Source: Lachnospiraceae bacterium A4
Lineage (GTDB): Bacteria; Bacillota; Clostridia; Lachnospirales; Lachnospiraceae
DNA: 48,963 bases
NCBI GenBank assembly: GCA_000403215.2
Contig: KE159532.1
Span: forward strand, 136,927-185,889
Reading direction: 5' to 3'
Positions 1 to 48,963 of this stretch are shown piece by piece; within the stretch, counting starts at the first letter, position 1; each line of letters starts with the position of its first letter. The notes beneath the pieces are model-generated. The model worked only from the letters and a program-made list of their open reading frames with translations, was not told the origin of the DNA and made no database searches. The position numbers and the translations under genes are program-made.

Positions 1-13
1 GTAAGTAACATGA

Positions 14-343
14 ACACATCCTCCAACGTTTTTCTTTATTGTACTTGAAATGTGGAGGAATTGCAAAATCTTTTCCGGTTTATCCGGGTTAGGGTATTAT
101 GTTGCAGAAGAATACTGGGGAAAAGGGATTATGACCGAAGCCGTAAAACAGATTTGTGAATGCGTTTTTGATAAGAGCGATATTATCCGCATATATGCAG
201 AGCCATTTGCATACAATATTGCTTCTTGCCGAGTGCTTGAAAAGGCAGGATTCCAGTATGAGGGTACATTGAGAAGCAATGCTGTAAAAAATGGTAAAGC
301 TATCGACATGAAGATGTATTCTTTGCTGAAAACGGAAATATAG
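14..343 (+). pseudogene. GNAT acetyltransferase remnant (RimJ/RimL-like), N-terminal half lost
   Basis: The readable part begins at ATG 50 (97 codons) and is the acetyl-CoA-binding C-terminal half of a GNAT N-acetyltransferase: a GYYVAEEYWGKGIMTEAV stretch (motif A with the pyrophosphate loop), then the conserved N-x-x-S-x-x-V-x-E-K-x-G-F segment of RimJ/RimL-like enzymes. Family members are about 170-185 residues, so roughly 80 N-terminal residues are missing. The frame is open back only to a stop at 11-13. A PPTFF piece at 20-34 looks like an older in-frame remnant, and fragments of the missing middle appear in another frame, so I read it as frameshifted rather than merely cut by the window edge. 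The substrate cannot be inferred. Confidence 0.6.
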
Positions 344-446
344 CTTTACATTTATAGTGTAGTGGTGGTAGTGAAAAATTATTCTTCCTTATTGAATATA
401 TACATGGTGCTAGCACCATGTAATAAGGGTAATTAAGAAGAAACTA
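344..446. other. Short intergenic stretch with an 18-bp perfect palindrome
   Basis: No gene is visible. It contains the perfect palindrome CATGGTGCTAGCACCATG at 403-420, about 25 bp before the IS630 insertion site. It could be an operator or the core of a terminator (no T-run follows). Function unknown. Confidence 0.5.
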
Positions 447-1815
447 GTACAGCATTGCTTAAATATTAGTGATTAAATCGCTAATGGTATCCCGGCATAT
501 GTCCACTTAAATGGGTGTGCTGTAAGATTGTATTGTTCAATAAAGCGCAGGATGCTTGCTTCCAGTTCTTCTGTTGACAGGTAGCTTTTCCGCTTCAGCA
601 GTTTCCGGTTGATGATGCCAAACCATATCTCAATCTGGTTCATCCAGGAACTGTGTTTCGGAGTATAGACAAAGCGGATCCGGTGGGAAGGATCATGCAG
701 GAAATCCGCCCGGCTTTCCATACTTTTAAGGATCCCTGTTTTCCCTTTTTTACCCAGTTCCTCACTAAGGCCACAGGCTTCTGCCACAAAGCGGACAAGG
801 GCTTCCGACTTATGGGTATTCAGGCCGTCGCATATAAATGTCCATGGAGCTTGCGGGTCTGTCCCTGCCAATGCTTTTACGGCTTCCACAAAATCCTCTA
901 CTGTGCGTGTGGAGTTTCAATACAGCATTTCCATACGGCCCGTTGCGACATCAAAGAACCCGATGAGGCTGGTCGTTCCATGACGGATATATTCAAACTC
1001 CATTTTGGCACACTGGCCGGGTAATGGGAGCTTGTCAGGATATTTATGTTCCAGCGCCTGTATCCCGGTCATTTCATCCGTGGAAACAACGTATGCACCC
1101 TTCCGGCTTTGTTCCTGGGCGCCCTGGTACAGGCCGCAGATTTCGTTTACTTTCCGCGCAAAAGATTCCGGGGATTCCGTCTTTTCCGAAGAATGAAGCC
1201 AGTAACGGATTTTGTGGGGATGTAAATCTACCTCATTTTTAAAAAACGGCTGACAGATTTCACAGAAATCTGTTCAGCGATCCCCTGTTTTTTAATTTCT
1301 GCCACTAACAGCGGAAGGCTCCACTGACTTACTTCGTACCCGAAATCATCTGGGTTGCTGCAGGCAAGGTTGATAATCCGCATGATCTGGTCCGGCGTAA
1401 AAACAGATGGGGCGCTAGGGCGCTTTTTATCGGTCAGGACTGTCCGTATTTCATCTTCGAGCTTTTCCGGAGCATCCGTCTCAACCTTCCGCAAGGCTGG
1501 GAGGGCCGCGAGGAACCGGCTGCGCCAGGTAGAAACATTATTATAATGAAGCCCGACTTGTGATGCAATATTCTGGTTGAGTTCCCCCTGTGACGCAAGC
1601 AGGACAATGCTGGCTCTTTTGACTAGCCCTGACGGAAGGGAGCGGCTTTTTGAAAAAGCAGATAATATGCTTTTCATGGCATCTGACAAAACCGGGATCG
1701 TATCAATTGTTTTCCTTCGCACAATAACACATCCATTCTTCAGTGATAAAATTATTATGCACCGACTACAATAAAAAAGCAATAATTATTCATTATTATT
1801 TAAGCAACGCTGTAC
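447..1815 (-). mobile_element. IS630-family insertion sequence (1369 bp) with TA target duplication
   Basis: The ends are inverted repeats: 447-466 (GTACAGCATTGCTTAAATAT) and the complement of 1796-1815 (GTACAGCGTTGCTTAAATAA), matching at 18 of 20 positions. TA flanks both sides (445-446 and 1816-1817), the target duplication typical of IS630/Tc1-mariner elements. The single transposase gene lies on the minus strand and fills the element. It sits inside the carbamoyltransferase pseudogene. The transposase has an in-frame TGA, so this copy is probably immobile by itself. Confidence 0.9.
473..1782 (-). pseudogene. IS630-family DDE transposase, needs a -1 frameshift and has an in-frame TGA
   Basis: Read leftward. 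The first segment (1782-1228) has an N-terminal helix-turn-helix region of the IS630 type (VGLHYNNVSTWRSRF). It ends ...SRFLKMR at a stop just after the slippery heptamer T-TTA-AAA (about 1237-1244 on the complement). A -1 slip continues as FLKNEVDLHPHKIRYWL. The second frame then runs through STDEMTGIQALEHKYP (first catalytic Asp, DE-M-x-GIQ) and ends at TGA (917-919) after GRMEMLY. The same frame resumes NSTRTVEDF and carries CDGLNTHKS (second Asp) and TPKHSSWMNQIEIWFG (catalytic Glu region), ending at 473. The frameshift may be natural for the family. The TGA should inactivate this copy. The DNA-binding and catalytic parts are otherwise complete. Confidence 0.85.
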
Positions 1816-1867
1816 TAGATGATTTTTCCCAAGAAGAGATATATGAAATATTCAAATTGGCAGATAA

Positions 1868-2038
1868 GGAACTGTAGAAAAATAACTGACGCATCTTGAC
1901 TTGGCTATTTCTCTGATTATGCATGCCAAAAAGCCTCGCCGTAGCCCGCTGCGCCTACATTTTTTGACAATTGCTTTAGCAATTTCACCTCAAAGAAATA
2001 TCCTGCGCAATCTGCATCACTTATTTTCCTACAATTCC
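1868..2038. mobile_element. MITE-like element, 171 bp, TAA target duplication
   Basis: Non-coding. The left end GGAACTGTAGAAAAATAACT and the right end read on the complement (GGAATTGTAGGAAAATAAGT) are imperfect inverted repeats. TAA flanks both sides (1865-1867 and 2039-2041). The interior has short palindromes and a TAGCCCGCTGCGCCT block that recurs, slightly changed, in the element at 38850-39004. It splits the carbamoyltransferase-like pseudogene. A 3-bp TNA duplication is known for the IS1031/IS427 groups of IS5-like elements, so such a transposase may move it in trans (inference). Confidence 0.75.
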
Positions 2039-2260
2039 TAAGTTTTCAGTTGATGTGAGTCAGGTAAAGCATTTAGAAGGAAAGACGGTCGTTTTATTCT
2101 TTCCGGAGAGCAGTATTCGTACAAGAGTAACCTTTGAAAAAGGAATACATGAGTTGGGCGGGAATACGATTCTTTTTCCGCCAGAGGCACTTGATAAAAA
2201 AGAGAAAATCCAGGAATACATAAAAGCCTGCGTTTACCGTGGAGATATTTCAGGATAACA

Positions 2261-2289
2261 TTGTTTTGTCCCCGCGTCTGTGTTATACT
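2261..2289 (+). promoter_or_regulatory. Sigma-A-like promoter for the HipA-like gene
   Basis: TTGTTT (2261-2266), a 17-base spacer and TATACT (2284-2289). The leader to the start codon is about 135 nt, contains a small ORF starting at ATG 2425 (24 codons, out of frame with the main gene), and shows no recognisable riboswitch. Confidence 0.5.
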
Positions 2290-2431
2290 AAATAAAATTA
2301 GCGTGAACCTGCCATCTCTGAGCCATGCAGGCAAGGACAAATCCTGTCAGGCAAAGTTGAATGAGAAGATGCAATGCATATCACCGGTATCAGGACAGAA
2401 GGTGCTGGCTTTTTGGAGGAAAAAATGAAAC

Positions 2432-3511
2432 ATGGAATATCTCTTGATGTACAAAGACATACAGGTATTCAGGTTCGACATGAAGACACGCGAGATTGAG
2501 TTGTTAAATGAGAACTATATCCCAATCTGCATCAGACGCCAAGACGGCAGATACACTTTTGACAGCGTCAGGAAGTTTTGTTCCCTGCGGGTTCTCTCGA
2601 TGAACAGAGTCTATTGCAAGGAGATTTTGACCTCCTGCGGCGTAGATGACCAGTCCGATGTGAATATCAGTATTATCAGCAGGGCGTTGAGCTACCGCGA
2701 TAATTACTGGATTAAATCCGTCATCTCGCAGGAGAGCTGGGACAGCGTAAATCTGTATGCCAACCGTTTTTCAGCGCAGGTTGCACAGGTTGCGCTGACG
2801 GGGGTTGTGGATACAATCGAGCTGGGGGATAAATTGTATACAGGTGAGCTGTGCAATAAGGGTACCAAACCCAAGTGTTATCTTCACCGCGACCAGCAGA
2901 TTCTTCTGTTTAAGGAGGAAACCGTAGATGAAATCCGCTCGGAGATTGTGTCTGCTGTGATTGCGTCCGTGCTGGGCTTGAAAAGCCCGACACGGTACTG
3001 GTATGAGAGAATCTATGAGCGGGATTGTTCCGTATGCAAGATTTTAACCTCTGAAAATAGTGAGCTGGTTCATTACAGGGACATTATGAGCTATCATAAT
3101 GAGGTCACGATGTCTTATAAGTCATCGAGTTATCAGTTTTTGATGGCGTTGGACGCGGAACAGTTTATCTTAATGCAGATTATGGACTACATCACGTTGA
3201 ATATTGACAGAAACAGGGATAATTTTGGCGTGGAGATGTGCAACAATGAGATTGTCGGCTTGTATCCGGTGTATGATCATGATTCCTGTTTTAAAGGAAA
3301 GGGAACCAATGGAATCTATTTTCCTACGGGAATCACGTTTCATCAGACAATCCAGTATCTAAAGTCGCTGCACGAATATGATTTGGTCAAGAAGAAGGTA
3401 AGTAAAGCGATAGCGTATTTTAGCACAGGCGCTTTTCAGGATATTTTTTTAAAAATGAAATCCTCGGAGACCTATAAGCTGATGATAAAGCGGCTAAAAA
3501 TATTGTATTAA
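2432..3511 (+). CDS. HipA-like kinase-domain protein, orphan (no HipB neighbour)
   Basis: A 359-aa soluble protein. The N-terminal half (about 1-130) is not recognised. The C-terminal part resembles HipA/CtkA-type Ser/Thr kinases: TKPK (145-148) followed by a strand ending LFK (159-161), which would bind ATP phosphates; an acidic helix RSEIVSAV; the catalytic loop NIDRNRDNFG (257-266; Asp259 as base); and YDHDSCF (281-287), a DFG-like metal-binding segment. HipA proteins phosphorylate translation factors such as glutamyl-tRNA synthetase, but no antitoxin-like HTH gene lies next to it, so a toxin role is only a guess. SD GGAGGA (2415-2420) serves ATG 2432. An overlapping ATG at 2425 in another frame gives a 24-codon ORF with an equally good site, and an alternative start is Met6. 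A terminator follows. Confidence 0.6.
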   Translation: MEYLLMYKDIQVFRFDMKTREIELLNENYIPICIRRQDGRYTFDSVRKFCSLRVLSMNRVYCKEILTSCGVDDQSDVNISIISRALSYRDNYWIKSVISQESWDSVNLYANRFSAQVAQVALTGVVDTIELGDKLYTGELCNKGTKPKCYLHRDQQILLFKEETVDEIRSEIVSAVIASVLGLKSPTRYWYERIYERDCSVCKILTSENSELVHYRDIMSYHNEVTMSYKSSSYQFLMALDAEQFILMQIMDYITLNIDRNRDNFGVEMCNNEIVGLYPVYDHDSCFKGKGTNGIYFPTGITFHQTIQYLKSLHEYDLVKKKVSKAIAYFSTGAFQDIFLKMKSSETYKLMIKRLKILY

Positions 3512-3529
3512 ATATGTTAGAATATAAGA

Positions 3530-3566
3530 GCATTTGCCAGACGAGAGAAGGGCAGATGCTTTTTTG
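3530..3566 (+). terminator. Intrinsic terminator after the HipA-like gene
   Basis: The arms GCATTTGCC and GGGCAGATGC are followed by TTTTTT. It separates the HipA-like gene from spoVAD. Confidence 0.75.
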
Positions 3567-3660
3567 GTGCGCGGGAAGTATAAATTTAATGTTTTACGGC
3601 AGAATATTCTTATATTTTAGAACAGTCGGTGAAATCAAGTGACAGACAGGAGGCTATTTC

Positions 3661-4758
3661 GTGGAAAATAATACATCAAAAAATCAGGCGCTCGGCAAAT
3701 CGAGCGTGTCGTATGGCAGCCCTGTGCTGATTATGGGCAGCGGCTCTGTGGTGGGGCAGATGGAGAATGAGGGACCGTTGTCGGGCAGCTTTGACAAGGT
3801 CAGTGAGGATAAGAATGATATGTTCGGAGCGGATTCATGGGAGAAGGCAGAGAGTGCGCTTCAGAAGGAGGCAGTGGCGCTCACCTTGTCCAAGACGGGG
3901 GCGGAGGCAGGCGATATCCGTTACTTGTACGCAGGCGATTTGCTCGGACAAAATATCGCAAGCTCTTTTGGGCTTGTGGATTATAATATTCCGCTGTTTG
4001 GGCTTTATGGTGCATGTTCGACCTGCGGGGAATCGTTGTGTCTGGGGAGTATGAGCGTGGCGGCAGGGTACGCGGAGCGTGTGATCAGCCTGACCTCGAG
4101 TCACTTTGCGAGCGCGCAGAAGGAGTTCCGCTATCCGCTCGAGTACGGCGGACAGCGCCCGCTCTATGCATCTTGGACCGTGACGGGCAGCGCAGGATTT
4201 TTGTTGCAGCACATTCATGCATCAGGGAAGTCCGTGTCCGGCAAGACCATCAAGAACGAGTACGAGGGCAAGTATCAGAATAAAGTGGGCATCACCGGGG
4301 TTACAATCGGGCGGATTGAGGATTTCGGCATTAAAGATTCTTTTAATATGGGCTGTGCGATGGCGCCGGCCGCGGCGTGGACGATTGCGGGGAATCTGAA
4401 AGATTTTGGCAGAAAGCCGCAGGATTATGATGCCATCTTTACAGGGGATTTGGGCAGCGTTGGGCAGCAGGCACTGTTTGAACTGCTCTCGCAGGAAAAT
4501 ATCGATATCAGCGACAGACACTATGACTGCGGCTTGTTGATTTATGATACAGAGAAACAGGACGTGCACGCGGGCGGAAGCGGCTGCGGCTGCTCGGCGG
4601 TCGTGTTGTCGGCGCATATTCTGCCCAAACTTGCCAAGGGAGAATGGAAGCGGATACTGTTTGTGCCAACAGGGGCGCTGCTCAACAAGACATCTTTTAA
4701 TGAGGGGCAGAATGTACCGGGAATCGCCCATGGGGTAGTGATAGAGTCACTCGCATAA
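3661..4758 (+). CDS. spoVAD: Stage V sporulation protein AD
   Basis: 365 aa with a GTG start at 3661 preceded by AGGAGG. SpoVAD is the soluble, dipicolinic-acid-binding subunit of the SpoVA channel that loads Ca-DPA into the forespore during late sporulation; it has a thiolase-like fold and sits on the inner spore membrane. Family hallmarks are seen: GSGSVVGQMENEGPL near the N-terminus, the segment GLYGACSTCGESL (thiolase-like Cys region), SSHFASAQKEFRYPLEYGGQ, and the C-terminal ILFVPTGALLNKTSFNEGQ. The usual neighbours spoVAC (upstream) and spoVAE (immediately downstream) are missing here; spoVAE occurs 2.2 kb further on, behind four other genes. The length is slightly above the usual 335-345 aa because of a longer N-terminus. 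Forespore (sigma-G) expression is expected, but I could not point to a convincing promoter. Confidence 0.93.
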   Translation: MENNTSKNQALGKSSVSYGSPVLIMGSGSVVGQMENEGPLSGSFDKVSEDKNDMFGADSWEKAESALQKEAVALTLSKTGAEAGDIRYLYAGDLLGQNIASSFGLVDYNIPLFGLYGACSTCGESLCLGSMSVAAGYAERVISLTSSHFASAQKEFRYPLEYGGQRPLYASWTVTGSAGFLLQHIHASGKSVSGKTIKNEYEGKYQNKVGITGVTIGRIEDFGIKDSFNMGCAMAPAAAWTIAGNLKDFGRKPQDYDAIFTGDLGSVGQQALFELLSQENIDISDRHYDCGLLIYDTEKQDVHAGGSGCGCSAVVLSAHILPKLAKGEWKRILFVPTGALLNKTSFNEGQNVPGIAHGVVIESLA

Positions 4759-4902
4759 GACGAAATTGTGAGAAAATTCAGACGAAAGAATGAATTGTAT
4801 AAATTGTTTGAAAAATTCAGAAAATAGTCTAAATTTTTTTGCAAATAGTTCGATATAATATACAAGGGCAGTTAACATAGATAAATGCCATAAGTAAACA
4901 CC

Positions 4903-4919
4903 ATAAGTTCAAGACTTAT
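4903..4919. other. Small inverted repeat upstream of the 189-aa gene
   Basis: ATAAGT-tcaag-ACTTAT, 69 bp before the start codon of the next gene. It could be an operator. The rest of 4759-4987 is AT-rich leader with no gene. Confidence 0.3.
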
Positions 4920-4987
4920 AAATGATCTTAACATGACGGTGCAGAAGGAGGGGTTCTGCACGGCATATATAAGGGAAAGGAGCGTCT

Positions 4988-5557
4988 ATGGAGGTAAGAA
5001 ATGCAAACATTGTCTTGACAAACAGGGCAGCGGCAGCAATCGACAACTCTGGATCAAACGGCAAGGGGCAGCAGCATGCGATGAAGGTAAACAGCGCTGT
5101 TCCCGAGGAGAACCAAGAGCTTGATGACGAGTCTGTGATGATCTCGATCTCGGCAGCCGGTCTCAAGCGCAGTATGCAGCTAGAGAAGCAGGCGGAGAAG
5201 GAAGAGGACGACGCAGAGAGCGATGAGGAGAGCTTTAACGGCGAGACAGAGCTTGAGGACATGATGAAAAAGATGGAGGGGCTTTCAAGTCAGGTCATCA
5301 ACGGACATTTTTCGATTTCGGACAGATTGAATTTTAATACCGAGATTGAAAAGCTCACCAATGAATTAAACCGTATGAGCGGCGGGAACACTACAGTGAC
5401 GAAAACAGGCTGTTTTCAGCTATCACAGAAGATTTCGTCGCTGACGCGCAGCATCAGTGATGCGGCGGTTTACCGTAACAGTGCGCGCACAATTTTTATG
5501 GTCAACTCAAAACAACCCGCGAAGCCGACGAACACACGGGTTGACATTATGTTATAA
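4988..5557 (+). CDS. Hypothetical acidic, coiled-coil-like protein
   Basis: 189 aa, ATG 4988 after AAAGGAG. I do not recognise the family. There is no signal peptide or membrane segment. Residues 45-90 are strongly acidic (runs of E and D), suggesting a disordered linker. Residues 90-165 are predicted helical with heptad-like spacing (ISDRLNFNTEIEKLTNELNR, then QKISSLTRSISDAAVYRNSA). That second half faintly recalls flagellin-type or secretion-chaperone helices, but I would not name it. The N-terminus EVRNANIVLTNRAAAAI may be a short conserved tag. It stands alone: there is a 229-bp leader before it and a terminator directly after it. Confidence 0.6.
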   Translation: MEVRNANIVLTNRAAAAIDNSGSNGKGQQHAMKVNSAVPEENQELDDESVMISISAAGLKRSMQLEKQAEKEEDDAESDEESFNGETELEDMMKKMEGLSSQVINGHFSISDRLNFNTEIEKLTNELNRMSGGNTTVTKTGCFQLSQKISSLTRSISDAAVYRNSARTIFMVNSKQPAKPTNTRVDIML

Positions 5558-5571
5558 AGTTCGATATCCTT

Positions 5572-5602
5572 AAAAAGCCGGGAAAGATTCTCGGTTTTTT
5601 TG
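5572..5602 (+). terminator. Intrinsic terminator
   Basis: CCGGGA-aaga-TTCTCGG followed by seven or more T. It follows the 189-aa gene by about 15 bp. Confidence 0.7.
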
Positions 5603-5625
5603 TCTTGACATTTTTTGTCTTGACA
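5596..5625 (+). repeat. Perfect 15-bp tandem duplication carrying two TTGACA boxes
   Basis: TTTTTTGTCTTGACA occurs at 5596-5610 and again at 5611-5625. The first copy overlaps the terminator T-run. Each copy holds a consensus -35 (TTGACA at 5605 and 5620), but no good -10 lies 17 bp further; GATACT at 5646-5651 is 20 bp away. A promoter for the 79-aa gene at 5671 is plausible. Confidence 0.55.
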
Positions 5626-5670
5626 TTTTGGACAGTTTGGCACAAGATACTATATAAGGAAGTGAGATAT

Positions 5671-5910
5671 ATGCGCAAGATGGATTTCAAAATGGAGCGT
5701 CCCGGACAAGTGAAGGAGGGCGACTGCGTCACCGTCACAGAGGGCGTTCTGCCGAGCAATTATTATTATACCATCAATCCGGCAGTCGCGATGTCGGGAA
5801 ATATCCCATTTCGGGACAGGCTTCAGTCCAAGAGCGGCACAGTCGTCTCCGTGGAGGAAAACACGAGAGGATACTATGTCACAGTGGCATTTGACGAGCC
5901 GGAGGTGTAA
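5671..5910 (+). CDS. Small hypothetical protein
   Basis: 79 aa. The ATG at 5671 was chosen because AAGGAAGTG lies just before it; an upstream in-frame ATG at 5605 would fall within the promoter and terminator region. The protein is hydrophilic and mainly beta-like (EGDCVTVTEGVLP, KSGTVVSVEENTRGYYVTVA), resembling a small SH3-like or OB-like barrel. No motif allows a function. It ends 40 bp before ridA and is probably cotranscribed with it and the kinase-like gene. Confidence 0.6.
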   Translation: MRKMDFKMERPGQVKEGDCVTVTEGVLPSNYYYTINPAVAMSGNIPFRDRLQSKSGTVVSVEENTRGYYVTVAFDEPEV

Positions 5911-5950
5911 CGAGGAAGATTTCAAAAGTGGAAAACAGGAGGAGAATATC

Positions 5951-6328
5951 ATGAGAAAAATAAGTACAGACAAGGCACCAGCAGCGATTGGCCCCTACTC
6001 ACAGGCGGTTCTTGCAGGAGATTTCCTGTATGCATCCGGGCAGATTCCCATCAACCCGGCGACGGGGAATGTGGAGGCAGAGGGCATCACCGCGCAGGCA
6101 GAGCAGTCTATGAAAAATGTGGGCGCGATCTTGGCGGCAGCGGGCGCAGACTATGACAAGGTGGTTAAGACGACCTGTTTTTTGGCGGATATTCAGGATT
6201 TTGCAGCGTTTAATGAGGTTTATGCGAAGTATTTCACACAGAATCCGGCAAGAAGCTGCGTGGCAGTGAAGGATTTGCCAAAGGGTGTGCTCTGTGAGGT
6301 CGAAGTGGTCGCATATCTAGGGGAATGA
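5951..6328 (+). CDS. ridA: RidA/YjgF/UK114 family imine-enamine deaminase
   Basis: 125 aa, ATG 5951 after AGGAGG. RidA hydrolyses reactive 2-aminoacrylate and related enamine/imine intermediates released by PLP enzymes, protecting those enzymes; it works as a cytoplasmic trimer. Visible hallmarks are the N-terminal DKAPAAIGPYSQAV, the strand LYASGQIPINP, NPARSCVAV with the key Arg (R101), and CEVEVVAY with the active-site Glu (E116). The 15-residue spacing between that Arg and Glu fits the archetype. The length is typical. It lies between a small unknown gene and the shikimate-kinase-like gene. Confidence 0.93.
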   Translation: MRKISTDKAPAAIGPYSQAVLAGDFLYASGQIPINPATGNVEAEGITAQAEQSMKNVGAILAAAGADYDKVVKTTCFLADIQDFAAFNEVYAKYFTQNPARSCVAVKDLPKGVLCEVEVVAYLGE

Positions 6329-6348
6329 AGATCTGGGAGTGAGGTACG

Positions 6349-6849
6349 TTGAGGACAAAGAACATTGTGTTGATCGGGATGCCCGGAGCAGGCAAGAGTA
6401 CGATCGGTGTGGTGCTCGCTAAAAATATGGGAATGGCATTTGTGGATTCGGATCTTGTCATACAGGAGCAGGAGGGGAAGAAGCTGCATGACTTGATACA
6501 GGAGTACGGGCTTGACGGGTTTCTTGCGATTGAGGGCAGGGTAAACGCATCGCTGCATCCCAAAACGGCGGTGATCGCGACTGGAGGAAGCGCGGTCTAC
6601 CATGAACAGGCGATGGACCATCTGCGCAGCATTGCCACAATCTGCTATCTGAAATTATCGTACGAGGGCATCAGGGAACGCCTAGGGGACCTTGCGGAAC
6701 GTGGCGTGGTACTTCGGGAAGGCGAGACTTTGCGCGAATTGTATGATGAGCGCGTGCCTTTATATGAAAAATATGCCAATCTGACGATTGAGTGTGAAAA
6801 CAAAAATATCCGCGAGATTGTCATGGAGCTTGCGAAGCGGTTGAAATAG
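6349..6849 (+). CDS. Shikimate-kinase-like P-loop kinase with altered substrate motifs
   Basis: 166 aa with a TTG start at 6349, 20 bp after ridA. Walker A is GMPGAGKST (10-18) and the next motif is VDSD (32-35), as in shikimate kinases, which phosphorylate shikimate for aromatic amino acid synthesis. A C-terminal Arg (R135 in ERVPLYEKYA) is also in place. Two substrate-binding signatures differ: the usual G-E-x-x-F-R-x-x-E is here GLDGFLAIE, losing the shikimate-contacting Arg, and the GGG loop is GGS (79-81). The LID segment (RGVVLREGE) also lacks the common R-P-L. It may be a shikimate kinase relative acting on another substrate, or a divergent true enzyme. No other aromatic-pathway gene is nearby. 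Confidence 0.7.
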   Translation: MRTKNIVLIGMPGAGKSTIGVVLAKNMGMAFVDSDLVIQEQEGKKLHDLIQEYGLDGFLAIEGRVNASLHPKTAVIATGGSAVYHEQAMDHLRSIATICYLKLSYEGIRERLGDLAERGVVLREGETLRELYDERVPLYEKYANLTIECENKNIREIVMELAKRLK

Positions 6850-6867
6850 AATAAAATATAAAAAAAG

Positions 6868-6911
6868 CCACATACTATTTCCAAACAAACATCAATAGGA
6901 AAGGTATGTGG
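6868..6911 (+). promoter_or_regulatory. Hairpin that buries the spoVAE ribosome-binding site
   Basis: CCACATACTATTTCC (6868-6882) pairs with GGAAAGGTATGTGG (6898-6911). The only SD-like sequence for spoVAE (GGAAAGG, 6898-6904) is in the 3' arm. The stem is followed by TTTTA, so it may also stop transcription from the upstream operon. Confidence 0.55.
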
Positions 6912-6915
6912 TTTT

Positions 6916-7281
6916 ATGATGATGGATTATATCAATGCATTTTGGGTCGGAGGCGTTGTCTGTGCCCTTGCCCAGATTTTTCTGGACCGCACAAAGATGC
7001 TGCCCGGGCGTGTGATGGTGCTGCTTGTCTGCACAGGGGCAGTGATCAGCTTCTTTGGCTGGTATGAACCTTTTGCAGAATACGCGGGCGCGGGCGCGAA
7101 TGTTCCCCTTCTGGGCTACGGAAATATCCTCATGAAAGGCGTGAAGGAGGCAGTTGACAAGGATGGCTTTATCGGACTGTTCAAGGGAGGCTTTACAAAC
7201 GGTGCAGTGGGGTGCAGCGCCGCGCTGATTTTTGGATATCTGGCAAGTCTTGTATTCCGTTCTAAAATGACCAGGGCATAA
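6916..7281 (+). CDS. spoVAE: Stage V sporulation protein AE (SpoVAEb type)
   Basis: 121 aa. Three in-frame ATGs (6916, 6919, 6922) follow the SD; the first is used here. It is an integral inner-membrane protein of the SpoVA channel for Ca-DPA uptake into the forespore. Membrane segments are seen near residues 4-24, 32-50 and 92-114. Family landmarks are FWVGGVVCALAQIFLDRTKM, PGRVMVLLVCTGAV, GYGNILMKGVKEAV and the C-terminal FTNGAVGCSAALIFGYLASL. It belongs with spoVAD but is separated from it by four genes, and it is read behind a hairpin covering its SD. spoVAC is not in the window. Confidence 0.92.
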   Translation: MMMDYINAFWVGGVVCALAQIFLDRTKMLPGRVMVLLVCTGAVISFFGWYEPFAEYAGAGANVPLLGYGNILMKGVKEAVDKDGFIGLFKGGFTNGAVGCSAALIFGYLASLVFRSKMTRA

Positions 7282-7293
7282 GCTTTTTATGCA

Positions 7294-7314
7294 CAGACCC
7301 GCACGGGTTTTAAA
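7294..7314. terminator. Short hairpin terminator between convergent genes
   Basis: ACCCG-ca-CGGGT followed by TTT (7296-7311). It lies between the ends of spoVAE and the minus-strand DUF5721-like gene and overlaps the end of the latter. Confidence 0.5.
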
Positions 7315-7822
7315 TTCGTTCCTCGAAATCGAGTCCAAAGCTGGACAAGAGCTGGCGCACATAAGCGTCCCACAAAGTTTCTGCACTCTTGTCCATGACA
7401 AAGGTGGTAAAGGCGCTGCCAGTGATGCAGGTCACTTTCCCGTTGTCATAGCGGATATTGAGGACGAGTGAGCGAATCAGGCTGGCTGCAACTCCGCATT
7501 CTGGATTTGCAGCTATTTTTTCAATCATCTCAGGTGCAGCGTGAAGCACTACCTTGAAGGATACAGGCGTCTTTTTGCCCTTGATGAGCTGGAAGCAGAA
7601 GGAGCGGATGTCCTTCCAGGAGGAAAAGACGGCGGACTGATGATTGTGTTCAAGCTGCGCCCACTCCTCACTGCTGTAAAAGTCCTTGACAAGATGCCCG
7701 TCAATGTGGAAGGTATTGTAGGTGGTGATCACAGCCTCCTCCACCAGAAAAGAATCAAACTGCTCGGACAAGAGCAGCGCGTTCATAATATTTTTGGTAA
7801 TCTTAATCTCTAGTGCAATCAT
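7310..7822 (-). CDS. DUF5721-like protein
   Basis: 170 aa, read leftward. The start at 7822 was chosen because AAAAAGGAG precedes it; a longer frame to 7921 would run through the promoter. The pattern MIALEIKITKNIMNALL, FLVEEAVITTYNTFHIDGH and WKDIRSFCFQLIKGKKTP matches what I remember of the DUF5721 family common in Lachnospiraceae (from memory, not searched). It is cytoplasmic and of unknown function. The 3' part has a beta-rich IRYDNGKVTCITGSAFTTF, and the protein ends in an amphipathic helix. It has its own promoter with an overlapping palindrome, so it is probably regulated alone. Confidence 0.65.
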   Translation of the reverse strand: MIALEIKITKNIMNALLLSEQFDSFLVEEAVITTYNTFHIDGHLVKDFYSSEEWAQLEHNHQSAVFSSWKDIRSFCFQLIKGKKTPVSFKVVLHAAPEMIEKIAANPECGVAASLIRSLVLNIRYDNGKVTCITGSAFTTFVMDKSAETLWDAYVRQLLSSFGLDFEERI

Positions 7823-7846
7823 GATGTTCTCCTTTTTCATGCGAGC

Positions 7847-7884
7847 GTATACTTTAGTATACTGGTATTTACAGGAAACTTCAA
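7847..7884 (-). promoter_or_regulatory. Promoter with overlapping 16-bp operator-like palindrome
   Basis: On the complement: TTGAAG (7884-7879), a 17-base spacer and TATACT (7861-7856). The perfect inverted repeat GTATACT-tt-AGTATAC (7847-7862) covers the -10 and start region, where a repressor would block transcription. It is 25-60 bp before the DUF5721-like gene. Confidence 0.6.
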
Positions 7885-8000
7885 GTTTTGGCAGCAAGTT
7901 TTTGAGAAAAGTGCTTTTCAAATAATGTGATATATGATAAGATAATACATAGTTATGGATACTAGATAATATAGTTTTGAGAAATGAGAGGTAGACACCG

Positions 8001-8840
8001 ATGAGATATAAGATAGTTGTTGACAGCTGCTGCGAACTGCCGCAGGATTTAAAAAACGACGAGCGGTTTGAGATTGTGCCGCTGACGCTGATCGTGGGGG
8101 ATTGTTATGAGAAAGAGGACAATATGGCGTTTGACCAGCGGGAGTTTCTCGACGCAGTGGCATCCTGTCCAGAGTGCCCTAAGTCCGCATGTCCTTCACC
8201 GGAGAGATACCGCACGGCATACGAGACAGAAGCAGAACGTGTGTATGTAGTTACGCTCTCCTCAAAACTCAGCGGTAGTTACAATAGCGCTGTTCTTGGG
8301 AAAAATCTGTATCATGAAAAGTATGGGGAGAAGGACATTTATGTCATTGATTCCAAATCGGCTGCCTGTGGAGAGACGCAGATTGCCTATAAAATTATGG
8401 AGTTGGAAGCGCAGGGGCTTGCGTTTGAGGAGATTACAGCGCAGATAGAACAATTTGTAAAAGAGATGAACACCTATTTTGTGCTGGAAAATCTGGATAC
8501 GCTGCGGAAAAATGGCAGGCTTTCTGGCGTCAAGGCGCTTGTGGCCTCCACGCTTAATATCAAGCCGGTAATGGGCGCAGATGATGGCAGCATCATTCAG
8601 CTCGGGCAGAGCATCGGAATGAAAAAGGCGCTGGCAAAGATGGCGGAGACCGCGATTGCGGAAGCTGTGGAGGCGGGGAAGAAACGGCTGATGATCACGC
8701 ACTGCAACAATCTCAAGGCAGCGGAGTGTGTGCGCCGCCACATTGAGGAGAAGCTGCATTTCAAGGAGACACTGATCCTGGACGCCGCCGGGGTGAGCAG
8801 TATGTACGCCAATGACGGCGGCGTGATCGTTACGATTTGA
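8001..8840 (+). CDS. DegV family fatty-acid-binding protein
   Basis: 279 aa, ATG 8001 after GAGAGG. DegV-fold proteins bind a fatty acid; in Firmicutes some (FakB) present it to the kinase FakA for phosphorylation and lipid synthesis. Seen: the N-terminal IVVDSCCELP, TLSSKLSGSYNSAVLG (the T/S-S-x-L-S-G-T/S-Y loop that binds the carboxylate), YVIDSKSAACGETQIAY, NLDTLRKNGRLSGVKAL, and LNIKPVMGADDGSI. Length is typical. No fakA gene is nearby. It runs head to head with the DUF5721-like gene and ends three bases before the convergent LytTR gene. The 180-bp upstream region is AT-rich with several -10-like boxes. Confidence 0.9.
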   Translation: MRYKIVVDSCCELPQDLKNDERFEIVPLTLIVGDCYEKEDNMAFDQREFLDAVASCPECPKSACPSPERYRTAYETEAERVYVVTLSSKLSGSYNSAVLGKNLYHEKYGEKDIYVIDSKSAACGETQIAYKIMELEAQGLAFEEITAQIEQFVKEMNTYFVLENLDTLRKNGRLSGVKALVASTLNIKPVMGADDGSIIQLGQSIGMKKALAKMAETAIAEAVEAGKKRLMITHCNNLKAAECVRRHIEEKLHFKETLILDAAGVSSMYANDGGVIVTI

Positions 8841-8842
8841 CA

Positions 8843-9556
8843 TTATGCCTGCTCGTCGATTTCCTGTTTCATCCATTTGTATTCCCGGTAGCGCAAAAGT
8901 GATATTTTTAACTCTTTGTTGTCCTGCATCACCAGCGCGACAGGCGTGACGGTGTTCACATATTTAAAGTTGGCGATACTATTTTTATTGACACGTTCAA
9001 ATTCTTCATACGGTTCAAAAATCTGGCGGAGTTCATCAATTTTTTCATCGACATCAATGGTGGTGTTGTCCGTCAGATACAGCGTACAGGTGCGGGCGCC
9101 CTCGAGGGCGTACAGTATCATGTATTTGGGCACATGAATGAGCACGGAGTTCTTATGTACGCTGATGGAGACCACATGCCCGGAGACATTGGCGTCGCCC
9201 AGCGCCAGAAATTCGGGCAGGGGGTCTGGGATATATGGTTTTCTGGCATGCACCACATAGTCTGGCAAGTTGGGCAGCGCAGTATAGTCAATCTTGTCTG
9301 AATACAGGACCAGCGGTGCATGGTAGCCCATTTCTTCTAAATGTTCCAAGATAAATTCTACGATGCCGGGCTCGGAACTCATGTCCATAAAAATCAGGTT
9401 ATACTTCAGGGGATTGGCGAGAAAGTGCATCTTCTCGCCGTAGGAGTCCACATACAGGATATTTGGCGTGCCGGCACGCTTGTCGGATTCCCTCGAGAGC
9501 AGCCGCTCTAAATGCTTGCGGTCTGCTACATTATCATCACATATTGCTACATGCAT
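8843..9556 (-). CDS. LytTR-type response regulator
   Basis: 237 aa, leftward. N-terminal CheY-like receiver (about 1-120): acidic pair CDD (6-8), likely phosphorylated Asp58 in LIFMDM, and Lys106 in HARKPY. C-terminal LytTR DNA-binding domain (about 135-232), with VSISVHKNSVLIHVPKYMIL at its start and the conserved FERVNKNSIANFKYVNTV segment. Such proteins act with a histidine kinase, usually in peptide sensing or polysaccharide control, but no kinase gene is adjacent, so the partner is elsewhere. The receiver lacks the usual loop spacing after Asp58 (MSSEPG) and may be atypical. It has its own promoter and a roughly 170-nt leader with a hairpin. Confidence 0.85.
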   Translation of the reverse strand: MHVAICDDNVADRKHLERLLSRESDKRAGTPNILYVDSYGEKMHFLANPLKYNLIFMDMSSEPGIVEFILEHLEEMGYHAPLVLYSDKIDYTALPNLPDYVVHARKPYIPDPLPEFLALGDANVSGHVVSISVHKNSVLIHVPKYMILYALEGARTCTLYLTDNTTIDVDEKIDELRQIFEPYEEFERVNKNSIANFKYVNTVTPVALVMQDNKELKISLLRYREYKWMKQEIDEQA

Positions 9557-9639
9557 AATCTGTTTACACCTCTTTTATCACAATTTCTTGATTAAAATTT
9601 TTGTCACGGTTTTTCCACGTTTCTATCTATATGGTATCA

Positions 9640-9656
9640 GTCTGCACAATGCAGAC
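9640..9656 (-). other. Hairpin in the LytTR gene leader
   Basis: GTCTGC-acaat-GCAGAC, a perfect 6-bp stem in the 5' leader about 85 bases before the start codon. No T-run follows. It could be a transcript stabiliser or a protein site. Confidence 0.35.
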
Positions 9657-9730
9657 GTTCTGTATGTTTTTATTCTATTGGAATATATACAAAAGATATC
9701 GAGATGAAAGTGAAAATATTTGTTAATATT

Positions 9731-9758
9731 ACTATAATAGCACAATCGTCGTGTGCAA
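9731..9758 (-). promoter_or_regulatory. Promoter for the LytTR regulator gene
   Basis: On the complement: TTGCAC (9758-9753), a 16-base spacer and TATAGT (9736-9731). Confidence 0.55.
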
Positions 9759-9784
9759 AACAAGTGTTAATTATGAACTATTTT

Positions 9785-10624
9785 TCAGAATTTTTTCAAG
9801 CCATTTGCGTCTAAAGATTTTCGATATTTTCCGGGCGTGATGCCGATATTTTTGTGAAATTGTCTGCAAAAATGTTCTATGTTTTTGTAGCCGCACTGCT
9901 CTGAAATCTCTGAAATGCTATGTTCTGTGTAGGCGAGCAGATCTTTTGCCTTGCGCAGCCGTAAGTCAATGACATCGTCCATACAAGAGATATCGAACTG
10001 CCGTTTGTAAAGCATTTGTAAATGTCCCATGCTTAGATGGAGCTGCCGCGCCATTTCACGGACACTCCACGGAAACTGCGGATTGTTGGAAATCTGCCGC
10101 CGCAGCATCAGCAGTTCATGGTCGTGGGAGGAGGCGGCATGGTGCAGCACATCATCGCGCAGCTTTAAGAACAGAATGCGCAAAAGATAAGAGATTGTCG
10201 GATTGTCATTGGCGTCGGTCTGTGCGGCGGCATCTTCTGCTTTTGCATAATGGTACATTCGGGAAGTTCCTGTCCACAGCGAAGTCTCCCATGTGAGCAA
10301 TTGCATGAGATTATGACAATATTCCGGGTCCGAGATTTGAAACGGACAAGTCGTCAGGGGAAAATTCCTGACAAAGGTTTCATCTGATGAGAAACGAATC
10401 CAGTCGTCACTGTAAAAGTCGGTGCACGCACTGTACCAGATCGGCGTGTGCGGCGGGTAGAGCATGGCGCAGTGTGCAGGGTATTCTTCAATCGCTCCGT
10501 TGATGCAGAAGCGGGCAGGCGTGTGGGTAATCAGCAGCAGATAGCAGTCATAGCCCTCTGCAATGTCAAAGACAAAGTCCGCAGTGTGCTGCGCATCGTA
10601 CCCAGTGAAATGAATATAGTTCAT
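9785..10624 (-). CDS. AraC family transcriptional regulator, likely of the xylan locus
   Basis: 279 aa, leftward. The start at 10624 has GGAG six bases before it; an upstream ATG at 10672 lacks an SD. The N-terminal cupin-like ligand domain (about 1-110) includes YHLLLITHTP-like strands and HCAMLYPPHTPIWY. The C-terminal pair of helix-turn-helix motifs (about 180-275) carries WSVREMARQLHLSMGHLQML and the signature SISEISEQCGYKNIEHFCRQ followed by ITPGKYRK. It is divergent from the GH3-GH115-SGNH-GH43-GH43 run, so it probably senses a xylan-derived sugar and activates that operon (inference from position). Confidence 0.88.
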   Translation of the reverse strand: MNYIHFTGYDAQHTADFVFDIAEGYDCYLLLITHTPARFCINGAIEEYPAHCAMLYPPHTPIWYSACTDFYSDDWIRFSSDETFVRNFPLTTCPFQISDPEYCHNLMQLLTWETSLWTGTSRMYHYAKAEDAAAQTDANDNPTISYLLRILFLKLRDDVLHHAASSHDHELLMLRRQISNNPQFPWSVREMARQLHLSMGHLQMLYKRQFDISCMDDVIDLRLRKAKDLLAYTEHSISEISEQCGYKNIEHFCRQFHKNIGITPGKYRKSLDANGLKKF

Positions 10625-10814
10625 AAAAATCTCCATTCTTACCAAAATCTGCGAATTTGGGCGTAAGCACAAATTTGCCGTGTGAAAAATAAATTTTTCA
10701 CACTATGTACCCTCCCATAAAATGCTGTTTAGAATCAACTATTACAATGAGTATAGCAGATTTATCAGATTAGTACAATCGTAGAATATATCAAAAAGTT
10801 GTGAGTAAATATCA

Positions 10815-10843
10815 TTGTATGGAAACAGGGTGTGATTTATAAT
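10815..10843 (+). promoter_or_regulatory. Promoter of the xylan-oligosaccharide operon
   Basis: TTGTAT (10815-10820), a 17-base spacer and TATAAT (10838-10843), 50 bp before the GH3 start. The weak -35 fits activation by the divergent AraC protein. The rest of 10625-10893 is AT-rich control region. Confidence 0.55.
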
Positions 10844-10893
10844 AATGTATACTTATGACAATATTTTAAATCAAGAATGAGGAGGAACACAGG

Positions 10894-13032
10894 ATGGAGC
10901 TGGTTCAGAATAAAGAATTGACGGCAGCGTACCGCAGACGCGCAGAGGAACTTGTCGCACAGATGACCTTGGAGGAAAAAGTGATGCAGACAATGCATCA
11001 TGCTCCCGCGATCGAACGGCTTGGCATCAAGGCGTACAACTGGTGGAATGAGGCGCTGCACGGCGTGGCGCGCGCGGGCACAGCGACCGTTTTCCCGCAG
11101 GCGGTCGGCATGGCGGCAGCGTTTGACGAGGAGTTGATGGAGCAGGTGGGCGATGCGGTCTCCACAGAGGCGCGGGCAAAGTTTGTCATGCAGCAGGAGG
11201 GGGACGATGAAGACATTTATAAGGGACTGACGTTCTGGGCGCCCAATGTCAATATTTTCCGCGACCCGCGCTGGGGAAGGGGACATGAGACGTTTGGCGA
11301 GGACCCCTATCTGACCAGCAGGCTTGGCGTGCGCTATATTATGGGACTGCAGGGGCATGATGAGAAGTATCTCAAGACAGCAGCGTGTGCCAAGCATTTT
11401 GCGGTGCACAGCGGTCCTGAGGATGTGCGTCACAGCTTCGATGCATGCGTGAATGAACAGGATTTGAGGGAAACTTATCTTCCGGCATTTCAGGCATGTG
11501 TGCAGGAAGCCGGTGTGGAGACGGTGATGGGTGCTTACAATCGCACAAACGGGGAGCCGTGTTGTGGAAGCGGGCGTCTTTTGAGAGATATTTTGCGGAA
11601 AGAGTGGGGATTTGAGGGACATGTGACCTCGGACTGCTGGGCGATCAAAGATTTTCATGAGCAGCACTGCGTGACGGCGACGCCGGTGGAATCCGTCTCC
11701 CTTGCCATGAACAATGGGTGTGACTTAAACTGCGGCTCTTTATTTCTGTATCTGGAACAGGCAGTGAAGGAGGGGCTGGTGGATGAGAAACGGCTGGACG
11801 AGGCGGTGGTGAACCTGTTTACCTCGCGCATGAAGCTGGGCGTGTTTGATGAGAAAGGGGAGAATCCATATGACAAGATTCCCTACACGGTCGTGGATTC
11901 GCCCAAGATGCGCAGGCTGAATGAACAGGTGGCAGAGCGCTGTGTCGTTCTGCTCAAAAATGACAACCAGATCTTGCCGCTACAGAAGGAAAAACTACAT
12001 ACCATCGGCGTGATCGGGCCAAACGCTGACAACCGCAGGGCGTTAGTTGGAAACTATGAGGGAACCGCATCGCGCTATGTGACCGTGCTTGAAGGCATTC
12101 AGGATTATGTCGGGGACGAGGTGCGCGTGCTCTATTCAGAGGGCTGCCATCTGTACAAGGACAGGACAAGCGGGCTTGCGCAGGAAAATGATCGTGCCTC
12201 TGAGGTGCGCGGCGTGTGCAGGGAGAGTGATGTCATCATCGCGGTGATGGGGCTGGATGCCTCGCTAGAGGGCGAGGAGGGCGACACTGGAAATGAATAT
12301 GGAAGCGGGGACAAGCCGAACTTAAATCTGCCCGGTTTGCAGCACGATATCTTGAAAATTGCAAAAGAGAGCGGAAAGCCAGTGATTTTGGTGCTTTTGA
12401 CAGGAAGTGCGATGGCGGTGACATGGGAGGACGCGCATCTTGACGCGATTCTGCAAGGCTGGTACCCGGGGGCGCAGGGCGGCGCGGCAATCGCCAGAAT
12501 TTTGTTTGGGGAGGCAAATCCAGAGGGAAAACTTCCGGTGACATTTTATCGCACGACAGAAGAGCTTCCAGCGTTTGAGGACTATTCCATGAAGGGAAGA
12601 ACGTACCGCTATATGAAACAGAAGGCGTTGTATCCGTTTGGCTATGGGCTGTCGTATACCACGTATTCCTACGAGAATGCAAAACTTGTGTCCGATGACA
12701 TCTGCGGGGAAGCGGGCGTGATTCTGCGGGCAGAAGTGAGAAATACCGGAGTGATGGACGGCACGGAGACGGTTCAAATCTATGTTGGTCTGGATCGGGA
12801 CGAGGCGCCGAATCCGCAGTTAAAAAAGATTGTGAAGGTGCCCTTAAAGGCAGGTGAGTCCAAGCAGGTTGAGGCAGTGCTGCCAAAGGAGGCATTTATG
12901 CTCTATGATGAAAAGGGTGAGCATGTATTGTATCCGGGAACCTATCATATTTATATGGGCGGTTCGCAGCCCGACGCGCGCAGTCTGGAGCTGACCAAGA
13001 AGGAAGTGTGTCATTTTACGGTATCATTATAA
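10894..13032 (+). CDS. GH3 beta-glycosidase, probably beta-xylosidase
   Basis: 712 aa, ATG 10894 after GAGGAGG. GH3 enzymes remove terminal sugars from oligosaccharides with retention. N-terminal TIM barrel (about 1-300): substrate-binding CAKHFAVHSG (K167-H168), RDPRWGRGHETFGEDPYL, and the nucleophile Asp247 in VTSDCWAIKDF. Then the alpha/beta sandwich (about 345-570) with GPNADNRRALVGNYEG and acidic loops (EGEEGDTGNEYG), and a C-terminal fibronectin-III-like domain (about 610-705). The HSGPEDVRHSF and SDCWAI variants are those I associate with the xylosidase branch rather than typical beta-glucosidases. No signal peptide, so it acts in the cytoplasm. First gene of the locus. Confidence 0.9.
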   Translation: MELVQNKELTAAYRRRAEELVAQMTLEEKVMQTMHHAPAIERLGIKAYNWWNEALHGVARAGTATVFPQAVGMAAAFDEELMEQVGDAVSTEARAKFVMQQEGDDEDIYKGLTFWAPNVNIFRDPRWGRGHETFGEDPYLTSRLGVRYIMGLQGHDEKYLKTAACAKHFAVHSGPEDVRHSFDACVNEQDLRETYLPAFQACVQEAGVETVMGAYNRTNGEPCCGSGRLLRDILRKEWGFEGHVTSDCWAIKDFHEQHCVTATPVESVSLAMNNGCDLNCGSLFLYLEQAVKEGLVDEKRLDEAVVNLFTSRMKLGVFDEKGENPYDKIPYTVVDSPKMRRLNEQVAERCVVLLKNDNQILPLQKEKLHTIGVIGPNADNRRALVGNYEGTASRYVTVLEGIQDYVGDEVRVLYSEGCHLYKDRTSGLAQENDRASEVRGVCRESDVIIAVMGLDASLEGEEGDTGNEYGSGDKPNLNLPGLQHDILKIAKESGKPVILVLLTGSAMAVTWEDAHLDAILQGWYPGAQGGAAIARILFGEANPEGKLPVTFYRTTEELPAFEDYSMKGRTYRYMKQKALYPFGYGLSYTTYSYENAKLVSDDICGEAGVILRAEVRNTGVMDGTETVQIYVGLDRDEAPNPQLKKIVKVPLKAGESKQVEAVLPKEAFMLYDEKGEHVLYPGTYHIYMGGSQPDARSLELTKKEVCHFTVSL

Positions 13033-13070
13033 ATGGATATTCTGAATAGCGTTAACTGAGAGGAATACAG

Positions 13071-15986
13071 ATGAATACTTTTACGATATTCGAACAAAAA
13101 GCACCTGAGAACAAGCCTGCGCAGCTATTGATTGAAACGCAGGCGTATGAGGGCATAAAGCGGATAGGCGCGCGCGTGGCGTGTGACATTGGGCTGGTGG
13201 CAGGCGTCGAGCCCGCGCTGATCACTGCGCCAAACCAGTGTGAAAATGACAGAGTTGTCATTTTTGCCACGCTCGGGAAAAGCCCGTTTCTGGAGATGCT
13301 GGAGGCATCGGGCAGATGGAGCGGCGCACAGATTCAGGGGAAGCGGGAGGTATACCAGATACAGGTTGTGAGCGCACCATTTCCTCAGATGCCATCTGTG
13401 AAGGAGGCATTGGTCATCGCGGGCAGTGACAAGCGGGGAACCATCTACGGCATGTTTCGGCTGTCCGAGTTGTGTGGGGTGTCGCCATTGGTTTACTGGG
13501 GAGATGTGTCTCCTGAGAAAAAGGACACGGTGAGAGTGTCTGTCGGGGACGGGATTCTCTCCAAAGAGCCCTCCGTAAAATACCGCGGCTTCTTTATCAA
13601 TGATGAGTGGCCTGCTTTTGGAAACTGGTGTATGGAGACGTTTGGCGGCGTCAATGCCAAGGCATATGAGGAGATTTTTATCCTGCTGCTGCGTCTCAAA
13701 GGCAATTATCTGTGGCCTGCCATGTGGGACTCTGTCTTTTCGGAGGAGGGACCGGGGCTTGCGAGTGCTGAGCTTGCGGACATGTACGGCGTTGTCATGG
13801 GTACCTCGCACCACGAGCCGCTCTGCCGCGCCGGGGAGGAATGGCAGCGGATTTACCAAAAATACGGCGAGGACAACACGTGGAGTTTTTTGTCAAACAA
13901 GGAGGCCATCACAGAATTTTGGAAGGACGGCATCTTGCGAAACAAGCCGTATGAAAATGTGATTACGATTGGAATGCGTGGAGAGAGCGATTCGATGCTG
14001 CTGCCAGAGGATGCAGGGCTTGCGGACAATGTGCAGGTAATCAAGGACGCGATCAAGACACAGCACGCGCTGCTGCGTCAGTATATGGACAAGGACTTGA
14101 AGGATATTCCGCGAATGCTTGCCATCTATAAAGAGGTGGAGGACTATTACTATGGCGACGAGACCTGCGAGGGGCTGCGGGGCTGGGAGGAGCTTGATGA
14201 CGTGATCTTGCTGCTCTGCGAGGACAATTTCGGCAACACCAGAGGACTGCCGACGGAGGCGGACAGGGCACATTCCGGCGGCTATGGGATGTATTATCAT
14301 TTTGACTATCACGGCGGTCCGATCAGTTATGAGTGGCAGAACACATCGCGTCTGACAAAGACATGGGAGCAGATGACGCAGGCGTATGAGTATGGCGTGC
14401 GCGAGCTTTGGATTGTCAATGTGGGAGATGTGAAGGGCGCCGAGTATCCGCTGTGCTATTTTATGGATTTGGCATATGATTATGAAACTTACAGCCAGCC
14501 CAATCAGACCGAGGCATATGCAAAGGCGTGGATTGAACAACAGTTTGGAAAACGCCTGAGTGAGGAGGACAAACAAGAGTTATTTGTACTTCTGGATGGA
14601 TTTACCAAATGGAATGCAGCGCGGCACCCGGAGGCGATGGCGCCCGAGATCTATCATCCCTGTCATTTTCGGGAGGGTGAGCGTGTCTGGAATGAGGTGC
14701 ATGCGCTGATGGAGACCGCACAGCGGCTGAACGAGCGTATGCCAAAGGAGTGTCTGGACGCGTATTGCAGCATGATTTATTACCCGGCGATGGCATCATT
14801 TCATCTGATTTTGATGCACATTGAGGCGGGCTGGAATGCTTTTTATGCAAAACAGGGCAGCATGGCAGCGAATGCTTTGGCTGCCAGCATAAAGCGGCAC
14901 GCGGTGAAGGACCGGCAGTATGTGCGCGCCTATCACGCGCTGGCTGGCGGCAAGTGGAATCATATGATGGACTCTGCGCACACTGGTTTTCGAAGCTGGG
15001 ACGCCCACGACTGGATGTATCCGTCAGTGCAGGAGGTGATTCCGCTTCCGATGGCAAAAATCATTGTCAGCTTTCGGGGCGGGGAAGCATTTCATTTGGG
15101 GGAACACTGGCAGGACAGCAGTTATCCCTGCAATGATGATTTCACCAGACCAGATACAAAAGAGGTGGTGATCGAGCTTGGCAGCCGCGGAGAGGTGGAC
15201 TTCTCCTACCGCATAGCGTGCGAAAAGCCGTGGGTATGCTTTGACAAAACCAAGGGCAGTGTCGAGAGCTGTACACAGGGAATGGACAGGATTACAGTCA
15301 CTTGTGACAGAACGAAATTAACAGGCAGAGAGCGTGCGCTGATAGAAATTTTTGTCTTGTTTGACAATGGCGAAAAAACGGTTGGACGGCTGGAGCTTCT
15401 CGCGGAGGAGACGGTGGCAGAGGATTCTTATACAGTGGGGGCCTACATCGAGAAACAGGGCTATATTGCCATGAATGCGGACGGCTTTACAGAGAAAAAG
15501 GATGTGGGGGAGGAGGGCTTTCAGGTCCTTGCACACCTCGGCAGAATGGGTGCCGCTGTGAAGGCTTTTCCTGTGACAAAATCGTGGATTGGCGCGGAAG
15601 AGGCGCCGTATCTGAGATATTCGTTTGTGGCGGAGCACACGGCAGATTACGTCGTACAGTTTTATCTGCTATCCAGAAATCCAGTGGAAAAAGGAATGCG
15701 CATGCGCCTTGCCTTTGGCGTCAATGACGAGCCTGCAAGCGTGCTTGACACGGTCTCATCGTCGTTCCATACGGATAGCGCGTGCGAAGAGTGGAGCCGC
15801 GGCGTGCTTGACAATGTCCGCATCATCGAGTCTAGCATTTCTGTTAGCAAGGGCGAAAACCAGTTGTATTTCTATGCGGCGGACCCCGGCATTGTGCTGG
15901 AACGGATTGTTTTGTATCCTGAGAATACAGTGCTGCCAGAGTCCTATCTTGGACCAGCAGAGAGCTGGCGGACGGGAAATATTTAG
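13071..15986 (+). CDS. GH115 alpha-glucuronidase (xylan alpha-1,2-glucuronosidase type)
   Basis: 971 aa, ATG 13071 after AGAGGAA, 38 bp behind the GH3 gene. GH115 enzymes release (4-O-methyl-)glucuronic acid from xylan, including internal residues. The length and order match the family: an N-terminal carbohydrate-esterase-like domain with AGSDKRGTIYGMFRLSE, then the catalytic barrel beginning KYRGFFINDEWP, followed by LRLKGNYLWPAMWDSVF, MGTSHHEPLCRAGEEW, ITIGMRGESDS and LWIVNVGDVKGAEYPLCYF. A helical part and a C-terminal beta domain (about 800-960) complete it. There is no signal peptide, so oligomers must be imported first. Confidence 0.93.
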   Translation: MNTFTIFEQKAPENKPAQLLIETQAYEGIKRIGARVACDIGLVAGVEPALITAPNQCENDRVVIFATLGKSPFLEMLEASGRWSGAQIQGKREVYQIQVVSAPFPQMPSVKEALVIAGSDKRGTIYGMFRLSELCGVSPLVYWGDVSPEKKDTVRVSVGDGILSKEPSVKYRGFFINDEWPAFGNWCMETFGGVNAKAYEEIFILLLRLKGNYLWPAMWDSVFSEEGPGLASAELADMYGVVMGTSHHEPLCRAGEEWQRIYQKYGEDNTWSFLSNKEAITEFWKDGILRNKPYENVITIGMRGESDSMLLPEDAGLADNVQVIKDAIKTQHALLRQYMDKDLKDIPRMLAIYKEVEDYYYGDETCEGLRGWEELDDVILLLCEDNFGNTRGLPTEADRAHSGGYGMYYHFDYHGGPISYEWQNTSRLTKTWEQMTQAYEYGVRELWIVNVGDVKGAEYPLCYFMDLAYDYETYSQPNQTEAYAKAWIEQQFGKRLSEEDKQELFVLLDGFTKWNAARHPEAMAPEIYHPCHFREGERVWNEVHALMETAQRLNERMPKECLDAYCSMIYYPAMASFHLILMHIEAGWNAFYAKQGSMAANALAASIKRHAVKDRQYVRAYHALAGGKWNHMMDSAHTGFRSWDAHDWMYPSVQEVIPLPMAKIIVSFRGGEAFHLGEHWQDSSYPCNDDFTRPDTKEVVIELGSRGEVDFSYRIACEKPWVCFDKTKGSVESCTQGMDRITVTCDRTKLTGRERALIEIFVLFDNGEKTVGRLELLAEETVAEDSYTVGAYIEKQGYIAMNADGFTEKKDVGEEGFQVLAHLGRMGAAVKAFPVTKSWIGAEEAPYLRYSFVAEHTADYVVQFYLLSRNPVEKGMRMRLAFGVNDEPASVLDTVSSSFHTDSACEEWSRGVLDNVRIIESSISVSKGENQLYFYAADPGIVLERIVLYPENTVLPESYLGPAESWRTGNI

Positions 15987-16006
15987 CGATATGGAGGTTA
16001 GAGTGT

Positions 16007-17725
16007 ATGGTAGGACCGAAAGCACCAAAAGATCCTGAAAAGAAGCGGTCAGGCTTTTATATAATGAGAGACAAACAGATCTCAGGCTCGCCGCAGCCAG
16101 ACGGAAGCGGTGTGCAGTTTATTTATTTAAATGACGGGCGCCTGCTGTCCAGTGCGCGTATCGTTGGAAATATCACAGACGAAGAGATGCTTGGAATGCT
16201 CACGACGACAGAGGGATTTCGGCGCGTAGTGCACAGTATTGGCGTCAGCGTGGAGATGGACGCGCATGACAAGACCGTGGAATTTGTCTTTCAGATGTAT
16301 GGGAAGTCAGACATGTATGGCTCTGGAACGACACTTCGCATGGCAGTTCCAGCGGACGGCATGGAGTATATGCTGAACTTGTCAGCGTGTGACTGGTCAG
16401 CGGATGATGACATACCGGGGCAGCTTCGCTTTGTGTTTGATGAGCCGCAGAAAGACGGGGCAGCAGCGCAGGCGTCTGCGACAGTGAAATTTTATTTGAA
16501 TGATGGCTTCACGGCACCAGAGCCGGAGGAGGAGACGCGCGTTGATTTTTCGTGCGCTGAATACAAACAAATGCTTAGCAAATCGCTGGTGCAGACTGGG
16601 AACAATGCGCGCCTGAAAGCTGCCATAGAGCGGGCAAAAAGAGGTGAGGACATCACCATCGCCTTTATCGGCGGCTCCATCACGCAGGGCGCGGGCGCTG
16701 TGCCCATCAACACCAAATGCTATGCCTATCAGACCTTTGAGGGGCTTTGCCGTCTTGCGGGAAAAGGCGTAGATGAGAACATTCACTATATAAAGGCAGG
16801 CGTGGGCGGCACGCCCTCCGAGCTTGGCATGATACGATATGAGCGCGATGTGTGCAGGGACGGCACCGTGACGCCGGACATCGTGGTCGTGGAGTTTGCG
16901 GTCAATGACGAGGGAGATGAGACAAAAGGTGTCTGCTATGATTCATTGGTCAGAAAGATATTATTGGCTGAGAACCGCCCCGCAGTCATTCTGCTGTTTG
17001 CTGTGTTTGCCAACGATGAAAATTTGCAGGAGCGTCTCTGCGTGGTGGGAGAGCGCTATCAATTGCCGATGGTCAGCACCAGAGACTGCGTGGTGGAGCA
17101 GTTTTACAAAAAGGCGGGCGAGGGCAGAGTGGTGACAAAAAATCAATTCTTTTACGACTGCTATCACCCGACGAATATTGGGCATAAGATTATGGCGGAC
17201 GGTCTGCTTCATCTGATGGAGGAGGTGGACAGCAGTTTGGCTGATGTGGATACATTGGAGATGGCAGCGGTTCCAGCGCCAATCGGAGATTGGTTTGCGT
17301 CCGTATGGCTGTATGACCGCAGCAGTAACGTGGACAGTGTCCGTGTGATTTCTGTCGGGGACTTTTCAGAGACGGACGAGGAGCTTCAAAGTGTTGAGAT
17401 GGACAGGAATCTAACACAGACCAAGGAGTTTCCATATAATTGGAAGCATGAGAAAGGTACAGAGCCGTTTATCATGGAAATCTGCTGTACCAGTCTCGTG
17501 CTGGTGTACAAGGATTCGGGCGCGCCCAACGCCGGCTGTGCACAGGTGTTTGTGGACGGGGAAGCGGTGCTTCTGGCAGACCCGAAGCAAAACGGGTGGA
17601 CACACTGCAATCCGCTGATTTGTTTTCAGGGCAGAGCGCGCAGGACATGGCATGTCGAGATCAGAATGCAGCCGGGTGATGAGGACAAGGAGTTTACAAT
17701 CCTCGGATTTGGCATTGTGAGCTGA
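16007..17725 (+). CDS. SGNH/GDSL hydrolase, likely sugar acetyl esterase
   Basis: 572 aa, ATG 16007 after TGGAGG. An N-terminal beta-rich domain (about 1-180) precedes an SGNH esterase domain (about 205-410): block I IGGSITQG with Ser224, block II AGVGGTPSELG, block III FAVNDEGDE (oxyanion Asn), and block V DCYHPTNIGH with Asp384 and His387. The C-terminal roughly 140 residues look like another beta-sandwich (MEICCTSLVLVYKDSG). In this locus it probably removes acetyl groups from xylo-oligosaccharides. Domain order recalls two-domain acetyl xylan esterases, but the substrate is inferred from neighbours. Cytoplasmic. Confidence 0.85.
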   Translation: MVGPKAPKDPEKKRSGFYIMRDKQISGSPQPDGSGVQFIYLNDGRLLSSARIVGNITDEEMLGMLTTTEGFRRVVHSIGVSVEMDAHDKTVEFVFQMYGKSDMYGSGTTLRMAVPADGMEYMLNLSACDWSADDDIPGQLRFVFDEPQKDGAAAQASATVKFYLNDGFTAPEPEEETRVDFSCAEYKQMLSKSLVQTGNNARLKAAIERAKRGEDITIAFIGGSITQGAGAVPINTKCYAYQTFEGLCRLAGKGVDENIHYIKAGVGGTPSELGMIRYERDVCRDGTVTPDIVVVEFAVNDEGDETKGVCYDSLVRKILLAENRPAVILLFAVFANDENLQERLCVVGERYQLPMVSTRDCVVEQFYKKAGEGRVVTKNQFFYDCYHPTNIGHKIMADGLLHLMEEVDSSLADVDTLEMAAVPAPIGDWFASVWLYDRSSNVDSVRVISVGDFSETDEELQSVEMDRNLTQTKEFPYNWKHEKGTEPFIMEICCTSLVLVYKDSGAPNAGCAQVFVDGEAVLLADPKQNGWTHCNPLICFQGRARRTWHVEIRMQPGDEDKEFTILGFGIVS

Positions 17726-17766
17726 CAAGCAGCCAGCTTTGCGGAGAACGCAAGAGGAGTGATACG

Positions 17767-19371
17767 ATGGTAAATCCAATATTAAAACTGGACTATCCCG
17801 ATCCGGATGTGATTCGAGTCGGAGAGATTTATTACATGGTGACAACCACCATGCATTTCATGCCAGGCGGCGAGATTTTGCGCTCGTATGATCTGGTGAA
17901 CTGGGAACACGCGGCTTTTGTGTATGACCGACTGGACAGCACGCCCGCACAGCGGCTTGAACAGGACCAAAATATATATGGCAAGGGCATGTGGGCAGCT
18001 TCGCTGCGCTTTCATGACGGCATGTTTTATGTCTGCTTTGCGGCAAATGACACAGGAAAAACGTATCTGTATACTGCCGAATCCATTGCAGGACCGTGGA
18101 AAAAGCGCTGTATCGAAGGCTTTTATCACGACTGTTCGCTCTTGTTTGATGAGGAAAAGGTATATATCGCATACGGAAATAAAGAAATATACATCACACA
18201 GCTCAACGAGGATTTGAGCGCGCCGCTTCCGGGCGGGCTGCACCGTCTGGCAGTCTGCGATACAGGGCATCCCGGACTGGGCTATGAGGGGGCGCATTTT
18301 TATAAAATCAATCAAAAATACTATTTGTTTTTGATTCATTCCCTGAGAGACAGATGGATGCGCACGGAGGCATGTTTCATGGCAGATTCCATTGACGGGG
18401 AGTTTGTCGGTGGAGATGTGCTGATCGACGACAGAGGATACTGCAATCAGGGCGTCGCGCAGGGGGGAATTGTGGACACGCCGGCGGGAGACTGGTATGC
18501 AGTATTGTTTCAGGACCACGGCGCGGTCGGCAGAATTCCGGTGCTGGTGCCTGTCACTTGGGACGCGGCTCTGCCTGTCTTTGGGAAAGACAGGCGGATT
18601 CCTGCGCAGTTTAAACTGCCCTGTAAAAAAGCGGATGAGCAAATGCAGCCGCTGGTGCAGTGCGATGACTTTAAGAAGCCGGCGCTCTCAGAAGCACAAG
18701 AGCGCGAGCAGTACGGCTGTTATGGGCTCAAAAGTATCTGGCAGTTTAATCATGAGCCTGATCTGCGGTTTGTGAAGGCGGACACAGAGCAGGGGATTCT
18801 CTGGCTCACGGCTGGGAAACGCTGTCAAAATCTGCTGCAAGCTGCCAATATACTGACACAGAGAATGTATTTTCCGCGGTGTGCAGGGTCAGTGACCGTG
18901 GACGCCCGCGCATTAAAAGTGGGCGATTATGCGGGAATTTGTGCCTTGCAGGGCTGTTATGGCATGATTGCCATCACGCGAAGAAGCGATGGATTTTATG
19001 TTGTGATGCGAAGCAGAGCAGCAGACAATGCGTCCTTGCAGGCGATGCCGGAGGACAATGCAGATGGGGTGGAATGGGAGGCAGTGCCGGTACAGCAGGG
19101 GATTGTGCACTTGAAGATCGAAGCGGAGTTTATGAAGATGCAGGACGAGGCGCGGTTTTTTTATGCGCAGCCCAGTGCAGCCGCAGATTGTCAGGATACA
19201 GTTCACCGTGATAAAGATTCTTGGCAGCAGCTTGGCATCACACACAACTTGTATTTTAAGATGGACCATTTTTCCGGCTGCCGTTTTGGGCTGTTTGTCT
19301 ATGCCACAAAGGAGACTGGCGGCAGGGCAGGATTTTCAGGCTTTCAGTATCATATAGCACACAACGCGTAA
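17767..19371 (+). CDS. GH43 beta-xylosidase/arabinofuranosidase
   Basis: 534 aa, ATG 17767 after AAGAGGAG. N-terminal five-bladed beta-propeller (about 1-310) with the three GH43 acids in context: Asp in the opening LDYPDPDVIRV (D12/D14), the pKa-tuning Asp in HDCSLLFDEEKVYIAYG, and the acid Glu in GYEGAHFYKINQKYYLF. The C-terminal roughly 210 residues form the XynB-type beta-sandwich that narrows the active site (QYGCYGLKSIWQFNHEPD, QRMYFPRCAGSVTVDA). Such two-domain enzymes cut single xylose or arabinose units from short chains. No signal peptide. Fourth gene of the operon-like run. Confidence 0.9.
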   Translation: MVNPILKLDYPDPDVIRVGEIYYMVTTTMHFMPGGEILRSYDLVNWEHAAFVYDRLDSTPAQRLEQDQNIYGKGMWAASLRFHDGMFYVCFAANDTGKTYLYTAESIAGPWKKRCIEGFYHDCSLLFDEEKVYIAYGNKEIYITQLNEDLSAPLPGGLHRLAVCDTGHPGLGYEGAHFYKINQKYYLFLIHSLRDRWMRTEACFMADSIDGEFVGGDVLIDDRGYCNQGVAQGGIVDTPAGDWYAVLFQDHGAVGRIPVLVPVTWDAALPVFGKDRRIPAQFKLPCKKADEQMQPLVQCDDFKKPALSEAQEREQYGCYGLKSIWQFNHEPDLRFVKADTEQGILWLTAGKRCQNLLQAANILTQRMYFPRCAGSVTVDARALKVGDYAGICALQGCYGMIAITRRSDGFYVVMRSRAADNASLQAMPEDNADGVEWEAVPVQQGIVHLKIEAEFMKMQDEARFFYAQPSAAADCQDTVHRDKDSWQQLGITHNLYFKMDHFSGCRFGLFVYATKETGGRAGFSGFQYHIAHNA

Positions 19372-19461
19372 ACAATCGTCTCTCGGAAGCAAAAAAATCT
19401 TTTCGAGAGCATAGAGCGTGTTTGAAAAATGCGCTACAATAAAATTTTGGAGGATAACAGA

Positions 19462-20880
19462 ATGAATGAGACAGGAACACGCAGACAGGCTTTGAATCCC
19501 TATCTGCCTTCATGGGAGTACATACCGGACGGGGAACCGTATGTGTTTGGGGACCGGGTCTATATATACGGCTCCCATGACTTTTATAACGGATATGTAT
19601 TCTGTATGGGAGATTATGTGTGCTGGTCAGCGCCGGTGGACAACCTATCAGACTGGCGTTATGAGGGCGTCATCTATCCCAAAGATGCAGATCCGCTCAA
19701 CAAAGACGGGAAAATGTGTCTGTACGCGCCGGATATCACGATCGGACCAGACGGCAGATATTATCTGTATTATGTGCTGGACAAGGTATGCGTCGTGTCG
19801 GTTGCAGTCTGCGATACGCCGGCAGGGAAATTTGAATTTTATGGGTATGTGCATTATGACGACAATACCCGCCTTGGAGAGCGGGAAGGCGACGAGCCGC
19901 AGTTTGATCCCGGCGTGCTGACAAGGGGGGATAAGACGTATCTGTACACAGGCTTCTGTTCGCGCGGAGACCGTTCGAGAAGCGGTGCTATGGTGACAGT
20001 GCTGGATTCAGATATGCTCACGGTAGTGCAGGCGCCAAAGATTGTGGTACCGGGCTGTGAGTACAGCAAAAACACAGGTTTTGAGGGGCATGAGTACTTT
20101 GAGGCAGCCTCAATCCGCATGGTCGGAGAGAAATACTATTTGGTCTACTCTTCTGTCGTGATGCATGAACTGTGCTATGCAGTCAGCGAAAAGCCGGACG
20201 AGGGATTTGTCTATGGCGGTGTCATCGTCAGCAATTGCGATCTGCATATAGACAGCTACAAGCCAGCGGACCGTCCAATGGCATACGGGGCGAACAATCA
20301 TGGAAGCATTATAGAAATTGGCGGCGCATGGTATATTTTTTACCACCGTCACACAAACGGCACATGGTACAGCCGTCAGGGCTGCGCTGAAAAAATAGAA
20401 CTGCTGCCGGATGGAACTATTGTTCAGGCAGAGATGACCTCCTGCGGCTTGAATGGCGGACCGCTCGCGGGGGACGGAGAGTACGGGGCATACATTGCCT
20501 GCAATCTGTTCACGGACACGCCGTCAATGTATGTGGGGGACGACCGCTTCCCGAAAATTATGCAGGATGGACGCGACGGTGACGAGAATCCGGGCTATGT
20601 CGGCAATATGAAAGACTCGGCAACAGCAGGATTTAAGTACTTTGACTGTAAAAATGTGACGGCGATTGCCATCAAGACGCGCGGCTATGCAGAAGGCTGC
20701 TTTGAAGTGCGGACGAGGTGGGACGGGGAGGTGCTTGCCAAAATCCCGGTCCAGAGTACAAATGTCTGGGAGGAATTCAGCGCACCGCTTGCGCTGGAGG
20801 ATGGCGTACATGCGATATATCTCACATACCGCGGAAGCGGGAATGCATCGCTTTTGGCGTTTTCGCTGGTTGCGGGGTGA
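19462..20880 (+). CDS. GH43 glycosidase with C-terminal CBM6-like domain
   Basis: 472 aa. The ATG at 19462 was chosen because TTGGAGGA precedes it; an in-frame ATG at 19429 has no SD. The beta-propeller (about 1-310) begins NPYLPSWEYIPDGEPYVFGD with VYIYGSHD; an Asp context is seen in YAPDITIGPDGRYYLYY, and the probable acid Glu is in GHEYFEAASIRMVGEKYYLV. A C-terminal beta-sandwich (about 340-470) resembles carbohydrate-binding module 6 (FKYFDCKNVTAIAIKTRGY, WEEFSAPLALEDGVHAIYLT). Family members of this shape are usually arabinofuranosidases or arabinoxylan-acting. It ends the operon at a strong terminator. Confidence 0.88.
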   Translation: MNETGTRRQALNPYLPSWEYIPDGEPYVFGDRVYIYGSHDFYNGYVFCMGDYVCWSAPVDNLSDWRYEGVIYPKDADPLNKDGKMCLYAPDITIGPDGRYYLYYVLDKVCVVSVAVCDTPAGKFEFYGYVHYDDNTRLGEREGDEPQFDPGVLTRGDKTYLYTGFCSRGDRSRSGAMVTVLDSDMLTVVQAPKIVVPGCEYSKNTGFEGHEYFEAASIRMVGEKYYLVYSSVVMHELCYAVSEKPDEGFVYGGVIVSNCDLHIDSYKPADRPMAYGANNHGSIIEIGGAWYIFYHRHTNGTWYSRQGCAEKIELLPDGTIVQAEMTSCGLNGGPLAGDGEYGAYIACNLFTDTPSMYVGDDRFPKIMQDGRDGDENPGYVGNMKDSATAGFKYFDCKNVTAIAIKTRGYAEGCFEVRTRWDGEVLAKIPVQSTNVWEEFSAPLALEDGVHAIYLTYRGSGNASLLAFSLVAG

Positions 20881-20911
20881 GAAGTCAATTAGAATTTAAC
20901 AAAGGCTTATA

Positions 20912-20986
20912 AAAAACAGGGACGATCAGGAAATGCAGTTTGCCAGTTCATCAGATGGCATTCTTTCCCGAGCGTCCCTGTTTTTA
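20912..20986. terminator. Bidirectional terminator between the xylan locus and DUF1294
   Basis: AAAAACAGGGACG (20912-20924) pairs with CGTCCCTGTTTTT (20973-20985). An inner helix AAATGC/GCATT adds structure. A-run and T-run on opposite sides serve both convergent genes. Confidence 0.85.
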
Positions 20987-20989
20987 GAA

Positions 20990-21271
20990 TTATATTTGAA
21001 TGACTGCCGCCGCAAGAAGGAGCTGCAAAATGAAAATTGCCGGCATTCCAAACACAAAATACCAGTGCTTCGTCTTATGATGGAAAGTGCGCATTCCGAT
21101 CATGCAGCCAACACTTCCGCCAATCACGGCAGTTAGAAAAAACGTGGACTCTCGGACGCGCCAGCGTTTTTTGACGGCTTTGCGTTTATCAATGCCCATC
21201 ATGGCAAAACCAGTCAGGTTGATGACTGCCAGATAGAGTGCAAGGATTAAATAGAGTGTATTACTTTTCAT
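20990..21271 (-). CDS. DUF1294 family small membrane protein
   Basis: 93 aa, leftward. The DUF1294 pattern is clear: a first membrane helix (about 5-25), [40 protein letters not shown], then [20 protein letters not shown] and a last helix. Members have three or four membrane segments and unknown function. Its ATG overlaps the last codons of argG by 11 bp, so it is translated from the argG transcript; a link to arginine metabolism is not implied by the family. Confidence 0.88.
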
Positions 21272-22475
21272 TTTCCTGCATTTTCATTGCACGCACTTTG
21301 CATGACAGACCAAAGAGATTGATAAAGCCCTCAGCGTCATGGTGGTCATACAAGTCGCCAGTTGTGAAGGAGGCAATGCTTTCGTTGTACAAAGAATACG
21401 GACTTGTCTCGCCAGCCTTGATGATGTTGCCCTTGTAGAGCTTGAACTTCACTTCGCCAGTCACGTACTCCTGCGTCTTTTCAATAAATGCCTGAATCGC
21501 TTCGCGCTTTGGTGTGAACCATTTTCCCTCGTATACCGTGTCAGCGAGCTTGTTGCCCATCTCTTTCTTTAAGGTGTATGTATCGCGGTCAAGAATCAAT
21601 TCTTCAAGCTGCTGGTGTGCTTCCATCAGGATTGTTCCGCCCGGTGTCTCGTAGACGCCGCGGGACTTCATGCCGACAACACGGTTCTCCACGATGTCCA
21701 CAATGCCAATGCCATGCTTTCCGCCAAGCCTGTTTAATTCCCGGATAATGTCGGAAACTTTCATTTCCTTGCCGTTTACAGACTTTGGAACGCCCTTCTC
21801 GAAGGTCATCGTCACATACTCGCCCTCCTCAGGCGCCTTCTGCGGTGTACAGCCGAGTACGAGCAGATGATCGTAGTTTGGCTCGTTTGCAGGGTCCTCC
21901 AGCTCAAGCCCCTCATGGCTGATATGCCAGATATTTCTGTCGCGGCTGTATGAGCTGTCAGCGGAGAACGGAAGGTGGATGCCGTGTGCCTTGCAGTACG
22001 CAATCTCAGATTCGCGGGAATCCATTGTCCACTTGTCGTTTCTCCAGGCGGCGATAATCTGAATGTCAGGAGCCAGCGCCTTGATGCCAAGCTCGAAACG
22101 AATCTGGTCATTGCCCTTGCCGGTCGCACCGTGGCAGATGGCGGTAGCGCCTTCTTTCCTGGCAATTTCCACAAGTTTTTTCGCGATCAGCGGTCTTGCC
22201 ATAGAAGTGCCTAGAAGGTATTTATTTTCATAGATGGCGTTTGCCTGTACGCAGGGAACGATATACTCGTCGCAAAATTCGTCGATTACATTTTCAATGT
22301 AAAGCTTCTCTGCACCGCAGGATTTTGCGCGTTCTTCAAGTCCGTCAAGCTCCTCCTCCTGTCCGCAGTCAATGCAGACACAGATAACCTCATAGTCAAA
22401 GTTCTCCTTTAACCACGGAATGATTGCAGTGGTGTCAAGACCACCGGAATAGGCAAGTACTACTTTTTCTTTCAT
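21261..22475 (-). CDS. argG: Argininosuccinate synthase
   Basis: 404 aa, leftward. The start at 22475 follows AAAAAGGAG. The enzyme joins citrulline and aspartate using ATP to form argininosuccinate, the penultimate step of arginine synthesis, as a cytoplasmic tetramer. Seen: the ATP-pyrophosphatase loop [13 protein letters not shown] at the N-terminus; [55 protein letters not shown]; and [10 protein letters not shown]. Length is normal. argH, which usually follows, is not here; DUF1294 overlaps the 3' end. A palindromic site covers its promoter. Confidence 0.96.
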
Positions 22476-22542
22476 ATGAATGTATTCTCCTTTTTGTAAA
22501 ATTAGCATAAAAATTTAGAGCATGTTCAAATACTCTATTGCT

Positions 22543-22587
22543 ACTATACATCATTGCACTGTATAAATCAAGTGTAAAATTATACAG
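22543..22587 (-). promoter_or_regulatory. argG promoter with palindromic operator (ArgR-type candidate)
   Basis: On the complement: TTGATT (22571-22566), a 17-base spacer and TATAGT (22548-22543). The perfect inverted repeat CTGTATAA-(13)-TTATACAG (22559-22587) covers the -35. ArgR control of argG is expected in Firmicutes, but ArgR boxes are usually more AT-rich (TGAATWW-like), so the regulator is uncertain. Confidence 0.5.
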
Positions 22588-22603
22588 TTTTTAATTGACA
22601 AAA

Positions 22604-23100
22604 ATGAATAAAGGTGTAAAATATAGAAAAACAAGTGAATAATATTCGAAATATATTGCATAAAAATTCATAAATGCATCACGGTTTTGCATATCATGGA
22701 GCCCTTTTTTGCGCAGGAGGGTTATCAAAAAAGCAGAAAAAGGGGGTTGGAGGACGGAAATTACGAGGTAATTGTCTGTAGCTGGCTTCCAGAGTCGGGC
22801 ATTCGGGGAAAGCACCAACAGATTGATTTTTATTTTAACCAGACTGCTGAACTGCCACGCCTTCGATATGAAGGAGTTCCCACGCTATTGTAGGATTCTG
22901 GGCTGCGGGCTTTATGATTTTTCACGGATTTATCGGGAAGTCTTTTAGCATGATTTTAGAATATTTTGGTGAAAATGGTTGTATTTCTTCCTATAATAAA
23001 TTATGATGGTAAAGTGGTCAAACAGTCCGCAGTAGGGCATGAAGGCGAAAGAGATTGCGTACAAGGGTGCGTAGTGAGATTGAGAGGATAGCATTGAAAT
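22604..23100. other. Intergenic region, about 500 bp, no supported gene
   Basis: Short frames exist on both strands (for example 68 codons at 22687-22893 on the plus strand), but none has an SD or recognisable product. The plus-strand one could be an old remnant. TATAAT near 22991 probably belongs to the promoter of the GNAT-arg operon, without a clear -35. Confidence 0.4.
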
Positions 23101-23544
23101 ATGGTTAGATTGATGACAATAGAGGATTACGATCAGGTGCGGGCATTGTGGATGACGATCAAGGGATTTGCCATCCGAAGTATAGATGATTCGCGAGAGG
23201 GCGTGGCGCGCTTTCTGCGAAGAAACCCTACGACCAGCGTGGTCGCGGTGGAGGACGGCTTCGTGGTGGGCGCAATCCTGTGCGGACATGACGGCAGGCG
23301 CGGCTGTCTGTATCATGTGTGTGTCAATCCGGCATACCGCAGACGCGGCATTGGCAAGGCGATGGTGGTGTTCTGCATGGATGCCCTGAAAAATGAAGAT
23401 ATCAATAAAGTGAGCCTGATCGCATTTACCAAGAATGATATCGGGAATGCGTTCTGGCACAGTGTCGGCTGGAAACAGCGCGAGGATTTGAATTATTATG
23501 ATTTTGTGTTAAACGATGAGAATATTGAGGCATTTAACCAGTGA
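23101..23544 (+). CDS. GNAT N-acetyltransferase heading the arg operon
   Basis: 147 aa with its ATG at 23101. Complete GNAT fold: the N-terminal helix region VRLMTIEDYDQVRALW, strand SVVAVEDGFVVGAIL, motif A YHVCVNPAYRRRGIGKAMV (acetyl-CoA phosphate loop), then LIAFTKNDIGNAFWHSVGWK. It sits where argC usually stands, 78 bp before argJ, so a role in N-acetylglutamate supply is possible. The sequence, however, also fits general amine or ribosomal-protein acetyltransferases, and ArgJ can already make N-acetylglutamate. The substrate is not known. Confidence 0.8.
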   Translation: MVRLMTIEDYDQVRALWMTIKGFAIRSIDDSREGVARFLRRNPTTSVVAVEDGFVVGAILCGHDGRRGCLYHVCVNPAYRRRGIGKAMVVFCMDALKNEDINKVSLIAFTKNDIGNAFWHSVGWKQREDLNYYDFVLNDENIEAFNQ

Positions 23545-23621
23545 GCTGGTTTTGTTGGAATGTGGGTCGTGGCAAACTATTCGCGTATATAGACAATATT
23601 TTACAAGGAGGATTTAAAATT

Positions 23622-24845
23622 ATGAAACAGATACAGGGCGGTGTGACAGCGGCAAAGGGATTTGAGGCAGCGGGCACCGCAGCAAATATCAAATACAAGG
23701 ACAGAATGGATATGGCGCTGATCTACAGTACCGCGCCGTGCAGAGCGGCGGGCACGTTCACGACCAATGTGGTAAAAGCGGCGCCTGTGATGTGGGACAA
23801 GGAGATCGTGGAGAGCAGCCCTTATGCGCAGGCAGTAGTAGTCAATGCGGGAATTGCAAATGCGTGTACAGGAAAGCAGGGCATGGACTACTGCCGCGAG
23901 GAGGCACAGACTGCGGCAGGTCTGTTGCAGATTCCCGAAAATGCAGTGCTTGTCGGTTCGACTGGCGTGATCGGCATGCAGCTTCCGATGGAGCGCATCA
24001 AGGAGGGAATCAGAAAGCTTGTATCGGCAAAGGGAGATTCAATTGAGGCAGGAACAACGGCTTCGAAGGCAATCATGACGACGGATACCGTTAACAAGGA
24101 AATCGCTGTGACAGTAGAGCTTGGGGGCAGGACTGTGACCATCGGCGGTATGTGTAAGGGCTCTGGCATGATTCATCCCAATATGTGTACGATGCTTGCC
24201 TACATCACCACCGATGCGGCAATCAGCAAACCGCTTTTGCAGGAGGCTTTGAGCAGCAGTATCATTGACTCCTATAATATGATCTCCGTCGATGGGGACA
24301 CCTCGACAAACGACACTTGTCTCGTGCTGGCAAACGGTCTTGCTGGAAATGCAGAAATCATCGAAAAAGGTGCAGATTATGAAGCATTCTGCGAGGCACT
24401 GAACTTTGTCAATACCAATCTTGCGAAAAAGATGGCAGGGGACGGAGAGGGCGCGACGGCGCTGTTTGAGACGACCGTCATTCACGCCGCAACCAAGCAG
24501 GAAGCCCGCATTCTGGCAAAGTCGGTGATTGGTTCGAGTCTGTGCAAAGCGGCAATCTATGGTCATGACGCGAATTTCGGCAGATTTCTGTGTGCGCTTG
24601 GCTATTCCGGCGTGAACTTTGACCCGGAGAAGGTGGTGCTTTACTTCGAGAGTAAGGCAGGAAAGATGCTGATTTACAAAGACGGTGCAGCGACAGACTA
24701 CAGCGAGGAGGAAGCGACAAAGATTTTGTCCGAGCCGGAGGTGACGGTGCTGGTTGACATGAATATGGGGGCAGAGACGGCGACAGCGTGGGGCTGCGAT
24801 CTGACATATGATTATGTGAAGATCAATGCGGACTACAGAAGTTAG
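23622..24845 (+). CDS. argJ: Glutamate N-acetyltransferase / amino-acid acetyltransferase
   Basis: 407 aa. ATG 23622 follows ACAAGGAGG; the longer frame from 23541 overlaps the GNAT gene and is rejected. ArgJ transfers acetyl from N-acetylornithine to glutamate, recycling acetyl groups, and often also uses acetyl-CoA. The precursor cleaves itself before a Thr nucleophile: Thr190 in PNMCTMLAYITTDAAI. Other landmarks: GGVTAAKGFEAAG, APCRAAGTFTTNVVKAAPV, VVNAGIANACTG, STGVIGMQLPM, MISVDGDTSTND, and the C-terminal GCDLTYDYVKINADY. Full length. Leads argJ-argB-argD; argC, argF and argH are not in the window. Confidence 0.96.
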   Translation: MKQIQGGVTAAKGFEAAGTAANIKYKDRMDMALIYSTAPCRAAGTFTTNVVKAAPVMWDKEIVESSPYAQAVVVNAGIANACTGKQGMDYCREEAQTAAGLLQIPENAVLVGSTGVIGMQLPMERIKEGIRKLVSAKGDSIEAGTTASKAIMTTDTVNKEIAVTVELGGRTVTIGGMCKGSGMIHPNMCTMLAYITTDAAISKPLLQEALSSSIIDSYNMISVDGDTSTNDTCLVLANGLAGNAEIIEKGADYEAFCEALNFVNTNLAKKMAGDGEGATALFETTVIHAATKQEARILAKSVIGSSLCKAAIYGHDANFGRFLCALGYSGVNFDPEKVVLYFESKAGKMLIYKDGAATDYSEEEATKILSEPEVTVLVDMNMGAETATAWGCDLTYDYVKINADYRS

Positions 24846-24865
24846 ATTGAAAAGGGAGTAGAAAA

Positions 24866-25768
24866 ATGAACGAACAAGATATGAACAAGGTTCTGTCAAA
24901 GGCGGAGGTGCTGATCGAGGCGCTTCCCTACATACAGAAATTTAACAGGAAATATATTGTTGTGAAATATGGCGGAAGCGCGATGAGCAACGAGGAGCTG
25001 CAAAAAAATGTCATCAAGGATGTCACACTCCTAAAGCTGGTAGGCTTCAAGCCGATTATCGTGCATGGCGGCGGCAAGGAAATCAGCCGCTGGGTGGAGA
25101 AGGTCGGCATGGAGGCGCAGTTTGTCAACGGTCTGCGCGTCACAGACGGCGACACGATGGAGATTGCGGAGATGGTGCTGAATAAAGTCAACAAGAGCCT
25201 TGTGACAATGGTGCAGGAGCTTGGCGTGAAGGCAGTCGGCGTCAGCGGCAAGGACGGCGGGCTGTTGAAGGTGGAAAAGAAGTATGCAGACGGGCAGGAC
25301 ATTGGGTTTGTGGGCGATATCAAGGAAGTCAATCCCAAGGTGCTGTTTGATTTGATTGAAAAGGATTTTCTGCCCATTGTGGCGCCCATTGGTCTTGACG
25401 AGCATTTCCAGACCTACAATATCAATGCAGATGATGCGGCGTGTGCCATTGCAAAGGCAGTCGGCGCGGAGAAGCTCGCCTTCTTGACTGATATCGAGGG
25501 GCTCTACAAGGACATTCATGACAAGTCCTCATTTATTTCAAGAATCACAGCGACGCAGGCGGATAAGCTGATTGAGGACGGCTTTATCGGCGGCGGTATG
25601 CTGCCCAAATTAGGCAACTGCACCAGTGCGATCAAGAACGGCGTCAACCGTGTACATATCCTTGACGGGCGGATTCCACACTGTCTGCTGCTTGAAATCT
25701 TCACTAGAAATGGAATTGGTACGGCGATTGTCAAGGACGAGGACTTGGAGCATATGGACGCAGAGTAA
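24866..25768 (+). CDS. argB: Acetylglutamate kinase
   Basis: 300 aa, ATG 24866 after AAGGGAG, 20 bp behind argJ. It phosphorylates N-acetylglutamate, the second step of ornithine synthesis. Amino-acid-kinase fold signatures: VVKYGGSAM with the phosphate-binding Lys, [62 protein letters not shown] and [17 protein letters not shown]. The N-terminal helix (about residues 1-20, [20 protein letters not shown]) is the kind used by arginine-inhibited hexameric enzymes, so feedback control is likely. Confidence 0.97.
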
Positions 25769-25785
25769 ATGGAGGACAAAGTATC

Positions 25786-26982
25786 ATGAATATGAAGGAA
25801 TATATCGACGAGGCGGAGTCCGCGCTGCTTCACACCTACAATCGCTACCAGATTGTGTGGGAGAAGGGGGACGGGATGTACCTGTATGATATCGAGGGCA
25901 GGAAATACCTTGATTTTGTGGCGGGCATCGCAGTGTTTGCGCTCGGCTACAACAATAAGGCATACAACGATGCATTGAAGGCGCAGATTGACAAAGTGAT
26001 TCACACGTCAAATTATTATTATAATATTCCTGCAATCGAGGCGGCAAAGAAGCTGAAAAAGATTTCGGGCATGGACAGAATTTTTTATACCAACAGCGGT
26101 GCAGAGGCAGTCGAGGGTGCGTTAAAGGCGGCTCGGAAATATGCGTTTCTGAGAGACGGGCATACAGACCATGAGATCATTGCGATGAACCATTCGTTCC
26201 ACGGCAGGACGATGGGCGCGCTTTCTGTGACTGGAAATCCGCATTACAGAGAGGCGTTTGAGCCGCTGATCGGCAACATCAGGTTTGCGGACTTCAATGA
26301 TTTTGAGAGCGTCAAAGCGCAGGTGACAGAGAAGACATGTGCGATAATTTTTGAGACGGTTCAGGGCGAGGGGGGCATCTATCCAGCGGACGAGTCGTTT
26401 ATGAAGCAGGTGCGTGCACTCTGTGATGAGAAGGATATTCTGCTGATTCTGGACGAGATTCAGTGCGGCGTGGGAAGGACAGGCGCCATGTATGCATGGC
26501 AGCGCTACGGTGTAAAGCCGGATATTATGACAAGCGCAAAGGCGATTGGCTGCGGCGTGCCAGTGGGGGCGTTTATGATGACGGAAAAGGTGGCGCAGCA
26601 GTCACTTACAAGCGGCGACCACGGAACGACTTACGGCGGCAATCCGCTTGCGTGTGCGGCGATTGCAAAGGTGCTTGATCTCTTTGAGGAGCAGAATATT
26701 TTAGCAAACGTAAATGAGACCGGTGCATATTTATATGAGAAATTAGACGCATTGACAGCCAAGTATGACCAGATCAGGGCACACAGGGGCATCGGTCTGA
26801 TGCAGGGCTTGGAATGCGATATGCCTGTGAATGATATCATTCACAGGGCAATCGAAAAAGGGCTTTTGCTGATTAACGCAGGCACGAATATTATCCGGTT
26901 TATTCCGCCGCTGATTGTTTCAAAGGCAGATGTAGACAAAATGATCGAGATTGTGGACGCATGTTTTGCAGAGCAGCAGTGA
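25786..26982 (+). CDS. argD: Acetylornithine aminotransferase
   Basis: 398 aa, ATG 25786 after GGAGG, 17 bp behind argB. A PLP enzyme converting N-acetylglutamate semialdehyde to N-acetylornithine. Fold-type I class III motifs: YTNSGAEAVEGALKAARKYA, NHSFHGRTMGALSVTG, ETVQGEGGIYPA, LILDEIQCGVGRTG, and the PLP lysine in MTSAKAIGCGVPVGAF, then HGTTYGGNPLACA. Typical length. It ends the arg run; 152 bp without a gene follow before the solute-binding protein gene. Confidence 0.96.
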   Translation: MNMKEYIDEAESALLHTYNRYQIVWEKGDGMYLYDIEGRKYLDFVAGIAVFALGYNNKAYNDALKAQIDKVIHTSNYYYNIPAIEAAKKLKKISGMDRIFYTNSGAEAVEGALKAARKYAFLRDGHTDHEIIAMNHSFHGRTMGALSVTGNPHYREAFEPLIGNIRFADFNDFESVKAQVTEKTCAIIFETVQGEGGIYPADESFMKQVRALCDEKDILLILDEIQCGVGRTGAMYAWQRYGVKPDIMTSAKAIGCGVPVGAFMMTEKVAQQSLTSGDHGTTYGGNPLACAAIAKVLDLFEEQNILANVNETGAYLYEKLDALTAKYDQIRAHRGIGLMQGLECDMPVNDIIHRAIEKGLLLINAGTNIIRFIPPLIVSKADVDKMIEIVDACFAEQQ

Positions 26983-27134
26983 TGTGAAAGAAGTGCAAAT
27001 AGTAATAGGCATGAATTTTGCAGAATGGCAGTTTTGCATATAGATCTGGAAACAGCAGAAGCGCATTGGATAGGCAGCTGAGCGCTTGGATAAAATGAGG
27101 AATATAGAAGAGGAATGTAATATGAGGAAATTTC

Positions 27135-28625
27135 ATGAGGCATGATAGGATAAAAAAGAGGATGTTTGGCGTAGTGGCAGCGCTTGTGGCGGTAGTCGCG
27201 GTTCTGCTCGCCGTATTTTGGTATCACGCAGCGCAGCGCAGCGCAGGCGAAACACTGCCAGAGCTTGCGAACCGAAAAGAGACAATTCATTTATGGTACA
27301 CAGATGATGCGCTGACAGATTATTTAAATAGTAAGACACTGGAATTTTATAATAATACCGATATCAGGGTAAATGTGCAGTTGGTGTCGGGCCTTGAGTA
27401 TCTGGAAGCCGTCAATGCGGCGAGTCTGGACGAGGAGGCGGACACGCCGGACCTCTATATACTGAGCAATGATTCACTGGAAAAGGCATATTTGGCAGGG
27501 CTTGCCACACAACTGCCTGACAGCGCCCCCATCTATGATGAGCAGTTGTTTCACCAAGCGGCGCGCAATGCGGTCTTGTATGATGGAAAATATGTGGCAT
27601 GTCCGCTGTATTTTGAGACGAGTGCACTGCTCTATAACAAGACTTATCTGCAACAGATCGCGGACGAGGCAAACGGGGCAGGGGGTGATGACTCGGAGGA
27701 TAGAGGAGAGAATCCTGAGGAGACGGCGGGACAGAGTGTGACAGCAGACCAGCTCATTCCCACGTCGATTGTGGATATACTCACCTTTGCAGACCAGTAT
27801 TCGACGCCGGAGAATGTGGAATATTTCTTCCGCTGGGATGTATCGGATATCTTTTATAATTATTTTTTCATCGGAAATTATATCTCGGTGGGCGGTGATG
27901 CGGGGGATGACAAGACATTGATTGATATCTACAATACGGAGTCTGTCTCGAGCCTGAAAGTTTATCAGGAGCTCAATCAATTCTTCTCCATTGATACCAA
28001 AGAAACAAATTATGATACGATTTTACAAGAGTTTCAGGAGGGAAGGACAATCTACACCATCGCGACAAGCGACTGTATCAGAAAGCTGGATGAGGCAGCC
28101 AAAAACGGAGAATTTGGGTATGAGTACGGTGTTGCAAAACTTCCTGATATCAATCAGGAGCTCACGACAAAGGGCATGTCCGTGACGAACGCACTGGTCC
28201 TTAACGGCTACTCTGAGCATAAAGAGTCCGCCGGGCGTCTGATGGAGTATCTGGTTCGGGACGCAAGCACCGATTTGTACAGTATGACAGGGAAACTTTC
28301 TTCTGTGACACAGAGTGTAAACGGAAATGAGCACGCAGCAGTTTTTATGGACAATTATCAGGAGTCTGTTCCCATGCCAAAGATGCTGGAGACTGGAAAT
28401 TTCTGGGTAGAGCTTGAAATCTGCTTTGCAAAGGTCTGGGGCGGGGAAGATGCGAACACACAGCTTCGGCAGCTTTCGGAACAGATCAAGACACAGCTTG
28501 TAGGGGAGCCTGTGACGGAGGCGTCCATAGAGGACCCGCATGTAGAACTATTGCCTGCTGTAGAATATGAGGAAGGTACTGGAGAGCTGGATGTCACACC
28601 TGAGACACCAAGTTCGCCGGAATAG
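27135..28625 (+). CDS. Membrane-anchored extracellular solute-binding protein, orphan
   Basis: 496 aa, ATG 27135 after AGGAAA. A single N-terminal hydrophobic segment (about 10-29) without a lipobox Cys anchors it to the outer face of the membrane. The rest resembles ABC-transporter sugar-binding proteins (SBP family 1/8): IHLWYTDDALTDYLNSKTLE, then DLYILSNDSLEKAYLAGL, YFETSALLYNKTYLQQIA, and FQEGRTIYTIATSDCIRKL (the F-x-x-G-x-x-A-like segment). An acidic, Gly-rich insert (about 178-200) interrupts the fold, and the tail is acidic and Pro-rich. No permease or ATPase gene is adjacent. It may serve a distant transporter or act as a sensor. It follows argD but has its own 150-bp leader. Confidence 0.75.
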   Translation: MRHDRIKKRMFGVVAALVAVVAVLLAVFWYHAAQRSAGETLPELANRKETIHLWYTDDALTDYLNSKTLEFYNNTDIRVNVQLVSGLEYLEAVNAASLDEEADTPDLYILSNDSLEKAYLAGLATQLPDSAPIYDEQLFHQAARNAVLYDGKYVACPLYFETSALLYNKTYLQQIADEANGAGGDDSEDRGENPEETAGQSVTADQLIPTSIVDILTFADQYSTPENVEYFFRWDVSDIFYNYFFIGNYISVGGDAGDDKTLIDIYNTESVSSLKVYQELNQFFSIDTKETNYDTILQEFQEGRTIYTIATSDCIRKLDEAAKNGEFGYEYGVAKLPDINQELTTKGMSVTNALVLNGYSEHKESAGRLMEYLVRDASTDLYSMTGKLSSVTQSVNGNEHAAVFMDNYQESVPMPKMLETGNFWVELEICFAKVWGGEDANTQLRQLSEQIKTQLVGEPVTEASIEDPHVELLPAVEYEEGTGELDVTPETPSSPE

Positions 28626-28774
28626 CTGAATTTCTTTGTAAATAGCAGGAATAAATTTTTTAAATAATCCAATGATAATTGTAAACTGGCAGGTTAAAAC
28701 CGTCAGTTCTTGATTGTGAAAATAGTAGTGATTCGTTATAATTGCTGTCAAGATGAAAATGGAGGTTAACAATT
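28626..28774. other. Short intergenic region with an imperfect hairpin
   Basis: AACTGGCAGGTT-aa-AACCGTCAGTT (about 28684-28708), one bulge, no T-run. A weak terminator is possible. Nothing else seen. Confidence 0.3.
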
Positions 28775-29206
28775 ATGATTGGATTTTTGATTGCGCTGAT
28801 CTCAGGCGCATTGATGAGTGTACAGGGCGTGTTCAACACAAAAGTGACAGAGGCGTCGAGCATGTGGGCGGCAAATGCGTTTGTGCAGTTTACGGCGTTT
28901 CTTGTGTGCATTGTGGCATGGCTGTTTGCGGACAGAACATCTTTTCGAGAGGTGCTCGCCGTGGAGCCAAAATATTTTTTGCTCGGCGGGGCGATGGGCG
29001 CATTTATCACGTTGACAGTCATCAAGAGCATGGATGCTTTGGGACCGGCAAAGGCGGTGATGCTGATCGTGATAGCACAGTTGATCATTGCGTACTTGAT
29101 AGAGCTCTTTGGCATGTTCGGCGTGGAGAAGCAGCCTTTTAGCTGGCGCAAGGTCATCGGTGCACTGATAGCGATAGGGGGATTTGTGCTGTTTAAATGG
29201 AAGTAG
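28775..29206 (+). CDS. YdcZ/DUF606-like DMT-superfamily membrane protein
   Basis: 143 aa, ATG 28775 after GGAGG. About five hydrophobic helices: IGFLIALISGALMSVQGVFN with the family's opening Asn; WAANAFVQFTAFLVCIVAWL; KYFLLGGAMGAFITLTVI; AKAVMLIVIAQLIIAYLIEL; and the C-terminal VIGALIAIGGFVLF. This is the half-size drug/metabolite transporter type known as DUF606 (YdcZ), whose members usually work as dimers; the substrate is unknown. It stands between the solute-binding protein and the ATPase-nuclease gene without an obvious partner. Confidence 0.85.
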   Translation: MIGFLIALISGALMSVQGVFNTKVTEASSMWAANAFVQFTAFLVCIVAWLFADRTSFREVLAVEPKYFLLGGAMGAFITLTVIKSMDALGPAKAVMLIVIAQLIIAYLIELFGMFGVEKQPFSWRKVIGALIAIGGFVLFKWK

Positions 29207-29224
29207 GAAAGGTTTCAGATCTCT

Positions 29225-29253
29225 CGTTGTGGAAAGTGCAAAAATCGTGTATA
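29225..29253 (+). promoter_or_regulatory. Promoter of the ATPase-nuclease gene
   Basis: TTGTGG (29225-29230), a 17-base spacer and TATAGT (29248-29253), about 40 bp before the start codon. Confidence 0.6.
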
Positions 29254-29294
29254 GTAGTATATAGCAGAAGGAATAAAGAATGGAGGTGGAATGC

Positions 29295-30884
29295 ATGAAA
29301 CGCAGTTTTAATGTGACAGGGTCCTGCAATCCACAGAGACATTACATGGTCAGGCTCGACGACAGGCTGGAGAAGATCAGAGAAGATTATGTTGAAGGCG
29401 GCAGTTACTTTGTCATTAACAGAGGCAGACAATACGGAAAGACAACTACTTTGGCCGCATTGGAAGAGGCGTTAAAAGATGATTATGTAGTGTTGTCTAT
29501 AGACTTTCAGCAGATGGGAACGGAGGATTTTGCGAATGCTTCGACGTTTGCCCATGCGTTTGCAAATATGCTGATCGAATCTCTGGAGATGAATGGCTTG
29601 GGCGGCAGAGCAGAATTGACGCAACCGCTGACAGAGGTTCTTGACAGAGACAGCAACAGCTTGAAGGAGCTGTTTATGCGTCTGAGCAGAATGTGCAAAA
29701 ACAGCACACAGCCTGTCATATTGATGATTGATGAGGTGGATAGTGCGTCGAATAATCAGGTTTTTGTCGATTTTTTGGCACAGCTTCGGGGGTATTATCT
29801 AAAGAGAGATAAGATGCCGATTTTTCATTCTGTGATTCTTGCTGGTGTGTACAGTATCAAGAACCTGAAATTGAAATTGCGCGCTGAGTCCCAACATCAA
29901 TACAACAGTCCGTGGAATATTGCGGCTGAGTTTGAGATTGAGATGCGTTTTTCGTCCAGTCAGATTGCTGCAATGCTGACGGAGTATGAAGCAGATCATC
30001 ATACGGGAATGAATACAGGTCTTGTGGCAGAAGAAATCTACGCATATACATCAGGATATCCAGTGCTTGTCTCATCAATCTGTAAACGTATTGATGAGAC
30101 GCTATGCGGTACAGAGGGTTTTGAAACCCCACAAATAGCATGGACAAAGGACGGTGTCGCCGAAGCGGTAAAAAGGATGCTAAAGGTCAGTACACCGTTG
30201 TTTGAGAGTATGGTAAAGCAGCTTGACAGTTACACAGAGCTGCGCGCCATAATCGAAAGTATTATTTATCAGGGGATGAAAATACCATTTAGCCCAGATG
30301 AAAAGGCGGTCAGTATGGGGGTGATGTTTGGATTTTTGACAGAAAAAAATGGACAGGTGGCGATTGCGAACCGTATCTTTGAGATGTATCTTATGAACTA
30401 TCTGATGGCGGAAGAGGCTGTTCAGAGTGAAGTCTATGCGAAAGGCGGAAGTGACAGAATCAGATTTATCAAGAATCATCGTCTTGACATGGATCTGGTC
30501 ATGACAAAATTTGTAGAGTATTTTAGTGAGATTTGTGTTGATAAAGATCAAGTATTTATAGAGAAATTTGGCAGAAAATTCTTTTTATTATACTTGAAGC
30601 CTATTATCAATGGAACGGGAAATTATTACATAGAAGCGCAGACAAGAGACGAGAGGCGCACAGATGTGATCGTGGATTACCTTGGTGAGCAGTTTATTGT
30701 GGAACTGAAAATCTGGCATGGCAGCGAATACAACGAACGTGGTGAAAGGCAGCTAACAGAGTATCTTGAATATTTTCATCTGGATAAGGGATATATGCTT
30801 AGTTTTAATTTTAACCGGAAGAAGGAAGTTGGCGTGAAGGAGATCAAGGTAGGCACAAAGACGATTGTGGAGGCAGTCGTGTAG
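29295..30884 (+). CDS. AAA-like ATPase fused to a PD-(D/E)XK nuclease domain
   Basis: 529 aa. The ATG at 29295 was chosen since GGAGGTGG (29282-29289) precedes it; the ATG at 29280 overlaps that SD. N-terminal P-loop ATPase (about 1-300): VINRGRQYGKTTTLAAL (Walker A GRQYGKTT) and VILMIDEVDS (Walker B), followed by a helical winged region with a YTSGYPVLVSSICKRID stretch. C-terminal domain (about 440-529): TDVIVDYLGEQFIVELKIW, matching the D-x(n)-E-x-K core of PD-(D/E)XK nucleases. Similar proteins, often many per genome, occur in gut clostridia and Bacteroidetes with unknown role; defence or mobile DNA handling is speculation. Confidence 0.8.
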   Translation: MKRSFNVTGSCNPQRHYMVRLDDRLEKIREDYVEGGSYFVINRGRQYGKTTTLAALEEALKDDYVVLSIDFQQMGTEDFANASTFAHAFANMLIESLEMNGLGGRAELTQPLTEVLDRDSNSLKELFMRLSRMCKNSTQPVILMIDEVDSASNNQVFVDFLAQLRGYYLKRDKMPIFHSVILAGVYSIKNLKLKLRAESQHQYNSPWNIAAEFEIEMRFSSSQIAAMLTEYEADHHTGMNTGLVAEEIYAYTSGYPVLVSSICKRIDETLCGTEGFETPQIAWTKDGVAEAVKRMLKVSTPLFESMVKQLDSYTELRAIIESIIYQGMKIPFSPDEKAVSMGVMFGFLTEKNGQVAIANRIFEMYLMNYLMAEEAVQSEVYAKGGSDRIRFIKNHRLDMDLVMTKFVEYFSEICVDKDQVFIEKFGRKFFLLYLKPIINGTGNYYIEAQTRDERRTDVIVDYLGEQFIVELKIWHGSEYNERGERQLTEYLEYFHLDKGYMLSFNFNRKKEVGVKEIKVGTKTIVEAVV

Positions 30885-30922
30885 CGTAAAAGGGAAAATT
30901 TTTAAGGACGGAGGAACGAGTA

Positions 30923-32593
30923 ATGAGTGGAAACCAAATGGCAAATGGAACAAGACGTAAGGGATTTATGCGGCTTGGGGTGAAAATCGGTTGTGTGATG
31001 GCAGTCATGCAGATTTTTTTTGTTGTGATGGCGGTGACAATATGTGTATATATGTTTCGCAATCTGATTACAAGAATGCAGAAGGAGAGCTGTGTCAATG
31101 GTACAAATATGCTGGCGTATGGACTTAGCATGTTGTCGGGCAGCGAGGATATGAATCAGATCTTGGATGAGATGAAGCAGAAAATGGGTTGCGAATTTAC
31201 CATTTTTGAGGGAGATACCCGCAAGTACAGCACGGTAATGCAAAATGGTGAGCGTGTGGTGGGGACGCAGTTGTCCGCAGATCTGAAACAAATCGTGCTG
31301 GAGCAAGGGCAAAGTTATGTGGGCGAGGCAGATATACTGGGGATCAATTATCTGTGTTCCTATGTACCCACAAAAGACGAGAATGGGAATGTCAACGGCT
31401 TGATTTTTGCGGGGCTTCCAACGACGGATGCAAAGCAGGGGACAGCCCATGTGATCAATGTCATCTCTGTGATGAGCCTTGTCACCGTTACGGTCTGTGT
31501 GCTGTTTCTGGCGGTATATCTGACAAAACGGATTACCAAACCTCTGCGGGAGATTACCCAGATGGCACTGCGTTTGGAACAAGGTGATCTGGGACTTGCA
31601 AGTCAGGAGGAGATACGAGTGAGTGTTCACTCCAATGACGAGATTGGTATTCTGGGACAGATTTTTGAGAAGACAATACGGCAGATGCAGGTGTATATCG
31701 GTGAGATTTCAGATGTATTGGGGGCAATTGCACAGGGAGATCTGACATTGAATGCCAAGCAGGATTACACAGGAGATTTCCAATCAATCAGGCAGTCGCT
31801 CGACAGTATTCATACTGCGTTAAACAGCACTATGAGAAAGATTGTCACAAGCAGCGGGCAGGTTTCCGCAGGTGCAGATCAGATGGCGGGCACTGCGCAG
31901 TCGCTTGCACAAGGCACTTCACAGCAGGCGAGTGCAGTGGAGGAGGTTTCCGCAACGGTTGCGGATATTTCTGAGAGTGCCAGACAGACTGCTTCCGCTG
32001 CGAGGGAAGCAGGGGAGTATGTCGGTCAGGTCAGCGCTAAGCTGGGTGTCAGCATGGATTATGTCAAGGATTTGAACGAAGCAATGGTGGATATTTCAGA
32101 TTCTTCGGAGAAAATCAGCACGATTGTTTCCACGATCGAGAGTATTGCTTTTCAAATTAATATTCTGGCGCTGAATGCCGCTGTGGAGGCTGCGCGGGCG
32201 GGCACTGCCGGCAAGGGCTTTGCTGTGGTTGCGGAGGAAGTCAGGAGTCTGGCGGGCAAGTCCGACGAGGCGGCCAAGGCAACCAAGGAACTGATCGAGG
32301 GGTCTATTGCAACGGTCGATAAAGGCAGTCATGCGATGAACAGGGTGACACAGGCTTTGGAACAGACAAATCAGATCGCAGACGGCGTGACGACGAAGAT
32401 GGCGACGGTCGTGGAGGCTGTGGAGAAGCAGAATGTGGCTATTGAGCAGGTCAATATAGGAATCGAGCAGATCTCTGCCGTAGTGCAGGCAAACTCCGCT
32501 ACCGGCGAAGAGTGCGCCGCTGCCAGCGAGGAGTTGTCATCTCACGCAAGTCTGCTGAGAAACCTGATGGATTCTTTCCATTTAAAGAGATGA
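30923..32593 (+). CDS. Methyl-accepting chemotaxis protein
   Basis: 556 aa, ATG 30923 after GGAGG. First membrane helix about 18-45, an extracellular single-Cache-like sensor (about 46-170; DADILGINYLCSYVP-like strand around 140), second membrane helix about 176-198, then HAMP (KRITKPLREITQMALRLEQG) and a long coiled-coil signalling domain. The highly conserved hairpin tip is present: IAFQINILALNAAVEAARAG, then GKGFAVVAEEVRSLAGKS. It reports a small ligand to CheA/CheW. The ligand is unknown and no other chemotaxis genes are nearby. It lies 38 bp after the ATPase-nuclease gene and 22 bp before sbcD. Confidence 0.93.
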   Translation: MSGNQMANGTRRKGFMRLGVKIGCVMAVMQIFFVVMAVTICVYMFRNLITRMQKESCVNGTNMLAYGLSMLSGSEDMNQILDEMKQKMGCEFTIFEGDTRKYSTVMQNGERVVGTQLSADLKQIVLEQGQSYVGEADILGINYLCSYVPTKDENGNVNGLIFAGLPTTDAKQGTAHVINVISVMSLVTVTVCVLFLAVYLTKRITKPLREITQMALRLEQGDLGLASQEEIRVSVHSNDEIGILGQIFEKTIRQMQVYIGEISDVLGAIAQGDLTLNAKQDYTGDFQSIRQSLDSIHTALNSTMRKIVTSSGQVSAGADQMAGTAQSLAQGTSQQASAVEEVSATVADISESARQTASAAREAGEYVGQVSAKLGVSMDYVKDLNEAMVDISDSSEKISTIVSTIESIAFQINILALNAAVEAARAGTAGKGFAVVAEEVRSLAGKSDEAAKATKELIEGSIATVDKGSHAMNRVTQALEQTNQIADGVTTKMATVVEAVEKQNVAIEQVNIGIEQISAVVQANSATGEECAAASEELSSHASLLRNLMDSFHLKR

Positions 32594-32615
32594 TTTCACT
32601 AAAGGGGAAAACGTC

Positions 32616-33761
32616 ATGAAACTTATACATATCTCAGATCTTCATATCGGAAAACGGGTCAACGAGTTTCCGATGCTGGAAGATCAGAAATACATTTTGC
32701 GGCAAATCCTTGCAATTGCAGATGCCCAGCAGGCGGACGGCATCATGATTGCGGGGGATATCTACGACAAGCCAGTGCCGTCCGCCGAGGCGGTGCAGGT
32801 GTTTGACTGGTTTCTGACAGAGCTTGCAGACCGCAAAAAACAGGTCTATGCGGTCAGCGGCAATCATGACTCTGCGGAGCGCATTGCGTTTGGCGCACAG
32901 CTTATGTGCGGCAGGGGCGTTTTTGTCTCCCCTGTTTACCGCGGAGACACTGCCAAATTTACCATGACTGATTCCTATGGGGAGTTGTGTCTGTATCTGC
33001 TGCCGTTTGTCAAGCCGGCAGTGGTGCGTCATGCCTTGCAGGAGATGTCAGACAGGGAGGAGACTCCAATGCCGGAGAGCTACCATGAGGCGGTAAAGCT
33101 TGCGGTGGCGCGCATGAATGTGGACACCACAAAGCGCAATATTCTGATCGCACACCAATTTGTGACTGGTGCGGGGCGCTGTGATTCCGAGGAGGTGTCT
33201 GTCGGCGGTCTGGACAATGTTGACGCAGATGTCTTTGACGATTTTGACTATGTGGCGTTGGGGCATATCCACAGCCCGCAATCGTTAAAGCGGGAGACTG
33301 TGCGCTATTGCGGCACGCCTTTAAAGTATTCCTTCTCGGAGGCAGCGCAGGAAAAATCAGTCACTGTGGTAGAATTTCGGGAAAAAGGAAACATCGCGCT
33401 TTCGACAGTCCCGCTGGTTCCGCTTCACGATCTGCGCAAAATTCGGGGGACTTATCTGGAGGTGACTGCGAAATCTTTTTATCAGGATACGGACACCCAA
33501 GATTATGTGCAGATTACGCTGACTGACGAGGAGGATATCCCGGATGGATTACAGAAGCTGCGGGTTATTTATCCCAATCTGATGCGGCTGGAATACGACA
33601 ACAGCAGGACGAGGCACAGCCGCGTGGTCGAGCGCGCAGAGGAGATCGAACAGAAAACAGAGCTGGAATTGTTTGCGGAGTTTTATGAGATGCAGAATAA
33701 CCAGCCGATGAGCGAGGAACAGTCTGCGTTCGTAACACGATTGATCGAGGAGAGCAGATAA
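32616..33761 (+). CDS. sbcD: Exonuclease subunit SbcD
   Basis: 381 aa, ATG 32616 after AAAGGGGA. Mre11-like metallophosphoesterase that, with SbcC, trims DNA ends and opens hairpins. The five metal-binding motifs are in order: ISDLHIGKRV, GDIYDKPVPS, VSGNHDSAERI, IAHQFV, and LGHIHSPQ. The C-terminal part (about 270-381) is the capping/SbcC-binding region. Family length. Unlike most genomes, the partner sbcC does not follow directly: 206 bp of repeat-bearing sequence intervene. Confidence 0.95.
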   Translation: MKLIHISDLHIGKRVNEFPMLEDQKYILRQILAIADAQQADGIMIAGDIYDKPVPSAEAVQVFDWFLTELADRKKQVYAVSGNHDSAERIAFGAQLMCGRGVFVSPVYRGDTAKFTMTDSYGELCLYLLPFVKPAVVRHALQEMSDREETPMPESYHEAVKLAVARMNVDTTKRNILIAHQFVTGAGRCDSEEVSVGGLDNVDADVFDDFDYVALGHIHSPQSLKRETVRYCGTPLKYSFSEAAQEKSVTVVEFREKGNIALSTVPLVPLHDLRKIRGTYLEVTAKSFYQDTDTQDYVQITLTDEEDIPDGLQKLRVIYPNLMRLEYDNSRTRHSRVVERAEEIEQKTELELFAEFYEMQNNQPMSEEQSAFVTRLIEESR

Positions 33762-33836
33762 AATACACCTTGCTTGCATAAACACTGTATGCGGTGTGCC
33801 AGATCGAACGATGCAAAAACAACTATCCCAATATAG

Positions 33837-33949
33837 TATCGAAGAAAGTTGAGAAAAAAACACAGTATCGGAAGTGTTGCAGAGTATATCAAAGAAAGTT
33901 GAGAAAAGGAAGCACAGTAAAGAAATCATAGAAAAGGAATCATAGTAAC
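33837..33949. repeat. Imperfect direct repeats between sbcD and sbcC
   Basis: AAGAAAGTTGAGAAAA plus a CACAGTA tail occurs at about 33842-33867 and, after TATCA, at about 33891-33919. A third, poorer unit follows at 33919-33949 (TCATAGAAAAGGAATCATAG). Period about 50 then 30. No hairpin and no ORF; it fills most of the sbcD-sbcC gap. Confidence 0.6.
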
Positions 33950-33967
33950 GAGGGGGAGAAAGCATAA

Positions 33968-36900
33968 ATGAAGCCAGTAAAGCTGATTATGAGTGCATTT
34001 GGACCATATGCGGAAAATACAGAGATTGATTTTGAGCGTCTGGGTAGTCAAGGGCTGTATCTGATCACCGGAGATACCGGCGCCGGAAAAACGACGATTT
34101 TTGACGCGATCGTGTTTGCCCTGTATGGAGAGGCGAGCGGTGATGTGCGCAGGGCGGATATGTTTCGCAGCAAATATGCGAAGGACGAAGTGCCGACCTT
34201 TGTGACGTTTATGTTCGACTACCGCGGGAAGCGTTATCAGGTAAAACGCAATCCTGAGTATCAGCGTCCCAAGGGGAGAGGGACAGGCTTCACAACGCAG
34301 AAGGCGGAGGCGGAGCTGGTCTATCCAGATAATAGAACGCCCGTCACCAAATCCAAAGAGGTGACAAAGGCGGTGACAGAACTTATCGGATTGGACCGGA
34401 GACAGTTTACCCAGATTGCAATGATTGCGCAGGGTGATTTTCAGAAGCTTCTGCTGGCTGGCACAGAGGAGCGGGGCAATATTTTCCGGCAGATTTTCAA
34501 GACAGGGCTGTATCAGACCCTACAGGGAAAGCTCAAGGATGCGGTGAAGGCACAAGGGGCAGAATATACGGAATTAAAGCGCAGCATCAGTCAATATATG
34601 GAAAGCATTGTGTGCACACAAGATACGCCCGCCGCAGAGAAGATGCGCCAGCTCTCGAAGGAAAAATTTGACGGCAGAGTCGGCGAGGGATTGGAATTGC
34701 TCGGACAATTGTGCGATGAGGACAATGCTGTTTTGATGGACTTAGATCAACAGATGGAAACGCTGGAAACGAAGATTGAAGGCGAGAACCAGCTCATCGG
34801 AAATATCCGCGAAATTCGGGAGCAGCAGAAGGCGCTTGAAAAAAATCAGGAATTGCTGGCGCAGCTTGCGCCCAAAATGCAGCAGGCAGAGGCACAGTAT
34901 CGGCAAGCAGAACAAGACGCGGCACACTGCGGGCAGCTTACACTTGATATAGAAGAACTCCGAAAGAGCCTTGATTTATTTGACAAGTTACAACAGAAGC
35001 AGACAGAATTGGCAAAAGCACAGCAGACGATCACACAGCAAAGCGATGATAGAAACAATCTGACAGTGCAAAAAGAAATGCTCAAACAAACGCTTGATAC
35101 AGATGAGCAGGAATTAAAAGAGCTTGCTTTTGTTGGAGAAGAAAAAGAACGCCTAGAAAATAGTAAGGAGAAAAGCCAGCAGCAGCTTCAAAGCCTTCGT
35201 CAGCAGAAAAATGCTTGGGAGGAGGAGACGCAGCATCTGCAGGAGACGCAAGAAAGCATTGCAGCCAAACAGGAACAGGCGGCAGTGCTTGCCGAGCAGT
35301 CTAAGAAGCTAAAAGAACAGATTGCGCAGTATGCAGACCGAGAGACACTGCTGTCATTGACAAAAGCGCTACAGAACCAATTGACAGAGCGGGAACAGCT
35401 TTTACAGCAGGCACAGACAGAACACGAAGACTACTGGCATCAGTTGCACCGAATCGCGGAGACCATCAAGGAACTGGACGGGCAGAAAGCGGCGCTTTGC
35501 GAGGAGGAAAAACAGCGTAAGACAGAACTGGACCGATTAAAAAATGCAGGTGAGTTAGAGCTTCAATGGAAGCATAGTACAGAGACCGCACAGGAACAGC
35601 TTAGCACGTTTCAGACGCAGCGAGAAAGTCTGCATTTGCAGCAGGAGGAAGCCGCAAAGCAGGAGGAAGCATACCAAAAAGCGCAGGAACAGGCAGACGC
35701 GCACCAAAGACAGCAGGAACTTTTGCGCAGCGAGTGGGAGGAAGTAAAGGACGCAGAAACCCGCAGTTTACAATGCAAACAGGCGCAAAAAGAATTGGCA
35801 GAGCAGAGACAGGATTGTAAAAAACTTGTGGAAGAAATCTGTGTTATGGAAGAATTGGATGCGCAGTTGTACGCAGCACAGAAGGAGTATGTAAGCGCGT
35901 CAGCGGAAAAAGACCAGATCTGCGCAGACTGTAGAGATACTGAGCAGCGTTTTCTGGACGCACAGGCTGGAATGCTGGCGCGTACTCTGGAGGAGGGAAC
36001 ACAGTGCCCTGTCTGCGGTGCTACGCACCATCCAAAACCGGCCCCAATGCCAGAAACGGCGCCAGAAAAAAGGGAAGTGGACCGGAAAAAGGCACAGCTT
36101 ACCGAGGCGGAAAAAAAGACAGCGCACCTAAGTGCCACCGCAGGCAATTTGAACGACCGTTTGAAACAGCAAAAACAGACAGTTTGGGAACAGGCTGAAC
36201 GTATCTGGGGCGAGAGTGCTGAGTTACAAAAAGCATTGGCAGCGAATAAAAACAATGAAGATTTACCCAAACTACGGGAATGGATTGCAGCGAAGGAACA
36301 TCAGTTAAGAGAGCAGGAGCATGAGCTTGCATTGTCCGTGAAAAAAACCGAGAAAGACCAGCAGCGAAAAACGCAGTTAGCGCAGCAGCTCAAAGACAGT
36401 GAGGACGAGCAGCGAGATATCAATAAGGTGTTGCAGCAGGAAAATAAAGCGTTCGCAGCGGCTCAAGCCAAGCTGGAGGAGAAACAGCAGCAATGGAAAC
36501 AAATGCTTTCGGAACAGCAGTTTCCTGAAGCTGCAAGCGGCGATACAGACGCCATGGAAAATTATCTGCGTCAACGTTTTCAAGAATGCCAGTTACAGTT
36601 CAAGCAGGCAGAAACAGAGAAAAAGCGCCAAGCGCTATTGCTCGAAGAAGCAGAGCAGGCAGAGAACAAAAAACAGCAGCTTCAAGCGCAGCTGACAGAG
36701 GAGACAGCCAGAAGGGCAGAACAGGAGGGACAAAAAAAGAAACTGTATGGACAGACTGCGATCGAATTGGAGAAACTCAAATTACTCTGCACAGAAGCAC
36801 AAATGCATCTTGCGCAGTGTGAACATGCAGGATGTGATTTGAGGGGAGTTTCTTTTGAAATCCCAGCAAACGAAGCTGAAACAGAAGCAGTGAAAGAAGA

Positions 36901-38353
36901 ATGGATACGGCAGACATTACAGAGCGCCATATCCATTATTCAAGACTTTAAAAAGCAGCTTCAAGAGTGTGCCGATATCTTCGAAAAGGCGATTGCACAC
37001 CGCATGGAATTAGAACAAAAGCAGCAGGGGGCAGAGAGCGCATTATCACAGGAACAGACAGCGCTTATAGAGTTAGAAAAGGCACTGGAGGGAAGCAAGA
37101 GATTGCAGCGTGACAAGGCACAACAGCTATTTGCAAACCTTTGTGTGCAGTCACCGCAGCTTGGAGAGATTTATTTGCAGGCAGATGAAACGCCGGCAGA
37201 AGTCCTGCGTGATACGTTCAGCCGTATAGAAGCAGACGGTCAAGAACAGTTCAATGCATTTTTGGCGGCGCTGGCACAGAATGCCAGGAAACAATCCAGA
37301 AAACAGGAGTTAGACCAGCAGATTTCAGAGAAAAAGAAGCAGCTTGAGCAATTTGCGCAACAGCTTCAGAAAGCGGAAGTTTCACTGGAGAGACTTGCAG
37401 CAGAGCAGGATTCAAGGACAAAAGAACTGAATGATTTGCAGCAACAGATCGGGAGTGTCTCAAAAGAAGCCGTTGAAATACATATTGACGAATTGAAACA
37501 GCAGAAGCAGGCGTTGGAAACAGCACTGAAAACGGCAAAAGAACTGTGTGAGAAGTATAATACAGAGAAAACGCAGCTATCAGCTTCGATCAAAACACTG
37601 CAATCACGTCTTGACGCAGCAGGCGAGGCAGCCACTCTGCAAGAGGAAGAGGTGCTTGCAAGAAGAGCCAGATGGCAGCAGGAAAAACAGCGGCTGAGCG
37701 GAAAGCGGGACCAGACGAATACTGCCGTTTCTGCAAATCAGGAAATTTATCAAAAAGTCACTGCAAAACAGGAGAATATCTTAGCGGTTGAAAAGAAATA
37801 CATCTGGATGAAAGCGCTGTCTGACACTGCAAACGGAATGCTCACTGGAAAACAGAAGGTAGAGCTAGAAACCTATATTCAGATGACATATTTTGACCGC
37901 ATACTGCGACGCGCGAATCTGCGTCTCATGACAATGAGCAGCGGGCAGTATGAGCTAAAGCGCGAGACTGACAGCGAAAATCGCAGGGAAAAGGCGGGCT
38001 TGGAGCTGTGTGTCATTGATCATTACAATGCCACAGAGCGCAGTGTAAAGACTTTGTCCGGCGGCGAGACGTTTGAGGCATCTCTGTCGCTCGCATTAGG
38101 TCTGTCCGACGAAATTCAGTCCTATGCAGGAGGAATCCAGATGGATTCGATGTTTGTGGACGAGGGCTTTGGCTCGCTGGATGAGGAGGCGCTGGGGCAG
38201 GCGATGAAGGCGCTTATTCATCTGACAGAAGGCAATCGTCTGGTTGGCGTGATCTCGCATGTCTCGGAATTAAAGGACAAAATCGAACGAAAACTGGTCG
38301 TGACCAAGAACCGCGGTAGAGATGGCGTGAGCAGCAGCGTGCGGGTGGAATAG
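33968..38353 (+). CDS. sbcC: Exonuclease subunit SbcC, unusually long
   Basis: 1461 aa, ATG 33968 after GAGGGGGAG. Rad50-like ATPase of the SbcCD end-processing complex. N-terminal half-ATPase: FGPYAENTEIDF and Walker A TGDTGAGKTTIFDAI; Q-loop region QIAMIAQGDFQKLL. Two long coiled coils flank the zinc hook CPVC (C680, C683). C-terminal half: signature VKTLSGGETFEASLSLALGL and Walker B DSMFVDEGFGSLDEEAL, then HVSELKDKI. Usual members have 1000-1150 residues; here both arms are extended, very rich in Gln, Glu and Lys, placing the hook near the middle. The frame is continuous. Longer arms would give a longer tether between DNA ends (inference). Confidence 0.95.
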   Translation: MKPVKLIMSAFGPYAENTEIDFERLGSQGLYLITGDTGAGKTTIFDAIVFALYGEASGDVRRADMFRSKYAKDEVPTFVTFMFDYRGKRYQVKRNPEYQRPKGRGTGFTTQKAEAELVYPDNRTPVTKSKEVTKAVTELIGLDRRQFTQIAMIAQGDFQKLLLAGTEERGNIFRQIFKTGLYQTLQGKLKDAVKAQGAEYTELKRSISQYMESIVCTQDTPAAEKMRQLSKEKFDGRVGEGLELLGQLCDEDNAVLMDLDQQMETLETKIEGENQLIGNIREIREQQKALEKNQELLAQLAPKMQQAEAQYRQAEQDAAHCGQLTLDIEELRKSLDLFDKLQQKQTELAKAQQTITQQSDDRNNLTVQKEMLKQTLDTDEQELKELAFVGEEKERLENSKEKSQQQLQSLRQQKNAWEEETQHLQETQESIAAKQEQAAVLAEQSKKLKEQIAQYADRETLLSLTKALQNQLTEREQLLQQAQTEHEDYWHQLHRIAETIKELDGQKAALCEEEKQRKTELDRLKNAGELELQWKHSTETAQEQLSTFQTQRESLHLQQEEAAKQEEAYQKAQEQADAHQRQQELLRSEWEEVKDAETRSLQCKQAQKELAEQRQDCKKLVEEICVMEELDAQLYAAQKEYVSASAEKDQICADCRDTEQRFLDAQAGMLARTLEEGTQCPVCGATHHPKPAPMPETAPEKREVDRKKAQLTEAEKKTAHLSATAGNLNDRLKQQKQTVWEQAERIWGESAELQKALAANKNNEDLPKLREWIAAKEHQLREQEHELALSVKKTEKDQQRKTQLAQQLKDSEDEQRDINKVLQQENKAFAAAQAKLEEKQQQWKQMLSEQQFPEAASGDTDAMENYLRQRFQECQLQFKQAETEKKRQALLLEEAEQAENKKQQLQAQLTEETARRAEQEGQKKKLYGQTAIELEKLKLLCTEAQMHLAQCEHAGCDLRGVSFEIPANEAETEAVKEEWIRQTLQSAISIIQDFKKQLQECADIFEKAIAHRMELEQKQQGAESALSQEQTALIELEKALEGSKRLQRDKAQQLFANLCVQSPQLGEIYLQADETPAEVLRDTFSRIEADGQEQFNAFLAALAQNARKQSRKQELDQQISEKKKQLEQFAQQLQKAEVSLERLAAEQDSRTKELNDLQQQIGSVSKEAVEIHIDELKQQKQALETALKTAKELCEKYNTEKTQLSASIKTLQSRLDAAGEAATLQEEEVLARRARWQQEKQRLSGKRDQTNTAVSANQEIYQKVTAKQENILAVEKKYIWMKALSDTANGMLTGKQKVELETYIQMTYFDRILRRANLRLMTMSSGQYELKRETDSENRREKAGLELCVIDHYNATERSVKTLSGGETFEASLSLALGLSDEIQSYAGGIQMDSMFVDEGFGSLDEEALGQAMKALIHLTEGNRLVGVISHVSELKDKIERKLVVTKNRGRDGVSSSVRVE

Positions 38354-38417
38354 CATCGTGTGAAAAAAGAACAAAGATTTGCATACAGAGCTGCAAACAG
38401 AAAAAACAAATATGTAA

Positions 38418-38508
38418 CGGAGACGGAGGGATTCGAACCCTCGTATCAGTATAGCACCGATAAACTGATTTCGAGTCAGTCCCGTTATGGCCTCTTCGGT
38501 ACGTCTCC
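38418..38508 (-). tRNA. tRNA-Ser (anticodon CGA)
   Basis: Read on the complement from 38508: acceptor GGAGACG pairs with CGTCTCC and the discriminator is G, as in tRNA-Ser. The anticodon stem-loop GACTGACTCGAAATCAGT reads CGA. A long variable arm (class II) precedes GGGTTCGAATCCC, the T arm. CCA is not encoded. It runs toward the 3' end of sbcC. Confidence 0.96.
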
Positions 38509-38527
38509 ATATAAAATAATCATACAT

Positions 38528-38573
38528 GAAAGCGATTGATTTTTCAAGTGTTTTTGAAAAATTGATCGCTTTC
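38528..38573. other. Long hairpin upstream of the tRNA gene
   Basis: An 18-base arm GAAAGCGATTGATTTTTC (38528-38545), a 10-base loop, and the arm GAAAAATTGATCGCTTTC (38556-38573), two adjacent mismatches. It lies 20 bp before the tRNA 5' end. It may be a terminator for leftward reading or a small palindromic repeat element. Confidence 0.55.
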
Positions 38574-38775
38574 AGCGTTTGATGTTAAAAATTCTCGATT
38601 GAATACGCTGGGTAGCAGATGCATAACAGCAATGTAAATAGAGAAGAATCTGATAAGAGACCAATGTTCTATAAATATGATGCAAATTTGATACATTCAA
38701 CTGATACGCTAATAAAGACAAGTATTTTTATAAATAAGGCAGAACATTTATATTTTATAATAAAATCAAATCTGA

Positions 38776-38805
38776 TTGCCGCTGCCATTTTCATTGTGTT
38801 ATAAT
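38776..38805 (+). promoter_or_regulatory. Promoter of the Rpn-like gene, now upstream of a MITE
   Basis: TTGCCG (38776-38781), an 18-base spacer and TATAAT (38800-38805). The MITE at 38850 lies between it and the ribosome site, so the element is probably transcribed in the leader. Confidence 0.45.
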
Positions 38806-38849
38806 ATATATAACTTTTACAATCACTGAAACTGGGAAAGCAGTACTAA

Positions 38850-39004
38850 GGAACTATTCAGAAATTACTCATGACAATAACTTGCCTAAATGTCCATCTG
38901 CTGCATCAGAAAATCTTGACATAGCCCGCTATGCCTGCGATTTTCTTCTTTGCAGCTGAACATTTATGCGGCGTTCTTGTCACAAGTAATTTCTGAACAG
39001 TTCC
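38850..39004. mobile_element. MITE-like element, 155 bp, TAA target duplication
   Basis: The left end GGAACTATTCAGAAATTACT and the right end read on the complement (GGAACTGTTCAGAAATTACT) are inverted repeats with one difference in 20. TAA flanks both sides (38847-38849 and 39005-39007). The interior carries GAAAATC-...-GATTTTC around TAGCCCGCTATGCCT, related to the element at 1868-2038. It ends directly at the GGAGGAG ribosome site (39008-39014) of the Rpn-like gene. Confidence 0.8.
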
Positions 39005-39020
39005 TAAGGAGGAGAACATA

Positions 39021-40031
39021 TTGTCAGAGCGCGAGTCAAAACAGAAAAAAGCACATAAACAAGAACAAAAGGTGATTCCAGTAAACACAAAAGCAAAGGA
39101 CACATTTTTCAAAAAAGTGTATGAAAATGAGGAAAGGCAGCGAAAATTAGCTTCCTTCCTCTTGGGGATAGAAGCTGAGAAGGCAGCCACTGCAAATGTG
39201 CGCCCTGTACTGTTTGGAAATAAGGAGAATGATTTCTCATGCTTGTGTGATGATATATTCTATGTACTTACAGAGGCGCAGGCGTCCGTCTCACCGAACA
39301 TACCATACAGATTGCTGGAATACGCAACAGCAGGGCTGCGTTCCATGGTGGACAGCGAACAGTTGCTGTATGGGAGAAGGCGAGTATACTTTCCAATTCC
39401 GAAGCTCTATGTACTACAGGTTGGACTAGAACACAAAAAGGAACATCTGCCCCAAAAAGTACAGTATGACATGCATCTGAGTGAATTGTACCGGTCCGCA
39501 ACTGAAAAGTATGGAGAAGAGGCGCCCAAGCCAGACTTAGAAGCCACTGTACATGTCTATGATTTCCGCATGACGCTGGAGGAGGTACTGAGCTATATCG
39601 AACAGGGAGATTTGCCAAAACGTTTTGAGGCGTATGACAATGACATGAGGAATTATGCACTGGTTGCAAATGGAATAACCTACATGCAGAGAACAGAGAA
39701 AGATGCCAGATATAAAATGCCATCAAATAGAACAACAGTGGCAGAATACTTAGAACTGCTGTTAGAGAGAGGGATATTTGTAGATTTGTTGTCAGATAAG
39801 GAGGTATGCGATATGACAATGGCACAGTTTTCAAGAGATGATATATTAATCTACCAAGGCAGGGAAGAAGGCAGAGAAGAAGGAAGAGAGCAAGGAATTA
39901 AGGCGTTTATACTTGATAAGGTAGAGGATGGTGTAGCGTCAAGTACTATTATACAGAAGTTGAGAAAACATTTTGCATTAGATGAGGATACCGCAAGAGA
40001 ATATTTCAGAATCTATGGGAAATCCGAGTAA
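39021..40031 (+). CDS. Rpn-like PD-(D/E)XK nuclease family protein
   Basis: 336 aa with a TTG start at 39021, seven bases after GGAGGAG. It resembles the Rpn/transposase_31-like nuclease families (PDDEXK): KDTFFKKVYENEERQRKLAS at the start, a catalytic-type region CDDIFYVLTEAQASVSPNIP with Asp then Glu-x-Gln in place of E-x-K, and YRLLEYATAGLR, then YVLQVGLEH. Rpn proteins promote RecA-independent recombination; many relatives are multicopy and short-lived. The C-terminus has a GREEGREEGREQG repeat, a slippage-prone feature usual in this group, ahead of a helical tail. A MITE occupies its 5' leader. Confidence 0.75.
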   Translation: MSERESKQKKAHKQEQKVIPVNTKAKDTFFKKVYENEERQRKLASFLLGIEAEKAATANVRPVLFGNKENDFSCLCDDIFYVLTEAQASVSPNIPYRLLEYATAGLRSMVDSEQLLYGRRRVYFPIPKLYVLQVGLEHKKEHLPQKVQYDMHLSELYRSATEKYGEEAPKPDLEATVHVYDFRMTLEEVLSYIEQGDLPKRFEAYDNDMRNYALVANGITYMQRTEKDARYKMPSNRTTVAEYLELLLERGIFVDLLSDKEVCDMTMAQFSRDDILIYQGREEGREEGREQGIKAFILDKVEDGVASSTIIQKLRKHFALDEDTAREYFRIYGKSE

Positions 40032-40057
40032 AAAGTAATGTTTATGTTCGCGTGTAT

Positions 40058-40086
40058 AAAAAGGACTCTTTGAGAGTTCTTTTTTT
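40058..40086 (+). terminator. Intrinsic terminator after the Rpn-like gene
   Basis: AGGACTCT-ttg-AGAGTTCT followed by a run of T. Confidence 0.8.
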
Positions 40087-40606
40087 AGACACAGACCCGT
40101 GCAAAGAAAATAAGCCGCTAAAGCGCTACACGGATCATCAAATGCCCCGGCGGGCATGAACCGAAAAGCTGCAGCTATAACCAGGGAACCGGCCAGTGTA
40201 CCATTTCTTTCCAAAAAAGCCAGTGCCAGGATTGTCTGCATAAAGAGCAGTGTCATCCTAAGATGTTCAAACGTGTAAGCAGGAAAACGGTATCATCAAA
40301 GTCGAACCAGAGGGCGAAACAGCAGAGGGAACGCAGCACCGACGATTTTAAAAAGCAAAGCCGATTTCGAAATGGGGTGGAAACAATCCCATCCATCCTT
40401 CGCCGAAAATACGGAATTGATAAAATCCCGGTACGCGGACTGATACGGAGCCGTTTCTTCTTCGGATGCAAATAGGTGCGTTAAATATCAAAAAGTTCTG
40501 CAGATATATGCAGGGCCAGGATAAGTGCGCCCTCGAAATGGCAACTGCCTAAAAATGGTGGAATATCCCCCTGCCGTACGCAAAAAAAGCCATTCAAAAT
40601 CATCAT
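40087..40606 (-). pseudogene. Possible decayed membrane-protein gene, unidentified
   Basis: Leftward from ATG 40606 a 41-codon frame (…HFEGALILALHISAELFDI) stops at 40481. A shifted frame continues FASEEETAPYQSAYRDFINS and SKSALLFKIVGAAFPLLFRP, hits two adjacent TGA codons, then resumes HLRMTLLFMQTILALAFLER and IAAAFRFMPAGAF. The composition is protein-like with hydrophobic stretches, but I do not recognise it. No SD is convincing. It may be chance. Region 40607-40860 holds nothing else clear except TATCGTGAAAA twice (40648, 40809). Confidence 0.25.
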
Positions 40607-41016
40607 TTCTGAAAATTTACAGCAATATATTCAGTTTTCAAAGTTCCTATCGTGAAAAGGATAAAATACAAATACCCTTTTGACTACCTAATCATTAAAT
40701 ACATATATGGTAAAAATTGATGTTTCGACAGGGCAATACCATATAGACTATTTAACAAATAATGATGATAATTTCTGATTTTTTGTCTAATCTATAGACC
40801 AATTGTTTATCGTGAAAAATAGAGTTGAATATTTCGTCAGTTTTCGAGATGAATGAAGGGGACATAGTGAGTAAAAGTACAAAAGAAGGAATAATTATCT
40901 TTTATGTTATTGCTTTCTCAAAACATAAAAATAGAACGATGTATTTTGATTTTGGGCATAAACATTGAGCCTGACGATTTGGCAGACTTGAGAAAAAGTA
41001 TTAACAGGCTGGATGT

Positions 41017-42546
41017 TTATTGTGCTGCTAGTTCCGGATAGATTTTCCGTTTGGTTTCAATCAGGGCTTCCATAACCCGCCTCCCTTTATCGCTGACCAG
41101 ATATCTTCTGGAGTGTGGGATTTTCCGGATCAATCCATGGCCCCTGAGTTTTGAAAACTCCCGGCTCATTTTCCCACGACTTTTTGCAGATTCAGCCCCT
41201 TTTTTATAGAGACTTTGTCGGATATCGCGGTTGGTAAATCCACGGATCAGATAGCGGCCATCACAAATCGTTTCGAAAAGATGGAAGGTTTCAGGGGACC
41301 ATACATTATATCCACTGTAAGTTTTTCCCTTTACTTTCTTTTTCTGGCAGACATGATTGATTTCCTCTTCCACGCTTTTTTGAGGAATCACATGACACAT
41401 GGAATCTAAAAACCGTTTGTTTGCAGTTTTTGAAATCTCTGCATACCGATAGAGGTTTGCAATGGATTTCCCCATGGGAACCCACTGCCTCGAAGCCGTT
41501 CCGTCCTTATGATGGACCTCCTTATAAACCTTAAATTCCTTTGGGTCATTGATCGTCATTTCTATCCGAAGGCAGTTAAATTTATCATACATCTTGATAC
41601 TGTTGGACTTCAGCTTGAATTTAATCCTCCAGCCTACTGGGCGTTTTCGGTAATCGGAGACTGCTTCTCCCAGAAACTTTGCATTTAGTTTACGTCCCAG
41701 AAAGGAAAATACATCTGTGCATTTGAAGTCATAAAATGCGTGCCCAACCAGGGAGGGATAAATATCCTCCAGAGCTTCACGGCTCTCAAACATCACATCG
41801 GTTGCGAACTCGCATTGGTCAACAGACCAGTGGTAACCCTGATGGAAGATGGTTTCCAGCATATCAAGATAAGGGTTTACTTTATGCGCAAAGAAATCGA
41901 GCTGGCGGCAGAGTTTTTTTGAGTCAAATTGATCTGCCAGTTCCTGTGCTTTTGGAATGTCGCTGATTTCTGAAAAAGAATTATCATACATACGGTAGGT
42001 GATCCCGTTTTTATCAAACACATGCTTCATCATCTCCCTGCCGTTTATGTACACCTGGATCAGAAATGGGAACCATGTTTGGAGTTTTACATGCATGAAT
42101 CCAAACTCTTTATCGAGGTAATAGAAGTAATAGTATTTACATTTGCGGGTAACGCTGCGCAGTTCCAGGAGCCCGGAGGAGTTCTTTACTGGTTGGAGCA
42201 TCTGGCATCCTTCCACGACAGATAAGATACAGATCAGTCCTTGCTCAACAGGATTTTCGAGAAGGATTTTCCGCGCGTTTTCCTCTTTTGATATTTGTGA
42301 GGAAGAGAGGTAGACCAAAGGCCGGCCTTCTTTGGCGGCCATTTTCTCAACATAAGAGACAAGGTCATTGGTCATTTGGTTTGCATAGGCAGAAAAGTCT
42401 TTGAGAAGGAGGTTCATCTGTGACAAAAAATACATTCTGCCCGATACGGAAAAGAAGGGGAAAAGGTAACCTTTTATAATCATGCGGTCAAAAAATGCAA
42501 AAGTACCATTGATTTTTTTCTGGAATTGTTCTAATATAGTGTTCAT
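41017..42546 (-). CDS. 509-aa protein of unknown function, candidate transposase
   Basis: Leftward, ATG 42546 after AAAGGATGA. I recall similar proteins in very diverse bacteria, always unannotated, but know no function. Conserved-looking blocks: FDRMIIKGYL (19-28), YFYYLDKEFGFMHVKLQTWF (140-159), INGRE (167-171), QCEFATDVMF (244-253), FLGRKL (282-287), then RIKFKLKSNSIKMYDK with LRIEMTIN (307-333), and a C-terminal winged-helix-like part (about 433-495: GFTNRDIRQSLYKKG, FSKLRGHGLIRKI, RRYLVSDKGRRVMEAL). The YDK...LRIE strand pair faintly recalls rolling-circle initiators of the Rep_trans type (weak inference). Invariant acids D20, E246, D250, E329 could be catalytic. No DDE, HUH, serine or DEDD recombinase pattern is evident. 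Confidence 0.85.
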   Translation of the reverse strand: MNTILEQFQKKINGTFAFFDRMIIKGYLFPFFSVSGRMYFLSQMNLLLKDFSAYANQMTNDLVSYVEKMAAKEGRPLVYLSSSQISKEENARKILLENPVEQGLICILSVVEGCQMLQPVKNSSGLLELRSVTRKCKYYYFYYLDKEFGFMHVKLQTWFPFLIQVYINGREMMKHVFDKNGITYRMYDNSFSEISDIPKAQELADQFDSKKLCRQLDFFAHKVNPYLDMLETIFHQGYHWSVDQCEFATDVMFESREALEDIYPSLVGHAFYDFKCTDVFSFLGRKLNAKFLGEAVSDYRKRPVGWRIKFKLKSNSIKMYDKFNCLRIEMTINDPKEFKVYKEVHHKDGTASRQWVPMGKSIANLYRYAEISKTANKRFLDSMCHVIPQKSVEEEINHVCQKKKVKGKTYSGYNVWSPETFHLFETICDGRYLIRGFTNRDIRQSLYKKGAESAKSRGKMSREFSKLRGHGLIRKIPHSRRYLVSDKGRRVMEALIETKRKIYPELAAQ

Positions 42547-42632
42547 AGGATCATCCTTTCGTATGAATGCTTGCAGGGGAATTTAGTTCCCGATGGATTT
42601 GGTACAAGATACCGTATATGTGCATTATAGCA
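42547..42632 (-). promoter_or_regulatory. Element promoter and structured leader
   Basis: On the complement an extended -10, TGCTATAAT (42632-42624), without a good -35, starts a leader of about 70 nt. The leader contains GGTA-...-TACC (42601-42613) and GGGAA-tttag-TTCCC (42577-42591) hairpins ahead of the SD. The part of the leader covered by the second copy is identical. It could encode a short structured RNA. Confidence 0.45.
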
Positions 42633-42678
42633 CGTGCATCTACGAATAGGATGATTCTTTTTGCTTTTAGGTTTGATT

Positions 42679-42693
42679 GCAGCCGTAGGCTGC
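42679..42693. repeat. Terminal hairpin of the putative element
   Basis: GCAGCC-gta-GGCTGC, five bases inside the proposed end at 42698. The same hairpin is at 48876-48890 in the second copy. Subterminal hairpins are used for end recognition in IS200/IS605 elements; a similar use here is inference. Confidence 0.6.
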
Positions 42694-42868
42694 GGTATGA
42701 TATAGGACAAACGAAACAGCCAGTTATCGAAAAACTTTCAGAGAAAGTGTATCGTAAACTGGCTTTTCTTTTGCAAAAGTTTCCGACAGGGAATTTGCAT
42801 AATCGCAGGAATTTTGACTGAACCATTCTAAGGAATGGTGAAGGGAATTATCTTGTGGAGGGAGTACA

Positions 42869-43085
42869 GAGGGCGGCAAGCCCTCACAGCAAGGGTACAG
42901 GGAGCGCAGCTTCCCTGTGCAGGTCAAGGGCGGCAGCCATTGCCCAGTAGGAGTGATGCCTGCGTCGCTCCGTACTGGGTATTGCCTGACGCTGAAACCG
43001 GCAGGACTGGCAGCAAAGCTGCCTTTCTCCCAAGCTCCGCTTTGGGAGAAAATGAGCGGAACTGACCTGTCCCCTGCGTGCAGGG
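42869..43085. other. Array of six hairpins before the relaxase gene, candidate oriT
   Basis: Successive stems: GAGGGC/GCCCTC (42869-42885), ACAGGGA/TCCCTGT (42897-42918), CCCAGTA/TACTGGG (42943-42979), GGCAGC/GCTGCC (43009-43023), TTTCTCCCAAGC/GCTTTGGGAGAAA (43024-43051), and CCCTGC/GCAGGG (43072-43085). The stretch is GC-rich against its AT-rich surroundings and encodes nothing convincing. MobV relaxases nick at hairpin-bearing oriT sites just upstream of mob, which fits this place. Confidence 0.6.
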
Positions 43086-43139
43086 AACATGCAGTTTCCG
43101 TCAAATAGAAAATTGGACGAAGGGGGAAAAGACGATTGA

Positions 43140-44522
43140 ATGAAACTGACAAGACATAACGGCAGAGTTGGAAAAAACGGCGTTTACAATCCCAAGCATA
43201 ATGACCGAAGATTTGACATTGAAAACAGTGAGCATATCGACACGGAGCGGGCAAAACAAAATATTTATTGGGACTGCTACACCGGATTTTCTTTCGCAAA
43301 AATAAGGGAGCATGACAAAGAAAATGATTACTCTTTTGAAAAAATTGAACAGCTTTACTACTTTGAACATTACGCAGACCACATACAGGCGCAGAATGAG
43401 CGGAACGAGAAAACAAGACACACCGAGCGCAATCGGACAGTGACAGATTTACTCACAAATAATAAAACGTGTCCCGAAGAAAGCATTTATCAAATCGGCA
43501 CGATTGATGAGTCTGTATCGGGAGAAATGTTAGCTAAGATAGCGACAGAGTTTTTTGCAGAAATCGAAGAAAAATTCGGTACTCATGTACACATCTTAGA
43601 CTGGGCATTACATCTTGACGAGGGCACTCCGCATATCCATGAAAGGCACGTTTTTGACTGCAAAAATAATTATGGAGAACTGTGTCCCCATCAGGAAAAA
43701 GCGCTTGAAGAATTAGGCGTGCCATTACCCAATCCCGACAAGAAGAAAGGCAGGAACAACAACCGCAAACAGACTTTTGATGCGGAATGCCGCAAGATGC
43801 TTTTCCGTATTTGTGAAAAGCATAATCTTCACTTACAGACGGAACCGACATATGGCGGCAGGGGTTATTTGGAGAAACAGGATTTTATCATTGAAAAACA
43901 GAAAGATACAATCTCTGTGCAGAAAGATATTCTTTCCGAAAATGAACAGGCAATAGAGGAACAGGCGAAGAAAATCCAGAAGGCAGAAAATACTCTATCT
44001 CAAAGGGTAAAAGTAATTGAAAAGCAGGATAAAATCATTGCGGAGAAAAATGCCGCAATTTTGAAAAAACATTCTGCACTTAAAGATGTCATAATGAAAC
44101 TTGCAGATGTGGAAACGCTGGTTGACGAAGTTGCGGAGCAGGCGTATGAAAAAGCCTGTGAGGCTGTTGCCAATACCGTCCGGCAGGAAACCCAGAAAGA
44201 GGATATAAAAATCCTTGATGATTATTCCAGATGGCTGTCAGCGCCGGAGCGCACTGCTGACAAAAAGCTGCGGGATTATGCGGTAAAGCGTCTGGGAGCA
44301 TTGAAAGAAAAACTTATAAAATCTGCAAAAGCCACCGTGCAAAAAGTTACGGATTCTTTGCAGGAGCCGGAACACAGGCAGAAAAATCTTGAACAGGTCA
44401 GGGAGAAAGCGAGGGAATCTATTAAGGACAGGCTTGCAAGGGGAAAAACAGAAGCAGACCGTCTGAATAGGGAGCGCATGGAACGCATACGCCCGACAAT
44501 AAAAAAGGATATGGAAATTTAA
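43140..44522 (+). CDS. MobV-type relaxase (plasmid recombination enzyme family)
   Basis: 460 aa, ATG 43140 (the nearest SD-like GGGGGA is about 15 bases upstream). It would nick oriT and carry the strand during conjugative mobilisation. The N-terminal relaxase domain (about 1-240) starts RHNGRVGKNGVYNPKHNDR and contains the metal-binding motif LHLDEGTPHIHERH (H158, D160, E161, H165, H167), the MobV signature H-x-D-E-x-x-P-H-x-H. After a GGRGYLEKQDF boundary, the C-terminal half (about 245-460) is a long charged coiled coil. This gut-clostridial type lacks plasmid partners here and lies with a primase-like gene and a VirE-like gene, suggesting an integrated mobilisable element. Confidence 0.88.
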   Translation: MKLTRHNGRVGKNGVYNPKHNDRRFDIENSEHIDTERAKQNIYWDCYTGFSFAKIREHDKENDYSFEKIEQLYYFEHYADHIQAQNERNEKTRHTERNRTVTDLLTNNKTCPEESIYQIGTIDESVSGEMLAKIATEFFAEIEEKFGTHVHILDWALHLDEGTPHIHERHVFDCKNNYGELCPHQEKALEELGVPLPNPDKKKGRNNNRKQTFDAECRKMLFRICEKHNLHLQTEPTYGGRGYLEKQDFIIEKQKDTISVQKDILSENEQAIEEQAKKIQKAENTLSQRVKVIEKQDKIIAEKNAAILKKHSALKDVIMKLADVETLVDEVAEQAYEKACEAVANTVRQETQKEDIKILDDYSRWLSAPERTADKKLRDYAVKRLGALKEKLIKSAKATVQKVTDSLQEPEHRQKNLEQVREKARESIKDRLARGKTEADRLNRERMERIRPTIKKDMEI

Positions 44523-44571
44523 AGCATTTGCTTTTCTTTATGGAGATGGCATCTGCTTTTTTTATGCACAC

Positions 44572-44611
44572 GGGCGCATGAGGAAATTAGCTGCTGATGC
44601 AGCATGCGCCC
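44572..44611. other. Compound hairpin between relaxase and primase genes
   Basis: GGGCGCATG (44572-44580) pairs perfectly with CATGCGCCC (44603-44611) around an inner GCTGC-tgat-GCAGC stem (44590-44603). It is preceded by a terminator-like AGCATTTGC/GCATCTGCT stem with seven T (44523-44563). Confidence 0.6.
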
Positions 44612-44669
44612 GGCGCGGCGGGCAGTGGAGAAGGTCACTCCCCTGCCCAATTTTCAGAAAGGAAATGAC

Positions 44670-45311
44670 ATGAATGTATTTGAATCGGTAAAAGAAAACG
44701 TGACAGCAAGACAGGCTGCGGAGATGTATGGAATCAGGATAAACAGAAACAGTATGGCCTGCTGCCCTTTTCATGATGATAAGCATCCCAGCATGAAAGT
44801 GGATAAACGCTTCCACTGTTTCGTCTGTCAGGAGGACGGCGATGTGATTGATTTTGCCGCAAAGCTGTACGGGCTGAACAGTCTTGGGGCGGCTGTGAAG
44901 CTGGCGGCTGATTTTGGGATTGACTATGACAGCAAAGGCCGGGCTTCTCCACGTCCTGCAAAAAAGAAATTATCGGAGGAACTGCGATTTAAACAGGCAG
45001 GGTTACAGTGTTTCCGAATTTTATCAGACTACAATCATCTGCTGGAAAAATGGAAAACAGAATATGCGCCAAAAGAGCCGGAGGAGGAATGGCATCCCCT
45101 GTTTGTGGAGGCTTTACAGAAGCAGACATACATTGAGTATCTGCTGGATATCCTTCTGACTGGCACAGCGGAAGAAAAGGCAGAACTGATAAGGGGATAT
45201 GGAAAGGAAGTGATGCGGATTGGGGAACGGATTTCAGGACTTGCCGCCTGCCACAAGGCAGACCGTGATGAACGCAGCGGATATGCTCGCTCCGGCAATG
45301 ACAGTCGGTGA
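44670..45311 (+). CDS. CHC2 zinc-finger primase-like protein
   Basis: 213 aa. The ATG at 44670 has AAAGGAAA before it; a longer frame to 44604 begins inside the hairpin. The N-terminus is a DnaG-type zinc-binding domain: CCPFHDDKHPSM with FHCFVCQEDGD, ligands C32, H35, C50, C53, and a following DVIDFAAKLYGLNSLGAAV helix. The catalytic TOPRIM part of DnaG is absent, and the rest (about 100-213) is a charged helical tail. Such short primases accompany relaxase and VirE-like genes in mobilisable elements and probably help copy the transferred strand. The end overlaps the next gene. Confidence 0.85.
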   Translation: MNVFESVKENVTARQAAEMYGIRINRNSMACCPFHDDKHPSMKVDKRFHCFVCQEDGDVIDFAAKLYGLNSLGAAVKLAADFGIDYDSKGRASPRPAKKKLSEELRFKQAGLQCFRILSDYNHLLEKWKTEYAPKEPEEEWHPLFVEALQKQTYIEYLLDILLTGTAEEKAELIRGYGKEVMRIGERISGLAACHKADRDERSGYARSGNDSR

Positions 45312-46629
45312 GGTTAGAGAAAGCCTTGATACCACGCAGAAGGGACAGACGGCGAATACAATCGCAAACTGCAGGACCGTGTTCCAGTGCGATCCGCTCT
45401 TAAAGGGGGCAGTCCGTTTCAATCTCCTGACGGAACGGATTGATATTGTCCGGGAAGTCGGGTGGCGCAGGGACACCAGCGTACTTACAGACACGGACAT
45501 AAAATATCTGCTCCTTTACTTCGAGGAGAACTACGGAATCACCAGTGAGAAAAAGATACAGAATGCCTTGGCGATTGTGGCAAATGAAAACTGCTATCAC
45601 CCGATTCAGGATTGTTTAAAAGGGCTTTCATGGGACGGAACGCCACGTATCCGCTCATGCCTGCACCATTTTTTAGGGGCTGATGCAGATGATTATGTGG
45701 AGGAAATGTTGAAGCACTTCCTGCTGGGCGCAGTCCGGCGTGTGTTTATGCCCGGTTCAAAATATGAGGAAATGCTTTGTCTTGTGGGCGGACAGGGGGC
45801 TGGAAAATCTACTTTTTTCCGTTTGCTGGCGATAAAAGACGAATGGTTCAGTGACGATTTAAAGAAGCTGGACGATGACAAGGTGTTCACGAAATTACAG
45901 GGGCACTGGATTATCGAGATGTCAGAGATGCTTGCCACCAGCAGTGCAAAGAGCATTGAAGAAATCCGCTCTTTTATCAGCAGGCAGAAGGAAACGTACC
46001 GCACGCCTTATGAATCACAGCCAAAGGACAGGCTGCGGCAGTGCGTGTTCGGCGGCACGTCAAACAGGCTGGACTTTCTGTCCCTTGACCGTGCAGGGAA
46101 CCGGCGGTTTCTGCCTGTGATGGTCTGCCCGGAGGATGCCGAGATACATATCTTAGAGGACGAGGACGCTTCAAGGGCATATTTTTTGCAGGTTTGGGCA
46201 GAAGCAATGGAGATTTACCGAAGCGGGCGGTATTCCATGAAATTCAGCAAGCCTGTGCAGAGAAAACTTGTGGAAGTACAGAAAGACTTTATGCCGGAGG
46301 ATACCGAGGCGGGCATGATTATCGGATTTCTGGAAAATTACCGTGGAAATCAGGTGTGCTCCAAACAGCTTTACCGGGAAGCCCTGCACCATGAATATGA
46401 CGAGCCGAAGCGCTGGCAGATTCACGACATTAATGAGATTATGAATACGGCAGTCACAGGCTGGCGGTATTTTTCCAATCCGAGGGCGTTTGACGGGAAT
46501 GGCAGACAAAAAGGCTGGGAACGCATAGCGGATTCCGGCAACGAACCACCCGGCAACGAAGCTGGTTTTTCGGAACTGACAGAAAAAGAAGCCCGTCAGA
46601 TGGGGATACCGAAGGAGTGGATGGAATGA
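45268..46629 (+). CDS. VirE/SF3-like ATPase of a mobile element
   Basis: 453 aa from ATG 45268; a TTG at 45220 (469 aa) is an alternative, and both overlap the primase gene. Virulence-associated-E family P-loop ATPase: Walker A LVGGQGAGKSTFFRLL (about 172-187), Walker B region HWIIEMSEMLA, then EEIRSFISRQKETYRTPYES and the arginine-rich GTSNRLDFLSLDRAGNRRFL. The upstream domain has ENCYHPIQDCLKGLSWDGTP, the usual entry into this family. The C-terminus (about 370-453) is a small helix-turn-helix-like region, then a low-complexity GNEPPGNEAG. It likely acts as replicative helicase with the primase-like protein. Confidence 0.88.
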   Translation: MNAADMLAPAMTVGEVRESLDTTQKGQTANTIANCRTVFQCDPLLKGAVRFNLLTERIDIVREVGWRRDTSVLTDTDIKYLLLYFEENYGITSEKKIQNALAIVANENCYHPIQDCLKGLSWDGTPRIRSCLHHFLGADADDYVEEMLKHFLLGAVRRVFMPGSKYEEMLCLVGGQGAGKSTFFRLLAIKDEWFSDDLKKLDDDKVFTKLQGHWIIEMSEMLATSSAKSIEEIRSFISRQKETYRTPYESQPKDRLRQCVFGGTSNRLDFLSLDRAGNRRFLPVMVCPEDAEIHILEDEDASRAYFLQVWAEAMEIYRSGRYSMKFSKPVQRKLVEVQKDFMPEDTEAGMIIGFLENYRGNQVCSKQLYREALHHEYDEPKRWQIHDINEIMNTAVTGWRYFSNPRAFDGNGRQKGWERIADSGNEPPGNEAGFSELTEKEARQMGIPKEWME

Positions 46630-46760
46630 TTTTAAGCGTTGGTTGCCGGGCAGGTTGCCACTTCGTTGTCGGGTTTGTTGCCGGGAAATCTGCTTCTCTC
46701 CTGCCCGGAAATGCTGATATTTACAGGCTTTGTTGTTATTTTTATAACTACTGACAACGA
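46535..46760. repeat. Iteron-like CCGGCAAC repeats spanning the end of the VirE-like gene
   Basis: CCGGCAAC at 46535-46542 and 46550-46557 (forward). The reverse form GTTGCCGG is at 46642-46649 and 46677-46684, with variants GTTGCC (46654) and GTTGTCGG (46665); GACAACGAA is at about 46752. The two forward copies encode GNE in the gene tail. Clustered, two-way repeats beside a helicase-like gene suggest a replication origin. Confidence 0.5.
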
Positions 46761-46855
46761 AAGCAACAAAAAATTTAAAGAAAATAGAAAAAATCACAGC
46801 CATACGGCTTGACCACCGGCTCTGCCGGTGGTTTGGATGAACCCCTCCGGGGCAT

Positions 46856-46918
46856 TTTTCGGTACCGCCTATAGGCGGTGTCTAAGCAACCCCTTTTTCG
46901 GTGCTGCCTATAGGCAGT
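46856..46918. repeat. Two tandem TTTTCGGT...GCCTATAGGC units
   Basis: ACCGCCTATAGGCGGT (46864-46879) and CTGCCTATAGGCAG (46904-46917), each preceded by TTTTCGGT, period about 39 bp. They lie between tnpA and the 3' hairpin of the IS200 element. Confidence 0.6.
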
Positions 46919-46963
46919 ATTTCACTAACCTCTGGTACCTGGCTACCTCTTAAAAGAGGTTCT

Positions 46964-47374
46964 TTATCCTTCTATTCTAATGCATTTCTCCTGCTCTTCG
47001 ATGTACTTTTTTATTGTCTCTTCGTTCACTTGCCCAATCGTCTCAGCATAATATCCTCTTGCCCAAAAATGTCTGCCATACTTGTCCCTGTATTCTGGGT
47101 GTCGGTCGAATATCATCAAGGCACTCTTTCCTTTCAATTTTGACATCACTTCCGAGATACTCATCTTGGGCGGAATCGAAACATACAGATGTACATGGTT
47201 TGGACATACTCCGCCTTTTATCAATTTTACTCCTGTGATTTTACATACTGTGGACAATATCTCGCCAACCTCTTTCCCAATCTTCCCATACATTACTTTC
47301 CGGCGATATTTCGGAATAAAAACAATATGATACGTGCAATTATACTTGGTATGTGCTAAAATCTGATTATCCAT
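46964..47374 (-). CDS. tnpA: IS200/IS605 family transposase TnpA (Y1 HUH)
   Basis: 136 aa, leftward. GGAGGT lies seven bases before ATG 47374. It cuts and rejoins single-stranded element ends. HUH motif PNHVHLYVSIPPK (H60, H62), catalytic Tyr124 in NEETIKKYIEEQ, and the family opening HTKYNCTYHIVFIPKYRRKV. A GRHFWARGYYAETIG segment is also typical. Length is normal and there is no accessory tnpB. A transcription stop GAACCTCTTTTAAGAGGT overlaps its 3' side (46945-46963). Confidence 0.95.
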   Translation of the reverse strand: MDNQILAHTKYNCTYHIVFIPKYRRKVMYGKIGKEVGEILSTVCKITGVKLIKGGVCPNHVHLYVSIPPKMSISEVMSKLKGKSALMIFDRHPEYRDKYGRHFWARGYYAETIGQVNEETIKKYIEEQEKCIRIEG

Positions 47375-47499
47375 TATGGATACCTCCTGCTATTGTTGAT
47401 TAGGTTGCCTAGACCCAAATCCATGATAACATGGAGGTTTTATTTTTGGTACTTTAGGGATCGCTACTGCTCACTCTATTCTCCCCAGCTCTGCTGGGG

Positions 47500-47992
47500 G
47501 CTTAATGGACGTTCAGTTAGCAACAAATTAGCGACAATTAAGAGAACAGAATCATACTATTTGCTGGCTGCTGCTCAGTTTTCATTATATATTTTTATAA
47601 AATAAGTGACAATAGGAATCCGTCTCTTAACCCCATATTAAGTATAATGTATGTATCAAAAAACAAGCACTCTCATTATCATAGGATTCTGGCAAATTAT
47701 AATTTATTCATATCCTTTATTTTATGGATTATGCTCTATGGTGATGGAGTTTGGTGCAATTTAAGAATTATCCGCAGAGCAACGCTATGCAGAGTTAAAT
47801 ACTTTTATGAAAAAACTCATCTTCGAGACATTACAGTTGATACATACGCACAGCAACGCAACGCGAATAAGGTATAAAAAGTAACTTTATTAACTCAACA
47901 CCATGATTAAATGAAGAGGATGCCACATCATATAACTATGTTGGTATCATAAGCCTCAATAATCATGAGAAATTTTAAAGAGGAAAGGATTA
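47500..47992. other. Intergenic region, about 490 bp, no supported gene
   Basis: AT-rich. A 76-codon frame at 47647-47877 has no SD or known motif and I do not accept it. TATAAT at about 47643-47648 may be a promoter box. The last 60 bp form the pilin-gene leader. Confidence 0.4.
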
Positions 47993-48451
47993 GTGAGTCC
48001 AATGAACAAATTGAGAGAAGTAAGAGATGAAAAGAAACTTGATAACAAAGGTTTCTCCCTTGTGGAGTTAATTATTGTTATTGCAATTATGGCAGTATTG
48101 ATTGGTGTGCTGGCACCGCAGTATTTGAAGTATGTGGAGAAGTCAAGAGTATCTGCTGATGCAGACCAGATTGATGCATGTATCTCGGCAGTAGAAATTT
48201 ACTCTTCAGACCCAGAACATAGTGTAGTTACTGGAAAAATGAAAATTGATTCAAATGGAAATTTAGATTTTTCAGATGGTTCAGATATTAAAACTGCAAT
48301 CGAAGATGCTGGCATTAGCACAGCAAATGTTCAAGTGAAAAGCAAAACATTCCAAAAGGGTTGTACTATTGATTTCAGCACAAATGGAGTAACAGTAAGT
48401 GATCCAGATATAGCAAAAGCATTAGGTCGTGCATCACCACCAACACCATAA
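47993..48451 (+). CDS. Type IV pilin-like (pseudopilin) protein, orphan
   Basis: 152 aa from GTG 47993 (AAAGAGG nine bases before); ATG 48002 is an alternative. Class-III signal: short basic leader ending KKLDNKG, prepilin-peptidase cleavage before FSLVELIIVI (Gly20/Phe21, Glu at +5), then a hydrophobic helix to YLKYVEKSR. The globular part (about 55-152) is acidic and beta-rich, without the usual disulfide pair (single Cys in the helix end and one at 123 region). It would be assembled into a thin pilus or secretion pseudopilus. No peptidase, ATPase or other pilus gene is nearby. It ends with ASPPTP and a strong hairpin terminator. Confidence 0.88.
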   Translation: MSPMNKLREVRDEKKLDNKGFSLVELIIVIAIMAVLIGVLAPQYLKYVEKSRVSADADQIDACISAVEIYSSDPEHSVVTGKMKIDSNGNLDFSDGSDIKTAIEDAGISTANVQVKSKTFQKGCTIDFSTNGVTVSDPDIAKALGRASPPTP

Positions 48452-48486
48452 TAACTGAGGTATTATTTAAAATAAATACTCTTTAT

Positions 48487-48524
48487 GAATAGTATTTTCA
48501 TTACTGAGAATACTATTCATTTTT
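48487..48524. terminator. Terminator shared by the pilin gene and the convergent pseudogene
   Basis: GAATAGTATT (48487-48496) pairs with AATACTATTC (48509-48518), followed by ATTTTTT. Confidence 0.75.
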
Positions 48525-48870
48525 TACCCTTATCATTTGCCTCCACATCATAGAAAATAACAATATTATTCCCCACCATTCCAATCAGATTATTTTCAAA
48601 ACTCCACACAAATAAGTTTATCCCATCGAGTACATTCTTACCTGACTGCATTGCAATCACATGATGTTTACCGGCTTTTTGAATCAGTATTTCTTCAAAA
48701 TTTCCATCAGTACTTTCATCTCCGCTTTCAGGATTTAACAAAGCAAATGGATTGTCATGATATTTAATCCTTCCACTATTTCAACACATCAAAGTACCAT
48801 CTGATTTTGATACAAACACTGTATATCCATCAAAACTTATTGCTCGAATTTCATTCATATCATCTATGTC
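48517..48870 (-). pseudogene. Interrupted RCC1/beta-propeller-like gene fragment
   Basis: Leftward from the element junction: frame DIDDMNEIRAISFDGYTVFV then SKSDGTLMC, an in-frame TGA (48783-48781), and again open from NSGRIKYHDNPFALL to the stop at 48517. The pattern V-F-V-S-K-S-D-G-T-L-x-x-W-x-x-G suggests an RCC1-like repeat in which TGA replaced TGG (Trp). The C-terminal part (GKNVLDGINLFVWSFENN) continues in the same style. The 5' portion was cut off by insertion of the second element copy. Perhaps a surface protein partner of the pilin, but that rests on position only. Confidence 0.55.
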
Positions 48871-48963
48871 ATACCGCAGCCTACGGCTGCAATCAAACCT
48901 AAAAGCAAAAAGAATCATCCTATTCGTAGATGCACGTGCTATAATGCACATATACGGTATCTT
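48871..48963 (+). mobile_element. Second copy of the putative novel element (5' end only, runs off the window)
   Basis: Exact reverse complement of 42606-42698 over all 93 bases, including the GCAGCC/GGCTGC terminal hairpin and the TGCTATAAT promoter box. The gene, if intact, starts about 60 bp beyond the window on the plus strand. The flank GAC (48868-48870) matches the GAT beside the first copy. Confidence 0.85.

Follow-up and report, generated by a model that had tools for sequence, protein, structure and literature searches.

The stretch of DNA analysed here, referred to below as the window, comprises 48,963 nucleotides from Lachnospiraceae bacterium A4 (G000:C6:136927-185889), the genome of which consists of 6.96 Mb in 40 contigs. 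It contains, on its minus strand, a unit of 1793 bp (40903-42695) that is made up of a 149-bp 5' part, a gene of 509 aa with an intact open reading frame (41017-42546) and a 114-bp 3' part, and which we will refer to as an A-type element. The features of this unit, and two further element ends present in the window, are as follows.

40903..42695, minus strand: complete A-type insertion sequence, running from 42695 to 40903, delimited by comparison of copies
42696..42699, minus strand: target core CATA, immediately preceding the left end; at L023, a different A-type insertion, the empty site carries a single CATA
42679..42693, minus strand: hairpin of the left end, GCAGCC-TAC-GGCTGC, lying 2 bases from the putative cleavage site and covarying across phyla
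42671..42678, minus strand: AATCAAAC, which is how the conserved AACCAAA box after the hairpin reads in this element, from the left-end alignment
42547..42670, minus strand: remainder of the 5' non-coding stretch, forming the leader of the gene
41017..42546, minus strand: gene for a putative transposase of 509 aa, with a predicted duplicated sheet (about residues 10-385) and a C-terminal winged helix
42487..42489, minus strand: codon of D20, predicted metal ligand, present in 43 of 44 homologues
41809..41811, minus strand: codon of E246, within QxE, predicted metal ligand, 44 of 44
41587..41589, minus strand: codon of Y320, within KxYxK, predicted nucleophile, 44 of 44
41560..41562, minus strand: codon of E329, within LRxE, predicted metal ligand, 44 of 44
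41047..41241, minus strand: predicted winged-helix DNA-binding domain (MarR/ArsR-like), about residues 436-500
40903..41016, minus strand: 114-bp 3' non-coding right end, mostly beyond the coordinates of the initial annotation
40903..40906, minus strand: right-end core CATA, the same as the target core
48870..48963, plus strand: left end and target CATA of another A-type copy, inverted and cut by the contig end; a full copy with an identical flank lies at C1:743603-745286
1..93, minus strand: left end of a B-type copy, running off the window start into an N-run

The ends of the A-type unit were fixed by pairwise alignment of its copies, which have in common a stretch of 1797 bp (40903-42699) that includes both CATA cores. 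Read in the direction of the gene, the unit starts immediately after CATA with CCGCAGCC and finishes with CAATAACATA. The initial annotation had recognized a mobile unit here but placed it at 41015..42698, thereby missing the 114 bp that follow the stop codon, which it had described as almost touching the other end. Its statement that the ends lack inverted repeats agrees with our inspection by eye of the printed element ends, and the hairpin that it noted at one end is that at 42679-42693. A second, inverted copy of the first 93 bases had also been reported. The inverted repeat is real (arms 42606-42705 and 48864-48963, 99% identity), and the second copy is cut by the contig end: the last 1541 bp of the window (47423-48963) match contig C1 at 100% identity, and on C1 this flank leads into a complete element with its gene. 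Seven other copies run into N-runs, four of them after 92-95 bp of the element and the remaining three after 109-193 bp, so that the figure of 93 looks like a limit of the assembly, although N-runs may also stand for withheld sequence.

Readable full-length copies in this genome number four of the A-type and five of a second, B-type, whose protein is 35% identical to that of the A-type. The B-type unit starts after CCTAA with CCCGGATAAACCGG, finishes with CCTAA, and has a short leader of about 80 bp. When the genome was searched with the DNA of the window element, two full copies were found at about 100% identity and two at 76%, in addition to further partial copies. The window copy and that on C1 are 99.5% identical over one stretch; the A-type copies on C34 and C36 are 100% identical to each other and 76% identical to the former two, and the B-type pairs that were compared show 99.4-99.8% identity. 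Thus, identity inside the copy groups is 99.4-100%, whereas the flanks are unrelated apart from the short core. Of the 15 A-type rows examined, 12 have both ends and finish with CATA, one (L025) deviates at its right end and two have the left end only. Similarly, 13 of the 16 B-type rows have both ends and finish with CCTAA; L031 is represented by its right end only and two by the left end only, one of which (L111) has CCCAA. A pattern search that allowed at most two mismatches detected 26 left ends in the genome, 8 of the A-type and 18 of the B-type, as against none for the reversed-pattern control. The 8 A-type left ends include the copy at the contig end of the window, which may be the same locus as that on C1, with which it has 1541 bp in common. 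Ten extra B-type left ends are broken by N-runs (seven) or are decayed or internally deleted (three), and they neither show nor exclude gene-less copies moved in trans.

Sites lacking the element were sought for eight insertions. For the B-type, the joined flanks of four copies were compared with 144 genomes, this genome being among them. The site of L029 is present without the element in G010, where 220 of 220 bases are identical and a single CCTAA is found; another five aligned loci, including one from the genome under study, also lack the element and carry CCTGA where the target used by L029 has CCTAA. The L027 site gave matches spanning the junction in several genomes, with that in G016 differing slightly just before the core. 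The joined flanks of L028 gave a 70% match only, and those of L026 no match across the junction in any of the 144 genomes. Of the four A-type copies sought, one (L023) gave matches spanning the junction: its site is empty in G016 and G007, which are exact at the junction (60 + 34 bases with one mismatch, and 60 + 26 bases) and carry one CATA, and it is also empty in G026 and G013, at 84% identity. A clear empty counterpart was thus found for three of the eight insertions, two of them base-exact, and not for the other five (including the one with the 70% match). Insertion thus takes place after the core without duplication or loss of target bases. Upstream of CATA, A-type insertions show a target preference (T at -5 in 14/14, A at -4 in 13/14 and T at -3 in 12/14), which is weaker upstream of the B-type core; no clear preference was observed in the right flank. 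The initial annotation had proposed that each copy breaks a different gene, but an open reading frame of at least 100 aa crosses the restored site in none of four A-type and three of five B-type copies tested.

Copies that are almost the same in sequence yet lie at unrelated sites, whose ends are constant and for which corresponding empty sites exist, are what is expected of an insertion sequence, and such a combination of within-group identity, unrelated flanks and exact empty sites is beyond chance. These observations bear out the suggestion that an insertion sequence is built here upon an unannotated protein, and they contradict the alternatives by which the repeat ends without the gene or the homologues occupy fixed chromosomal positions without repeated flanks.

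In addition to the copies within this genome, left ends from different phyla were found to have three features in common: the core C[CA][TC]A, a hairpin that covaries, and the sequence AACCAAA. The right ends of the A- and B-types repeat their own core, and pairs of close relatives delimit their own ends independently, as in Paraburkholderia, where the element starts after CCTAA with GCCGGACGAGCCGGAACCAAACAGG and ends in CGACTAA. In a set of 16 left ends, delimited mostly by comparison of copies and with a four-pair stem chosen by eye, 96.9% of the hairpin cells were paired, three of the four pairs change on both sides, and 14 cells were changed on both sides as compared to 4.9 in shuffles (0/500). 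A strict signature pattern was then matched by 19 of 39 further loci as against 2.6 expected from mononucleotide shuffles; the 20 loci without the signature include the known B-type copies L082 and L083, and hence the pattern misses some elements. Three of the 19 matches (L040, L065, and L121) seem weak and were excluded from an alignment of 31 rows, consisting of 15 earlier ends and 16 ends picked by this stem-demanding pattern. In this larger alignment 91% of the cells are paired, as against 10-42% in slid controls, four of five pairs have changes on both sides, and 25 cells are changed on both sides versus 8.0 +/- 1.9 in shuffles (0/500). However, neither the number of pairs changed on both sides (84/500) nor the number of pair types (293/500) exceeds that in shuffles, and one of the five pairs fails in 10 of the 31 rows. 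At the right end, a stem is present in the B-type, Paraburkholderia and Verrucomicrobia rows but there is little of it in Bacteroidales and in the A-type; the z-scores are modest (0.07 to -2.07), and in several groups the right-end hairpin is a weak one. Across phyla, the candidate transposase gene is accompanied by the end signature.

A scan of genome contigs detected 213 relatives among 321 candidate stretches. The best 80 of these 213 include members from Bacillota, Acidobacteriota, Chloroflexi, Chlorobiota, Bacteroidales, Alpha-, Beta- and Gammaproteobacteria, Actinomycetes, Planctomycetes, Verrucomicrobia, Myxococcota, Desulfobacter-type bacteria and others, in agreement with the scattered occurrence in many phyla mentioned in the initial annotation; these taxa were taken from titles, many of them of metagenome bins, and single assignments may be wrong. 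The nearest named relatives among these 80 are Lachnospiraceae assemblies. In a protein search, 6 of 98 genomes, including that studied here, were positive, although one match (L015, E 2.7e-4) was judged to be due to chance and dropped, and a profile search found the family in 12 of 299 genomes of the phylum, again including the present one, with many fragments. Such sparse and fragmentary occurrence is as expected of insertion sequences. No homologues were found in viral and phage collections, whereas eight plasmid records contain distant members (21-30% identical). The claim that homologues are always called hypothetical holds for five of these eight; one is labeled "ArsR family transcriptional regulator" and two are unannotated. 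Based upon these results, it is very likely that this is a real and widespread family of insertion sequences.

Searches of Pfam, NCBIfam and PHROGs with the window protein gave nothing convincing, and no known transposase family was matched, which accords with the earlier remark that DDE, HUH, serine, tyrosine and DEDD signatures are lacking. Among 44 homologues, the recurrent Pfam matches are to winged-helix families (e.g., HVO_A0261_N in 9/44 and HTH_5 in 4/44), and NCBIfam and PHROGs gave regulators and one weak match to a replication initiation protein (phrog_2190; one of 44 members, E 0.007), which is not built upon here. The same applies to weak matches of PADLOC CARF/Csa3 models, the commonest found in 16 of 44 members, which in the window protein cover residues 417-493 at the winged-helix end. 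An AlphaFold2 model based upon 41 sequences (pLDDT 89.3, pTM 0.74) predicts two successive halves, the first with a strand, helices, four long strands and a helix, and the second, after a short linker, with a strand, helices, six strands and a helix, followed by a winged helix. The model thus predicts a duplicated sheet, with weak similarity to the TATA-binding protein (TBP), joined to a winged helix. With Foldseek, no PDB structure matched at E <= 0.001; TBP (1ais) ranked ninth with a probability of 0.35, MarR proteins reached probabilities up to 0.97, and Rep_trans structures were absent from the best 50 of 612 matches. A search of BFVD gave two matches at E <= 0.001, the best being A0A2N9QVX7 (E 4e-4), and its lower matches included, amid unnamed and unrelated proteins, a TBP of Megaviridae, a TFIID of a pithovirus and a protein of an inovirus. 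As the superposition scores are poor (TM-scores by query of 0.13-0.26 in the first ten), we treat the TBP-like match as a lead. A0A2N9QVX7 is described as a viral TBP that the archaeal initiator RepSNJ2 also matches (PMC13107129), and the match is of significance because RepSNJ2 has the architecture that is predicted here.

Twelve positions are invariant in the 44- and 41-sequence sets alike, including E246, K318, Y320, R327, and E329, and they are located in the large N-terminal part outside the winged helix. Of the four acidic residues whose invariance had been in question, E246 and E329 are universal, D20 is absent from one homologue and D250 is found in only 39 of 44. Q244 is present in 43, A or S at position 248 in all 44, K318, Y320, L326, R327, and E329 in 44 each, and K322 in 39. 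D20, E246, Y320, and E329 are on four separate strands of the AlphaFold2 model, like D46, D142, Y191, and E214 in RepDE, in which the metal is bound by D46, D142, and E214, Y191 is on a strand, and R189, K193, and R212 are nearby (PMC4797284). The Rep_trans motifs, as listed in a review, are D, RxD, T/SxY/ExG, YxKxxE and W/LxRxE (PMC5714925). Of these, motif N' (D), the YxK of motif III and the RxE of motif IV are present in our family; RxD of motif I is replaced by QxE, and neither motif II (T/SxY/ExG) nor the E of YxKxxE was found. D20, QxE246, KxY320xK and LRxE329 follow the active-site order of the Rep_trans rolling-circle nickases. In a set of 12 Rep_trans sequences (11 of 13 PF02486 matches plus one PF05144 match, L156), D, RxDxA, YxK and RxE occur in the same order in 12/12 each. 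A composite motif, written after inspection of both sets, is present in 39/44 members of the family, 11/12 of the Rep_trans set, 0/393 other ORFs and 2/880 shuffles. PF02486 gave no match with the window protein or the 44 homologues, and hhalign, used also with cropped halves, gave no significant match to Rep_trans; since the profile comparison was not significant, the protein is not assigned to Rep_trans and membership in PF02486 is not claimed. For RepSNJ2, it is reported that the tyrosine and two of three acidic residues are essential, that the residue matching E246 is dispensable, and that its authors tie it to Rep_trans by structure only (PMC13107129).

Taking these results together, we consider it probable that this one-gene insertion sequence represents an undescribed class, which uses a Rep_trans-like tyrosine nickase with a TBP-like sheet and a winged helix; that the transposase is of the Rep_trans-like kind is likely, but unproven. 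An unlikely alternative is conservative, site-specific-like recombination of double-stranded DNA, in which an enzyme of new fold would join a double-stranded circle and the target through their shared core (CATA or CCTAA). The same core at both ends, the single core in empty sites and the lack of duplication fit this equally well, but no recombinase family is matched, the conserved hairpin is on one side of the core only, and the residue pattern suits a single-strand nickase. More doubtful is a degenerate HUH enzyme of the IS91 or IS200 type, without a TBP fold, whose histidines have been replaced. The anatomy of the ends and the target behavior resemble those of IS200/IS605 and IS91, and QxE could replace the HUH motif. 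However, no match to Y1_Tnp, Y2 or an HUH Rep was detected, although the IS200 gene of the window was detected at 2e-42; furthermore, the best viral fold match is TBP and the tyrosine is on a strand in the model, as in Rep_trans, whereas it is on a helix in HUH enzymes (PMC4797284, PMC5714925). That the gene is a passenger or regulator, with the element being moved in trans, for example by the resident IS200 transposase (gene at 46964-47374), seems highly improbable: the winged helix does draw labels such as "ArsR family regulator," but the end signature accompanies the gene across phyla and the invariant residues are in the N-terminal part. Lastly, there is very little likelihood of an RNA-guided element of the IS110/IS1111 type with the 5' non-coding part as guide RNA, since despite the non-coding end and the lack of inverted repeats and duplication, no DEDD transposase (IS110) domain and no Rfam match within the element were found, at about 80 bp the leader of the B-type is short, and the flanks vary except for the short core.

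If the enzyme is a Rep_trans-like nickase, it would recognize the left-end hairpin, and the weaker right-end structure, on one strand. Y320, together with a metal bound to D20, E246, and E329, would cut after the core at the left flank, and a second cut would follow the copy of this core at the right end; the core is CATA here and CCTAA in the sister group. That both cuts may fall after the core is suggested by its presence at the left flank and the right end, its single occurrence in empty sites and the hairpin beside the left core. Rejoining of the outer parts would restore the donor with one core, and the inner parts would be joined into a single-stranded circle, or a copied strand, the junction of which would rebuild the core and hairpin and be the same as the integrated left end. 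A further cut in the circle would allow its insertion at a new site, immediately after a core, giving no duplication, and the winged helix may also have a role. IS200/IS605 elements and rolling-circle origins work by such cut-and-join steps. No circle or tandem junctions were found for the B-type in 98 genomes or for the A-type in its own genome. A bias in strand orientation was also considered: among 16 copies in this genome, 15 show clear GC skew (assessed by eye), and 12 of these lie against the leading strand; by ORF direction the figure is 11 of 16. It was rejected, as it was not reproduced in independent loci: the 49 loci elsewhere gave 10:10 and 5:4 for those with clear skew and 7:15 and 15:12 by ORF direction.

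IS200/IS605 elements lack inverted repeats, have subterminal hairpins, and insert after a short core without target duplication. The present element is like them (IS608, ISDra2) in lacking inverted repeats and target duplication, in its left subterminal hairpin and in its insertion next to a short core, but their own transposase is a small HUH Y1 enzyme, whereas here the protein is of 509 aa and has no Y1_Tnp match. IS91/ISCR elements also have a single Rep-like gene and no inverted repeats or duplications (PMC5714925); their enzyme is of the HUH Y2 type, whereas a different fold is predicted here and no such family is matched. With Rep_trans initiators and MobT-type relaxases (PF02486; RepD/RepDE, Tn916, ICEBs1) the protein shares the ordered D, RxD/QxE, YxK and RxE on separate predicted strands and a weak TBP-like fold signal; it differs in lacking a significant sequence or profile match and motif II, in its C-terminal winged helix, and in being part of an insertion sequence rather than a plasmid, phage or conjugative element. 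The archaeal Rep-Arvir/RepSNJ2 proteins (DUF7845) have a TBP-like catalytic domain followed by a MarR-like winged helix, as is predicted here, and also a hairpin at the DNA site and the same BFVD match. PF25227 is not among the Pfam matches of the 44 homologues, and the part of their description that was seen presents them as replication proteins of archaeal viruses and plasmids and not as transposases (PMC13107129).

As far as checked, nickases of the Rep_trans/TBP-like kind have been described in plasmids, phages, conjugative elements and viruses of archaea, and their presence in an insertion sequence would be new; no transposase of Rep_trans or TBP-like fold was found among the PMC matches listed. 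Transposases belong to a few chemical classes, of which the HUH nickases act in plasmids, phages, conjugation and transposition. The Rep_trans group, structurally unrelated to HUH, is described in the text seen of PMC5714925 only for plasmids, phages and conjugation. In our assessment it is more likely than not that TBP-fold (Rep_trans/Rep-Arvir-like) tyrosine nickases constitute a new class of transposases beside the DDE, DEDD, HUH, serine and tyrosine recombinases, driving single-strand insertion sequences in many bacterial phyla, with the core-plus-hairpin end doubling as a replication-like origin and a target-matching site. This lends itself to clear tests on four residues, a single hairpin and a short core. 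If true, a Rep_trans-like enzyme driving a widespread insertion sequence would close this gap in the roles of the group, would provide a second independent path from replication initiator to transposase, and would account for a family of proteins that are labeled as hypothetical or "ArsR regulator."

The following features lie around the insertion sequence in the window:

1-93, a B-type copy, of which the left end opens the window and gives way outward to a run of Ns (B-type copies form the sister group of the insertion sequence and belong to its family)
43140-46629, a mobilisation-like gene, a CHC2 zinc-finger protein and a VapE-like protein
46964-47423, an IS200-type Y1 transposase gene
47993-48451, a pilin-like protein with the prokaryotic N-terminal methylation motif

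The genes at 43140-46629 probably constitute an integrated mobile element adjoining the insertion sequence. The mobilisation-like gene among them had no Pfam match, but it resembles a relaxase. Just past the IS200-type Y1 transposase gene, the window was identical (100% over 1541 bp) to C1, another contig of the same genome, and the end of the window's own contig, C6, is thus either a duplication, a rearrangement at the IS200-type element, or an assembly join.

Four of the seven copies broken by Ns stop 92-95 bp inside the element, and this break-off point looks like a word-length limit of the assembly. A B-type derivative (L187:306-991), which has an internal deletion of approximately 900 bp and from which the right tip is absent, is possibly a non-autonomous relic. 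The element was also 99.9% identical over 1598 bp between L086:3950-5547 and L087:455-2052, which are loci from bins named Bacteroidales and Ignavibacteriales, and this near-identity reflects either a recent transfer or a binning error.

At the insertion site of the B-type copy L029, all five of the aligned empty alleles (L124, L125, L126, L127, and L128) carry CCTGA, whereas the target that was used is CCTAA. This difference is consistent with a requirement for the core in insertion.
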